A stretch of DNA of 43,281 nt, from positions 1 to 43,281 of the forward strand of contig NZ_JAIBNX010000040.1 of the NCBI RefSeq assembly GCF_026130045.1, given 5' to 3'. Positions 1 through 43,281 of the stretch are shown here, one piece after another; the first letter of the stretch is position 1, and each line of letters starts with the position of its first letter. Source of the DNA: Micromonospora sp. CPCC 205371 (GTDB taxonomy: Bacteria; Actinomycetota; Actinomycetes; Mycobacteriales; Micromonosporaceae). A program made the position numbers and the translations under genes. The notes beneath the pieces are model-generated. The model was given only the letters and a program-made list of their open reading frames with translations. It had not been told where the DNA came from and searched no databases.

Positions 1-203
1 CGGCCCCCGCGCACCCTGGCGGGCACCCCCCCCCGGCGGGGGGGCGGTTCGGGCGCTGGAATCCGCCCTGTAGCCGCCAGTCGCTCTGGTCGCTGCAATC
101 CCGGTCTTCGCTGCGCTCAGGCGGCACCATCCGCTTGGTGCCGGCTGCGGGCGGCGCGCCCTCACGGCTCCCTGCGCTTTGTGGCGGCCGCGGGAGGCGG
201 CGC
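1..203. other. Gene-free left edge with GC hairpin
   Basis: No convincing coding frame is seen before the ATG at 204. Positions 26-44 hold a run of C, a short CCGGC loop and a run of G, which can fold as a strong hairpin. It has no T-tract, so calling it a terminator of a gene left of the window is only a guess. A GGAGG-type ribosome site for the next gene lies at about 194-200. Confidence 0.4.
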
Positions 204-1409
204 ATGACAATCCGCCACCCTGAGTTCAGCCGCCGTGCCCTCCTGACGGGTGCCGCCGCTACGGTGACGGCGGTCGCCACGAGCCAGGTCGTGGCGGGGC
301 GGTCGGCCTCCGCCGCGACCGCCAACGGCACGCTCGTACACGTCTTTCTGAGCGGCGGACTGGACGGGCTGAGCCTCGTCGCACCGGTCGACGACCCGGT
401 GCTGCGCAAGACGCGGCCCAATCTGCGCCTCACCGACCGCACCGCCCTCGCCTTGGACCGCGAGTTCCAGCTCACCAGCGCGTTCGCGCCGCTGGAGAGG
501 TACCTGAAGGACGGCCATCTGGCGTTCGTTCCCGGGGTGTCCGACACCAGGCTGTCGCGCAGCCACTTCCAGGCCGTCGACGCCTGCAACCTGGGCGGGT
601 TGCCGAACGAGACCGGTGGGCGCGGCTGGCTCGACCGGCTGGCCGACCACCTCGGTCCCGGCACCGCGTTCCGCAGCGTTGGCATCGGCGGCACGCTGCC
701 GCGCTCGCTGGTCGGCGCGAACGGTGCCCTGTCGCTCAGCAGCGTCGAGGGCCTGAAGCTCAACGGCGACCCTCGGTTCGCCGCCGCGTCGGTCAAGGCG
801 ATCGAGGGGCTCTTCAACGACATCAACCACCCGGTGGAACAGTCGATGAAGGCGGTGCTCGGCGCGCTCGGCGCGCTGCCGGCACCGTCCGAGCCGGCCG
901 CGGGCGTGACGTACGAGGGGATCGGCGTCGCGTTCCAGCAGGTGGCCGAGCTGATCAAGGGCGGCTCGAACGTGCGCATCGCGGCGATCAACAGCGGTGG
1001 CTGGGACACCCACGAAGACCAGGGCACGGCCGATGGCGGGTACCTGCACGGCCGGCTCAGCGACCTCGCCGACGGCCTGGCCGCGTTCTTCGCCGACCTT
1101 GGTGACAAGGCGAGTGGGGTCACCGTGATGGTGTCCAGCGAGTTCGGCCGCCGCGTGGCCGCGAACGGCAGCGGCACCGATCACGGTCACGGCGGCGTGG
1201 TCGCGCTGCTGTCGGGCCGGAAGCTCGCCGGCTCGCTGCTCGGCCGGTGGGACGGCCTCGGCCAGCTCGACGGCGGCGACGTGCCGGAGTACAACAACCT
1301 ATTCAACGTGTACGGATCGGTGGCGCAGAGCCAGTTTGGACTCACCGACGCCCAGGTTCGCAAGGTGTTCCCGAAGCGCCAGTACTCCCCGATGAAGCTG
1401 TTCGCTTAA
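204..1409 (+). CDS. DUF1501 family Tat-exported protein
   Basis: A 401-residue protein with an N-terminal twin-arginine signal (SRRALL at residues 9-14, then an Ala-rich hydrophobic stretch ending near ASAA). The mature part carries the DUF1501 pattern: an early FLSGGLDGL motif, a SRSHFQA segment, a central GWDTHEDQG segment and a late SSEFGRR...GTDHGHGG segment, which resembles the metal-site regions of alkaline-phosphatase/sulfatase-like folds. I chose ATG 204 because GGGAGGCGG lies just upstream and the Tat motif then sits at the usual distance. DUF1501 genes usually follow a DUF1800 gene, which would lie left of the window. The function of the family is not established. Confidence 0.9.
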   Translation: MTIRHPEFSRRALLTGAAATVTAVATSQVVAGRSASAATANGTLVHVFLSGGLDGLSLVAPVDDPVLRKTRPNLRLTDRTALALDREFQLTSAFAPLERYLKDGHLAFVPGVSDTRLSRSHFQAVDACNLGGLPNETGGRGWLDRLADHLGPGTAFRSVGIGGTLPRSLVGANGALSLSSVEGLKLNGDPRFAAASVKAIEGLFNDINHPVEQSMKAVLGALGALPAPSEPAAGVTYEGIGVAFQQVAELIKGGSNVRIAAINSGGWDTHEDQGTADGGYLHGRLSDLADGLAAFFADLGDKASGVTVMVSSEFGRRVAANGSGTDHGHGGVVALLSGRKLAGSLLGRWDGLGQLDGGDVPEYNNLFNVYGSVAQSQFGLTDAQVRKVFPKRQYSPMKLFA

Positions 1410-1714
1410 CCAACCCAACGGAATTCGGGTCATTCGCCGTCGTTGGTCGCCACGGCTCCTAGCTGGATCCGAAGGTGACCAGGAGGCGGGGGCGCAGTGT
1501 GCCCGCCGGTCGCGATCCGGTGGGGCGCGAGCCGCCCGGCCGCGACCCCGATGGGCGGGTACCGGCCCACCGGGACAGCGCGGATACGCCGTTCAGGGTC
1601 TCGACCCCGAACGCGTGCCCCACTACGTTGACACCTAACATGCGCACCCCCGCTCGCGCCTGTCCGGCGCTACCAGCCTTAACGACCGCGGAGCCGGCCG
1701 GTCGCTGGTACGCG
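1410..1714. other. 305-bp gap between convergent genes
   Basis: This gap separates the DUF1501 gene (plus) from the PrimPol-like gene (minus). It is GC-rich, with short imperfect repetition around 1505-1590 (blocks resembling CGGTCGCGACC / GGGCGCGAGCCGCC). I see no RNA gene, no clear terminator and no credible reading frame. Confidence 0.4.
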
Positions 1715-2422
1715 CTAGGCGGCCCTTCGCAAGGTCGAGGTCTGGCGGGGAAGTCCCGGGTAGCGCGTCGCGGTGGCGGCGTGCAGCGCGTCGACCAGCA
1801 TGCCCTGCACCGCGTACGAGTCGGGCAGCAGCCAGCACGTCTCCTGTGGAGACACCGACCAGCGCACCGGGCCCTCCGGGAGCCGGGTCGGTGGCGCCGG
1901 AATCCACGATCCAGGTCCGTGCCGCACCACCACGAGGCTGTCGTCGAGCTCCGGACGCAGTGGATCTCCTGGGCGTACCAGGAACATCCAGCGCCCGGTC
2001 GGCGTCACCGCGACCGGGCCGCGCACCTGTCCGCGCCCCGGGCCTACGACGCCCGCGTACAGGCGGGCGGCACCCAATACGCGCAGGCCGAGGTGTGCCG
2101 ACACCTCCAGCACGTCGAACGCCCTGCCGGTCGGCAGGAGCACCGCGTGCGGTTGCCGCCACCAGGCGGCGATCTGCGCGCCGTCGGCGGAAGCGTCCTC
2201 CTCCCAGCGTTCCAGGGCGGGGTGGCAGCCCATCGTGGGGCAGCCAGGGCGGGCGCAGTCGAAGCGCTCGCCCGCGAAACAGGCGCCTGGCGTCACGTCC
2301 CAGCCGTGCTCCGCATAGCGCATGGCCGAGCGGCGCAGGCGGGCGCGGTCGAGGGTCAGTTGCAAGCCCCTTGCCCGCGGTGCGGACGAGTGGACGAATG
2401 GCGGTCGCGGACTCCACCGCAT
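1715..2422 (-). CDS. Bifunctional DNA primase/polymerase (PrimPol)-like protein
   Basis: A 235-residue protein resembling the N-terminal PrimPol domain found alone in many actinobacteria. Visible features are RYAEHGWDVTPGACF, a Cys/His group (FDCARPGCPTMGCHPALERW) that may bind zinc, an AAWW motif, and LLPTGRAFDVLEV in the region where PrimPol acidic residues lie. I chose ATG 2422 over the in-frame ATG 2458 because GGGAGG precedes it at about ten bases. There is no helicase partner and no plasmid or phage context. The family is often annotated as replication-related, but the role of solo copies is unknown, so the biochemical name is family-based only. Confidence 0.75.
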   Translation of the reverse strand: MRWSPRPPFVHSSAPRARGLQLTLDRARLRRSAMRYAEHGWDVTPGACFAGERFDCARPGCPTMGCHPALERWEEDASADGAQIAAWWRQPHAVLLPTGRAFDVLEVSAHLGLRVLGAARLYAGVVGPGRGQVRGPVAVTPTGRWMFLVRPGDPLRPELDDSLVVVRHGPGSWIPAPPTRLPEGPVRWSVSPQETCWLLPDSYAVQGMLVDALHAATATRYPGLPRQTSTLRRAA

Positions 2423-2590
2423 GGGTATAAAACCTCCCGCGTCGGGGGCCGGCGTCATATCAGACGGCCGGCGCCGTCACTTGCTACGACACGCGTCGTT
2501 GCTCCAAACAGAGAGCCGTTTTGCAACTTGCATCAAAAAGTACGAGCCACGGTCAGCGAGCCAGCGCACACACAGTGCGACCAGCACCAA

Positions 2591-2613
2591 CGGGTGACCG
2601 CCTCCGTCACCCG
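2591..2613. promoter_or_regulatory. Inverted repeat upstream of XRE regulator
   Basis: Perfect 8-bp arms CGGGTGAC and GTCACCCG are separated by seven bases, about 58 bp before the GTG of the XRE-family gene, within the 248-bp region shared with the divergent PrimPol-like gene. It could be an autoregulatory operator or an mRNA hairpin; the sequence does not decide between them. Confidence 0.35.
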
Positions 2614-2670
2614 AGACCGCAGCGCTCGACCGGTAGGCCACTGCCGGTGAACGCAAGGGGAGGGGCGGAC

Positions 2671-3903
2671 GTGGATGAGCTGCCTATCGGGCGCCGCGTC
2701 GCGTACTGGCGCGCGCGCCGGAAGATGTCGCAGCAGGTCTTCGCCGACCGGCTGGGGAAATCCAAGAGCTGGGTCGACAAGGTGGAGCGTGGGGTACGCC
2801 GCCTCGACAAGTTCTCGGTCGTCTACGAGATCGCCGACGTGCTCCAGGTCGACGTCACGCTGTTGCTCGGCAAGGAGCCCGAACGGCGCTCCGACAGCTT
2901 CAACTGCATAGACCAGATCGAGGTCGAGGAGATCCGCGCGGCCCTCGAACGGTACGACCAGATCAGCACGTTCTTCTTCGCCCCACCCGAGGCGCCGCCG
3001 CTGACCGAGATGCGCAAGGCGGTCAGCCACGCCTGGCTGACCTACCAGCACGCGAAGTACGGGGTGCTCGCCCGCGCGCTGCCGAAGCTGCTGCGCGACG
3101 GCCAGGCCGCCGACATGGCGGGTAGCTGCGGGGAGAGCGGCCGCGACGCCGCGCACCTGCTGGGGCAGGTGTACCAGATCGCGTCGTCGACGCTGCGCAA
3201 GCTCGGTGAGCACGAGCTGTCCTGGCTGGCGGCCGACCGGTCGATCGCGGTGTCCCAGCGGGCCGGCGACCATCTGCTGGCCGGCATCGCCACCTACCGG
3301 GTCGGCGCGGCGCTGCTCGCCCTCGGGCGGTCCCGGCCGGCGCTGGAGGTCAACGTCAACCTCGCCAACCGGCTGGCGCCCTGCGACAGCACCGAGGCGA
3401 CACCGGAGCGGCTGTCGGTGTACGGGATGCTGCTGCTCAACGGCGCGATGGCCGCCGCGCGCATCGGCGACACCGCGACCGTCCGCGACCTGCTGCACGG
3501 CGCCGAAGAGGCGGCCCGCGAGCTGGGCAGCGACCAGAACCACTTCTGGACCTGCTTCGGCCCCACCAATGTGCAGTTGCACCGGGTGGCCGCCGCCGTC
3601 GAGCTCGGCGACGGGCGGGTCGCGGTCGAGACGCACGAGCAGCAGATCGACGGCGACGCGTTCGCGGCCCTGCTGCCCGAACGCCGGGCCCACCACTACA
3701 TCGACGTCGCCCGCGGGTACGCGCAGATCGGCGACGTGGAAAAGGCGAGCGAGATGCTGCTCGAAGGCGACCGGCTGGCCCCCTCGGAGATCAGGTGCCG
3801 CCCCATCGCCCGTGAGGTCCTGTCCGACGTCCTGCGCCGCACCCGCGGCACGCCACCGGTACCGGTCGCCGAGTTGGCGGAGCACATGGGGGTTGGAGTA
3901 TGA
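2671..3903 (+). CDS. XRE-family HTH regulator with TPR-like C-terminus
   Basis: A 410-residue protein. Residues 1-65 form a Cro/C1-type helix-turn-helix (IGRRVAYWRARRKMSQQVFADRLG...SKSWVDKVERG), followed by an Ala/Leu-rich helical region to the end that looks like tetratricopeptide repeats. GTG 2671 is chosen because a strong purine run (GGGGAGGGG) sits a few bases upstream and the HTH begins at once. The gene ends 4 bp before the next start, so the two are co-transcribed and probably translationally coupled. The architecture suggests a regulator whose helical domain senses a ligand or peptide. The target is unknown; the inverted repeat at 2591-2613 is a candidate operator. Confidence 0.85.
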   Translation: MDELPIGRRVAYWRARRKMSQQVFADRLGKSKSWVDKVERGVRRLDKFSVVYEIADVLQVDVTLLLGKEPERRSDSFNCIDQIEVEEIRAALERYDQISTFFFAPPEAPPLTEMRKAVSHAWLTYQHAKYGVLARALPKLLRDGQAADMAGSCGESGRDAAHLLGQVYQIASSTLRKLGEHELSWLAADRSIAVSQRAGDHLLAGIATYRVGAALLALGRSRPALEVNVNLANRLAPCDSTEATPERLSVYGMLLLNGAMAAARIGDTATVRDLLHGAEEAARELGSDQNHFWTCFGPTNVQLHRVAAAVELGDGRVAVETHEQQIDGDAFAALLPERRAHHYIDVARGYAQIGDVEKASEMLLEGDRLAPSEIRCRPIAREVLSDVLRRTRGTPPVPVAELAEHMGVGV

Positions 3904-3907
3904 CCGG

Positions 3908-4474
3908 GTGAGTCGGGGCGTCCTCTACTTGATCGCGTGCGGATCGCCGGTCGCGCGCGACATCGGCCGGCTGGTCACACTCGCCCAGCGGGACGGGTGG
4001 GACGTGTGCGTGGTGGTCACGCCGGACGGGCGCAAGTTCGTCGACGTGCCGGCACTCGCCCTCCAGACCGGCCATCCGGTGCGCACGCTGTACAAGAACC
4101 CCGGCGACCCCGACGTGCTGCCGCCCGCCGACGCGATCATCGTCGCGCCGGCCACGGTCAACACCGTCAACAAGTGGGCCGCCGGCATCGCCGACACGCT
4201 CGCGCTCGGGCTCGTCGTCGAGGCGCAGGGGCGCGGGCTGCCGATCGTCGCGATGCCGTTCACCAACTGGGCGATGGGCTCGCACCCGGCTTTCCGCGAG
4301 GGCATCGAGCGGCTGCGGTGCTGGGGCGTCACCGTGCTTTTCGGCGACGACGTACTGCCCCTGCACCCGCCGGGCACCGGCGAGCAGCACCGTGCGTCGT
4401 TCCCTTGGCATCTCGCCCTCGATGCGCTGCACGCCCTGATGGGTTCGGACCACCAGGCCAGTCCCAAGTCGTGA
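3908..4474 (+). CDS. HFCD-type flavoprotein
   Basis: A 188-residue protein of the flavoprotein family that includes phosphopantothenoylcysteine decarboxylase and the lantibiotic decarboxylases. The N-terminal strand LYLIACGSPVARDIGRL and the central APATVNTVNKWAAGIADTLALG segment match the FMN-binding PASANT-type region. The length is that of a single-domain protein, so it is not a CoaBC fusion and is unlikely to be the housekeeping CoaC. GTG 3908 starts 4 bp after the XRE gene, indicating an operon. Regulator plus flavoprotein pairs are common in actinobacteria, but I know of no established function. Confidence 0.85.
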   Translation: MSRGVLYLIACGSPVARDIGRLVTLAQRDGWDVCVVVTPDGRKFVDVPALALQTGHPVRTLYKNPGDPDVLPPADAIIVAPATVNTVNKWAAGIADTLALGLVVEAQGRGLPIVAMPFTNWAMGSHPAFREGIERLRCWGVTVLFGDDVLPLHPPGTGEQHRASFPWHLALDALHALMGSDHQASPKS

Positions 4475-4527
4475 CTGTGCTGTTGGCAATGACCATGCGC
4501 AGCCGACGCCGAGGCCCCGCCCGCTGG

Positions 4528-4533
4528 TAGCCT
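4528..4533 (+). promoter_or_regulatory. -10 element for leaderless Nif3-like gene
   Basis: TAGCCT lies seven bases before the GTG at 4541 with no Shine-Dalgarno sequence between them, the spacing expected for a leaderless actinobacterial transcript. Confidence 0.5.
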
Positions 4534-4540
4534 CGCCGCC

Positions 4541-5374
4541 GTGGCAACAACTCCACCCAGGGTGGCCGAAGTGATGGCCGAGCTTGACCGGCGATATCCG
4601 CCGGCCTGGGCGGAGTCGTGGGACCGCGTGGGGCTGGTGCTCGGCGAGCCCGAGGCGCGCGTACATCGCGTCCTGTGCGTCGTCGACTGCGTGCCCGAAA
4701 CCGTCGAGGAAGCGCTGAATGTGCGCGCCGACCTGATCGTCGCCCACCATCCGCTGCTGTTGCGCGGGGTGTCGTCGGTCGCCCCCACGACGTACAAGGG
4801 ACGCCTCGTCCACCGGCTCATCAAGAACGACGTCGCGCTCTTCGTCGCACACACCAACGCCGACGTAGCCAACCCGGGCGTGTCCGACGCCCTGGCCGCG
4901 CGGCTCGGCCTGCGCGACCTGCGACCGCTGCGGCCCGCGGACGACAGCGGCGACGGCCGGGGCACTGGCCGGATCGGTCGCCTGCCGGCGCCCGTGACGC
5001 TCGCCGACCTCACCCGCGCCGCGGCCAAGGCGCTGCCGCCGACCGCTTGGGGGGTACGCGCTGCGGGGGCGCCCGACCAGATGGTCGAAACCGTGGCGGT
5101 ATGCGGCGGTGCCGGCGACTCCTTCCTGGCCGACGCGACCGCGGCGGGCGTCGACGCGTACCTGACAGCGGACCTACGCCACCACCCGGTCAGCGAGCAC
5201 CTGGCGGGCGGCGGCCCGGCGCTGCTGGACGCGGCGCACTGGGCCACCGAACGCCCATGGCTGGACGACCTGGCCGCACACCTGCGCGCCACCTTTGACG
5301 TCGAGACCGTCGTGTCCGACGTCGACACCGACCCCTGGACCGTGCACCAATCGTTGAAGGAGCCCCGCCCGTGA
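4541..5374 (+). CDS. Nif3-like dinuclear metal center hexameric protein
   Basis: A 277-residue NIF3/YbgI family protein. The N-terminal half has WDRVGLVLG, a DLIVAHHPLLLRG metal-binding motif and FVAHTNAD. The C-terminal half has a VAVCGGAGDSF turn, DAYLTADLRHH and a late LLDAAHW motif, all typical of the dinuclear metal site. It appears complete and lacks the large central insertion seen in longer homologues. The start is inferred as leaderless, from a TAGCCT box just upstream. The stop overlaps the next start by 4 bp (GTGA). A homologue (Rv2230c) lies beside the same two neighbours in mycobacteria. The biochemical role of the family remains uncertain. Confidence 0.9.
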   Translation: MATTPPRVAEVMAELDRRYPPAWAESWDRVGLVLGEPEARVHRVLCVVDCVPETVEEALNVRADLIVAHHPLLLRGVSSVAPTTYKGRLVHRLIKNDVALFVAHTNADVANPGVSDALAARLGLRDLRPLRPADDSGDGRGTGRIGRLPAPVTLADLTRAAAKALPPTAWGVRAAGAPDQMVETVAVCGGAGDSFLADATAAGVDAYLTADLRHHPVSEHLAGGGPALLDAAHWATERPWLDDLAAHLRATFDVETVVSDVDTDPWTVHQSLKEPRP

Positions 5375-6111
5375 AGGCAGATCCGGAAGCCCAGCGGCGC
5401 CTGCTTGACCTCCAGGCGATCGACACCGCGCTGGCCCAGCTCGCGCACAAGCGTCGCACCCTGCCGGAGCATGCGGAACTGGACGAGCTCGCCCGGCAGC
5501 TCTCCGCGCTGACCGACGAGCGGGCCCGCGCACAGGTCGCCGTCGACGACATCGACCGCGACATCGCGCGCCTGGAGAAAGACATCGACCAGGTGCGCGC
5601 CCGCAAAGACAAGGACCAGGCACGGCTCGACACCGGCCGCGGCCCCGCCCGGGAGTTGGAGGCGCTCCAGCACGAGATGGCCTCGCTTAAGCGGCGCCAG
5701 ACCGAGCTGGAGGATGCCGAGCTCGAGCTGATGGAGCAGCGGGAGACAGCGCAGGCGACCCTCGATGAGATCGACGCCCGGCAGGCGGCGGCGCGTGAGG
5801 CGCGTGAGGCTGCCGAGGCGCGCCGCGATCAGGTTCTCGCCGACATCGCGAAGGAAGAGGAGTTCAAGTCGACGTCGCGGCAGCCGCTCGCGGCCGACCT
5901 GCCGGCCGATCTCATCGCGCTGTACGACAAGGTGCGCGAGGCGTCCGGCGGTCTCGGCGCCGCGCTGCTGAAGGCGGGCCGGTGCGGCGGTTGCCGACTG
6001 GAGCTGTATGGCAGCGAGCGGGCGCGCATCAAGGGCGCGCCCGCGGACGAGGTGGTCCGGTGCGACGAGTGCCGCCGCATCATGGTCCGCACCGCGGAGT
6101 CCGGCCTGTGA
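5371..6111 (+). CDS. Coiled-coil zinc-ribbon protein (Rv2229c/CT398-like)
   Basis: A 246-residue protein with a long charged coiled coil (about residues 10-170, rich in Glu, Arg, Ala and Gln), followed by a C-terminal C4 zinc ribbon with CGGC near residue 207 and CDEC near residue 231. GTG 5371 overlaps the preceding stop in a GTGA tetranucleotide, so translation is coupled. The order Nif3 protein, zinc ribbon, RNase H/phosphatase is conserved in mycobacteria. A nucleic-acid or protein scaffold role is usual for such folds, but the function is not established. The stop codon lies in the first bases of the dispersed repeat at 6108-6231, so the extreme C-terminus may have been set by that repeat. 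Confidence 0.88.
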   Translation: MKADPEAQRRLLDLQAIDTALAQLAHKRRTLPEHAELDELARQLSALTDERARAQVAVDDIDRDIARLEKDIDQVRARKDKDQARLDTGRGPARELEALQHEMASLKRRQTELEDAELELMEQRETAQATLDEIDARQAAAREAREAAEARRDQVLADIAKEEEFKSTSRQPLAADLPADLIALYDKVREASGGLGAALLKAGRCGGCRLELYGSERARIKGAPADEVVRCDECRRIMVRTAESGL

Positions 6112-6231
6112 GCGAGGGAGCTGGCGCGGCGGCGCCTGGACTGCCCGCCCGCCTCCCCGACCACGGCCCGACGCAGTCGTGCGTGGCGCGAGGGAAGGCG
6201 TCGCCTTTGGCGCCGCGCGACCGAGCGAACC
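6108..6231 (+). repeat. Dispersed repeat, copy A
   Basis: A 124-bp element that is also present at 24713-24822. The shared left part runs from GTGAGCGAGGGA through GGCGCCTGGACTG (one difference in about 36 bases). The shared right part runs from GCGAGGGAAGGCG through GACCGAGCGAAC. The middle 30-45 bases differ in length and sequence. G/C-rich segments near both ends (GCGCGGCG and CGCCGCGC) can pair. This copy fills the gap between the zinc-ribbon gene and the RNase H gene, and its first TGA is the stop codon of the former. Confidence 0.85.
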
Positions 6232-6241
6232 AGGAGACTCA

Positions 6242-7327
6242 GTGAGTATCCGGCGGGTCGTGGTCGAGGCCGACGGCGGTGCGCGGGGTAATCCCGGGCC
6301 CGCCGGCTTCGGCGCGGTCGTGCGGGACGCCGACTCCACTGACGTGTTGGTCGAGCGGTCCGCGGCGCTGGGCGTCACGACCAACAACGTCGCCGAGTAC
6401 TCCGGGCTCATCGCCGGCCTGGAGGCCGCCGCCGAACTCGGCGCCGCCGAGGTCGAGGTGCGCATGGACTCCAAGCTCGTCGTCGAGCAGATGTCCGGGC
6501 GCTGGCAGATCAAGAACGCCGGGCTGCGTCCACTCGCGGCGAAGGCGGCGGCGCTCGTGCGCAGGTTCGAGAAGGTCTCGTACACGTGGGTGCCCCGCGA
6601 GCGAAACAAGCACGCCGACGCGCTCGCCAATCAGGCGATGGACGCGGCCGCAGGCGTCTCGAAGAAGGCCGAACGCGCGCCGCGTGGCTCCTGGGAGCCG
6701 CCCGCGACCGTGCCGACGCGCCTGCTGCTGGTGCGGCACGGCGAGACGGAGTTGACGGCGCAGGGGCGGTACTCCGGCCGTGGCGACGTGCCGCTGTCGG
6801 AGGCTGGGCTCGTGCAGGCGCGCGCCACGGGTGCCCGCGTGGCGGCGCTCGGCGCTCCGATCGCCGCTGTCGTCACGTCACCGCTCGCGCGCTGCGTTCG
6901 CACGGGCGAGGCGATCAGCGCGGCGCTCGCCGGTGACGTGCCGGTGACCGTCGAACCCGATCTGATCGAGTGCGACTTCGGCGAATGGGAAGGGCGCACC
7001 TTCGCAGAGGTCCGTACACAGTGGCCGGACGAGATGGACGCTTGGCTCGCGTCGACGAGCGTGGCGCCCCCGGGCGGCGAATCCTTCAGGGCGGTCGCCA
7101 CGCGGGTACGCCGTGCCGTGGCTACGATCCTGAAGGCGTACCCGGAGAAGACCGTCGTCGTTGTCTCACACGTGTCGCCACTGAAGCTCATACTGCGTGA
7201 CGCGCTCGCGGCCGGCGACGCCCTACTGCACCGCCTGTACCTCGATCCGGCCGGACTGTCCATCGTCGACAACTGGGCCGACGGTGGCGTGGCAGTGCGG
7301 AGCGTCAATGAGACCGGGCACCTATAG
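6242..7327 (+). CDS. Bifunctional RNase HI / histidine phosphatase
   Basis: A 361-residue fusion matching the mycobacterial Rv2228c type in length and order. Residues 1-140 are RNase HI, with catalytic acids D11 (EADGGARGNPGP), E52 (NNVAEYSGL), D76 (VRMDSKLV) and D126 in the HADALAN motif. Residues 158-361 are a phosphoglycerate-mutase-like phosphatase with RHG at 165-167 (LLLVRHGETE) and a late VVVVSHVSPLK motif carrying the second His. GTG 6242 has GGAG seven bases upstream. The phosphatase half of such fusions has been linked to alpha-ribazole phosphate or acid phosphatase activity; substrate cannot be assigned here. Confidence 0.93.
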   Translation: MSIRRVVVEADGGARGNPGPAGFGAVVRDADSTDVLVERSAALGVTTNNVAEYSGLIAGLEAAAELGAAEVEVRMDSKLVVEQMSGRWQIKNAGLRPLAAKAAALVRRFEKVSYTWVPRERNKHADALANQAMDAAAGVSKKAERAPRGSWEPPATVPTRLLLVRHGETELTAQGRYSGRGDVPLSEAGLVQARATGARVAALGAPIAAVVTSPLARCVRTGEAISAALAGDVPVTVEPDLIECDFGEWEGRTFAEVRTQWPDEMDAWLASTSVAPPGGESFRAVATRVRRAVATILKAYPEKTVVVVSHVSPLKLILRDALAAGDALLHRLYLDPAGLSIVDNWADGGVAVRSVNETGHL

Positions 7328-7359
7328 GGCCCTGGTGGGAGCCCGCCTGGCAGCGGCGT

Positions 7360-7365
7360 AGAATT
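7360..7365 (+). promoter_or_regulatory. -10 element of rnpB
   Basis: TAGAAT sits at the right distance from the 5' side of P1 (7372) to start transcription there. No clear -35 hexamer is visible 17 bp upstream. Confidence 0.5.
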
Positions 7366-7371
7366 GCGAGT

Positions 7372-7787
7372 GCGACGGACGAGTCGACCGGGCGGTCGCG
7401 TCGGCGGGGTTCAGGCCTCGCCGCCGAGGAACGTCCGGACTCCGTAGGGCAGGGTGGTTGCTAACGGCAACCCGGGGTGACCCGCGGGAAAGTGCCACAG
7501 AAAATAGACCGCCGGGCTTCGGCTCGGTAAGGGTGAAACGGCGGGGTAAGAGCCCACCAGCGTCCCGGGTGACCGGGACGGCTCGGTAAACCCCACCCGG
7601 AGCAAGGCCAAGAAGGGCCGCCGCCGCGAGGCGGTGGCTCGCGCAGGCGTTTGAGGGCTGCCCGCCCGATGCCTGCGGGTAGGCCGCTGGAGCCTGCTGG
7701 CAACGGCAGGCCGAGATGGATGGCCGCCGGCCGGCGACACCATCGCTGGCAACAGAATCCGGCGTACAGGTCGACTCGTCCGTCGCA
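7372..7787 (+). ncRNA. rnpB: RNase P RNA (M1), bacterial class A
   Basis: Catalytic RNA of RNase P, which matures tRNA 5' ends. The ends pair as P1: GCGACGGACGAGTCGACC at 7372-7389 with GGTCGACTCGTCCGTCGC at 7769-7786. Conserved core blocks are present in order: GAGGAACGTCCGGACTCC near 7426, ACAGAAAATAGACCGCC near 7497, GGTAAGGGTGAAACGG near 7526, GGTAAACCCC near 7584 and ACAGAATCCGGCGTACAGG near the 3' end. The flanking GCGAGT/ACTCGC bases may extend P1. A TAGAAT box at 7360-7365 is seven bases before the inferred 5' end. The exact ends are approximate by a few bases. Confidence 0.95.
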
Positions 7788-8063
7788 CCGCACTCGCCAG
7801 CCACAGTGGATCCGACACCCATCGGGTACGCCTTGCGGGTGGTCTGTGACGGAAAATTCTTCTGGACGGCACCTATGCCCTAGGCATCCGTACCTCTGTT
7901 CGCTTACGGCCGTAAATCCCTTATCGAATAAGGCCTTTCACCCGACCGAAGGTCTTCTTGGCGCGTCGTACCCTTCTCGACCTGCGCGGTCTATTGTGGA
8001 GGCGGTGCCATTTTTTCTGGTGAAAAGGTGGCGCTTGTTCGTTTCGCGGTGCACAGTGATCTC
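7788..8063. other. Gap with small palindromes after rnpB
   Basis: This 276-bp stretch has lower GC than its surroundings and holds several short palindromes: ATGCCCTAGGCAT near 7873, CCTTATCGAATAAGG near 7919 and GACCGAAGGTC near 7944. One or more may end rnpB transcription or belong to the next promoter. No tRNA or reading frame was found. Confidence 0.35.
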
Positions 8064-8267
8064 ATGAGCAACAGCGGGAGTGGTGGCCGGTACTACTGGT
8101 GCCTACGCCACCACCGCGTCGAGGACGACTCGAACTCGTGCCCGAGCAAGTACCAATTGGGTCCGTACCCCTCGGCGGAAGAAGCCGAGCGCGGGCTGGA
8201 ACGTGTACGCGAGCGCAATGAGGACTGGGATGCCGAAGACGCTCGCTGGGCCGGAGAAGAGAACTGA
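8064..8267 (+). CDS. Conserved small acidic actinobacterial protein
   Basis: A 67-residue protein of the pattern G-G-R-Y-Y-W-C-L-R-H-H-R-V-E, a second Cys about 16 residues on, LGPYPSAEEAERGLERVRERNEDWD and an acidic tail. This resembles small conserved actinobacterial proteins of unknown function. The two cysteines and the two histidines next to the first could form a small metal-binding knuckle. ATG 8064 is preferred over the in-frame ATG at 8028 because homologous sequence begins there; CACAGT six bases upstream may be a leaderless -10 element. It lies alone between rnpB and the histone-like gene. Confidence 0.7.
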   Translation: MSNSGSGGRYYWCLRHHRVEDDSNSCPSKYQLGPYPSAEEAERGLERVRERNEDWDAEDARWAGEEN

Positions 8268-8339
8268 TTCGGCGTGAACCGCCGCCGCGCCAGCGGATTC
8301 AGCTGGGCGGGTATCGCACATCGCAAGGAGGAGACCGAG

Positions 8340-9077
8340 ATGGCCGTAGCGAAGAAGGCCACTAGCACATCGGCCGCGAAACGCGCGGCTGCCAAGAGCA
8401 CCACCCCGGCGGTCGAAGCGCCGGCTGCCGTTTCAGCATCCAGTGAGACCGACGCCGCGCCGAAGACCACGGTGGCGGCGACGAAGACCACCGCGCGGAA
8501 GACCGTCACGAGCAAGGCCGCCGCGAAGAAGGCGCCCGCGAAGCGGGCCACCGCCAGCAAGGCCACCACCACGGCCAAGAAGGCACCCGCCAAGAAGGCA
8601 GCCGCCAAGAAGACGGCTCCGGCTTCGCGTACCGCGGCCAAGAAGGCCCCGGCGCGTAAGGCGACAACGGCGAAGTCCACCACCGCTCGTAAGGCGACCG
8701 CGGCGAAGTCGACCACCGCTCGTAAGGCGACCGCGGCGAAGTCCACCACCGCCAAGCGCACGACCGCGGCCAAGTCGACTGCGGCTAAGTCGACCGCGGC
8801 TAAGAAGACGGCGGCGAAGAAGACGACCGCGGCGACCAAGACCACCGCCGCTAAGAAGACGACCGCCAAGGCGACGTCGAAGTCGACGCGTCCCACGGCG
8901 GCGAAGAAGACCACGGCGACGAAGGCGCCCGCCAAGAAGGCGGCGTCGAAGTCGACGGTGGCCAAGAAGGCACCCGCCAAGAAGGCGGCGGCGAAGACGA
9001 CCGCCGCGAAGAAGACCACGACGGCGAAGAAGGCTCCGGCCCGCAAGGCTCCGGCGCGTAAATCCGCCGCCCGCTGA
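8340..9077 (+). CDS. Lys/Ala/Thr-rich histone H1-like protein
   Basis: A 245-residue low-complexity basic protein made almost wholly of KKAPAKKA, KSTTARKATAA and similar pentapeptide-like repeats, resembling the C-terminal tail of actinobacterial HU (HupB/HupS) and eukaryotic histone H1. Only the first 60 or so residues are more varied, and no HU fold (no DNA-binding beta arm) is present. ATG 8340 has a strong AAGGAGGA 8-14 bases upstream. Repeated DNA blocks at about 8650-8760 (copies of GTCCACCACCGCTCGTAAGG) suggest expansion by slippage. Non-specific DNA or RNA binding is inferred from charge; the cellular role is unknown. Confidence 0.8.
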   Translation: MAVAKKATSTSAAKRAAAKSTTPAVEAPAAVSASSETDAAPKTTVAATKTTARKTVTSKAAAKKAPAKRATASKATTTAKKAPAKKAAAKKTAPASRTAAKKAPARKATTAKSTTARKATAAKSTTARKATAAKSTTAKRTTAAKSTAAKSTAAKKTAAKKTTAATKTTAAKKTTAKATSKSTRPTAAKKTTATKAPAKKAASKSTVAKKAPAKKAAAKTTAAKKTTTAKKAPARKAPARKSAAR

Positions 9078-9099
9078 TTGAAAGGGGCGCCAGGCTGAT

Positions 9100-10530
9100 A
9101 TGAATGGCCCCGTGGCCACTCGACGCATCCTGGCGCCCAGCATCGACTTCGGCGCGCTGCGCCGCGAGTTGGAACTGCCCGAACAGTTTCCCCTCGCGGC
9201 ACAGCGGGAAGCCGACGAGTCGGCGGCGGCGACCGCACTTCCGGCCGTCGACCGCACCGATATTCCTTTCGTCACGATCGACCCGCCCACGTCGCGCGAC
9301 CTCGATCAGGCGATGTGCCTGCGGGAGCGCCCCGGCGGCGGATACCGGGTGCACTACGCGATAGCCGACGTGGCCGCGTACGTGCGGCCGGGCGGCGCGC
9401 TCGACACCGAGACGTGGCTCCGCGGGCAGACCGTGTACCTGCCGGACGGCAAGGTGCCGCTGCACCCCTACTCTCTGAGCGAAGGCGCCGTGAGCCTGCT
9501 GCCAGGCGTCGACCGCGCGGCCGTGGTGTGGACGGTGGACGTCGACCCCGACGGTTCCACTGTGGCCACGCACCTCGAACGCGCCAAGGTGCGCAGCCGA
9601 GCCAAGCTCGACTACGCGGGCGTACAGGCCGACGCCGACGCGGGGCGGCTGCCCGAACCCATCGCCGCCCTACCCGCCCTCGGCGCTCTCCTCGCAGAGC
9701 GCGGCCTTGAGCGCGGCGCCATCAGCCTGCCGCTGCCCGAGCAGGACATCGAGCCCGACGGTGACGGCTGGCGGCTCGTCCTGCGGGCGCCGCACGCCGT
9801 CGAGGAGTACAACGCCCAGATCTCGTTGCTGACCGGGATGGCGGCCGCCAGCATCATGCTGACCGGCGGCGTGGGCCTGCTGCGGACGATGCCCACCCCA
9901 CGGTCCGAGGCGGTGGGCAAGCTACGCGCCGCGGCCACAGCACTCGGCGTCGAATGGCCCGACGGTCAGCCGGCCGGACGGGTGGTCGCCTCCGTCGACC
10001 CCGCTGACCCGCGCGCCGCCGCGTTTCTCGACCACGCCGCCGAGCTCATGCGGGGCGCTGGGTACACGGCCTTCGACGGCAAGGCGCCCGACGATGCGGG
10101 GCACGGTGCGGTCGCCGCCCCGTACGCCCACGTAACGGCTCCACTGCGGCGCCTGGCCGACCGGTACGCGACCGAGGTGTGCCTGGCGCTCCACGGCGGC
10201 GCAGAGGTGCCCGACTGGGCGCGGGAGGCGCTGCCCCGGCTGCCCGAGGTGATGTCGGACACCGACCGGGCCGCGTCGGCGGCAGAGCGCGGCGCCATCG
10301 ACCTCACCGAGGCGGTGCTGCTCGCCGGCCGGGTCGGCGACGAGTTCGACGCCGCGGTCGTCGACGTCGACGACCGTCCGAAGAAGGTGCCCGGCGGCGT
10401 GATCGCGCTCGACGAGCCGCCCGTGCGGGCCCGCTGCGAGGGCGACCTGCCGCTCGGCCAGCGAATCCGTGTGCGGCTGGTCGCCGCCGACCCTGTGCAG
10501 CGCCGGGTGCTCTTCGCGCGAACGGGGTGA
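9100..10530 (+). CDS. RNB-domain 3'-5' exoribonuclease (RNase II/R family)
   Basis: A 476-residue protein consisting mainly of an RNB catalytic domain. The active-site segment FVTIDPPTSRDLDQAM (about residues 57-72) supplies the metal-binding aspartates, followed by YRVHYAIADVAAYV and the TVYLPDGKVPLHPYSLSEGAVSLLPG signature. A PYAHVTAPLRRLADRY motif lies near residue 350. It is shorter than E. coli RNase II or RNase R; cold-shock and S1 domains are not evident. ATG 9100 has AAAGGGG about 12 bases upstream; GTG 9112 is a possible alternative. It degrades single-stranded RNA by family inference and lies near rnpB and the RNase H gene. Confidence 0.88.
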   Translation: MNGPVATRRILAPSIDFGALRRELELPEQFPLAAQREADESAAATALPAVDRTDIPFVTIDPPTSRDLDQAMCLRERPGGGYRVHYAIADVAAYVRPGGALDTETWLRGQTVYLPDGKVPLHPYSLSEGAVSLLPGVDRAAVVWTVDVDPDGSTVATHLERAKVRSRAKLDYAGVQADADAGRLPEPIAALPALGALLAERGLERGAISLPLPEQDIEPDGDGWRLVLRAPHAVEEYNAQISLLTGMAAASIMLTGGVGLLRTMPTPRSEAVGKLRAAATALGVEWPDGQPAGRVVASVDPADPRAAAFLDHAAELMRGAGYTAFDGKAPDDAGHGAVAAPYAHVTAPLRRLADRYATEVCLALHGGAEVPDWAREALPRLPEVMSDTDRAASAAERGAIDLTEAVLLAGRVGDEFDAAVVDVDDRPKKVPGGVIALDEPPVRARCEGDLPLGQRIRVRLVAADPVQRRVLFARTG

Positions 10531-10572
10531 ACCTCACATCCCGGTGCGGCGCGACGGTGGCAGGATCTGAGC

Positions 10573-11265
10573 ATGGGATTTGACGCGAGCGCCCTGCCCG
10601 ACGTGTCCGGCCGCACCGTCGGCATCATCGGCGGCACCGGCGACCAAGGGCGCGGGCTGGCGTACCGGTTCGCGCGCGCCGGGCACCCCGTGGTCATCGG
10701 CAGCCGGTCGGCCGACCGTGCGGCTCAGGCGGCGGCCGAGATCGGCGCCCTGCCCGGTGTGACCGCAGTGCCGAGCGGCGCCGCCAACGACGACGCCGCC
10801 CGCCGGTCCGACGTCGTGGTGATCGCGGTGCCGTGGGACGGGCACGCGGCCACCGTGGCGGCCCTCCGCGAGCCGCTCGCCGGCAAGCTGGTCGTCGACT
10901 GCGTCAACCCGTTGGGCTTCGACAAGCAGGGCCCGTACGCGCTGCCGGTCCCGGAGGGCAGCGCGGTGCAGCAGTGCGCGGCGCTGCTGCCCGAGTCGAC
11001 GGTCTGCGGCGCCTTCCACCATGTGAGTGCGCCGCTGCTGGCTGACCCCGAGGTCGATCGGATCGATCTCGACGTGCTGATCTGCGGTGAAGACCGGGAG
11101 GCGATCGCGACGGTGGCCGCACTGGCGGGGCGGATACCGGGCATGCGCGGCATCTACGCCGGGCGGCTGCGCAACGCGCACCAGGTCGAGGCGCTCACGG
11201 CCAACCTGATCGCCATCAACAAGCGGTACAAGGCCCACGCAGGCATCCGCGTGACCGACCTCTGA
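10573..11265 (+). CDS. npdG: NADPH-dependent F420 reductase
   Basis: A 230-residue protein with an N-terminal Rossmann motif (TVGIIGGTGDQGRGLAYRFARAG), followed by VVIGSRSADRA, the NADPH 2'-phosphate recognition region. It continues with DVVVIAVPWDGH, a VVDCVNPLGFDKQGPY segment and GAFHHVSAPLL, all typical of F420H2:NADP+ oxidoreductase. It transfers hydride between coenzyme F420 and NADP(H) in the cytoplasm. CAGGAT six bases before the ATG, with no ribosome site, suggests a leaderless transcript. It is convergent with panB, separated by a hairpin. Its presence implies that the organism makes F420. Confidence 0.93.
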   Translation: MGFDASALPDVSGRTVGIIGGTGDQGRGLAYRFARAGHPVVIGSRSADRAAQAAAEIGALPGVTAVPSGAANDDAARRSDVVVIAVPWDGHAATVAALREPLAGKLVVDCVNPLGFDKQGPYALPVPEGSAVQQCAALLPESTVCGAFHHVSAPLLADPEVDRIDLDVLICGEDREAIATVAALAGRIPGMRGIYAGRLRNAHQVEALTANLIAINKRYKAHAGIRVTDL

Positions 11266-11280
11266 TCTCGGCTTTGGTCC

Positions 11281-11308
11281 CGGCGTGGCGCCGTGAGGCG
11301 CCGCGCCG
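11281..11308. terminator. Bidirectional hairpin between npdG and panB
   Basis: Arms GGCGTGGCGCC and GGCGCCGCGCC pair with one G-T wobble around a GTGA loop. The hairpin sits between two convergent stop codons. There is no T-tract, as is usual for actinobacterial terminators. Confidence 0.6.
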
Positions 11309-11317
11309 CGGAAAGCG

Positions 11318-12148
11318 CTAGTGGAAGGCGTGCTCGGGGCCGGGGAATTCGCCGCCGCGGACCTCTTCCGCGAAACGCTGGGTGGCCTCGGTGAGCGCAC
11401 CGGCCATGTCGGCGTACCGCTTGACGAAGCGCGGTGCGTTGCCCGTGCGCAGGCCGGCCATGTCTTGCCAGACCAGCACCTGCGCGTCGGTGTCGGGCCC
11501 AGCGCCGATGCCGACCGTCGGGATCGGCAGGTCGTGCGTGATCCGCTTCGCTACCTCGCTGGTCACCATCTCCAGTACGACCGCGAAGGCGCCAGCCTCG
11601 GTGACGGCGTGCGCATCGGCGACCACGTCTTCGGCGGTGTCACCACGTCCCTGTACCCGGTAGCCGCCGATCTGGTGCTCGCTCTGCGGCGTGAATCCGA
11701 TGTGGGCCATGACCGGGATGCCCGCACCGGTGATCGCGGCGATCTGGTCGGCGACCCGCCGGCCGCCTTCGAGCTTGACGGCGTGACAGCCGCCTTCCTT
11801 CATGAACCGCACCGCCGTGCGCAGCGCCTGGGTCGGGCCTTCCTCGTATGAGCCGAACGGCAGGTCACCGATCACCAGGGTGCGCTTTGTGGCGCGGACC
11901 ACGGCGCGTACGAGCGGCAGCAGGTCGTCGACCGTCACCGGCACGGTGGTCTCGTAGCCGAACACGTTGTTTGCCGCCGAGTCGCCGACCAGCAGCACGG
12001 GGATGCCCGCCTGGTCGAAGATGGCGGCGGTGTACTGGTCGTACGAGGTCAGCATCGGCCAGCGCTCGCCGCGCTGCTTGGCCGCGATCAGGTCGCGCGT
12101 GCGTACCCGTCGGGTGGCAGGGCCGCCGTAAAGGGCCGGCTCGGACAT
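11318..12148 (-). CDS. panB: 3-methyl-2-oxobutanoate hydroxymethyltransferase
   Basis: A 276-residue PanB, the first enzyme of pantothenate synthesis, adding a hydroxymethyl group from methylene-tetrahydrofolate to ketoisovalerate to give ketopantoate. Visible signatures are [38 protein letters not shown] (metal/substrate region), [26 protein letters not shown] and [15 protein letters not shown] 12148 has GAGGAG five bases upstream; the longer open frame is an extension into the upstream gene. It is in the same orientation as nadE, 109 bp downstream, and may have its own promoter there. Confidence 0.96.
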
Positions 12149-12238
12149 CGTCGTCTCCTCTCGCCTCGAGGCCGCACTCGCGGTCCCCGGGTTCTGGAGC
12201 AAGCGTCCCACCGGCCCCACCGACCCCGTCAGGTGTAA

Positions 12239-12252
12239 GTGGAACATTTCAC
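12239..12252. promoter_or_regulatory. Imperfect palindrome upstream of panB
   Basis: GTGGAA and TTTCAC around a CA centre, with one G-T wobble pair, lie in the short nadE-panB gap about 90 bp before the panB start. It is a possible operator with no known protein, and the match is short. Confidence 0.25.
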
Positions 12253-12257
12253 ACTCG

Positions 12258-13976
12258 TTACGCCGGCCGCTCGCGCCAGCGATTTGTGATCGGCAGGCGG
12301 CGATCCCGCCCGAACGCCTTGATCGAGATCTTGGTGCCCGGAGCGGACTGCCGGCGCTTGTACTCGGCGACGTCGACCATGCGCAGCACCCCGTCGACGA
12401 GCGCCGGGTCGGGCCCCTCGGCGACCAGCCGGGCCCGCCCGTGGTCGCCGTCGACGTACCCGGCGAGGATCGCGTCGAGCTCGTCGTAGTCGGGCAGCGA
12501 GTCGGTGTCGAGCTGGCCGGGGCGCAACTCTGCGCTCGGCGGCTTGGTGATCGAGCTCTCCGGGATCGGTGGCTCGGTGCCGCGCCTCTCGGCCTCCTCG
12601 TCGCGCCAGCGAGCCAGCTTCCAGACGAGCGTCTTCGGTACGTCCTTGAGCGGGTTGAAGCCGCCGACCGAGTCACCGTACAATGTGGAGTATCCGACGG
12701 CCAGCTCGCTCTTGTTGCCCGTGGTGAGCACGAGGTGGCCCTCCTGGTTGGACAGCGCCATCAGGATGACGCCGCGCACGCGCGCCTGGAGGTTTTCGAC
12801 GGCGAGACCGGAGAGCGACATGTTGGCGAGGAACGCGTCGACCATCGGCTGGATCGGCTCGATCCGGTAGTCGAGGCCCGTGCGCTTGGCGAGGTCGGCC
12901 GCGTCGTCCTTCGAGTGCCCCGACGAGTGCTGGCTGGGCATCGACACGCCCACGACCCTGTCCGAGCCGAGCGCGTCGACGGCGATCGCCGCGACGACCG
13001 ACGAGTCGATGCCGCCCGAGAGGCCGAGCACTACCGAGCGGAAGCCGTTCTTCTCCACGTAGTCGCGCAGGCCGAGCACCAGCGCGTGCCACACCTCGGC
13101 CTCGTCGGTGACGCGGTCGGCGATACCGCCCTCCACAAAGGAGGTTGGTGCCGGCGGAGCGGAGGGGACCTCGACGCGGCGCACCGCCATCTCGCCGAGG
13201 TCGCCGGTCGGCGCGTCCGGTACGGCCGCGGGCACGTCGAGGTCGTGGATCATCATGTGCTCGGCGAACTGTGGCGCGCGGGCGAGCAGCGTGCCGTCGG
13301 CGGCAACCACCATGGAGTCGCCGTCGAAGACCAGCTCGTCCTGACCGCCGACCATGTTGACGTACGCGATCGCCGCGCCCGCCTCGGCGGCCCGGCGCTG
13401 GACGAGCGACAGCCGCACATCGTCCTTGTTCAGCTCGTACGGCGAGCCGTTGATGTTGACGACCAGGCCGACCCGGGCCCGCCCCGCCACCGCGAACGGG
13501 CCACCGGCCTGCCAGATGTCCTCGCAGATGGTGAGCGCGACGTCGACGCCGGCCAGCCGGATGACGGTGAGCGTGTCGCCCGGCTCGAAGTACCGGTCTT
13601 CGTCGAAGACTCCGTAGTTCGGCAGGTGGTGCTTGTAGTACGTGGTGAGCACCTCGCCGCCGTGCAGCACGGCGAGCGCGTTTCGAGGGCCCTCGTCCGC
13701 GTCGAGGTAGCCGACGACGACCGGCAGCTCGCCCAGCCCGTCGGCAGCCAGGCCGGCGGCGAGGCCGCGCAGCGCCGCCGTCGACGCCGCGACGAACGAT
13801 TTGCGGAACACGAGGTCTTCGACCGGGTACCCCGTCAGCATCATCTCGGGGAACGCCACGATCTGTGCGCCGGAGCCGGCGGCGGCGCGGCTCCACTCCC
13901 GCACCGTGGCGGCGTTGCCGGCCAGATCGCCGACGGTCGGGTTTACCTGGGCGAGGGCGATGCGCAGAGTCGGCAT
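12258..13976 (-). CDS. nadE: Glutamine-dependent NAD+ synthetase
   Basis: A 572-residue two-domain NadE. Residues 1-270 are a nitrilase-type glutaminase with the Glu-Lys-Cys triad: E in [13 protein letters not shown] in [15 protein letters not shown] in LTICEDIWQ. Residues 290-572 are the ATP-dependent amidase with the SGGIDSS loop near residue 315, [15 protein letters not shown] and a terminal [21 protein letters not shown]-type region. It converts deamido-NAD+ to NAD+ using glutamine-derived ammonia. ATG 13976 lies inside the end of the upstream anchored-protein gene (34-bp overlap), so translation may be coupled. Residue positions are approximate. Confidence 0.95.
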
Positions 13977-14707
13977 GTCTCCATCTTCCCCGGTGACGCG
14001 GGCCACTGTCCCAGCGGCTTGGCCCGGTCGAGTGCGCGGCGCAGCGTGTCCGCCACATCGTCGGGGTCCACCGTGCCGGCGGGGCCGAGATGGCGCAGTA
14101 CCGACAGCACGGCACCGACGCGACCGACCGCGAGGTACCCCTCGCGGGTGCCGCTCTCGCCGCGAGCCGGGGCGCGCACCGCGGACGCCTCGTGGCCCGC
14201 CCCGCGCAGCGCCATCTCGCGCAGGTGGACGCGGACGGCGGTACCGTCGTCGAGCCGCGCGTCGAACTCGGGGCAGGCCCCCGACGCGGCGCGGAGTTCG
14301 CCGAAGGCGCGCTGCGCGCCGTCCGGCCCGAAGAGCGTGAGTGCCTGCCGCAGCAGCGTGCCGTCGCGCCGCCCGGCGAAGTCGCCGACCGCGCGGCCGG
14401 CGGCCCAATCACGCGCGACGTCCCCCGGGCGCCCCAAGAGGGCCCGGCAGCGCTCCCGCCGGTCCGGACCGGCCGCTGTCCGCGGCGCCGACGTTTTGCG
14501 GTAGCCGTCCGGCAGGTCGGCGGCCGCGAGCAGCGCTTCGCGCAGCTCCGGCTGCGTGGCGGTGAGCGGCCCGAGCCGCGGGGACGGCGTGGGGTCCGCG
14601 GCGTGCCCGCCGGTCACCCGCACGTGCACGACACCAGCCAGCACGAGTACCGCGGCCAGCAGCCCGCCCAGCGTCAGGCCGCCGACGATCACGCGGCTGC
14701 GTACCAT
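13943..14707 (-). CDS. Membrane-anchored extracytoplasmic protein, unknown function
   Basis: A 254-residue protein with one N-terminal membrane segment (about residues 8-30, GGLTLGGLLAAVLVLAGVVHV) followed by a short Pro/Ser-rich linker and an extracytoplasmic domain containing two cysteines and the segment LLAAADLPDGYRKTSAP. That segment is reminiscent of sensor-like domains outside mycobacterial kinases, but the match is weak. The last 11 codons overlap the start of nadE in another frame. ATG 14707 is the first start before the membrane segment. No catalytic motif was recognised. Confidence 0.75.
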   Translation of the reverse strand: MVRSRVIVGGLTLGGLLAAVLVLAGVVHVRVTGGHAADPTPSPRLGPLTATQPELREALLAAADLPDGYRKTSAPRTAAGPDRRERCRALLGRPGDVARDWAAGRAVGDFAGRRDGTLLRQALTLFGPDGAQRAFGELRAASGACPEFDARLDDGTAVRVHLREMALRGAGHEASAVRAPARGESGTREGYLAVGRVGAVLSVLRHLGPAGTVDPDDVADTLRRALDRAKPLGQWPASPGKMETCRLCASPSPR

Positions 14708-14798
14708 GAATTGTCCCCTCCCGGTCTGTTTGGTATCAACGGCGAGGAACCGGACAGGGTTGCGCCCGGCCCCGAGACATGCGGCGCTCGGCGTTGCC

Positions 14799-14814
14799 GT
14801 AACGTCGGCGTAAC
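14799..14814 (+). promoter_or_regulatory. Possible GlnR half-box upstream of glnA2
   Basis: Two GTAAC pentamers six bases apart (14799-14803 and 14810-14814) lie about 62 bp before the glnA2 start. GlnR sites alternate GTNAC and GAAAC with six-base spacers; here the second element departs from GAAAC, so the match is weak. Confidence 0.3.
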
Positions 14815-14875
14815 GGGGTAGGGGGAGACTCCGTACAGCTCAGGGACCGCGTCACCGCGTCACAAGGGGTTAGCA

Positions 14876-16228
14876 GTGGACCGTCAGCAGGAGTTCGTGC
14901 TCCGCACGCTCGAAGAGCGCGACATCCGGTTCGTCCGGTTGTGGTTCACCGACGTGCTGGGCACGCTCAAGAGCGTCTCGGTGGCGCCGGCCGAGTTGGA
15001 GGCCGCGTTCGAAGAGGGCATCGGGTTCGACGGCTCGGCGATCGAGGGCTTCGCCCGGGTCTTCGAGTCCGACATGATCGCGATGCCCGACCCGACCACC
15101 TTCCAGGTGTTCCCGTTCGAGGGCGGCGTCAGCGGCGAGAGCGCCCGGATGTTCTGCGACATCCTGCTGCCCGACGGCAGCCCATCCTGGGCCGACCCCC
15201 GCCACGTGCTGCGCCGTGCGCTGTCCAAGGCGGCCGAGAAGGGCTTCACGTTCTACACCCACCCCGAGATCGAGTTCTTCCTGCTGGAAAACGGCCCGGC
15301 TGACGGCTCGTTGCCGAAGCCGGTCGACGCCGGCGGCTACTTCGACCACACCACGCACGCGGTCGCCCGTGACTTCCGGCGGCAGGCCGTGCTCGCGCTG
15401 GAGCGGATCGGCATCTCGGTCGAGTTCAGCCACCACGAGGTCGCGCCCGGCCAGCAGGAGATCGACCTGCGATACGCGGACGCGCTCACCACGGCCGACA
15501 ACATCATGACCTTCCGGCACGTCGTCAAAGAGGTCGCGCTCTCCCACAACGTGCGCGCCACATTCATGCCGAAGCCGTTCACCGACCAGCCGGGCAGCGG
15601 CATGCACACGCACCTCTCGCTGTTCGAGGGCGAGCGCAACGCGTTCCACGACGCCAGCGACCCGATGAAGCTGTCGAAGGTCGCCAGGGCGTTCATCGCC
15701 GGCCTGCTGGTGCACGCCCGGGAGTACACGGCCGTCACCAACCAGTGGGTCAACTCGTACAAGCGGCTCTTCCCGCAGGCCCTGCCCGACCGGATCACCG
15801 AGTCGCCGGCGTACGTCTGCTGGGGGCACCTCAACCGGTCCGCACTGGTGCGCGTCCCGGCGTACGGCAAGCCCAACTCGGCGCGGGTCGAGGTCCGCTC
15901 GCTCGACTCGGCCGCCAACCCCTACCTCGCCTTCGCGGTCATGCTCGGCGCGGGCCTCAAGGGCATCGAGGAGGGATACGAGCTGCCGCCGGGTGCCGAG
16001 GACGACGTTTGGTCGCTGTCCGTCGCCGAGCGCAAGGCGATGGGGTACGAGGCGCTGCCCGAGAACCTGTCGGAGGCGATCGACGTGATGGCCGGCTCCG
16101 AGCTGATCGCCGAGGTGCTTGGCGAGCACGTCTTCGACTTCTTCCTGCGCAACAAGCGGGCCGAGTGGGAGCAGTATCGCCGCGAGGTCACCCCGTACGA
16201 GCGCCAGCGCTACCTAGGCGCCCTCTAA
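14876..16228 (+). CDS. glnA2: Type I glutamine synthetase-like enzyme GlnA2
   Basis: A 450-residue GSI family enzyme. It has the beta-grasp LWFTDVLGTLKSV, FDGSAIEGFARVFESDM, the YTHPEIEFFLLENG metal site, QQEIDLRYADA, FMPKPFTDQPGSGMHTHLSL, and NRSALVRVPAY plus RVEVRSLDSAANPYLAFAVML for ATP and glutamate. The position of the adenylylated Tyr holds DVWSLS instead of DLYDLP, so GlnE should not regulate it. AAGGGG precedes GTG 14876. It is the Rv2222c/SCO2241-type paralogue; the Streptomyces GlnA2 has been reported to gamma-glutamylate polyamines, which may apply here but cannot be read from sequence. Confidence 0.93.
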   Translation: MDRQQEFVLRTLEERDIRFVRLWFTDVLGTLKSVSVAPAELEAAFEEGIGFDGSAIEGFARVFESDMIAMPDPTTFQVFPFEGGVSGESARMFCDILLPDGSPSWADPRHVLRRALSKAAEKGFTFYTHPEIEFFLLENGPADGSLPKPVDAGGYFDHTTHAVARDFRRQAVLALERIGISVEFSHHEVAPGQQEIDLRYADALTTADNIMTFRHVVKEVALSHNVRATFMPKPFTDQPGSGMHTHLSLFEGERNAFHDASDPMKLSKVARAFIAGLLVHAREYTAVTNQWVNSYKRLFPQALPDRITESPAYVCWGHLNRSALVRVPAYGKPNSARVEVRSLDSAANPYLAFAVMLGAGLKGIEEGYELPPGAEDDVWSLSVAERKAMGYEALPENLSEAIDVMAGSELIAEVLGEHVFDFFLRNKRAEWEQYRREVTPYERQRYLGAL

Positions 16229-16258
16229 CCCAGAGCGTGCCGTGCGGGCCCTCCCGCG

Positions 16259-16330
16259 CCCTTCCCGCCGCCCTTCCCGCCGCCCTTCCCGCCGCCCTTC
16301 CCGCCGCCCTTCCCGCCGCCCTTCCCGCCG
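16259..16330. repeat. 12-bp tandem array (CCCTTCCCGCCG x6)
   Basis: Six contiguous identical units of CCCTTCCCGCCG. The last unit runs directly into the CCGCCGATCAAGG end of the foldback unit. No spacers separate the units, so this is not a CRISPR. Confidence 0.95.
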
Positions 16331-16407
16331 ATCAAGGGCAAATGCACGTGGTTCGATCTCTTTTTCGCGTGCATTTGCCCTTGATCGATGGAGATCTCCT
16401 TGATCGA
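16325..16407 (+). repeat. Foldback unit, locus 1 left copy
   Basis: An 83-bp unit of the same family as 38008-38090. It contains a perfect 20-bp hairpin: CGATCAAGGGCAAATGCACG at 16329-16348 pairs with 16368-16387 around a 19-base loop containing TGGTTCGATCTC. A second shorter GATCTCCTTGATCG end follows. It may act as a terminator for glnA2 as well as being a repeat. Confidence 0.85.
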
Positions 16408-16736
16408 CGCCGTTGAGTTAAGGGATCTGGCGACGCGTCAAGCCTGACCGCCGCGGACGGCCCGGCGCCGCTAGGCGCCGCCCACCGACCGGATTAGCTC
16501 GAGGAACGGCCACCCTGACATCTGGCTCGGGGCTTAAGCCGACGGCGTTGTCCCCCTTGATCGCCGCGGTGGTCGCGCAGGGGCGCGGGCGCCCCGCGCA
16601 GGGCGCCCTTTGCGTGGCGCGATCGTTGGTTCGCGCTCGCGCTGTGTGATCTCCGGCATGCGTTTGGGCGGTGGCTTGCGTTTTGGCAGGGCTTGGGCTT
16701 GCCGGGCTTGTGCATGGGTGGCGGCTTGGTGCTCGT

Positions 16737-16810
16737 CGATCAAGGAAATTCGCATGGATCGAGGGGAAATGCACGGGGGTTAGGGGTCGAACCACCAGCA
16801 TTTGCCCTGG
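16737..16810 (-). repeat. Foldback unit, locus 1 degenerate inverted copy
   Basis: In the opposite orientation to 16325-16407. Recognisable parts are CGATCAAGGA, GGGGAAATGCAC, GTCGAACCACCAG and CATTTGCCC in the order expected of the inverted unit, with many substitutions in the stem. Confidence 0.6.
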
Positions 16811-16948
16811 GTCGGCACGGGCCGCGCGGCGGGGCCGCCCACCGCCCCGCTCACCGCGGGGAGCGCCTTTAGGGCTGATGGACGGGAAGGGGGCGGTGCC
16901 GCCCGCCGGCGCCCCGGGGGACGGGCGTGGCGAGCGGCACCGGGTCTG

Positions 16949-17440
16949 TTACTGCGTGGGGCTCGCCGACGGCGTGCTCGGCTTCTCGCCACCGCCGCCC
17001 GGGCCGCGCCCGGGGCCGCCCTTGCCGCCGCCGAGGCCGCCCAGGACGCCGGCCTCGTACGCCTTGAGGATCGCGTCGGCCTGCTCCTGGGTGAGCTTGC
17101 CGTCCTTCACCGCGGCGTCGAGCCGGCTCTTCAGCTCGGCCTGCCGGTCGGCCTGGCTCTTCTCCGTGCCCCTCGGCTGGCCCTGCGGCTTCAGGTCGCC
17201 ACGGACCTTCTCGATGGCGGCGGCCACCTTGTCCTCCGAGATGCCCAGCTCAGCCGCCAGGGCCTTGGCGAACTCGGCGTCGCGCTCCGCCCGGGCCTGC
17301 TTCCGGTCGCTCTGGCCGGTGGACGAGGAGCCCGAGCCGTCCTCCGCGAACGCCACGGTGGGCGCGGCGATCCCGACCGCGAGCACGCCCGCCGCGGCCA
17401 ACCCGGCGAACATCGTCTTCTTGGATATCGGCCTGGACAT
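16949..17440 (-). CDS. Secreted helical protein, unknown function
   Basis: A 163-residue protein with a clear Sec signal peptide (about residues 1-32, FAGLAAAGVLAVGIAAPTVAFA, cleavage near AFA-ED). Two helical repeats follow, of the type ELGISEDKVAAAIEKVRGDL and LDAAVKDGKLTQEQADAILK, as in small secreted bacterial proteins of the YckD/DUF2680-like kind. The C-terminus is Gly/Pro/Ser-rich and disordered. ATG 17440 has GGAGG four bases upstream. The mature protein is likely extracellular or wall-associated; no enzyme motif is seen. Confidence 0.85.
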   Translation of the reverse strand: MSRPISKKTMFAGLAAAGVLAVGIAAPTVAFAEDGSGSSSTGQSDRKQARAERDAEFAKALAAELGISEDKVAAAIEKVRGDLKPQGQPRGTEKSQADRQAELKSRLDAAVKDGKLTQEQADAILKAYEAGVLGGLGGGKGGPGRGPGGGGEKPSTPSASPTQ

Positions 17441-17607
17441 CGAACCTCCGGATGACTCAATGGGGGTGGGGTACCCGACCGACCATGAGCCGCCCGTCTG
17501 TAAGGGCCCCGTGGCGTTCCTGTCAGCGGCCTGACAATCCGGCTCTCACGTGGACGAATTGCGGTGATGGGTGCGCTTCGTCACCAGCGCGGGCACAGGA
17601 ACACCAA

Positions 17608-17636
17608 TGGACTGACTCGTACATGTGTCGTAACGT
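17608..17636 (+). promoter_or_regulatory. Leaderless promoter of WYL regulator
   Basis: A TGGACT -35-like hexamer (17608-17613), 17-bp spacer and TAACGT -10 (17631-17636) end six bases before the ATG at 17643, with no ribosome site. Confidence 0.55.
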
Positions 17637-17642
17637 CGGTCT

Positions 17643-18338
17643 ATGAAGCGCGCCGACCGGCTCTGCGCCCTAGCGGCCGAGCTGCGCGCGGCGGCACCCA
17701 GATCACGCGGCGCGCCCTGGCTTGCGCGGCGCTTCCGCGTCAGCGTCCGCACGGTCGCGCGCGACGTTCACGCCCTGCGCCGTCTCGGCCTGCCGATCGT
17801 CACGGAGGGTGGGCGCGCCGGCGGGTACGTCTTCGACCGGTCCCGCGCGCTGCCGCCGCTGCACCTCGCGCCCAGCGAGGCCGTCGCCGTCGCGGTGGCA
17901 CTCCGGCGGCTCGGTGGCACGCCGTTCCACGCGGACGCCGCCTCGGCTCTGCGCAAGCTGGGAGCGGTGCTGCCCGAGGCCGACGACGTCGCCGCCCGGG
18001 AGCTGGCTGAGCGCCTGCACTTCGCCGTGGGGCATCCGGCGCCGGTGGTGCCGAGGGTCATCGCCGATGCGCTGCACGGGCGCACGGTCCTGCGGATCGA
18101 CTACACCGACCGGTACGGGGTCGCCACCACGCGGAGCGTCGAGCCGCTGGGTTACGTGGGCAACCGGGAGTACTGGTACCTGGTGGCGTGGTGCCGGCTG
18201 CGCGACGGGGTGCGCGCGTTCCGCACCGACCGGATCGAGTCAGTGACCGGTACGGCCGTGCCAGCCCCGCCGCGCCGCCTGTTACCGAGCGACCTGGACC
18301 TACCGGGCGACCTTGTGCGGCCTCTCATCTTCGGTTGA
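17643..18338 (+). CDS. WYL-domain HTH transcriptional regulator
   Basis: A 231-residue protein of the DeoR/YafY type. Residues 1-60 form a winged HTH (LARRFRVSVRTVARDVHALRRLGLPIVTEGGRAGGYVF). From about residue 130 a WYL domain follows, with VLRIDYTDRYG, SVEPLGYVGNREYWYLVAWC and FRTDRIESV, thought to bind nucleic acid or a nucleotide-like ligand. It carries one rare TTA leucine codon at 18282-18284. The start is leaderless. The gene is convergent with the SPW gene, with only five bases between the stops. The target is unknown. Confidence 0.9.
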   Translation: MKRADRLCALAAELRAAAPRSRGAPWLARRFRVSVRTVARDVHALRRLGLPIVTEGGRAGGYVFDRSRALPPLHLAPSEAVAVAVALRRLGGTPFHADAASALRKLGAVLPEADDVAARELAERLHFAVGHPAPVVPRVIADALHGRTVLRIDYTDRYGVATTRSVEPLGYVGNREYWYLVAWCRLRDGVRAFRTDRIESVTGTAVPAPPRRLLPSDLDLPGDLVRPLIFG

Positions 18339-18343
18339 GATCC

Positions 18344-18874
18344 TTACGGTCGGCCTCGCCCCATTCCGGACCCCATCTCGCGCCCCATGTCGGGCCCCAT
18401 GTCGGGCCGGGTCCCGGGCCGCTGCATGCCGCGCCGCGTGCTGGCCCGCATGCCGACCGACGCCATGGCCAGGCCGAAGAGCAGGCAGAGGGCGCCGGTG
18501 ATGACGTTGTTGGCGATCGCCGAGTTGTCCGGCGTTGGCCCGTTCACCAGCCACGGCGCGATGATCGTCCAGGCGCCGATCACCGCGGTGACCCAAGTGA
18601 TGCCGTGCGTCCGGCCGTACGCGGAGGCGAAGCCGAGCGCGAGCAGCGCGACCGCGACACCGCTGAAGAGGTTGCTCGCGGTCAGGCCTGGCGAGTCGCT
18701 GGTGAAGCCGACGACCCACGGCGACATCGCCAGGTACAGGCCGGTCAGGAGGGTGAGTCCGTCGACCAACTGGGCGGTCGGCGTCTCGGCGACCCGGTCA
18801 TAGCGCGCCCGAAGGGCGGCAATGTCCGGATGTTCCTCGATTGCAGGTGTTTGTGCAGGGGTCTGTGCGGTCAT
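18344..18874 (-). CDS. SPW-repeat membrane protein
   Basis: A 176-residue protein with a short hydrophilic N-terminus, four predicted membrane helices arranged as two SPW-like repeats (GLYLAMSPWVVGF and AWTIIAPWLVNG), and a C-terminal tail rich in Met, Gly and Arg (repeated M-G-x-D/E-M-G). SPW repeat proteins are small integral membrane proteins without known activity. ATG 18874 has GGAGGTGGG upstream. The promoter region holds a perfect 15-bp palindrome at 18906-18920. Confidence 0.85.
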   Translation of the reverse strand: MTAQTPAQTPAIEEHPDIAALRARYDRVAETPTAQLVDGLTLLTGLYLAMSPWVVGFTSDSPGLTASNLFSGVAVALLALGFASAYGRTHGITWVTAVIGAWTIIAPWLVNGPTPDNSAIANNVITGALCLLFGLAMASVGMRASTRRGMQRPGTRPDMGPDMGREMGSGMGRGRP

Positions 18875-18905
18875 CGCAGGCCCACCTCCCTCATGGAGAG
18901 AGCGG

Positions 18906-18920
18906 GTGGAAGTCTTCCAC
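18906..18920. promoter_or_regulatory. Perfect 15-bp palindrome upstream of SPW gene
   Basis: GTGGAAGTCTTCCAC lies 32 bp before the SPW gene start; a related half-site (TTGGAAGTCCTCC) follows at about 18940. It looks like an operator, but no regulator is identified. Confidence 0.45.
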
Positions 18921-18969
18921 TCACTCGTAGCATGCGCCCGTTGGAAGTCCTCCGCCACCGCAGGGATGC

Positions 18970-19896
18970 CTATCCGGACACACCGGGCTCCACGGTGAGC
19001 GTGCCGGCCGTTGCGTCCATCGTGGCCGGCACGCCCACAGGCACCGTGAGCTGGCCATACCCGTGGCCGATGGGCAGCCCGCCGAGCACCGGGACGCCCA
19101 GGTCGCCGAGCCGGTCGAGCAGCACGTCGACGACGCTCACCGGCCAGTCGTCGGCGCAGTTCGTGAACTGGCCCACGGCCACGCCGGCGATTCCCGCGAA
19201 CGCGCCCGCCCGGCGCAGGTGCGTCAGCATCCTGTCCACTCTGTACGGTGCTTCGTCGACGTCTTCCAGAAGCACTATGGCACCGGTCAGGTCGGGCATG
19301 TCCGGGGTGCCGACGGACGACGCGAGCAGGCTCAGGTTGCCGCCGATCAGCGTGCCCGACGCCGCACCGGGCACGGTGACCGGTGCGGTCTGCTCGCCTT
19401 CGATCCGTTTGACGACAACGGGATCGGCGGTCATGAGCGCGGCGCGCAGCGACTCCGCCGACAGCGGCGGCGTGCGGTCCTCCAGCCACGCGACGCCGGG
19501 ACCGTGCACAGTGGCCAGTCGGGCGCCGCGCCACAGCGCGAGTTGGAGCCCGGTGATGTCGGAGAACCCAGCGACCACCTTGGGATCGCGCCGCACCGCC
19601 GCCATGTCGATCGCGTCGACCACGCGCTGCGCGCCGTACCCGCCGCGGGTGCAGAGCACGCCCCGCACCTCCGGATCGGCGAACGCCGCGTTGAGATCGG
19701 CGGCACGCAGCTCGTCGGCGCCCGCGAGGTACCCCTGACGGGCGTACGCGTTCGGCGCCAGCACCGGCCGCAGGCTCCAGCCGGTCAGCAACTCGATCCC
19801 GCGCGCCACCCGCTCCGGCTGCGTCGGCCCCGAGGGCGATACCAGCATCACCGTGTCGCCGGCCCGCAACGCCCGCGCCCGCACCCTGCTGTCCAC
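18970..19896 (-). CDS. S66 family LD-carboxypeptidase-like protein
   Basis: A 308-residue serine peptidase of family S66 (LdcA/MccF). The nucleophile Ser112 lies in AGFSDITGLQLAL. The other catalytic residues are expected in IVLLEDVDEAPYRVDRML (Glu) and GLPIGHGYGQLTVPVG (His). LdcA trims the terminal D-Ala of tetrapeptides in peptidoglycan recycling, while MccF inactivates microcin C; the sequence does not separate these. GTG 19896 is leaderless, with a TAGTCT box (19904-19909) seven bases upstream. It is divergent from the amidotransferase gene, 43 bp away. Confidence 0.88.
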   Translation of the reverse strand: MDSRVRARALRAGDTVMLVSPSGPTQPERVARGIELLTGWSLRPVLAPNAYARQGYLAGADELRAADLNAAFADPEVRGVLCTRGGYGAQRVVDAIDMAAVRRDPKVVAGFSDITGLQLALWRGARLATVHGPGVAWLEDRTPPLSAESLRAALMTADPVVVKRIEGEQTAPVTVPGAASGTLIGGNLSLLASSVGTPDMPDLTGAIVLLEDVDEAPYRVDRMLTHLRRAGAFAGIAGVAVGQFTNCADDWPVSVVDVLLDRLGDLGVPVLGGLPIGHGYGQLTVPVGVPATMDATAGTLTVEPGVSG

Positions 19897-19903
19897 GCGC
19901 CCG

Positions 19904-19932
19904 AGACTAGCCGCAGAGTGGGTGGGTAGGTT
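19904..19932. promoter_or_regulatory. Back-to-back leaderless -10 elements
   Basis: TAGTCT on the minus strand (19904-19909) and TAGGTT on the plus strand (19927-19932) each stand seven bases from their GTG starts (19896 and 19940). The whole divergent promoter fits in a 43-bp gap, so each -35 region must lie in or near the other gene. Confidence 0.5.
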
Positions 19933-19939
19933 GGGCTAC

Positions 19940-20674
19940 GTGAGTACGGCGCTGGTGGTGGAGAACGATCCGACGGACGATGTCCGGCGGTTGGGTGAGT
20001 GGCTGACCGAGGCGGGGCTGCGCCTGGAGGTCGTGCGGGCGCACGCGGGCGATCCGCTGCCGGCCGACCTCGACGGTTACGCGGCGATCGTGGTGATGGG
20101 CGGGGAGCAGTCGGCGTACGACCCGCGCCCCGACTGGTTCGACGGCGTGGAGGCGCTGCTGCGCAAGGCCGTCCGGTACGGCGTGCCGGCGCTGGGCGTC
20201 TGCCTGGGCGCGCAGTTGCTCGCCACCGCGCACGGCGGCACGGTCGAGCGGAGCCCGTCCGGCCCGGAGATCGGCCCGGCGCTGGTCGGCCGGCGGGACG
20301 CGGCGACGGACGATCCCCTGTTCCGGTACGTGCCGCTGGCGCCGGACGTGCACCAGTGGCACTTCGACGAGATCACCGAGCTGCCGGCCGGTGCCGTGCT
20401 GCTGGCCGCCTCGACGCGGTACCCGCACCAGGCCTTCCGGATCGGTGAGAAGGCGTGGGGGCTCCAGTTTCACATCGAGTGCGACACCGCCATGATCGCG
20501 AGTTGGGCGGCCGCGTCGCCGCATCTGGAAGACCCGGAAGCGCTGGTCGCCGCGTTCGACGCGACCATGATCGACGTGGAGGAGGTGTGGCAGCCGTTCG
20601 CTGCCCGGTTCGCCGCGCTCGCGCTGGGTGAGCTGCGGAATACTCGCCGTCCGCTGCCCATCCTGGGACAGTAG
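19940..20674 (+). CDS. Type 1 (class I) glutamine amidotransferase
   Basis: A 244-residue stand-alone class I glutaminase domain. The nucleophile is Cys88 in GVCLGAQLLA; the oxyanion strand is IVVMGGEQSAYD and the His/Glu pair is in GLQFHIE (family consensus QFHPE). It resembles the YfeJ/GMP-synthase-like group. It lies directly upstream of glnE (4 bp), so the two are co-transcribed, which suggests a role in glutamine or gamma-glutamyl metabolism. Removing gamma-glutamyl groups made by GlnA2 is a possibility but only an inference. GTG 19940 is leaderless. Confidence 0.88.
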   Translation: MSTALVVENDPTDDVRRLGEWLTEAGLRLEVVRAHAGDPLPADLDGYAAIVVMGGEQSAYDPRPDWFDGVEALLRKAVRYGVPALGVCLGAQLLATAHGGTVERSPSGPEIGPALVGRRDAATDDPLFRYVPLAPDVHQWHFDEITELPAGAVLLAASTRYPHQAFRIGEKAWGLQFHIECDTAMIASWAAASPHLEDPEALVAAFDATMIDVEEVWQPFAARFAALALGELRNTRRPLPILGQ

Positions 20675-20678
20675 GCCC

Positions 20679-23615
20679 GTGAGCAGACCCACGAGGGCCC
20701 CTGGCCGGCTGGCGCGGTACGGCCTCGGGGCGCGCGCCGACTACCTGCTCGGGCCGGATGGGCTCGGGCTGTGGGACGTGGCCGCCCAGGAGCCGGCCGG
20801 CGTGGCCGCGGCCGACCTGCTGACCGCGCTATCCCGGGCGGCCGACCCGGATCTGGCACTGCGCCAGCTGCACCGGCTGGCCGAGGTTGAGCGCCGGGCC
20901 GGGCAGGTGCGGGTGCTGGACGCGCTGACCGGCGACGCGGGCCTGCGGCGGCGGCTCGTCGCCGTGCTGGGTGCCTCCTCGGCACTGGGTGACCACCTGG
21001 TGGCCAATCCGGATCAGTGGAGCGCGCTGGTCACCGAAGAAGACGGTGTCGCGCCGAACGCCGACGGTGTGCTCACAGTGGACGATCCCAGCCCTCCCGC
21101 GCTCCGCCTGGCGTACCGGCTGGCGCTCTTGCGGATCGCGGCCGCCGATCTGACCGGCGGGCGCGGCCTGGAACAGACGATGGAGGCGCTGTCGGCCCTG
21201 GCCGACGCGACGCTCACCGCGGCCTACGACATCGCTGCGAATGAGGTGGGCGCGGCGGCGCGGCTCGCTGTCGTGGCGGTGGGCAAGTGCGGCGGCAACG
21301 AACTCAACTATGTGTCCGATGTAGACGTCATCTTCGTGGCGGCCGCCGATGAGGACCTCGCGGCAGGCACCGCGATCGCGGCGCGCCTCATCGACATCTG
21401 TGGGCAGGTGGCGTGGCCCGTCGACGCGGCACTGCGGCCCGAAGGCAGCCGTGGCCCGCTCGTGCGCACGCTCGCCAGCCACCTGGCCTACTACAAGCGC
21501 TGGGCGCGCACGTGGGAGTTCCAGGCGCTGCTGAAGGCGCGGTCCGCGGCGGGCGACACCGCGCTCGCGCAGGAGTGGATCGACCAGCTCGCACCGCTGG
21601 TGTGGCATGCGGCCGAGCGCCCCGAAGCGGTCGACGACGTGCGCTCGATGCGGCGCCGCATCATCGAAAACGTGCCGGCCCGCGAGCTGGACCGGGAGAT
21701 CAAACGGGGGCCGGGCGGCCTGCGCGACATCGAGTTCGCGGTGCAACTGCTCCAGCTCGTGCACGGCCGGATCGACGAGTCGCTGCGGACGCCGGGGACG
21801 CTGCCGGGGCTTCGGGCGCTCGTCGCGGGCGGCTACGTCGGGCGCGCGGACGGCGAGGCGCTGCTGCGCGGGTACCGGTTCCTGCGCAACGTCGAGCACC
21901 GGCTCCAGCTTCAGGCGCTACGGCGTACGCACACGGTGCCGACGGACCCGGACGCCGTGCGCTGGCTCGCCCGCGCACTCGGCTATACGGGCACGCCGGA
22001 CCGCGACGCCGTCGAAGCATTCCGCGCCGACTGGGTCGCTCACGCCGCCGAGGTACGCCGGCTGCACGCCAAGCTGCTCTACCGGCCGCTGCTGGAGGCG
22101 GTGGCCCGAGTACCGGCCGAGTCGCTGCGGATGGTGCCCGAGTCGGCACGGCGCCGGCTGCAGGTGCTCGGATTCCGCGATCCCGGTACGGCCCTGCGAC
22201 ACCTGGAGGTGCTCACCGGCGGCGTGTCGCGTACCGCCTCGATTCAGCGAACGCTGCTGCCGGTGCTGCTGGAGGAGTTCGCTGACGCGCCCGAGCCCGA
22301 CCGTGGGCTGCTCAGCTACCGCCAGGTGTCCGACAAGCTCGGCAGCACCCCCTGGTATCTGCGGCTGCTGCGCGACGAGGGCCCGGTGGCGCTGCGGCTG
22401 GCGCGGGCGCTGGTGTTGTCCCGGTACGTGACCGACCTGCTCGTGCGCGACCCTGAGGCCCTGCGCCTGCTGGCGGACGACGCCGAGCTGACCCCGCGCC
22501 CGGTCGAGGTGCTGCGCGAGGGGTTCGCCGCCGCGGCCGACCGCCACACCGAGCCCGCCCAGGCGATCTCGGCCGTGCGGGCGTTGCGGCTCCGCGAGCT
22601 CTTCCGCCTCGCCAGCGCCGACGTGCTCAGCCGCGCCGGCACGCTCGCCCCGCCCGTGCCGCTCGACGTCGTGGACATCGGCACCGCCCTGTCGGCGGTC
22701 ACCGACGCGACCCTCGCCGCCGCGCTGCGGGTGGCGACCGCGGCGCAGCCGCCGATGCCCGGCCTGCGGTTCGCGGTGATCGGCATGGGCCGCCTTGGCG
22801 GGTACGAGATGAGCTACCCGTCCGACGCCGACGTGCTGTTCGTGTACGAGCCGCCGCTGGGCGTCCCCGACGACGTGGCGAGCGGGGCGGCGCACGCGAT
22901 CGCCGAGGAGTTGCGCCGGTTGCTGGGCGCCCCCGCACCCGATCCGCCGCTGGGCGTCGACGCCGACCTGCGTCCCGAGGGGCGGCAAGGGCCGCTCGTG
23001 CGCAGCCTGGCGGCGTACGAGCAGTACTACGCGCGCTGGTCGAAGGTGTGGGAGGCGCAGGCGCTGCTGCGCGCCCGGTTCGTGTGCGGAGACCAGTTGC
23101 TGGGCGCCCGCTTCGAGGCGCTCGCCGACCGCGTGCGGTACCCCGAGGGCGGCCTGACCCGGGAGCAGATCGTCGAGATCCGCCGCATCAAGGCCCGGGT
23201 GGAGACCGAGCGGCTGCCGCGCGGCGCCGACCCGGCCACCCACGCCAAGCTCGGCCGGGGCGGGCTCGCCGACGTCGAGTGGGCCGTGCAGCTCACCCAG
23301 TTGCGGCACGCCCAGCGAGTGCCGCTGCTGCGGCGCACCCGCACGCTCGACGCGCTGGTGGCGGCGCGCGAGGTCGGGCTGGTGGCACCCGCCGACGCGG
23401 CGGCGATGGCGGCGGGCTGGACGCTGGCGGCGCGCGTCCGCAACGCGCTGACGCTGGTCCGCGGCCGCCCGACGGACCAGCTCCCGAGACACGGCGTAGA
23501 CCTGGCCGGCGTCGTGAGGCTCCTGAACGCCGGCGACGGCGGCGCCTTCCTCGACCACTACCTGCGTACGACCCGCCGCTCCCGCGCCGCCGTAGAACGC
23601 GTCCTCTCCCTGTGA
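20679..23615 (+). CDS. glnE: Glutamine synthetase adenylyltransferase/deadenylase
   Basis: A 978-residue GlnE with the full duplicated architecture. The N-terminal adenylyl-removing domain has VGKCGGNELNYVSDVDVIF (near residues 200-220); the C-terminal adenylyltransferase has IGMGRLGGYEMSYPSDADVLF (near 700-720). Each domain has a downstream LRPEG(S/R)xGPLVR and a KRGPGGLRDIEFAVQ or LGRGGLADVEWAVQ motif. It adds or removes AMP on the regulatory Tyr of GlnA1 (Y402 of the product at 28105-29529). GTG 20679 lies 4 bp after the amidotransferase stop. The TGA stop is inside the 54-bp palindrome at 23612. Confidence 0.95.
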   Translation: MSRPTRAPGRLARYGLGARADYLLGPDGLGLWDVAAQEPAGVAAADLLTALSRAADPDLALRQLHRLAEVERRAGQVRVLDALTGDAGLRRRLVAVLGASSALGDHLVANPDQWSALVTEEDGVAPNADGVLTVDDPSPPALRLAYRLALLRIAAADLTGGRGLEQTMEALSALADATLTAAYDIAANEVGAAARLAVVAVGKCGGNELNYVSDVDVIFVAAADEDLAAGTAIAARLIDICGQVAWPVDAALRPEGSRGPLVRTLASHLAYYKRWARTWEFQALLKARSAAGDTALAQEWIDQLAPLVWHAAERPEAVDDVRSMRRRIIENVPARELDREIKRGPGGLRDIEFAVQLLQLVHGRIDESLRTPGTLPGLRALVAGGYVGRADGEALLRGYRFLRNVEHRLQLQALRRTHTVPTDPDAVRWLARALGYTGTPDRDAVEAFRADWVAHAAEVRRLHAKLLYRPLLEAVARVPAESLRMVPESARRRLQVLGFRDPGTALRHLEVLTGGVSRTASIQRTLLPVLLEEFADAPEPDRGLLSYRQVSDKLGSTPWYLRLLRDEGPVALRLARALVLSRYVTDLLVRDPEALRLLADDAELTPRPVEVLREGFAAAADRHTEPAQAISAVRALRLRELFRLASADVLSRAGTLAPPVPLDVVDIGTALSAVTDATLAAALRVATAAQPPMPGLRFAVIGMGRLGGYEMSYPSDADVLFVYEPPLGVPDDVASGAAHAIAEELRRLLGAPAPDPPLGVDADLRPEGRQGPLVRSLAAYEQYYARWSKVWEAQALLRARFVCGDQLLGARFEALADRVRYPEGGLTREQIVEIRRIKARVETERLPRGADPATHAKLGRGGLADVEWAVQLTQLRHAQRVPLLRRTRTLDALVAAREVGLVAPADAAAMAAGWTLAARVRNALTLVRGRPTDQLPRHGVDLAGVVRLLNAGDGGAFLDHYLRTTRRSRAAVERVLSL

Positions 23616-23665
23616 TCAGGGCGTCCCTCAAGTCGCTCTAACGACTTGAGGGACGCCCTGATCAC
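23612..23665. repeat. 54-bp palindrome, copy 1
   Basis: Perfect 24-bp arms (GTGATCAGGGCGTCCCTCAA then GTCG) around a CTCTAA loop. The TGA at 23613-23615 ends glnE, and the mirror TGA on the minus strand (23664-23662) ends the convergent membrane protein gene. It can serve as a bidirectional terminator. A second copy lies at 27985-28038. Confidence 0.95.
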
Positions 23666-25365
23666 GACGAGATGGTGTAGTGGCCTGGCGCAGGGACGCT
23701 CACGACGAGCCAGTCGCGGTCGGCAGCCAGGCGGGCGTCGCCGGTCACGGTGAGCCAGCGGGAGTAGCGCACGCGGATCTTGTACGGACCGGCGGCGGGG
23801 GCGTCGAAGGTGAGCGAAGCGGCGTCTTGGGTTACCAGCGTGGCGGGGGCGGCCACCAGGGGGACGGGGGTGGGGACCTCGTAGAGGTGCCAGTGCTCGT
23901 TGCTCCAGACCTCGGTCATGGTGGACCTGACCAGGTCGACTTCGGCTCGGCCCACCCAGGAGAGTTGGGCGTCGGGTATTGCCACGTAGGTGACCGCGTT
24001 TTCGGCTAGCCAGGCGCGGTACGCCGGTTCGGTGAGCGCCACCCCGGTGCCGGACGCGCCGGGCACGGTCTCGAAGAAGAGCGGGTTGCGGGCGATGTCG
24101 ACCTGGCGCATCCAGCCCCGCGCGAGTGGAAAGCCGTCCATGTAGGCCGCCTCCCAGTAGTCGCGGGTCGGCGGCACCTCGATGCGTCCGGCGGGGCGGC
24201 GGGCGCGCAGCTCGGCGAGCAGGGGCGCGAAGTAGGCGCGATCGCTGGTGGGGTTGCCCGCGTCGCGCAGGTCCGCCCAGACGACCGGTGGCTGCCACCA
24301 GTACCCGAGCGTCAGGACCGCGACGAGCCCGGCGGCTGCCCAGCGGCGCCGGATGCGACGGGGAATGCGCACCCGCGCGGTGATCCGCGGCGTGCGGGCG
24401 CCGGCCGGCGGGCGGGGGAGGCGGGCGCCCGCCGCGCGGACCGGCAGGGCGAACATCGTGTCCAGCCCGCTGGGGTACAGGCCCCCGGGGGTGTGCACGA
24501 GGGCAGCGGCCAGCACGCCGGCGGCCGAGATCAGGGCGCCGGCCCGCACGGGGCGGTACCCGACGAGCAACGCCACGGCCAGGCTGGTCACGACGGCGTG
24601 GATCGTGTCGGTGCGGCTAATGTTCATCCAGCCGCCCTCGCCGAACAGCAGCGACGTGACCGCGAGCGGGACTGCGGCGCCCGCCGCGAGCACAGCGCCG
24701 TCCAGGCGCTCCGTGAGCGAGGGAACTGGCGCGGCGGCGCCTGGACTGAGCGACGGGCCGACGAAGTCGGTGCGCGGCGCGAGGGAAGGCGTCGCCTTTG
24801 GCGCCGCGCGACCGAGCGAACCGTTAGGCGCAGCGCCGTCGCGGCGCTTGCCGAGGAGGAGGGCCACGCCGGCCAAGCCGGTGAAGAGCCCAGCGACGGG
24901 ACTCGCGGCGGCGGCGAGCACGGCGCCGGCGGCCGCGCCGCCGTACCGCAGCCACGCGGGGCGGGCGGTCAGCGCGACGAGGGCGCCGAGGGCGAACGCG
25001 ACGCCGAGCGCATACGTGACGCGGCCGGAGACGAGGTTGCCGGCGATGCAGACCGCGCCCACCAGGCCGCCGAGCAGCGGGCGCGGCACGCCCGTCCGGA
25101 ACAGCAGCGCCGCGAACGCGAGCGCCGACCCCACGAGCGACAGCGCCCCGGTCACCCGCACGCCGATCAGCGCCATCACCGCCGGCGACACCAGGCTGTA
25201 CCCGAACTGGTTGACGCCGCCGTACCAGCGCAGGTCGACGGGGCGGAGGCCATGCGCGGCGAAGAAGTCGGCCCGCGCCACCTGGGCGGAAAGGTCGGAA
25301 CCCATGGCGGGAAGGGCGAGGTAGACGCCCGCGAGCAAGACGGCGAAGAGGCCCACGACGCGCAC
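23662..25365 (-). CDS. Polytopic membrane protein (GT-C-like), unknown substrate
   Basis: About 567 residues: some eight to ten hydrophobic segments up to about residue 360, then a soluble C-terminal domain of about 200 residues with two acidic/aromatic segments (PPTRDYWEAAYMDGFPLARGW; FDAPAAGPYKIRVRYSRWL). The layout resembles actinobacterial GT-C-like membrane proteins. A loop near residues 180-220 is encoded by dispersed-repeat copy B (GSLGRAAPKATPSLAPRTDF...), which looks like an in-frame insertion. I prefer GTG 25365 because TACCGT on the minus strand ends six bases upstream; GTG 25371 is the longer option. The stop is supplied by the 54-bp palindrome. It may act with the neighbouring GT87 gene in envelope glycan synthesis. 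Confidence 0.75.
   Translation of the reverse strand: MRVVGLFAVLLAGVYLALPAMGSDLSAQVARADFFAAHGLRPVDLRWYGGVNQFGYSLVSPAVMALIGVRVTGALSLVGSALAFAALLFRTGVPRPLLGGLVGAVCIAGNLVSGRVTYALGVAFALGALVALTARPAWLRYGGAAAGAVLAAAASPVAGLFTGLAGVALLLGKRRDGAAPNGSLGRAAPKATPSLAPRTDFVGPSLSPGAAAPVPSLTERLDGAVLAAGAAVPLAVTSLLFGEGGWMNISRTDTIHAVVTSLAVALLVGYRPVRAGALISAAGVLAAALVHTPGGLYPSGLDTMFALPVRAAGARLPRPPAGARTPRITARVRIPRRIRRRWAAAGLVAVLTLGYWWQPPVVWADLRDAGNPTSDRAYFAPLLAELRARRPAGRIEVPPTRDYWEAAYMDGFPLARGWMRQVDIARNPLFFETVPGASGTGVALTEPAYRAWLAENAVTYVAIPDAQLSWVGRAEVDLVRSTMTEVWSNEHWHLYEVPTPVPLVAAPATLVTQDAASLTFDAPAAGPYKIRVRYSRWLTVTGDARLAADRDWLVVSVPAPGHYTISS
24713..24822 (+). repeat. Dispersed repeat, copy B, inside a coding region
   Basis: A 110-bp relative of 6108-6231 in the same strand orientation, with near-identical ends (GTGAGCGAGGGA...GGACTG and GCGAGGGAAGGCG...GAGCGAACC) and a different, shorter middle. 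It keeps the minus-strand frame open, adding about 37 residues to the membrane protein. Confidence 0.85.
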
Positions 25366-25385
25366 CCGCACACGGTACTGGCAGC

Positions 25386-26573
25386 ATGGTGACCGTGCGC
25401 AGGAACATCACCGTCGTCGCGGCTCTGGCCCTCGCGGTGACCGTGTTCCTCTATTTCACGATGATCCGCCACGGCTTCTTCGACCTGCAGGTCTACTACG
25501 GCGCGGTCAACTACCAGGTGCACGACGGCGGCGAGATCTACGACTGGCTCAAGCGGGGCAGCCGGTACGGATTCACGTATCCGCCGTTCGCGGTGCTGGC
25601 GATGCTGCCGATGGCGTACGTGTCGTGGCCGCTGGCCATGGTGATCAGCGTGACCCTGGCGGTGGTCACCGGTGGGCTGCTGCTGTGGTGGCTCGTCGAC
25701 CCGATCGCCCGCCGGGAGGGCTGGACCCGCTGGTACGCCTTCGCGATCGCCGTGTGCCTGGCCGCCGCGTTCGAGCCGATGCGGGAGACGGTCACGTTCG
25801 GGCAGGTCAACACGCTCCTGCTGTTTTTGGTGGCCGCCGACCTGCTGTGGCTGGTGGCGCGCGACAGCCGCTGGGCGGGCGTCGGCGTGGGGCTCGCCAC
25901 AGCGATCAAGCTGACACCGGGCATCTTTATCGTGTACCTGCTGGTCACCAAGCGGTGGCGTGCGGCGTTCGTCGCGAGCGGCACGGCGGCGGGCGCGACG
26001 GTACTGGCCGCCGCGGTCGCGCCGGACTCGTCGCGGGAATTCTGGACGCAGGCGCTGTGGAACACCGACCGGATCGGCTCGCTGTCGTTCGTGTCGAACC
26101 AGTCGCTTCAGGGTGTCGTGGCGCGGCTCGACCCGACGCATCCGAGCCGGGCGCTGTGGCTCGTGCTGGTGCTGCTCACCCTCGCGGTCTGGGTGTGGCG
26201 GGTGCGGGGCGCCGACGCGAAGACGGGCCTGGCCCTGACCGGCGTCGTGCAGGGCCTGATCAGCCCGGTCACTTGGATACATCACCTGGTGTGGCTGCTG
26301 CCGGCGCTGATCCTGCTGTTCGACCGGGCGCTCGCCGCTCGCGATCGCCGGCGCCTCGGCTTCGCGCTCTTCGCGTACGGGCTGCTTATAAGCCGCTTTG
26401 TCTGGATTTGGGAGCGCGGCTCCGGCGGGGTGACCGGTTTCCTGGGTAGCAACGCATACGTCTGGGTGAGCATCGCCTTACTGTTCGTCGTCCCTGCCCG
26501 CGATCCGGTGGAGCCACCGCTCTCCGATTGGGCCTCCGCCAGCGGGCGGCGTGAGCGCATTGTGAAGGCATGA
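25386..26573 (+). CDS. GT87 (DUF2029) membrane glycosyltransferase
   Basis: A 395-residue polytopic protein with about nine to ten membrane helices. The signature acidic residue is in RHGFFDLQVYYGAV (near residue 33), followed by YGFTYPPFAVLAMLP, TFGQVNTLLLFLV and ATAIKLTPGIF, typical of the actinobacterial polyprenyl-phosphomannose-dependent alpha-mannosyltransferases (PimE/MptC group). It probably adds mannose to a lipid glycan on the outer membrane face. One TTA codon occurs at 26478-26480. Its start is only about 20 bp from the divergent membrane gene. It overlaps the decarboxylase gene by ATGA. Confidence 0.88.
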   Translation: MVTVRRNITVVAALALAVTVFLYFTMIRHGFFDLQVYYGAVNYQVHDGGEIYDWLKRGSRYGFTYPPFAVLAMLPMAYVSWPLAMVISVTLAVVTGGLLLWWLVDPIARREGWTRWYAFAIAVCLAAAFEPMRETVTFGQVNTLLLFLVAADLLWLVARDSRWAGVGVGLATAIKLTPGIFIVYLLVTKRWRAAFVASGTAAGATVLAAAVAPDSSREFWTQALWNTDRIGSLSFVSNQSLQGVVARLDPTHPSRALWLVLVLLTLAVWVWRVRGADAKTGLALTGVVQGLISPVTWIHHLVWLLPALILLFDRALAARDRRRLGFALFAYGLLISRFVWIWERGSGGVTGFLGSNAYVWVSIALLFVVPARDPVEPPLSDWASASGRRERIVKA

Positions 26574-27988
26574 GTGATCCGCTGCTCGACACCGACACGG
26601 ACGTCGTGCTGCACGAGGTCTACGCCGCCGCGACTCCGTACCTGGAAGCGCTGACCGACCGGCCCGTGCACGACCCGGCCACCGCGCCGCTGCTCGCCGA
26701 CCTCTCCGGAGAGCTGCCGGACAAAGGGGAGGGTTCGGCCGCCGCCGTGCGGCGGCTGCTTCGCATCGGCACCGCCACCGCCACGAACTCGGCCGGTCCC
26801 CGCTTCTACCACTTCGTGATCGGCGGTTCGACGCCTGCCGCGCTGGCCGGCGACTGGATCGCGTCGATGCTCGACCAGAACGCGGCCTTCCGGGCGTCGT
26901 CCGCGTTCGCCACCGAGGTGGAGACGGTGGCGCTGCGCTGGCTGCGCGAGCTCTTCGGGTTGCCCGAGCGGTACGGGGGCGCGCTGGTGGCGAGCGCGAC
27001 GTTCGCGAACTTCACCGGCCTCGCCGCGGCCACGCACTGGTGGGGCGAGCGGCACGGCGTCGACGTGGCCGCCGACGGCATCGCGGGGCTGCCCCGGATG
27101 CCGGTGCTGTCCGGCGGGTACCTGCACCCGAGCGCCCGCAAGGCCCTGCAGATGCTCGGGCACGGCGGTCAGAGCGTGGAGGTGTATGCCCGGGACGCGG
27201 TGGGCCGGGTGGACGTGGACGCGATCGAGCGACGGCTCGCTTCGTACGGTGGGCCCGCGGTGATCATCGGAAACGCGGGTGAGGTGAACGCCGGCGACTT
27301 CGACCCGGTCGACGAACTCGCGGACCTCGCGGAGCGGTACGGGGCCTGGCTGCACGTCGACGGGGCGTTCGGGATTTTCGCGGCGCTGTCACCCCGCACG
27401 GCGGGACTGGTGCGCGGGATCGAGCGCGCCGACTCCATCGCGTGCGACGCCCACAAGTGGCTCAACGTGCCCTACGAGAGCGGGTTCGCGTTCCTGCGTG
27501 ACCCGGCGCGGCTGGGCAGGGCGTTCGGTATGCCGGGCGCGGCGTACCTGCCAGGGCCGGACGACCCGGGTGGTGGGTACGCGATGCTCGGGCCGGAGTC
27601 GTCGCGGCGCGCGCGTTCGCTGCCCATCTGGGCCACGCTGGCGGCGTACGGGCGGGCCGGCTACCAGGCGATGGTGGAGCGCCACATCGACCTGGCCCAG
27701 CGCCTTGCCGGCCTGGTCGATGAGGCGCCCGACCTCGAACGCCTCGCCGACGTGCCGCTGTGCATCGTGTGCTTCCGGGCCAGCCCACCGGGCGTACCCG
27801 AATCGGTCCTCGACGGCCTGAACAAGCGGCTCGGCGAGGCGCTGATCGCGGACGGCCGCGTCTTCGCCGGCACCACCGTGTACGGCGGCCGGGTGGCGCT
27901 GCGCCCCGCGATCGTCAACTGGCGCACGACCGAACGCGACATCGACGAGTTCGTGGCTGTCGTCCGCGAACTCCTCGCCTCCCTGTGA
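26570..27988 (+). CDS. PLP-dependent group II decarboxylase/aminotransferase-like
   Basis: A 472-residue fold-type I PLP enzyme related to aromatic-amino-acid and glutamate decarboxylases. Features are NSAGPRFYHFVIGGSTPAAL, GGALVASATFANFTGLAAA, a YGAWLHVDGAFGIF region whose Asp binds the pyridine nitrogen, and the Schiff-base Lys in CDAHKWLNVPYESG (near residue 295). The substrate cannot be assigned. It overlaps the GT87 stop by 4 bp, so the two are translationally coupled although the functions look unrelated. The stop codon is inside palindrome copy 2. Confidence 0.88.
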   Translation: MSDPLLDTDTDVVLHEVYAAATPYLEALTDRPVHDPATAPLLADLSGELPDKGEGSAAAVRRLLRIGTATATNSAGPRFYHFVIGGSTPAALAGDWIASMLDQNAAFRASSAFATEVETVALRWLRELFGLPERYGGALVASATFANFTGLAAATHWWGERHGVDVAADGIAGLPRMPVLSGGYLHPSARKALQMLGHGGQSVEVYARDAVGRVDVDAIERRLASYGGPAVIIGNAGEVNAGDFDPVDELADLAERYGAWLHVDGAFGIFAALSPRTAGLVRGIERADSIACDAHKWLNVPYESGFAFLRDPARLGRAFGMPGAAYLPGPDDPGGGYAMLGPESSRRARSLPIWATLAAYGRAGYQAMVERHIDLAQRLAGLVDEAPDLERLADVPLCIVCFRASPPGVPESVLDGLNKRLGEALIADGRVFAGTTVYGGRVALRPAIVNWRTTERDIDEFVAVVRELLASL

Positions 27989-28038
27989 TCAGGGCGTCCC
28001 TCAAGTCGCTCTAACGACTTCAGGGACGCCCTGATCAC
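27985..28038. repeat. 54-bp palindrome, copy 2
   Basis: Identical to 23612-23665 except for one base in the right arm (CGACTTCAGG instead of CGACTTGAGG), giving one mismatched pair. It supplies the TGA (27986-27988) of the PLP enzyme and lies between that gene and the convergent glnA1. Confidence 0.95.
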
Positions 28039-28053
28039 GCAAGGGGGGACAAA

Positions 28054-28090
28054 CGTGAGGGCCGGTGCACCGAAGTGCACCGCCCTCACG
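28054..28090 (-). terminator. Hairpin terminator of glnA1
   Basis: Arms CGTGAGGGC-C-GGTGCAC and GTGCACC-GCCCTCACG pair over 16 bp with one bulged base and a four-base loop, 15 bp after the glnA1 stop. No T-tract is present. Confidence 0.75.
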
Positions 28091-28104
28091 ACCCGGACTT
28101 TCGA

Positions 28105-29529
28105 TTACACGTCGTAGTACATGGCGAACTCGTGCGGGGTCGGCCGCAGGCGGACCGGGTCGACCTCGTTTTCCCGCTTGTACGAGATCCAGGTCTCGAT
28201 CAGGTCGGGCGTGAACACGCCGCCCTCGAGCAGGAAGTCGTGGTCGGTCTCCAGCTTGTCGAGCACCTCGGGCAGCGAGCCCGGCACCTGCTTGACGTTG
28301 CCCCACTCCTCCGGGGGAAGGTCGTACAGGTCCTTGTCGATCGGCTCCGGCGGCTCGATCTTGCTCTTGATGCCGTCGATGCCGGCCATCATCATGGCCG
28401 AGAAGGCGAGGTACGGGTTGCTCGACGGGTCGGGCACCCGGAACTCGACGCGCTTGGCCTTGGCGTTGCTGCCCGTCACCGGGATGCGGGTGCAGGCGGA
28501 GCGGTTGCGCTGCGAGTAGACCAGGTTGACCGGGGCCTCGAAGCCCGGCACCAGCCGGCGGTAGGAGTTGACCGTCGGGTTGGTGAACGCGAGCAGCGAC
28601 GGCGCGTGGTGCAACAGACCGCCGATGTACCACCGGGCGGTGTCGGACAGGCCGGCGTAGCCGGTCTCGTCGTAGAACAGCGGCTCGCCGTTCAGCCACA
28701 GGCTCTGGTGGGTGTGCATGCCGGAGCCGTTGTCACCGAAGAGCGGCTTGGGCATGAACGTCGCGGTCTTGCCGGCGTGCCAGGCGGTGTTCTTCACGAT
28801 GTACTTGAACAACTGGAGCTGGTCGCCAGCGTGCAGCAGCGTGGAGAACTTGTAGTTGATCTCGGCCTGGCCGGCGGTGCCGACCTCGTGGTGCGCCCGC
28901 TCGACCGTGAAGCCCACCTTCAGCAGGTTGGTCACGACGTCATCGCGCAGGTCGGCGTAGTGGTCCTGCGGCGGCACCGGGAAGTAGCCGGACTTGTAGG
29001 CGGTCTTGTAGCCGCGGTTGCCACCCGGCTCGTCGGCGCCCGTGTTCCACGCGCCCTCGATCGAGTCGATGTAGTAGTAGGCGGCGTTGGCGCTGGTGTC
29101 GTGCCGGATCGAGTCGAAGATGTAGAACTCCGCCTCGGCGCCGAAGTAGGCGGTGTCGGCGATGCCGCTGGAGGCCAGGTAGGCCTCGGCCTTCTTGGCG
29201 ACGTTGCGCGGGTCACGCGAGTATGCCTCGCGGGTGAACGGGTCGTGGATGAAGAAGTTCAACGCCAGGGTCTTCTGCGCCCGGAACGGGTCGATGAAGG
29301 CGCTGGCGACGTCCGGCAGCAGCAGCATGTCGGACTCGTGGATCTGCTGGAAGCCACGGATCGACGAGCCATCAAAGGCGAGACCGTCCGTAAAAATGCT
29401 CTCGTCGACCGACTCGACCGGGGTGTTGAAGTGCTGCATGACACCCGGCAGGTCACAGAACCGTACGTCGACGAACTTCACGCCCTCGTCTTTGAGGTAC
29501 CGAAGGAGTTCCTCGGGATTGGCGAACAA
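28105..29529 (-). CDS. glnA: Glutamine synthetase type I (GlnA1)
   Basis: A 474-residue housekeeping GSI, condensing glutamate and ammonia with ATP in a cytoplasmic dodecamer. Signatures are [74 protein letters not shown] and [19 protein letters not shown]. The adenylylation site Y402 lies in [10 protein letters not shown] chose TTG 29529 because AGGAGG ends five bases upstream; GTG 29532 would be only two bases from it. A GlnR-like box lies about 83-120 bp upstream. This is the expected GlnE target, with Rv2220 and SCO2198 as counterparts. Confidence 0.96.
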
Positions 29530-29611
29530 CACGTCCTCCTGGCACGTCGCTGAGCTAAATGGCGGCTGGGCCGCTGGTATTGCTGGCTGGTCGCGACGGT
29601 ATGGCTGTGCC

Positions 29612-29649
29612 GTTGCCCGGCCATGTCTCCATTGTTTCCGCCGTGTTAC
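29612..29649 (-). promoter_or_regulatory. GlnR-type box upstream of glnA1
   Basis: Read on the minus strand: GTAAC, six bases, GAAAC, six bases, GACAT, six bases, GCAAC. This matches the alternating GTNAC/GAAAC pentamers at 11-bp period that GlnR binds in actinobacteria. The first pair is perfect, the second pair imperfect. It sits 83-120 bp before the glnA1 start. Confidence 0.7.
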
Positions 29650-29753
29650 GTCACGCCGGAACCCGCACGTCCGCACCAGTGCATCCGAGGGGACGATACA
29701 CCCGCTCGGGCTCTCTGTGACCGGTCGCTTTCGGTCCGTCCCGAACTGCGGAC

Positions 29754-29759
29754 TACGCT
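29754..29759 (+). promoter_or_regulatory. -10 element of leaderless RDD gene
   Basis: TACGCT ends eight bases before the ATG at 29768, with no ribosome site between. Confidence 0.5.
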
Positions 29760-29767
29760 CGATCGAC

Positions 29768-30187
29768 ATGGCCACCGAATCCGTTTCCCCGCCTTCCGCA
29801 CCGGCTGGTGGATTCGAGCCGCCGAGCCTGGCGAAGCGGTTCGGCGCACTCGTGATCGACTGGGTGCTCTGCCTGCTCGTGTCCAATTTCTTCGGTGATC
29901 CACTGCGCGACGGATGGCCGCCGGTCGCCGTGTTGATCGCCGAGTACGGGCTCTTCATCGGCCTCTTCGCGCAGACGCCCGGAATGGCGATCACCAAGCT
30001 GCGATGCGTCTCCTTCTCCGACGGCGGGCGGATCGGCATCGTGCGCGCCCTGGTGCGCGGGGTGCTGCTGAGCCTGGTGGTGCCGGCGCTCATCATGGAT
30101 CCGAACAAGCGCGGGCTGCACGACAAGGCCGCCGGCTCGGTCATGGTCGACGCGGTGCCCGCCCAGCCAGCTCAGCCGAGGTCGTAG
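29768..30187 (+). CDS. RDD family membrane protein
   Basis: A 139-residue protein with a Pro/Ser-rich N-terminus and an RDD domain: the first helix ([18 protein letters not shown]) carries the conserved Arg and Asp, then helices near residues 55-75 and 92-115, with [10 protein letters not shown] and [12 protein letters not shown] at the usual places. RDD proteins may be transporters, but the role of this type next to glnA is unknown. The start is leaderless. The 3' end overlaps the convergent amidohydrolase gene by 16 bp. Confidence 0.88.
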
Positions 30188-31272
30188 ACCCGCCGCGCGT
30201 TGCCGTACCCGATCATCTCGGCGACGCGCTGGGCGTCCGCGGCGGACCACTCGCCGCTGGCGACCCGCTCGCCGAGCACCGCGCTCAGGGCGCGGCGCCA
30301 CAGCTCCGCGCCGAGGTAGTGCAGCTCCGCGGGGCCGAAGGCGTCGGAGGAGTACAGCATCTTCGCGAACGGGGCCAGCTCCAGCGCCTCGGCCAGCACG
30401 GCAGTGGCGGCGGCGCCGACATAGTTCAGCGCGAGCCCGACGTCGAAGTGCACGTGGGGGTACGCCTGCGCGAGGTACGCCGCGTGGCGGTGGAACGGGT
30501 AGCAGTGCAGCAGCAGGACGGGCACCCCGTGCGGCTCGACCAGCTCGAGAAACCGGGTCAGCAGCAGCGGATCGGCCCGGTGCAGGCGCAGGTCGGGATC
30601 GCCGAAGCCGGTGTGGATCTGCAGGGGCAGGCCGCGGTCGACACCCGCCCAGATGACGTGCCGCAGCAGTACCGGATCGGACAGCCGGCCGCCGCCCGCG
30701 CCGAGCCAGCGGGCGGCCGCCTCGGGGGCCTCGGGCCCCCTGGGGCGTGGCGGGTCGGAGGCGAGCCCGGACCGGTACGCGACGACGGGCCTGGCGGCCG
30801 GAGCCGCCATTGTGCGCTCGGTCAGGCGCTCGGCGTACCGGATGGAAAAATCCGCGGCCGCGACGTCCGTGAGCTCCTCAGCCACCGACTCCAGCCGGAC
30901 CACCTCACCCGCGACGGCGCCGGAGGCTTCGGCCATGCCGGCGGGGTCGAGCAGCTCGGCGGCCCGGAAGCCGGTCTCCACGAGAAAGTGCCGTACGCCG
31001 CTCGCGGCGAGGAACCGGCGGTTGACCTCGGCGGCGCCCAGATCTCGCCGGCGAGCGACATAGTCGCCGGGGTCGGCGTGCGGCCGCAGGTCGAGCAGCG
31101 GGGCGCAACAGCGCCGGATCGCGAACCCGAGCGGCGAGTCGAACGTGCTCATCCACGACGGCACCGGCCGGTCGGACTCGGTGATGGCGTCTTCGAACTC
31201 GGCCCGCGTCAGGTCGTCGCGCCGCGCGCCGTGCACGTGGTGATCGACCAGCGGCAGCGCCGCCAGCTCCAC
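30172..31272 (-). CDS. FluG-type amidohydrolase
   Basis: A 366-residue TIM-barrel amidohydrolase. The N-terminal PLVDHHVHG supplies the first metal histidines; QIHTGFGDPDLRL, VLLLHCYPFHRHAAYLA, VHFDVGLAL and MLYSSDAFGPAELHYLGAELWRRAL follow in the order seen in the N-terminal domain of FluG and its bacterial relatives. FluG-type amidohydrolases are often fused or linked to glutamine synthetases, and glnA1 is two genes away. The substrate is unknown; hydrolysis of a gamma-glutamyl or related amide is a guess. GTG 31272 starts three bases after the DUF4191 gene ends, so they form an operon. Confidence 0.85.
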   Translation of the reverse strand: MELAALPLVDHHVHGARRDDLTRAEFEDAITESDRPVPSWMSTFDSPLGFAIRRCCAPLLDLRPHADPGDYVARRRDLGAAEVNRRFLAASGVRHFLVETGFRAAELLDPAGMAEASGAVAGEVVRLESVAEELTDVAAADFSIRYAERLTERTMAAPAARPVVAYRSGLASDPPRPRGPEAPEAAARWLGAGGGRLSDPVLLRHVIWAGVDRGLPLQIHTGFGDPDLRLHRADPLLLTRFLELVEPHGVPVLLLHCYPFHRHAAYLAQAYPHVHFDVGLALNYVGAAATAVLAEALELAPFAKMLYSSDAFGPAELHYLGAELWRRALSAVLGERVASGEWSAADAQRVAEMIGYGNARRVYDLG

Positions 31273-31274
31273 GG

Positions 31275-31964
31275 TCAGCGGCCGCGTGTCTGGCGGAAGG
31301 CGCCCTTCGACGGCCGCATGTTCTTGGGAATCGCGCCCTTCGGCATCTGCGGGCGGGCGGTGAGCGCCTTCATGCGCTTGTCGAGCGCGTTGACGTCCTT
31401 ACCCGTGAGGTTGCGCGGCAGCCGCATGAGCGTCATCCGCAGCTTGCGAACGGACAGCTCGTCTTCGCCCTGGCCGACGACGTAGTCGTACAGCGGGGCG
31501 TTGCCGATCACCTTGGAGAGCCGCCGCTTCTCCTGGCCGAGCAGGCCGCGCACCCGCTGCGGGTTGCCCTCGGCGAGCAGGATCACGCCGGGGCGGCCGA
31601 TCACCAGGTGCACCATGTCCATCTGCGTGGTGGAGCTCACGGCCGGCGTCACCCGCCAGTCGCCGCGCATGTTCTCCACGAGCTGGGCGGCCGCGCCCGG
31701 CTGCCCCTCGGCGGCGTTCATCATCGCGGCGTTTGAGCGCAGGTTGAGCACGATCAGCACCGCGAGCAGCGAGAGGAGGATGCCTACCGGCAGCCACAGC
31801 CAGCCCCAGGTGATCACCGCGACGACCGTCAGCGCGATGGGGATGAGCACCGCCCCGGCGACCAAGGGCATGAACCACTTGTCGCGTTTGGCGGTGAACG
31901 AGAACACCATCCCGATCTGCTTCAGCCGCTGGCCGAACGAGACCTTCTCCTCGGGCTTTGCCAT
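31275..31964 (-). CDS. DUF4191 membrane protein (Rv2219-like)
   Basis: A 229-residue protein with a basic N-terminus, two adjacent membrane helices (about residues 33-75, ending VLIVLNLRSNAAMMNAAEGQ) and a cytoplasmic domain with GAAAQLVENMRGDWRVTPAV, LVIGRPGVILLAEG and a very basic C-terminal tail (PKNMRPSKGAFRQTRGR). It is conserved next to lipA and glnA in actinobacteria, with unknown function. ATG 31964 is leaderless: TAGACT (31972-31977, minus strand) ends seven bases upstream. Confidence 0.9.
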   Translation of the reverse strand: MAKPEEKVSFGQRLKQIGMVFSFTAKRDKWFMPLVAGAVLIPIALTVVAVITWGWLWLPVGILLSLLAVLIVLNLRSNAAMMNAAEGQPGAAAQLVENMRGDWRVTPAVSSTTQMDMVHLVIGRPGVILLAEGNPQRVRGLLGQEKRRLSKVIGNAPLYDYVVGQGEDELSVRKLRMTLMRLPRNLTGKDVNALDKRMKALTARPQMPKGAIPKNMRPSKGAFRQTRGR

Positions 31965-31971
31965 GCCCCGG

Positions 31972-31977
31972 AGTCTA
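31972..31977 (-). promoter_or_regulatory. -10 element of leaderless DUF4191 gene
   Basis: TAGACT on the minus strand, seven bases before the ATG at 31964. Confidence 0.5.
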
Positions 31978-32097
31978 GTGGCCGCGGTCAGTAAGTACCT
32001 TACCGGCGTAGGAGGGGCGGGTAAGGACCCCGCGAGCCCCGGATATGCGGCATCGCCCTCATGTGGCGGGGGTGCCTTCAGGCGAAGTGTGTAAGAC

Positions 32098-32268
32098 ATG
32101 AACACAGCAGATGTCCACTCCGTCCTGACCCTTCACCGTTACCGCACCGCCGAGCTGTACGCCGAGGCCGACCGCGAGCGGCTGGCCCGCGAGGTACCTC
32201 GGTCACGCTGGCTGCCCCGCTTCACACGGCGGCGGCGCGCCGCAACCCGCGCTCCGGCGATGTCCTAG
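32098..32268 (+). CDS. Small basic protein, unknown function
   Basis: A 56-residue frame: MNTADVHSVLTLHRYRTAEL, a helical AEADRERLAREV segment and an Arg-rich tail (RFTRRRRAATRAPAMS). The charge pattern and codon bias look coding, and ATG-to-TAG is complete. The start has only a weak purine stretch upstream (GCGAAG). It lies in the 344-bp gap between DUF4191 (divergent) and the LuxR/ATPase regulator, which starts 40 bp downstream. Similar short Arg-tailed proteins occur in actinobacteria, but I recognise no family name. Confidence 0.55.
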   Translation: MNTADVHSVLTLHRYRTAELYAEADRERLAREVPRSRWLPRFTRRRRAATRAPAMS

Positions 32269-32308
32269 CCGTGGAAATCAACGTGCGGTTTCGTCGGTGG
32301 GGCGTGTC

Positions 32309-35188
32309 ATGCTCAATCTCGTGACCGCCCGTGCGACCAGCACCGTCCTTGTAGGCCGAGACGCCGATCTCGCCGCCCTGCGCGAGGCCCTCAAGCGCGC
32401 GCGGGGCGACGAGGCGGCAGCCGTGCTTGTCGGTGGCGAAGCGGGGGTCGGCAAGACACGGCTGATCGAGGAGTTCCGGCGGGTCGCGGTGGGCGACGGC
32501 GCTCAGGTGCTCACCGGTCAGTGCCTGGAGTTGGGCGAGGAAGGGCTGCCGTTCGCACCCTTCGCCGCCGCGCTGCGCGACCTGCTGCGCCGCGACGGGC
32601 CCGGGGTCTTCAGCGGGCAGGAGAGCGAGTTCGCCCGGCTGCTGCCCGAGCTGGGTCCGGCGGCGCCCGAGCGGGTCCCCGACGCCAACAGGGGTTACCT
32701 CTTCGACCTGGTCGCCGGCCTGTTCGGGCGGCTGGCCGAGCAGCGGCCGCTGGTCCTGATCGTCGAAGACCTGCACTGGGCCGACCGGTCCACACGCGAC
32801 CTGATCGCCTTCCTCATCCGGTCCGCCCGCACCGCGCGGGTGCTGCTCGTCTGCACCTACCGCTCCGACGAGCTGCACCGCGGGCACCCGCTGCGGCCTT
32901 TCGTCGCCGAGCTCGACCGCGCCCGCGGTGTCGAGCGCGTCGACCTCGACCGGCTCGACCGTGACGGCACCGCCGAGATGCTGACCGACCTGCTCGGCAC
33001 CGAGCCCCGGTCGTCGGTCGTCGACACCATCCACAGGCGCGCCCAGGGCAACCCGTTCTTCGTCGAGGAGCTCGCCGCGATCGGCGACGGCACCGGCTGT
33101 TCCGACCTGCCCGACACCCTGCGCGACCTGCTCCTCGCCCGCGTCGACCGGCTGCCCGAGCCGGCACAGCGGGTGCTGCGGGTCGCGGCCGCCGGTGGCA
33201 ATCGCATCAGCCACGACCTCCTCGCCGCCGTCGCCGACGTGCCCGACACCACGCTCGAAGAGGCGCTGCGGGCGGCGGTCGCCGCGCAGCTCGTGGTGGC
33301 CGATGCCGAAGGCGGATACGAGTTCCGGCACGCGCTCGTCCGCGAGGCGGTGCACGAAGACTCCCTGCCGGGCGAGCGGGCCCGGCTGCACGCGCGATAC
33401 GCGGCGGTCATCGAGGCCCGGCCGCAGCTCGTGGGTGCCGGCCGCGCCCCCGCGGAGATCGCCCACCACTGGTACACCGCGCACGACCACCCGCGGGCGC
33501 TCACCTCCGCGATGGCGGCGGCCACTGCGGCCCGCCAGCGCTACGCGTACGCCGAGCAGAGCCGCCTGCTCGAACGCGTCCTGGAGCTGTGGGACCAGGT
33601 GCCCGACGCCGCCGAGCTGCTCGGCATGGACCACCTCGCGCTGCTCGAACAGACCTCCAGCGCCGCGTCCACCGCCGGCGACTTCATGCGGTCCATGAGC
33701 CTCACCCGCGCCGCGCTCGCCGAGGTCGACAGCGACGCGCAGCCGCTGCGAGCCGCGCGCCTGCTGGAGCGCCGCGGCCGGATGATCCGAGTGCTGGGCA
33801 AGGGCAACGGCGCCGACGAGATGCGCAAGGCGTACGAGCTGGTCAGGCGAGTGCCCGACGACCCCAAGCGGGTGGGGCTGCTGTCCGACATCTCGGGCCA
33901 GCTCGGCCGCACCGATCCCGAGATGGGCGCCAGCATCGCGCGCGAGGCGCTGACCGCCGCCGAATCGCTCGGCGACGAAGCGTCCTGGATATCGGCCATG
34001 CTGACGTTCGCCCGGGTGTGCAGCCGGCGGATCTCGGTCGACGCGGGCATGAGCGAGATGCTCCGCGCCGCTGACAAGGCCCGTGCGTCCGGCGACGCCG
34101 ACCGACTCGTGCACGCCCTGGTCAACATCTCCGACGCCTACTTCGAGGTGGGCGACTACACCGAGTCCGCCCGGGTGGCCGAAGAGGGCACCGCCGAGGC
34201 CAAGCGGGTCGGCATCAGCCGCTCCAAGGGCGCGTTCCTGCTCTCCAACCACGCCGAAGCGCTCGTCGCGCTCGGCAGGTGGGACGAGGCCGATGCGCTC
34301 TGCGCCGAGACCGCCCGGGTCGACCCACCCGGCACGCTCGGGCTGCATTGGCTGGAGATCCGGGCGCGGCTGCGGCTGCGTCGCGGGCACCCGCGCGCAG
34401 ACGACCTGATCGCACGCGCACTCGGCTTCCAGTCCAAGCCTTACCTCGACCACCAGCTGGGGCTGCCGCTGCACGAGCTGCGCATCGAGGCCGCCCTCGC
34501 CGCCGACAACGTCGCCGACGCGGTCGCGGCCGCCCGGGAGGCGGTCGCGCTCGGTGGGCTCGACGAGGTGCCGCGATACGCCTGGCGGATGCTCGTCCTG
34601 GTGGCGCGGGTCGCCGCGCTGGCCGACGACGAGGAGCTACGCGCCCGGGTTCAAGCCCTGATCCCCACCATCGAGTCGCAGTACCCCGCCGAGGTGGCCG
34701 CCCACGCGGAGGTAGAGGCCACACTTGCGACCGATCCTCTGCCCGCCTGGCGGGCTGCTGTGGCGGCGCGGCGGGCCGACGGGCAGCCCTACGAGTTGGG
34801 TCGCACCCTGCTATGGCAGGCCGAGGCGGCAGCAGCCGCCGGCGAGCGGGCGGTCGTGGCCGAGGCGATCGAAGAGGCTGGCGCCATCGCGGCCGAGCTC
34901 GACGCGCGCCTCCTGCAAGACGGCCTCGACACGCTCGCGCGGCGGGTCGGCCTGCGGACCCACGGCAGGTCCAGCACGGTCGCGGCGACCGAGCTGCTGA
35001 CCGAGCGGGAGCGCGAGGTGCTACGGCTGGTCGCCGAAGGGCTGAGCAACCGACTGATCGCCGAACGGCTGTACATCTCGCCGAAGACGGCGAGCGTGCA
35101 CGTGTCGCGCATCATCGCCAAGCTCGACGTGGCCAACCGCGTCGAGGCCGCCGCGGTAGCCCACCGTCTCGGCCTGCTGGGCTCTTAG
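32309..35188 (+). CDS. LuxR-family regulator with N-terminal AAA ATPase (LAL type)
   Basis: A 959-residue regulator. The N-terminal NTPase has Walker A GGEAGVGKT at about residues 42-50, Walker B LVLIVEDLHWAD near 150 and QGNPFFVEELAAI near 245. A long helical TPR-like middle follows. The C-terminal 60 residues are a LuxR helix-turn-helix (LLTEREREVLRLVAEGLSNRLIAERLYISPKTASVHVSRIIAKL). ATG 32309 is chosen; GTG 32297 and GTG 32321 are alternatives, and no clear ribosome site decides. Large ATP-binding LuxR regulators often control sugar or secondary-metabolite genes. No such cluster is nearby, so the target is unknown. Confidence 0.9.
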   Translation: MLNLVTARATSTVLVGRDADLAALREALKRARGDEAAAVLVGGEAGVGKTRLIEEFRRVAVGDGAQVLTGQCLELGEEGLPFAPFAAALRDLLRRDGPGVFSGQESEFARLLPELGPAAPERVPDANRGYLFDLVAGLFGRLAEQRPLVLIVEDLHWADRSTRDLIAFLIRSARTARVLLVCTYRSDELHRGHPLRPFVAELDRARGVERVDLDRLDRDGTAEMLTDLLGTEPRSSVVDTIHRRAQGNPFFVEELAAIGDGTGCSDLPDTLRDLLLARVDRLPEPAQRVLRVAAAGGNRISHDLLAAVADVPDTTLEEALRAAVAAQLVVADAEGGYEFRHALVREAVHEDSLPGERARLHARYAAVIEARPQLVGAGRAPAEIAHHWYTAHDHPRALTSAMAAATAARQRYAYAEQSRLLERVLELWDQVPDAAELLGMDHLALLEQTSSAASTAGDFMRSMSLTRAALAEVDSDAQPLRAARLLERRGRMIRVLGKGNGADEMRKAYELVRRVPDDPKRVGLLSDISGQLGRTDPEMGASIAREALTAAESLGDEASWISAMLTFARVCSRRISVDAGMSEMLRAADKARASGDADRLVHALVNISDAYFEVGDYTESARVAEEGTAEAKRVGISRSKGAFLLSNHAEALVALGRWDEADALCAETARVDPPGTLGLHWLEIRARLRLRRGHPRADDLIARALGFQSKPYLDHQLGLPLHELRIEAALAADNVADAVAAAREAVALGGLDEVPRYAWRMLVLVARVAALADDEELRARVQALIPTIESQYPAEVAAHAEVEATLATDPLPAWRAAVAARRADGQPYELGRTLLWQAEAAAAAGERAVVAEAIEEAGAIAAELDARLLQDGLDTLARRVGLRTHGRSSTVAATELLTEREREVLRLVAEGLSNRLIAERLYISPKTASVHVSRIIAKLDVANRVEAAAVAHRLGLLGS

Positions 35189-35219
35189 CCGTCGCGGGCC
35201 GTTTAGTTTCGCGGGCGGT

Positions 35220-36146
35220 TTAGTTTTCGCGGGCGGCGAGGGCCTGCTGGTAGAGGCGGCCAGCGCGGTACGACGAGCGCACCAGCGGGCCGCTCATCAC
35301 ACCGGCGAAGCCGATCTGCTCGGCCTCCGCGCTCAGCTCCACGAACTCCTCCGGCTTGACCCAGCGCTCCACCGGGTGGTGGCGCGGGGTCGGCCGCAGG
35401 TACTGCGTGATCGTCACCAGCTCGCACCCGGCGGCGTGCAGGTCGCGCAGCGCCTGCGACACCTCGTGCCGCTCCTCACCGAGCCCGAGGATCAGGTTGG
35501 ACTTCGTGACCAGGCCCGCGGAGCGCGCCTGAGTGATCACGTCGAGGGAGCGCTCGTATCGGAACGCGGGCCGGATGCGCTTGAAGATGCGCGGCACGGT
35601 CTCGACGTTGTGCGCGAGCACCTCGGGCTGGGCGGCGAACACCTCACCCAACTGGCCGGGGTCGCCGTTGAAGTCGGGGATCAGCAGCTCGACGCCGCAC
35701 CCCGGCTGGAGCTTGTGGATCTGGCGGACGGTCTCGGCGTACAGCCAGGCGCCGCCGTCGGGCAGGTCGTCGCGGGCCACCCCGGTCACCGTCGCGTAGC
35801 GCAGGCCCATCGCCGCCACCGACTCGCCGACCCGGCGCGGCTCGTCGGCGTCGAACTCCGCCGGCTTGCCCGTGTCGATCTGGCAGAAGTCGCACCGCCG
35901 GGTGCACTGGTCGCCGCCGATCAGGAAGGTCGCCTCGCGGTCTTCCCAACACTCATAGATGTTGGGACAGCCCGCCTCCTGGCACACCGTGTGCAGACCC
36001 TCGCGTTGAACGAGGCCGCGCAGCTCGGTGTATTCGGGGCCCATCCTGGCCTTGACCTTGATCCACGGCGGCTTGCGCTCGATTGGCGTTTCCGCGTTGC
36101 GCGCCTCGATGCGCAGCAGACGCCGTCCCTCGGGAGCGATGGTCAC
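35220..36146 (-). CDS. lipA: Lipoyl synthase
   Basis: A 308-residue radical SAM enzyme inserting two sulfurs into octanoyl-E2 to make lipoyl groups. Both cluster motifs are present: the auxiliary cluster in [12 protein letters not shown], the SAM cluster in CTRRCDFCQ, and the C-terminal RSSYRAG that donates the serine ligand. ATLNLI-type variation is seen as [15 protein letters not shown] 36146 is inferred from a leaderless TAGGCT box (36154-36159, minus strand) seven bases upstream. It is separated from lipB, its usual neighbour, by the AspRS gene and a repeat locus. Confidence 0.95.
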
Positions 36147-36153
36147 GATTTTG

Positions 36154-36159
36154 AGCCTA
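36154..36159 (-). promoter_or_regulatory. -10 element of leaderless lipA
   Basis: TAGGCT on the minus strand, seven bases from the GTG at 36146. Confidence 0.55.
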
Positions 36160-36288
36160 CGCTCACCGTGGTCGAGCTTGAACCGTGGGCGACGAGGCTC
36201 ACCCCCGTCGTTATTGTGATGCCCACCACCTGTTATGCCTGCTAACTTGCGGGCTACGGCATCGAGGGAACCAAGTAACGGCCCGACC

Positions 36289-36490
36289 CGCCGGCAGAGA
36301 GAGCCACCAGCGGCTGTGACGGTGGCCCGGCGCCGGGGCGCGAAGACACTCCCGAGCCGATGTGAAATGAGGCCCCTCCGGGGGTGAAGGCGCGGTGGCA
36401 CCGCGAGTTCCCCACTCGCCCGCGCCCAATCGGGGCTGTGACGATGCGCCGGTCCTGGCGGACCGGCGGTGTTGCGCGATGCCGAGGAGG
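36289..36490 (+). promoter_or_regulatory. T-box riboswitch leader of aspS
   Basis: The invariant T-box GGTGGCACCGCG is at 36394-36405; its UGGC (36396-36399) would pair with a GCCA tRNA end, as in tRNA-Asp and tRNA-Asn. A short stem I is visible: CGCCGG (36289-36294) with CCGGCG (36327-36332), a CAGAGAGA bulge, GCCACC with GGTGGC, and a 12-base loop ending in GAC (36318-36320), the Asp codon. Downstream is GCGAG-CTCGC pairing and a CCGGTCC/GGACCGG hairpin without a T-tract. The GAGGAGG ribosome site and an upstream CCCCTCC (36373-36379) suggest translational control. Stem assignments are by eye. Confidence 0.8.
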
Positions 36491-36496
36491 TGCCCA

Positions 36497-37753
36497 ATGC
36501 AACGCATCCTTTCCACGCAACTCCCTGCCCACGCGGGCCAGCCCGTGCGGATAGCCGGCTGGGTGCACCGCAGGCGATTGCTGAAATCCGTGGCGTTCCT
36601 GATCGTGCGGGACGCCGGCGGGCTCAGCCAGGTGGTGGTCACCGCGCCCGCGGTCCGGGCGCAGGTCGAGCAGCTCACGGAGGAGACCGCCGTCGAGGTC
36701 ACCGGCGAGGTGGTCGCGAACTCCGCCGCGCCCGCCGGGGTCGAGGTCGTGGCGCCTCGGGTACGCGCGCTCGGCCCGCCCGCCGAACCGCTGCCGTTCG
36801 ACCTCTTCCGGCCCGACCTGGCCGCGACCCTGCCAACGCAACTCGACCACGCGCCGCTCTCGTTGCGGCACCACAGCCGCGCGACCGCTCTCCGAGTGGC
36901 GGCGGCCGCGACAGCCGGCTTCCGCTCCACACTCGACGGTCTGGGCTTCACGGAAGTGCACACGCCGAAGATCGTGGCGGCGTCGACCGAAAGCGGGGCC
37001 AACGTCTTCGCGCTCGACTACTTCGGGCGGCCGGCGTATCTGGCACAGTCGCCCCAGTTCTACAAGCAGATGCTGGTGGGCGTGTTCGAGCGGGTGTACG
37101 AGGTCGGGCCGGTCTTCCGCGCCGAGCCACACGACACCGGCCGGCATCTGGCGCAGTACACCTCGCTGGACGTGGAGTTGGGCTTCATCGACGACCACCG
37201 CGACGTGATGGCGGTGGTGCGCTCCGTCTTGGCCGGGATGGCTTCGTCTTCTGCTTCGACGGCTACGGTCGAGGTGCCAGAGGTGATCCCGTCGGTGCAT
37301 TTCACGGACGCTTTGGTGATCGCGGGCGCGCCCGCCGACGAGCCCGACCTCGCGCCCGCGCACGAGCGGGCGGTCGGCGAGTGGGCGCGGCGCGAGCACG
37401 GTTCAGACTTCGTGTTCGTGACCGGGTACCCGATGGTGAAGCGGCCCTTCTACACCCACCCCGACCCGGCCCGTCCCGGATACTCGAACGGGTTCGACCT
37501 GCTCTTCCGCGGCGTGGAGTTGATCACCGGCGGCCAGCGGCTGCACCGGTACGACGACTACGTGGCCGCGCTGGCCGCCCGCGGCGAGCCCATCGCGCCG
37601 TACACGTCCTATCTGGACGCGTTCCGCTACGGAATGCCACCGCACGGCGGCTTCGCGATCGGCCTGGAACGATGGGTTGCGCGCCTACTAGGTGCGGGCA
37701 ACGTCCGCGAGATAACAGCCTTCCCAAGAGACCGCAACCGCCTAACCCCTTAG
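36497..37753 (+). CDS. aspS: Archaeal-type aspartate--tRNA ligase (AspRS2, Asp/Asn)
   Basis: A 418-residue class II synthetase of the short archaeal/eukaryotic AspRS form. It has an N-terminal OB-fold anticodon domain ([23 protein letters not shown]) and a catalytic core with motif 1 near [24 protein letters not shown], motif 2 [28 protein letters not shown] and motif 3 [10 protein letters not shown]. It lacks the large GAD insertion of bacterial AspRS, so it is probably not the only housekeeping AspRS; non-discriminating Asp/Asn charging is possible but not proven. ATG 36497 has GAGGAGG six bases upstream. A T-box leader precedes it. It interrupts the lipA-lipB pair. Confidence 0.9.
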
Positions 37754-37771
37754 GACGCAACTCGCGCGCCC

Positions 37772-38009
37772 GCGCCGTGGGCGCGCTCTCCCGCGTCGCG
37801 GCGTGCCGGGTGCCTGCGCCGTGGGTGCGCTCTCCCTGCCGGGCCGTGCCGGGCGCTTGCGCCGTGGGTGCGCTCTCCCTGCCGGGCCGTGCCGGGCGCT
37901 TGCGCCGTGGGTGCGCTCTCCCTGCCGGGCCGTGCCGGGCGCTTGCGCCGTGGGCGCGCTCTCCCTGCCGGGCCGTGCCGGGCGCTTGCGCCGTGGGCGC
38001 GCTCTCCCC
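37772..38009. repeat. 43-bp tandem array
   Basis: Four near-identical 43-bp units start at 37816, 37859, 37902 and 37945 (each begins GCGCCGTGGG(T/C)GCGCTCTCC). A degenerate unit lies before (37772) and a truncated one after (37988), ending at CCCCGCCGATCAAGG. There are no spacers, and the unit length is not a multiple of three. Confidence 0.95.
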
Positions 38010-38090
38010 GCCGATCAAGGGCAGATGCACGTGGTTGGATCTCTTTTCCGCGTGCGTTTGCCCTTGGTCGATGGGTTTGCCCTTGATCGG
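38008..38090 (+). repeat. Foldback element left end (83 bp)
   Basis: It begins CCGCCGATCAAGGGCAGATG and ends CCTTGATCGG. Its first 48 bases are identical to the reverse complement of the last 48 bases of the unit at 38366-38448. Internally it can fold as GATCAAGGGCA-ATGCACG against CGTGCGTTTGCCCTTGGTC. Confidence 0.92.
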
Positions 38091-38365
38091 CGAGCGCTGC
38101 GGCGGGTTGGCGGCGCTTGCGACGATCGCGGGCGCGCTTAACGCGGCATCGCGCGTACCCACGATGCCGCCGAGCGCGGAGCATGCGATCTGTCCGTCTT
38201 GCCTCGCCAAGATCTGGGGATCGGCCACCGCGCGGCGCTGCCGGCCGCAGATCTTGGAGCTCCAAGCCCGTCGCTGGCGACGGTCACCCTCCAAGATCGG
38301 ATATGCGCGCCGGATCGTCGCGGCGTCGCGGCCCGCGCCGCGGCCGATTCACGCCACGCTGTCCG

Positions 38366-38448
38366 CCGATCAAGGAGATCTTCATCGATCAAGGGCGAAT
38401 GCACGCGGAAAAGAGATCCAACCACGTGCATCTGCCCTTGATCGGCGG
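38366..38448 (-). repeat. Foldback element right end (83 bp, inverted)
   Basis: Inverted copy of 38008-38090, ending CCCTTGATCGGCGG. Its CGATGAAGATCTCCTTGATCG segment (minus strand) is closer to the locus 1 left copy at 16325-16407 than to its own partner. Confidence 0.92.
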
Positions 38449-38463
38449 AGAGGCGCGCCGTGC

Positions 38464-38537
38464 GCGCCGTGCGGACGGGCGCCGTGCGGACGGGCGCCGT
38501 GCGGACGGCGCCGTGTGGACGGGCGCCGTGTGGACGG
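38464..38537. repeat. 15-bp tandem array (GCGCCGTGCGGACGG type)
   Basis: Five units of 14-15 bp (GCGCCGTG(C/T)GGACGG), preceded and followed by shorter GCGCCGTGC pieces. It directly flanks the right end of the foldback element and shares GCGCCGTG with the 43-bp unit. Confidence 0.85.
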
Positions 38538-38598
38538 GCGCCGTGCGCGCCGTGCGGCGGGCACGGTCGGGGAGTGTCGGCCGGGGGTGGGGAGAGGG

Positions 38599-39234
38599 TT
38601 AGAGGAGGGTGGCCAGGTGGCGCTCTACCACCGGGAGGGCGTCGGTGACGGTCACTGGGCGGCCCAGTTCGGCGGTCAGGGAGGTGACGCCGGCGTCGCT
38701 GATGCCGCAGGGCACGATGCGGTCGTACGCGGACAGGTCGCAGTCGCAGTTGAGCGCGAACCCGTGCAGCGTCGTGCCGCGCGCCACGCGGATGCCGATC
38801 GCGCCGACCTTCCGCGCCGGGCCGCGGTCGTCTTCGGGCACCCACACGCCGCTGCGGCCCTCGACCCGGCCGGCGGCCAGCCCAAACTCGGCGCACACGT
38901 CGATCAGCAACTGCTCGACACGGCGCACGTAAGCCACCACGTCGACGGGCTCGGCCAGCTTGATGATCGGGTACCCGACGATCTGGCCCGGTCCGTGCCA
39001 GGTGATCTTGCCGCCGCGGTCGACGTCGACGACCGGGGTGCCGTCCATCGGGCGGTCCCACGGCTCGGTGCGCTTGCCCGCGGTGTAGACGCTGGGGTGT
39101 TCGAGGAGCAGGACGGTGTCGGGCTCATCGCCGCCCGCCACCAGCTCGTGGACGCGGCGCTGCTCGTCCCAGGCCGCGACGTAGTCGATCAGTCCGAGGC
39201 GCCGCGTGTGCAGGCGCGGAATCGTGCTGGTCAC
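38599..39234 (-). CDS. lipB: Lipoyl(octanoyl) transferase
   Basis: A 211-residue LipB, moving octanoyl from acyl carrier protein to lipoyl domains. Signatures are [63 protein letters not shown] (active-site Lys) and [14 protein letters not shown] with the acyl-accepting Cys. GTG 39234 is leaderless (TACGCT at 39242-39247, minus strand, seven bases upstream). It ends close to the 15-bp array of the repeat locus. Same orientation as lipA but 2.4 kb away. Confidence 0.95.
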
Positions 39235-39241
39235 GTAGGCC

Positions 39242-39247
39242 AGCGTA
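39242..39247 (-). promoter_or_regulatory. -10 element of leaderless lipB
   Basis: TACGCT on the minus strand, seven bases from the GTG at 39234. Confidence 0.55.
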
Positions 39248-39292
39248 ACCCCGCGCCTGCCCGTCCATCCGTGGCGGTCATCACGCCGCCTC

Positions 39293-39475
39293 TTACACGA
39301 TCTGGATCGCCCGCAATCTGTGCACGCGGTCTTCGTACAGCCGGCGGCCTTCGTCGTCGCCCTGTGCTGCGGCCTCGGTCAGCGAACGCTGCGCCTTCTC
39401 GACCTCAAAGTCGCGGTGGGCGGCTAGGAAGTCGCGTACCCGGCCGATGTAGTCGTCAGTCTCCAGATCAGTCAG
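39293..39475 (-). CDS. Small acidic/charged protein, start uncertain
   Basis: A 60-residue frame that looks coding: [20 protein letters not shown], then a heptad-like [17 protein letters not shown] and [20 protein letters not shown] before TAA. No ATG, GTG or TTG occurs in frame near its beginning. The only candidate is CTG 39475, inside a CTGACTGA that includes the stop of the upstream membrane protein gene (8-bp overlap), so translation by coupling or from CTG would be needed. Its family is not recognised. It might be a relic, but its regular charge pattern argues for a real product. Confidence 0.45.
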
Positions 39476-41303
39476 GGGCGACGCGCCAGAGCCACACGTC
39501 GTCGACGCGCTCCGGCGGGCCGAGCAGTTCGGTGGTGGCGCGCAACAGGGCCTCGGGGTGTGCCGGCCACTTCGCGCCGTGTACCCGGTCGGCGAGTACG
39601 ACGATTTCGGCGTCCCAGTACCGCAGATCGTCGCGGGCGGCGGCCCGGTCGGTGTCGGTGATCGGCGGTACCACGCCGGTGCGGGCGACCTCGAAGAGCA
39701 GGTCTGCCGACGGGCGCGGCACGGGGCCGATGCGTCCCTTGCCGTCGGGGCCGCCGGGGCCGAGGAAGAAGCCGGCCGGGATGGCGAACTCGCCCTGCCC
39801 GTGCGTGAGCGCGTACGCCTGCCAGCGCTGCCCGTCGGGCAGGAGGTCGGACGTGGGCGGGACCGGAGCGATCACGCCGCCCTCGCTGACGTACTCACGC
39901 CACTCGCCCGACGTGATGAACCGCGGCACCGGCTCGTACTCGACCGTCGTCAGCGGGATCGGCGCGAGGGGGAGCAGGGCGACGGCGAAGGCCGCGGGCC
40001 AGAGGCGGGACGGCCGGGGCAGTGCGTCGACGGCGTACGCGAGCAGGACGCCGAGGACGGGCGCCACGACAAGGGCCAGGCGGGCCGGCAGCGCGGCGTT
40101 GAAGACCGGCAGGCTCCCGACCACCTTGTACGGCAACGGGATCTCGGTGATGGTGCCGAACACCTTGAGCTGAGGCCCAAGCGACAGCACAGCGAACACT
40201 CCAGCGGTGACGGCGAGCGCCCGCAGGGTGGTCCGCCGCGCGGGTGCGGTACGCCACAGCAGCACGAAGCACATCACCGCGAGCACGAGCAGTGGTACGC
40301 CGAAGAACGAGTTCTCTTCGGTGGGGTTGGGCGCGAGCGTGGTGCGCAGTCCCGCGATGCCCGCGACCGAGCGGTCCGGAAAGGCGCCGAACGCGGCGAG
40401 GTCCTCGGCGTGGACGCGCGGGTCGAAACCGGTGCCGTGAAAGCGTTGCGGTCCGAAGAAGTGCAGCCACAAGGGGTACGACAGCAGCGCGAACGCCACT
40501 GCGGCGGTGACCGCTAGGCCGCGGACGAATGTGGGCAGCGCCGCCCGTGCCTCGTCCCGCCGGCTGAGCGCCCACGTGCCGAGAAACACCCCGCAGGCGA
40601 GGGCGGTGAAGAACAGGCCCTCGGCGGCTATGGAGAACGCGGCCGCGACCAAGGCACCGAGGATGAGCCCGTTGCGCAGCCAGCGGCCGGGCTCGCGGAG
40701 CCTGAACACGCGCCAGACGATGAGCGGTACCAGCCAGCCGGCCGTCCAGTTCAGGTGGGCGTTGGCGTGGGAGACCATCCCCGGCGCGAAGCCGCAGAAC
40801 ACGCCGCCGACCGCCGCGCCGAGCGTGCCGATCCCGAACCGGCGGGACAGCAGCAGGTACCAGCCGAAGCCGGTGGCGGCGAGGTTGAGCGTCAGGATCA
40901 CCAGGAACGACCACTGCGGCCCGGCGAGCAGGGTCAGCGGGGCGAAGAGCACGGCGTACACCGTGATCGAGGTGTTGACCGCGAGGTTCACCCCGTCGGG
41001 GACGTTGAGCAGGTGGGTGAAGAGCGGGTTCTCGGCGTGCGTGATGGCGTGTGCCCCATACGACAGCAACCACTCGAAGAACGCTTGGTCGCTGGAGTTG
41101 ACCTTGACCGCCCGGTGGTTGGGGTCGATCCACAGGCCGGCGGTGACCAGCACGGCGAGGCCGAGGCACAGGGCGGCGACGATCAGGTCGGGCCGCCGCC
41201 GCGCTCGTACCGGCTCCGTCGCCGGGGTCACGGTCTCCGTCAGCGTGCGGGGTCCCCGCGGAAACGTGGAGCGTAGCGGAGCGTTTTCGTGGGGTGCTCT
41301 CAC
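39468..41303 (-). CDS. Polytopic membrane protein, GT-C-like
   Basis: About 611 residues with some eleven or twelve membrane helices in the first 470 residues and a soluble C-terminal domain. An early extracytoplasmic segment with acidic residues (KVNSSDQAFFEWLLSYGAHAITHAENPLFTHLLNVPDGVN) has the layout of GT-C glycosyltransferase first loops. I see no definite family signature beyond that. GTG 41303 is preferred over the upstream GTG 41312 because TAAGGT (41311-41316, minus strand) ends seven bases before it. It overlaps the small frame downstream. A role in envelope glycan assembly is inferred from fold only. Confidence 0.8.
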   Translation of the reverse strand: MRAPHENAPLRSTFPRGPRTLTETVTPATEPVRARRRPDLIVAALCLGLAVLVTAGLWIDPNHRAVKVNSSDQAFFEWLLSYGAHAITHAENPLFTHLLNVPDGVNLAVNTSITVYAVLFAPLTLLAGPQWSFLVILTLNLAATGFGWYLLLSRRFGIGTLGAAVGGVFCGFAPGMVSHANAHLNWTAGWLVPLIVWRVFRLREPGRWLRNGLILGALVAAAFSIAAEGLFFTALACGVFLGTWALSRRDEARAALPTFVRGLAVTAAVAFALLSYPLWLHFFGPQRFHGTGFDPRVHAEDLAAFGAFPDRSVAGIAGLRTTLAPNPTEENSFFGVPLLVLAVMCFVLLWRTAPARRTTLRALAVTAGVFAVLSLGPQLKVFGTITEIPLPYKVVGSLPVFNAALPARLALVVAPVLGVLLAYAVDALPRPSRLWPAAFAVALLPLAPIPLTTVEYEPVPRFITSGEWREYVSEGGVIAPVPPTSDLLPDGQRWQAYALTHGQGEFAIPAGFFLGPGGPDGKGRIGPVPRPSADLLFEVARTGVVPPITDTDRAAARDDLRYWDAEIVVLADRVHGAKWPAHPEALLRATTELLGPPERVDDVWLWRVAPD

Positions 41304-41310
41304 GGGCCGC

Positions 41311-41316
41311 ACCTTA
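41311..41316 (-). promoter_or_regulatory. -10 element of leaderless membrane protein gene
   Basis: TAAGGT on the minus strand, seven bases from the GTG at 41303. Confidence 0.5.
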
Positions 41317-41358
41317 CCAATCCGGCGGCGACACGCCCGGAAGTGCTTGCGCCTCTAA

Positions 41359-41373
41359 TGGAAATGACTTCCA
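41359..41373. promoter_or_regulatory. Inverted repeat upstream of CooC-like gene
   Basis: TGGAA and TTCCA arms with a five-base spacer, 39 bp before the GTG at 41413. Possible operator; short and unproven. Confidence 0.25.
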
Positions 41374-41412
41374 ATGCTGGTACCAACTAAATCGCACGAG
41401 GAGTCCAGTACC

Positions 41413-42369
41413 GTGAAAATCGCTCTTGTCGGAAAAGGTGGAAGCGGCAAGACCACGCTGGCTGCCCTCTTCGCTCGGCATCTGGCCGGCACCGCGCCGC
41501 TGCTCGCCATAGACGCGGACATCAACCAGCACCTCGCCGCCGCGCTCGGCGCGTCGGAGGAGGAGGCCGTGATGCTGCCGGCGCTGGGTGACCACCTGGC
41601 CGACATCAAGGAGTACCTGCGCGGCAGCAACCCGCGGATCTCATCGGCGGCCGCGATGGTCAAGACCACGCCGCCCGGCCGCGGCTCTCGGCTGATCTCG
41701 GTGGCCGGCGCCAATCCGATCTACGACGCGCTCGTGCGCGAGGTCGGCGGCATCCGGCTGGCCGTGACCGGCCCGTTCGCCACCGAGGACCTGGGCGTCG
41801 CGTGCTACCACTCCAAGGTCGGCGCGGTCGAGTTGCTGCTCAACCACATGGTCGACGGGCCGGGGGAGTACGCCGTGGTGGACATGACCGCGGGCGCCGA
41901 CTCGTTCGCGTCCGGTCTGTTCACGCGCTTCGACGCCACGTTCCTGGTGTGCGAGCCCACCCTGCGCAGCGTCGGCGTCTACCGGCAGTACGTCGGTTAC
42001 GCGCGCGACTACGGGGTGCGGGTGCACGTGGTGGGCAACAAGGTCGACGACGCGTCCGATGTGGAGTTCCTGCGCGAGCACGCCGGCGACGACCTGCTGA
42101 CCTGGGTGGGGCGCTCGGCGTACGTGAAGGCGGCCGAGCGCGGTCGGCCTCAGCCCATCTCAGCTCTTGAGCCAACTAACCGTGATGCTCTGGACACGAT
42201 GCGTGTTGCCGTCGATGCTTGTGCGAAGGACTGGGCCACGTACACCCGGCAGGCGGTGGAGTTCCACCTGCGCAACGCCACGGCCTGGGCCAACGACAAG
42301 GTGGGCGAAGACCTCGCTGGCCAGGTCGATCCGGATTTCGTGCTCGGGCCAGACGTGCTGGTCCGCTGA
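41413..42369 (+). CDS. CooC/MinD-like P-loop ATPase
   Basis: A 318-residue SIMIBI-class ATPase with a deviant Walker A (VGKGGSGKTTLAALF, about residues 6-20), LLAIDADINQHLAAALG, a switch-like YAVVDMTAGADSFASG and a base-recognition VVGNKVDD motif. This is the arrangement of CooC-type metal-insertion ATPases. GTG 41413 follows a GAGGAG site by nine bases. The C-terminal 70 residues are a helical extension. It is followed 12 bp later by the SCO5389-like gene, so the pair is an operon. A metallocentre or cofactor maturation role is suggested by family; the client is unknown. Confidence 0.88.
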   Translation: MKIALVGKGGSGKTTLAALFARHLAGTAPLLAIDADINQHLAAALGASEEEAVMLPALGDHLADIKEYLRGSNPRISSAAAMVKTTPPGRGSRLISVAGANPIYDALVREVGGIRLAVTGPFATEDLGVACYHSKVGAVELLLNHMVDGPGEYAVVDMTAGADSFASGLFTRFDATFLVCEPTLRSVGVYRQYVGYARDYGVRVHVVGNKVDDASDVEFLREHAGDDLLTWVGRSAYVKAAERGRPQPISALEPTNRDALDTMRVAVDACAKDWATYTRQAVEFHLRNATAWANDKVGEDLAGQVDPDFVLGPDVLVR

Positions 42370-42381
42370 GAGGAGTACCGC

Positions 42382-42774
42382 ATGTCCCTTGACGTCCCCG
42401 CCGCCCTGCTGGAGCGCGCGGAAACCGGCCGGGTCGACGACACCGAGTTCGTGGCCGTGGTCCGCGACTCGCTGCCGTACGCCTGGGCCGTCGTGTCCGA
42501 GGTGGCCGCCCGGTCCGCGGAGACCACCGACGAGTTCGCCGACCACGCGGTGCCGCCGCCGAGCGAGGCCGAGCGTGGTCAGTTGCTGCGCGCGCTCGCG
42601 AGCGACTCGATCCGCGGCGCGCTGGAGCGTCACTTCGGGGTGAAGCTTGCCTTCCAGAACTGCCACCGGGTGGCCGCGTTCAAGCTGTCGGCGGTCGGAG
42701 GGGAGACATACCGGGAGTTCATCTCGCCGGTGGCTCAGATCAGAAACCAGTCGCCCGAACTACGTGACTGCTGA
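42382..42774 (+). CDS. SCO5389-like conserved actinobacterial protein
   Basis: A 130-residue protein starting MSLDVPAALLERAETGRVDD and containing YAWAVVSEVA, ERGQLLRALASDSIRGALERHFGV, LAFQNCHRVAAF and NQSPELRDC. I recall this pattern from the SCO5389-type family of actinobacterial proteins of unknown function. Two conserved Cys (in NCHRV and at the C-terminus) could bind metal or flavin-related cofactor. ATG 42382 has GAGAGGAG upstream. Its stop overlaps the next gene by 11 bp. Its place between an ATPase and a flavin oxidoreductase suggests a shared maturation or redox role, which is inference. Confidence 0.75.
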   Translation: MSLDVPAALLERAETGRVDDTEFVAVVRDSLPYAWAVVSEVAARSAETTDEFADHAVPPPSEAERGQLLRALASDSIRGALERHFGVKLAFQNCHRVAAFKLSAVGGETYREFISPVAQIRNQSPELRDC

Positions 42775-43281
42775 CCTCTTCCTGCTCTCGGCACACGGTG
42801 CCGCGGCGACCGTGGAGTACGCGGTCGCCGCGGAGACCGCCGGCTTCGGCGGCGTGTGGCTCGCCGAGCACCACTTCATCGAGTACGGGCGGTGTCCGTC
42901 GGCGACCGCGCTCGCGGGTGTGGTGCTCGGGCGCACACATCGGTTGGAGGTCGGCACGGCCGCGTGCGTGCTCTCCAACAGGCATCCCGTGGCGCTCGGC
43001 GAGGAGGCCGCGCTGCTCGACACGGTCTCCGGTGGACGGTTCCGGCTGGGCGTCGGGCGCGGCGGCCCGTGGGTCGACCTGGAGGTCTTCGGCACCGGGC
43101 TGGACCGCTTCGAGCGCGGCTTTCCCGAGTCGCTCGACGTGCTGCTGGAGTGGCTGTCTGGTACCCGATCCGTCTCCGCGGACGGCGAGTTCTTCGCGTT
43201 CCGCGACGTGGCGGTCGTGCCGCGCCCCTCGGCGCGGCGGCCGGGCTGGGTCGCGGGCCCGACCCGCGGCACCGGTGTCGG
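42764..43281 (+). CDS. LLM-class flavin-dependent oxidoreductase, partial
   Basis: The N-terminal 172 residues of a luciferase-like monooxygenase, cut by the right edge of the window. Recognisable parts are VEYAVAAETAGFGGVWLAEHHF, LEVGTAACVLSNRHPVALGEEAALLDTVSGGRFRLGVGRG and GTGLDRFERGFPESLDVLLEWL, typical of the FMN- or F420-binding bacterial luciferase fold. GTG 42764 overlaps the preceding stop by 11 bp, so translation is coupled. An F420-dependent member is plausible because an F420 reductase is encoded nearby, but the cofactor cannot be told from this part. Confidence 0.9.
   Translation, partial: MTADLFLLSAHGAAATVEYAVAAETAGFGGVWLAEHHFIEYGRCPSATALAGVVLGRTHRLEVGTAACVLSNRHPVALGEEAALLDTVSGGRFRLGVGRGGPWVDLEVFGTGLDRFERGFPESLDVLLEWLSGTRSVSADGEFFAFRDVAVVPRPSARRPGWVAGPTRGTGV

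Follow-up and report, generated by a model that had tools for sequence, protein, structure and literature searches.

We here describe a leader at positions 36257–36426 of a 43,281-nucleotide stretch of DNA from Micromonospora sp. CPCC 205371, this whole stretch hereafter being called the window, which is very probably a T-box riboswitch, with uncharged tRNA-Asp as its signal and translation of a second, archaeal-type aspartyl-tRNA synthetase (AspRS) as its target. The reading is supported by the predicted fold, by a conserved GAC specifier, by a UGGC bulge complementary to the G73-CCA end of the tRNA, and by tight linkage to the gene downstream, aspS2. Table 1 gives the coordinates of the features within the leader, together with other features of the window.

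The Rfam T-box model RF00230 aligned end to end with positions 36253–36426, at 34.8 bits and an E-value of 2.4e-6 with 321 bases searched. When the whole genome was searched, the same 34.8-bit site had an E-value of 1.6e-5, and the only other site up to an E-value of 10 was the leader of ileS (L001), at 43.4 bits. Both scores lie below the gathering score of 93 and annotation at that score therefore misses both sites, the sole match in the window at Rfam gathering scores being RNase P. The search with Rfam T-box models that a preliminary description of this DNA had proposed thus gave a match, albeit one below the gathering score.

Table 1. Features of the T-box leader, of aspS2 and of the remainder of the window
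Feature	Position	Strand	Basis and remarks
Possible -10 element TAACTT	36243..36248	+	By-eye inference; just 5' of the leader; similar hexamers before relatives' leaders
Stem I, long canonical form	36257..36359	+	Covariance model alignment; base helix, K-turn-like GA step, specifier internal loop, upper helices and apical region; helices 1–5 of the 42-pair structure
Specifier loop, 5' side (ACCAAGUAA)	36270..36278	+	Aligns with RF00230 AGUA consensus; AGTA invariant in 15/15 rows
AGAGA bulge, half of presumed elbow-binding double T-loop	36298..36302	+	Aligns with AGAGA consensus; invariant in 15/15 rows
Stem I apical loop, other half of presumed double T-loop	36309..36320	+	Covariance model alignment; includes non-specifier GAC 36318–36320
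Specifier GAC, predicted partner of tRNA-Asp anticodon GUC	36345..36347	+	Covariance model alignment; sits in GAA-GAC-A
Stem III	36373..36384	+	91.7% of cells paired; double changes in 3/4 pairs
Antisequestrator	36389..36426	+	A1 36389–36395/36420–36426; bulge UGGCACC 36396–36402; A2 36403–36408/36414–36419
Enlarged hairpin between antisequestrator and Shine-Dalgarno	~36443..36480	+	Fold; limits approximate; no U tract after it
Shine-Dalgarno GAGGAGG	36484..36490	+	Sequence reading
aspS2, archaeal-type aspartyl-tRNA synthetase, 418 aa	36497..37753	+	NF003483, Pfam, 1n9w
RNase P RNA, bacterial class A	7380–7782	+	278 bits; no other Rfam match of the window reaches its gathering score
Tandem array after aspS2	37772–38013		43-base unit, 5.6 copies
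Palindromic repeat, ATGCACGTGGTTGGATCTCTTTTCC type	~38014–38090		Found again beside this genome's ileS T-box (L001:1-60)
Tandem array after aspS2	38464–38547		15-base unit, 5.7 copies

The T-box motif itself, the 12-mer GGTGGCACCGCG, was found at 36394–36405, exactly where the preliminary description had placed it, with 0.18 matches expected in the window. Genome-wide, its pattern gave 43 matches compared with 54 for the reversed pattern, a count at chance level, and we rejected the bare 12-mer as evidence for a T-box. The single-sequence fold of the leader was likewise no more stable than those of shuffled sequences (z -0.15). These two results would suit a relic or a chance structure without function, which we nevertheless consider extremely improbable in view of the covariation described next, the conservation across families and the genome-wide linkage to aspS2.

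For the structure test, 42 pairs named by hand in stem I, stem III and the antisequestrator were scored on an alignment of 15 leaders lacking stem II (alignment A3). It was found that 95.5% of the cells were paired as compared with a shuffled mean of 87.2%, and that 21 pairs carried double changes with 8.7 expected, neither value being reached in any of 500 shuffles, which leave the relatedness between leaders in place. Further pair types numbered 37 against 31.6, with 4 of 500 such shuffles as high, and slid versions of the structure had at most 52.9% of cells paired. Within stem I, 93–100% of the cells in helices 1–5 were paired in this alignment, helix 2 being invariant and helices 1, 3, 4 and 5 having double changes; one stem I pair is non-canonical in the window sequence. 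The GAA directly 5' of A1, a purine-flanked discriminator, was invariant in all 15 rows. Across a larger set of 78 loci, 917 of 936 cells were paired when seven pairs of A1 and five of A2 were counted; U-A and C-G replace each other in A1, and C-G and G-C in A2, while a sixth A2 pair was unpaired in 9 of the 15 rows of the smaller alignment. The first bases of the T-box bulge were UGGC in 71 of the 78 loci and UGGU in the remaining 7. At five loci upstream of aspS2 (L164, L166, L169, L173 and L239) the bulge reads UGGCACA instead of UGGCACC, its last base being constant in the other loci read. Judged by this covariation among relatives and by the match to RF00230, the T-box in front of aspS2 is real, as its identification in the preliminary description had it.

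The anatomy of the leader departed from that description in several respects. A compact stem I starting at 36289 had been claimed, and short stem I forms had been given as the actinobacterial habit; on the alignment, stem I of the window genome is instead the full-length long form, beginning 5' of that position. Stem II is absent from the window leader. The GAC at 36318–36320, probably the one that had been noticed there, lies in the apical loop and was rejected as specifier because it is not conserved in close relatives, reading GAG in L010 and L016 and GAA in L041. The conserved specifier is the GAC further 3' (Table 1); among the 92 loci that a script labelled as having a long stem I, it was GAC in 91 and UGAC in one, with AAC seen in none. 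A scan for the sigma-70 consensus gave no promoter site for the leader.

Also with regards to the tRNA, the genome itself fits this specifier. Its tRNA-Asp (L106) is the ligand that the specifier predicts; it has the anticodon GUC and a G73 complementary to the UGGC bulge. The preliminary description had left the choice between Asp and Asn, of which only Asp agrees with the specifier. That the element senses tRNA-Asn is very improbable, although the tRNA-Asn of this genome (L100) also ends in G73 and although in Clostridium acetobutylicum a T-box associated with a redundant AspRS is reported to sense tRNA-Asn and to lie on a gat operon; against it stands the almost uniform GAC of the long-stem loci. 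Most likely, the switch measures the loading of tRNA-Asp and turns on the second, archaeal-type AspRS.

The mechanism that we propose is as follows. The anticodon of uncharged tRNA-Asp would read the GAC specifier, and its NCCA end would pair with the bulge and keep helix A1 closed, which would leave the Shine-Dalgarno region free. With charged tRNA, A1 would be able to open, and its 3' strand could then pair with the Shine-Dalgarno region. In many relatives the 3' strand of A1 is extended to ACCUCC. When this strand and the next bases were paired with the Shine-Dalgarno region of the same locus, the energy was -10.2 kcal/mol as compared with -9.5 ± 0.14 kcal/mol for permuted partners, with none of 2000 permutations as low, a test in which the relatedness of the leaders again stays in. 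For the window (locus L003) this helix comprises just five pairs, at -8.6 kcal/mol. We also folded 75 of the 78 loci with the antisequestrator either forced (ON) or excluded (OFF), leaving out L065, L072 and L074 whose start is unclear, and the Shine-Dalgarno sequence was more open in the ON state in 69 of the 75. This calculation failed for the window itself, where the Shine-Dalgarno sequence was unpaired at 0.11 in ON and 0.79 in OFF. In addition, the A2 loop and the bases immediately 3' of A1 show a conserved complementarity of CCC to GGG, as low in only 1 of 2000 permutations. This pairing may belong to the OFF state, perhaps as a pseudoknot that masks the Shine-Dalgarno sequence.

The same T-box could alternatively act by transcription attenuation, with the hairpin that precedes the Shine-Dalgarno sequence serving as a terminator lacking its U tract. 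That hairpin is GC-rich, and it is shorter in most other leaders read. The ON/OFF fold of the window, going the wrong way for translational control, would favour attenuation, as would the hairpin and U-run that a script flagged 3' of the T-box in orthologues of Chloroflexota (L157, L176, L178, L182, L185 and L189) and Bacillota (L198, L200, L204 and L207), with 8 further loci set apart as uncertain; this mode thus occurs among the wider relatives. We still hold attenuation to be improbable at this locus: no terminator-like site was found in the window leader, the 3' strand of A1 and the Shine-Dalgarno region are matched across loci, and the script flagged only 2 of 117 actinomycete T-box loci, namely L057, where the U-run lies within the antisequestrator loop, and L158, which has a weak hairpin with UUUU. 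Owing to the lack of a terminator, the pairing of A1 with the Shine-Dalgarno region and the ON/OFF folds, translational control is probably the better reading for the group; for the window sequence it is only inferred.

Conservation of the motif and of stem I before orthologous genes, whose absence the preliminary description had named among its refuting signs, was evident in the family of the host. This family is very probably Micromonosporaceae and the genus Phytohabitans, for the leader of L068 (G320), from the same genus as the window, is identical to that of L129 (Phytohabitans flavus). The T-box core was present in 60 of 60 family loci read, 62 to 143 bases 5' of the start, and R1, a covariance model built from the aligned leaders, matched 285 of 354 family genomes at an E-value of 1e-6. 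The aspS2 gene, searched at 1e-80, was found in 286 of these genomes and gave no match in 68. Taken together, 280 genomes had both T-box and gene, 6 the gene only, 5 the T-box only and 63 neither. For three (G240, G278 and G319) of the gene-only genomes, which further comprise G101, G134 and G222, repeating the R1 search at an E-value of 0.001 still gave no match. In three of the T-box-only genomes (G057, G168 and G291), the aspS2 copies behind the T-box leader (L229/L231, L230/L232 and L235) are broken or partial, and T-boxes kept before such copies suggest that aspS2 is dispensable in some lineages; as for the other two, the locus reaches the contig edge in G179, while the copy in G352 is of full length, at 39% identity. 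Within 1.5-kb flanks, lipA lay upstream in 52 and lipB downstream in 38 of the 60 family loci, both being present in 36, and neither was found at 26 loci outside the family.

Of 394 genomes drawn from across the class, 36 had aspS2 above the cut-off; 33 of these lie outside the family, 19 of them with a full bacterial AspRS too and 14 without. A T-box was found in all 19 non-family genomes having both enzymes (18 by sequence, and G360, where the gene is interrupted, by model). It was found in none of the 14 having the archaeal-type AspRS alone, which gave no R1 match under strict filters and no core in the eight leaders read. In one such family (f39; L088 and L090–L096), where this is the sole AspRS, hardly any leader seems to precede the gene, which appears to begin just after a TAGGAT element in six of eight cases, as judged by eye, and after TAAACT in two.

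R1 itself matched 36 of the 394 genomes, and the genes downstream were aspS2 in 21 cases, ileS in 7, a bacterial aspS in 2 and serS in one, with one stem I lacking a core and 4 further matches. The two T-boxes before bacterial-type aspS (L256 and L263 in G480 and G656; NF001750, 649 and 645 bits) are ultrashort with GAC, and neither genome belongs to the set carrying the archaeal-type gene. The T-box before serS (L247 in G576; TIGR00414, 363 bits) is a closely related long-stem form with the specifier UCC (Ser), and a similar stem I with UCC in G410 (L250) had no T-box core found after it. The core pattern was also present in 59 of 80 named loci. Forty-four of the 45 named actinomycete loci could be assessed, L177 having no upstream sequence; the core was found in 39, four had the variant bulge UGGCACA (L164, L166, L169 and L173), and one (L151) had no recognisable T-box. 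Since the named and unnamed locus sets overlap, their counts are not to be added. A T-box precedes aspS2 in most examined actinomycetes with the extra gene, in several architectures.

These architectures comprise, among orthologous leaders of aspS2, a long stem I with stem II, a long stem I without stem II, and an ultrashort form. By script, 92 of 137 T-box loci were labelled long, 36 ultrashort and 9 other, the ultrashort label being a loose one that includes L161, which is in fact long, and L135, which by eye appears to have no stem I at all. On a 52-row protein tree the long and ultrashort forms need 7 changes, 6 of them forced by starred branches, and because of the mislabelled L161 the true number is lower than 7. 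Of 31 loci treated as ultrashort, 3 had a stem II motif of AGTAG type, and variants such as GGTAGA were visible in some others; between specifier and T-box, none was seen by eye in L052, L057, L059, L164, L169 and L173. In two leaders upstream of aspS2 (L074 and L155), stem I appears reduced to the base helix GGAG/CUCC with GAC in a loop of 6–7 bases, as though all of its upper part had been deleted there. A protein tree of 78 rows grouped most of the actinomycete genes of the T-box type with sequences from Chloroflexota and some Bacillota, several of whose leaders have the script-flagged hairpin and U-run, and L086 and the rows for sole AspRSs stood apart. The three Chloroflexota rows of the 52-row tree fell within its actinomycete part, which makes gene exchange between the phyla likely, in one direction or the other.

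The product of aspS2 matched NF003483 at 514 bits (cut-off 353), in line with the archaeal-type assignment made earlier, and TIGR00458 at 330, below the cut-off of 368. Its nearest PDB chain was 1n9w, aspartyl-tRNA synthetase 2, also named as non-discriminating and archaeal-type. His24 and Pro79 of the product align with the His and Pro of 1n9w and were invariant in 16 sequences of the T-box type, at positions that we take to be two anticodon-domain determinants of AspRS discrimination; Glu or Asn and Lys stand there in L088 and L094, where the enzyme is the sole AspRS and has no T-box, and also in L086, where a T-box is present. The aspS2 product is thus presumed to be non-discriminating. It was also clear that it is a second AspRS, as had been proposed, for the genome encodes a bacterial AspRS (721.6 bits) as well as gatB, the preliminary description having pointed to both a canonical AspRS and gatCAB as genes to look for. 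No AsnRS was found, a result that is based on tblastn with AspRS2 and not on a model for AsnRS itself; at E-values up to 1, this search gave, besides AspRS2, only the bacterial AspRS, LysX and LysRS.

With regards to physiology, we favour, with some reserve, the view that aspS2 is a spare non-discriminating synthetase, turned on when the housekeeping bacterial AspRS fails to keep tRNA-Asp charged. The gene might instead serve ordinary formation of Asn-tRNA, by supplying Asp-tRNA-Asn to GatCAB, a proposal that concerns physiology only, with the T-box switch common to both. Such a role would agree with the match of His24 and Pro79 to an enzyme named as non-discriminating, with the presence of gatB and the AsnRS search, and with the U1-A72 pair of the tRNA-Asn, which bacterial GatCAB needs according to the portion of PMC4206432 available to us. 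It is, however, somewhat unlikely, since the specifier is Asp and not Asn, and since 68 of the 354 family genomes had no aspS2 match at 1e-80, three of five looked at holding broken or partial copies. In genomes that really lack aspS2, both tRNAs must therefore be served by another enzyme, presumably the bacterial AspRS.

That actinomycetes have a second AspRS is already known; the consulted sections of PMC4206432 list 15 genera outside Deinococcus-Thermus with an extra AspRS, 10 of them, primarily Actinomycetales, without AsnRS; that paper names the T-box twice, both times among its references. Thermus thermophilus has likewise an archaeal-type second AspRS named as non-discriminating (AspRS-2, PDB 1n9w), but the two leaders read from Thermaceae relatives (L196 and L208) showed no T-box core. 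T-boxes of Actinobacteria have been described before ileS, with sequestration of the Shine-Dalgarno sequence proposed (Seliverstov 2005, PMC1262725, as excerpted), and the same genome also has one there (L001). The present leader shares with these, as far as the seen text of PMC1262725 goes, its place before a synthetase gene in Actinobacteria, the T-box bulge, the lack of a terminator and a Shine-Dalgarno sequence thought to be sequestered; it differs in having an Asp specifier, a second, archaeal-type synthetase downstream, and a long stem I with double T-loop motifs but no stem II. The passages seen of PMC7583486 describe a short or ultrashort stem I without double T-loop as usual, not universal, in translational T-boxes, a few of which have a long stem I, and the window stem I is, by comparison, long, with the AGAGA and apical loop motifs present. 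With the glyQS T-boxes of Bacillus and Geobacillus, as presented in those same passages (PMC7583486), it shares the long stem I, the lack of stem II, and a discriminator with stem III, A1 and A2; those T-boxes, however, act on transcription and sense tRNA-Gly, whereas no terminator was found in the window leader. In C. acetobutylicum one of three aspS genes has a T-box (PMC2494555, seen in extract), and the likeness is that an organism with GatCAB has a redundant AspRS under such a switch. In the window, by contrast, the specifier is GAC, the gene stands alone and the Shine-Dalgarno sequence is probably sequestered. In the literature covered, to which the key surveys of 2008–2015 do not belong, we found no report of an Asp T-box in Actinobacteria or before their second AspRS. 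The T-box database TBDB was searched for Actinobacteria with a class II model, according to the part of PMC7778990 at hand, and these leaders may already be listed there.

In that literature translational T-boxes are described mainly from ileS, and aspS2 provides a second, widely conserved case, whose set of leaders could be used to test which parts a T-box can do without and how the transcriptional and the translational kind turn into each other. The T-box also suggests a purpose for the second AspRS of actinomycetes. We tentatively raise the possibility of a wider picture, in which, throughout Actinomycetota, induction of a spare non-discriminating AspRS by a tRNA-Asp T-box would give tolerance when the housekeeping AspRS is blocked, for example by natural antibiotics resembling aspartyl-adenylate. 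One leader lineage, whose terminators occur in Chloroflexota and Bacillota but are almost absent from Actinomycetota, would have switched, in one direction or the other, from control of transcription to control of translation or back at a single orthologous gene, and stem I would have been cut down several times within Actinomycetota, leaving T-boxes without the elbow-binding double T-loop or a recognisable stem II.
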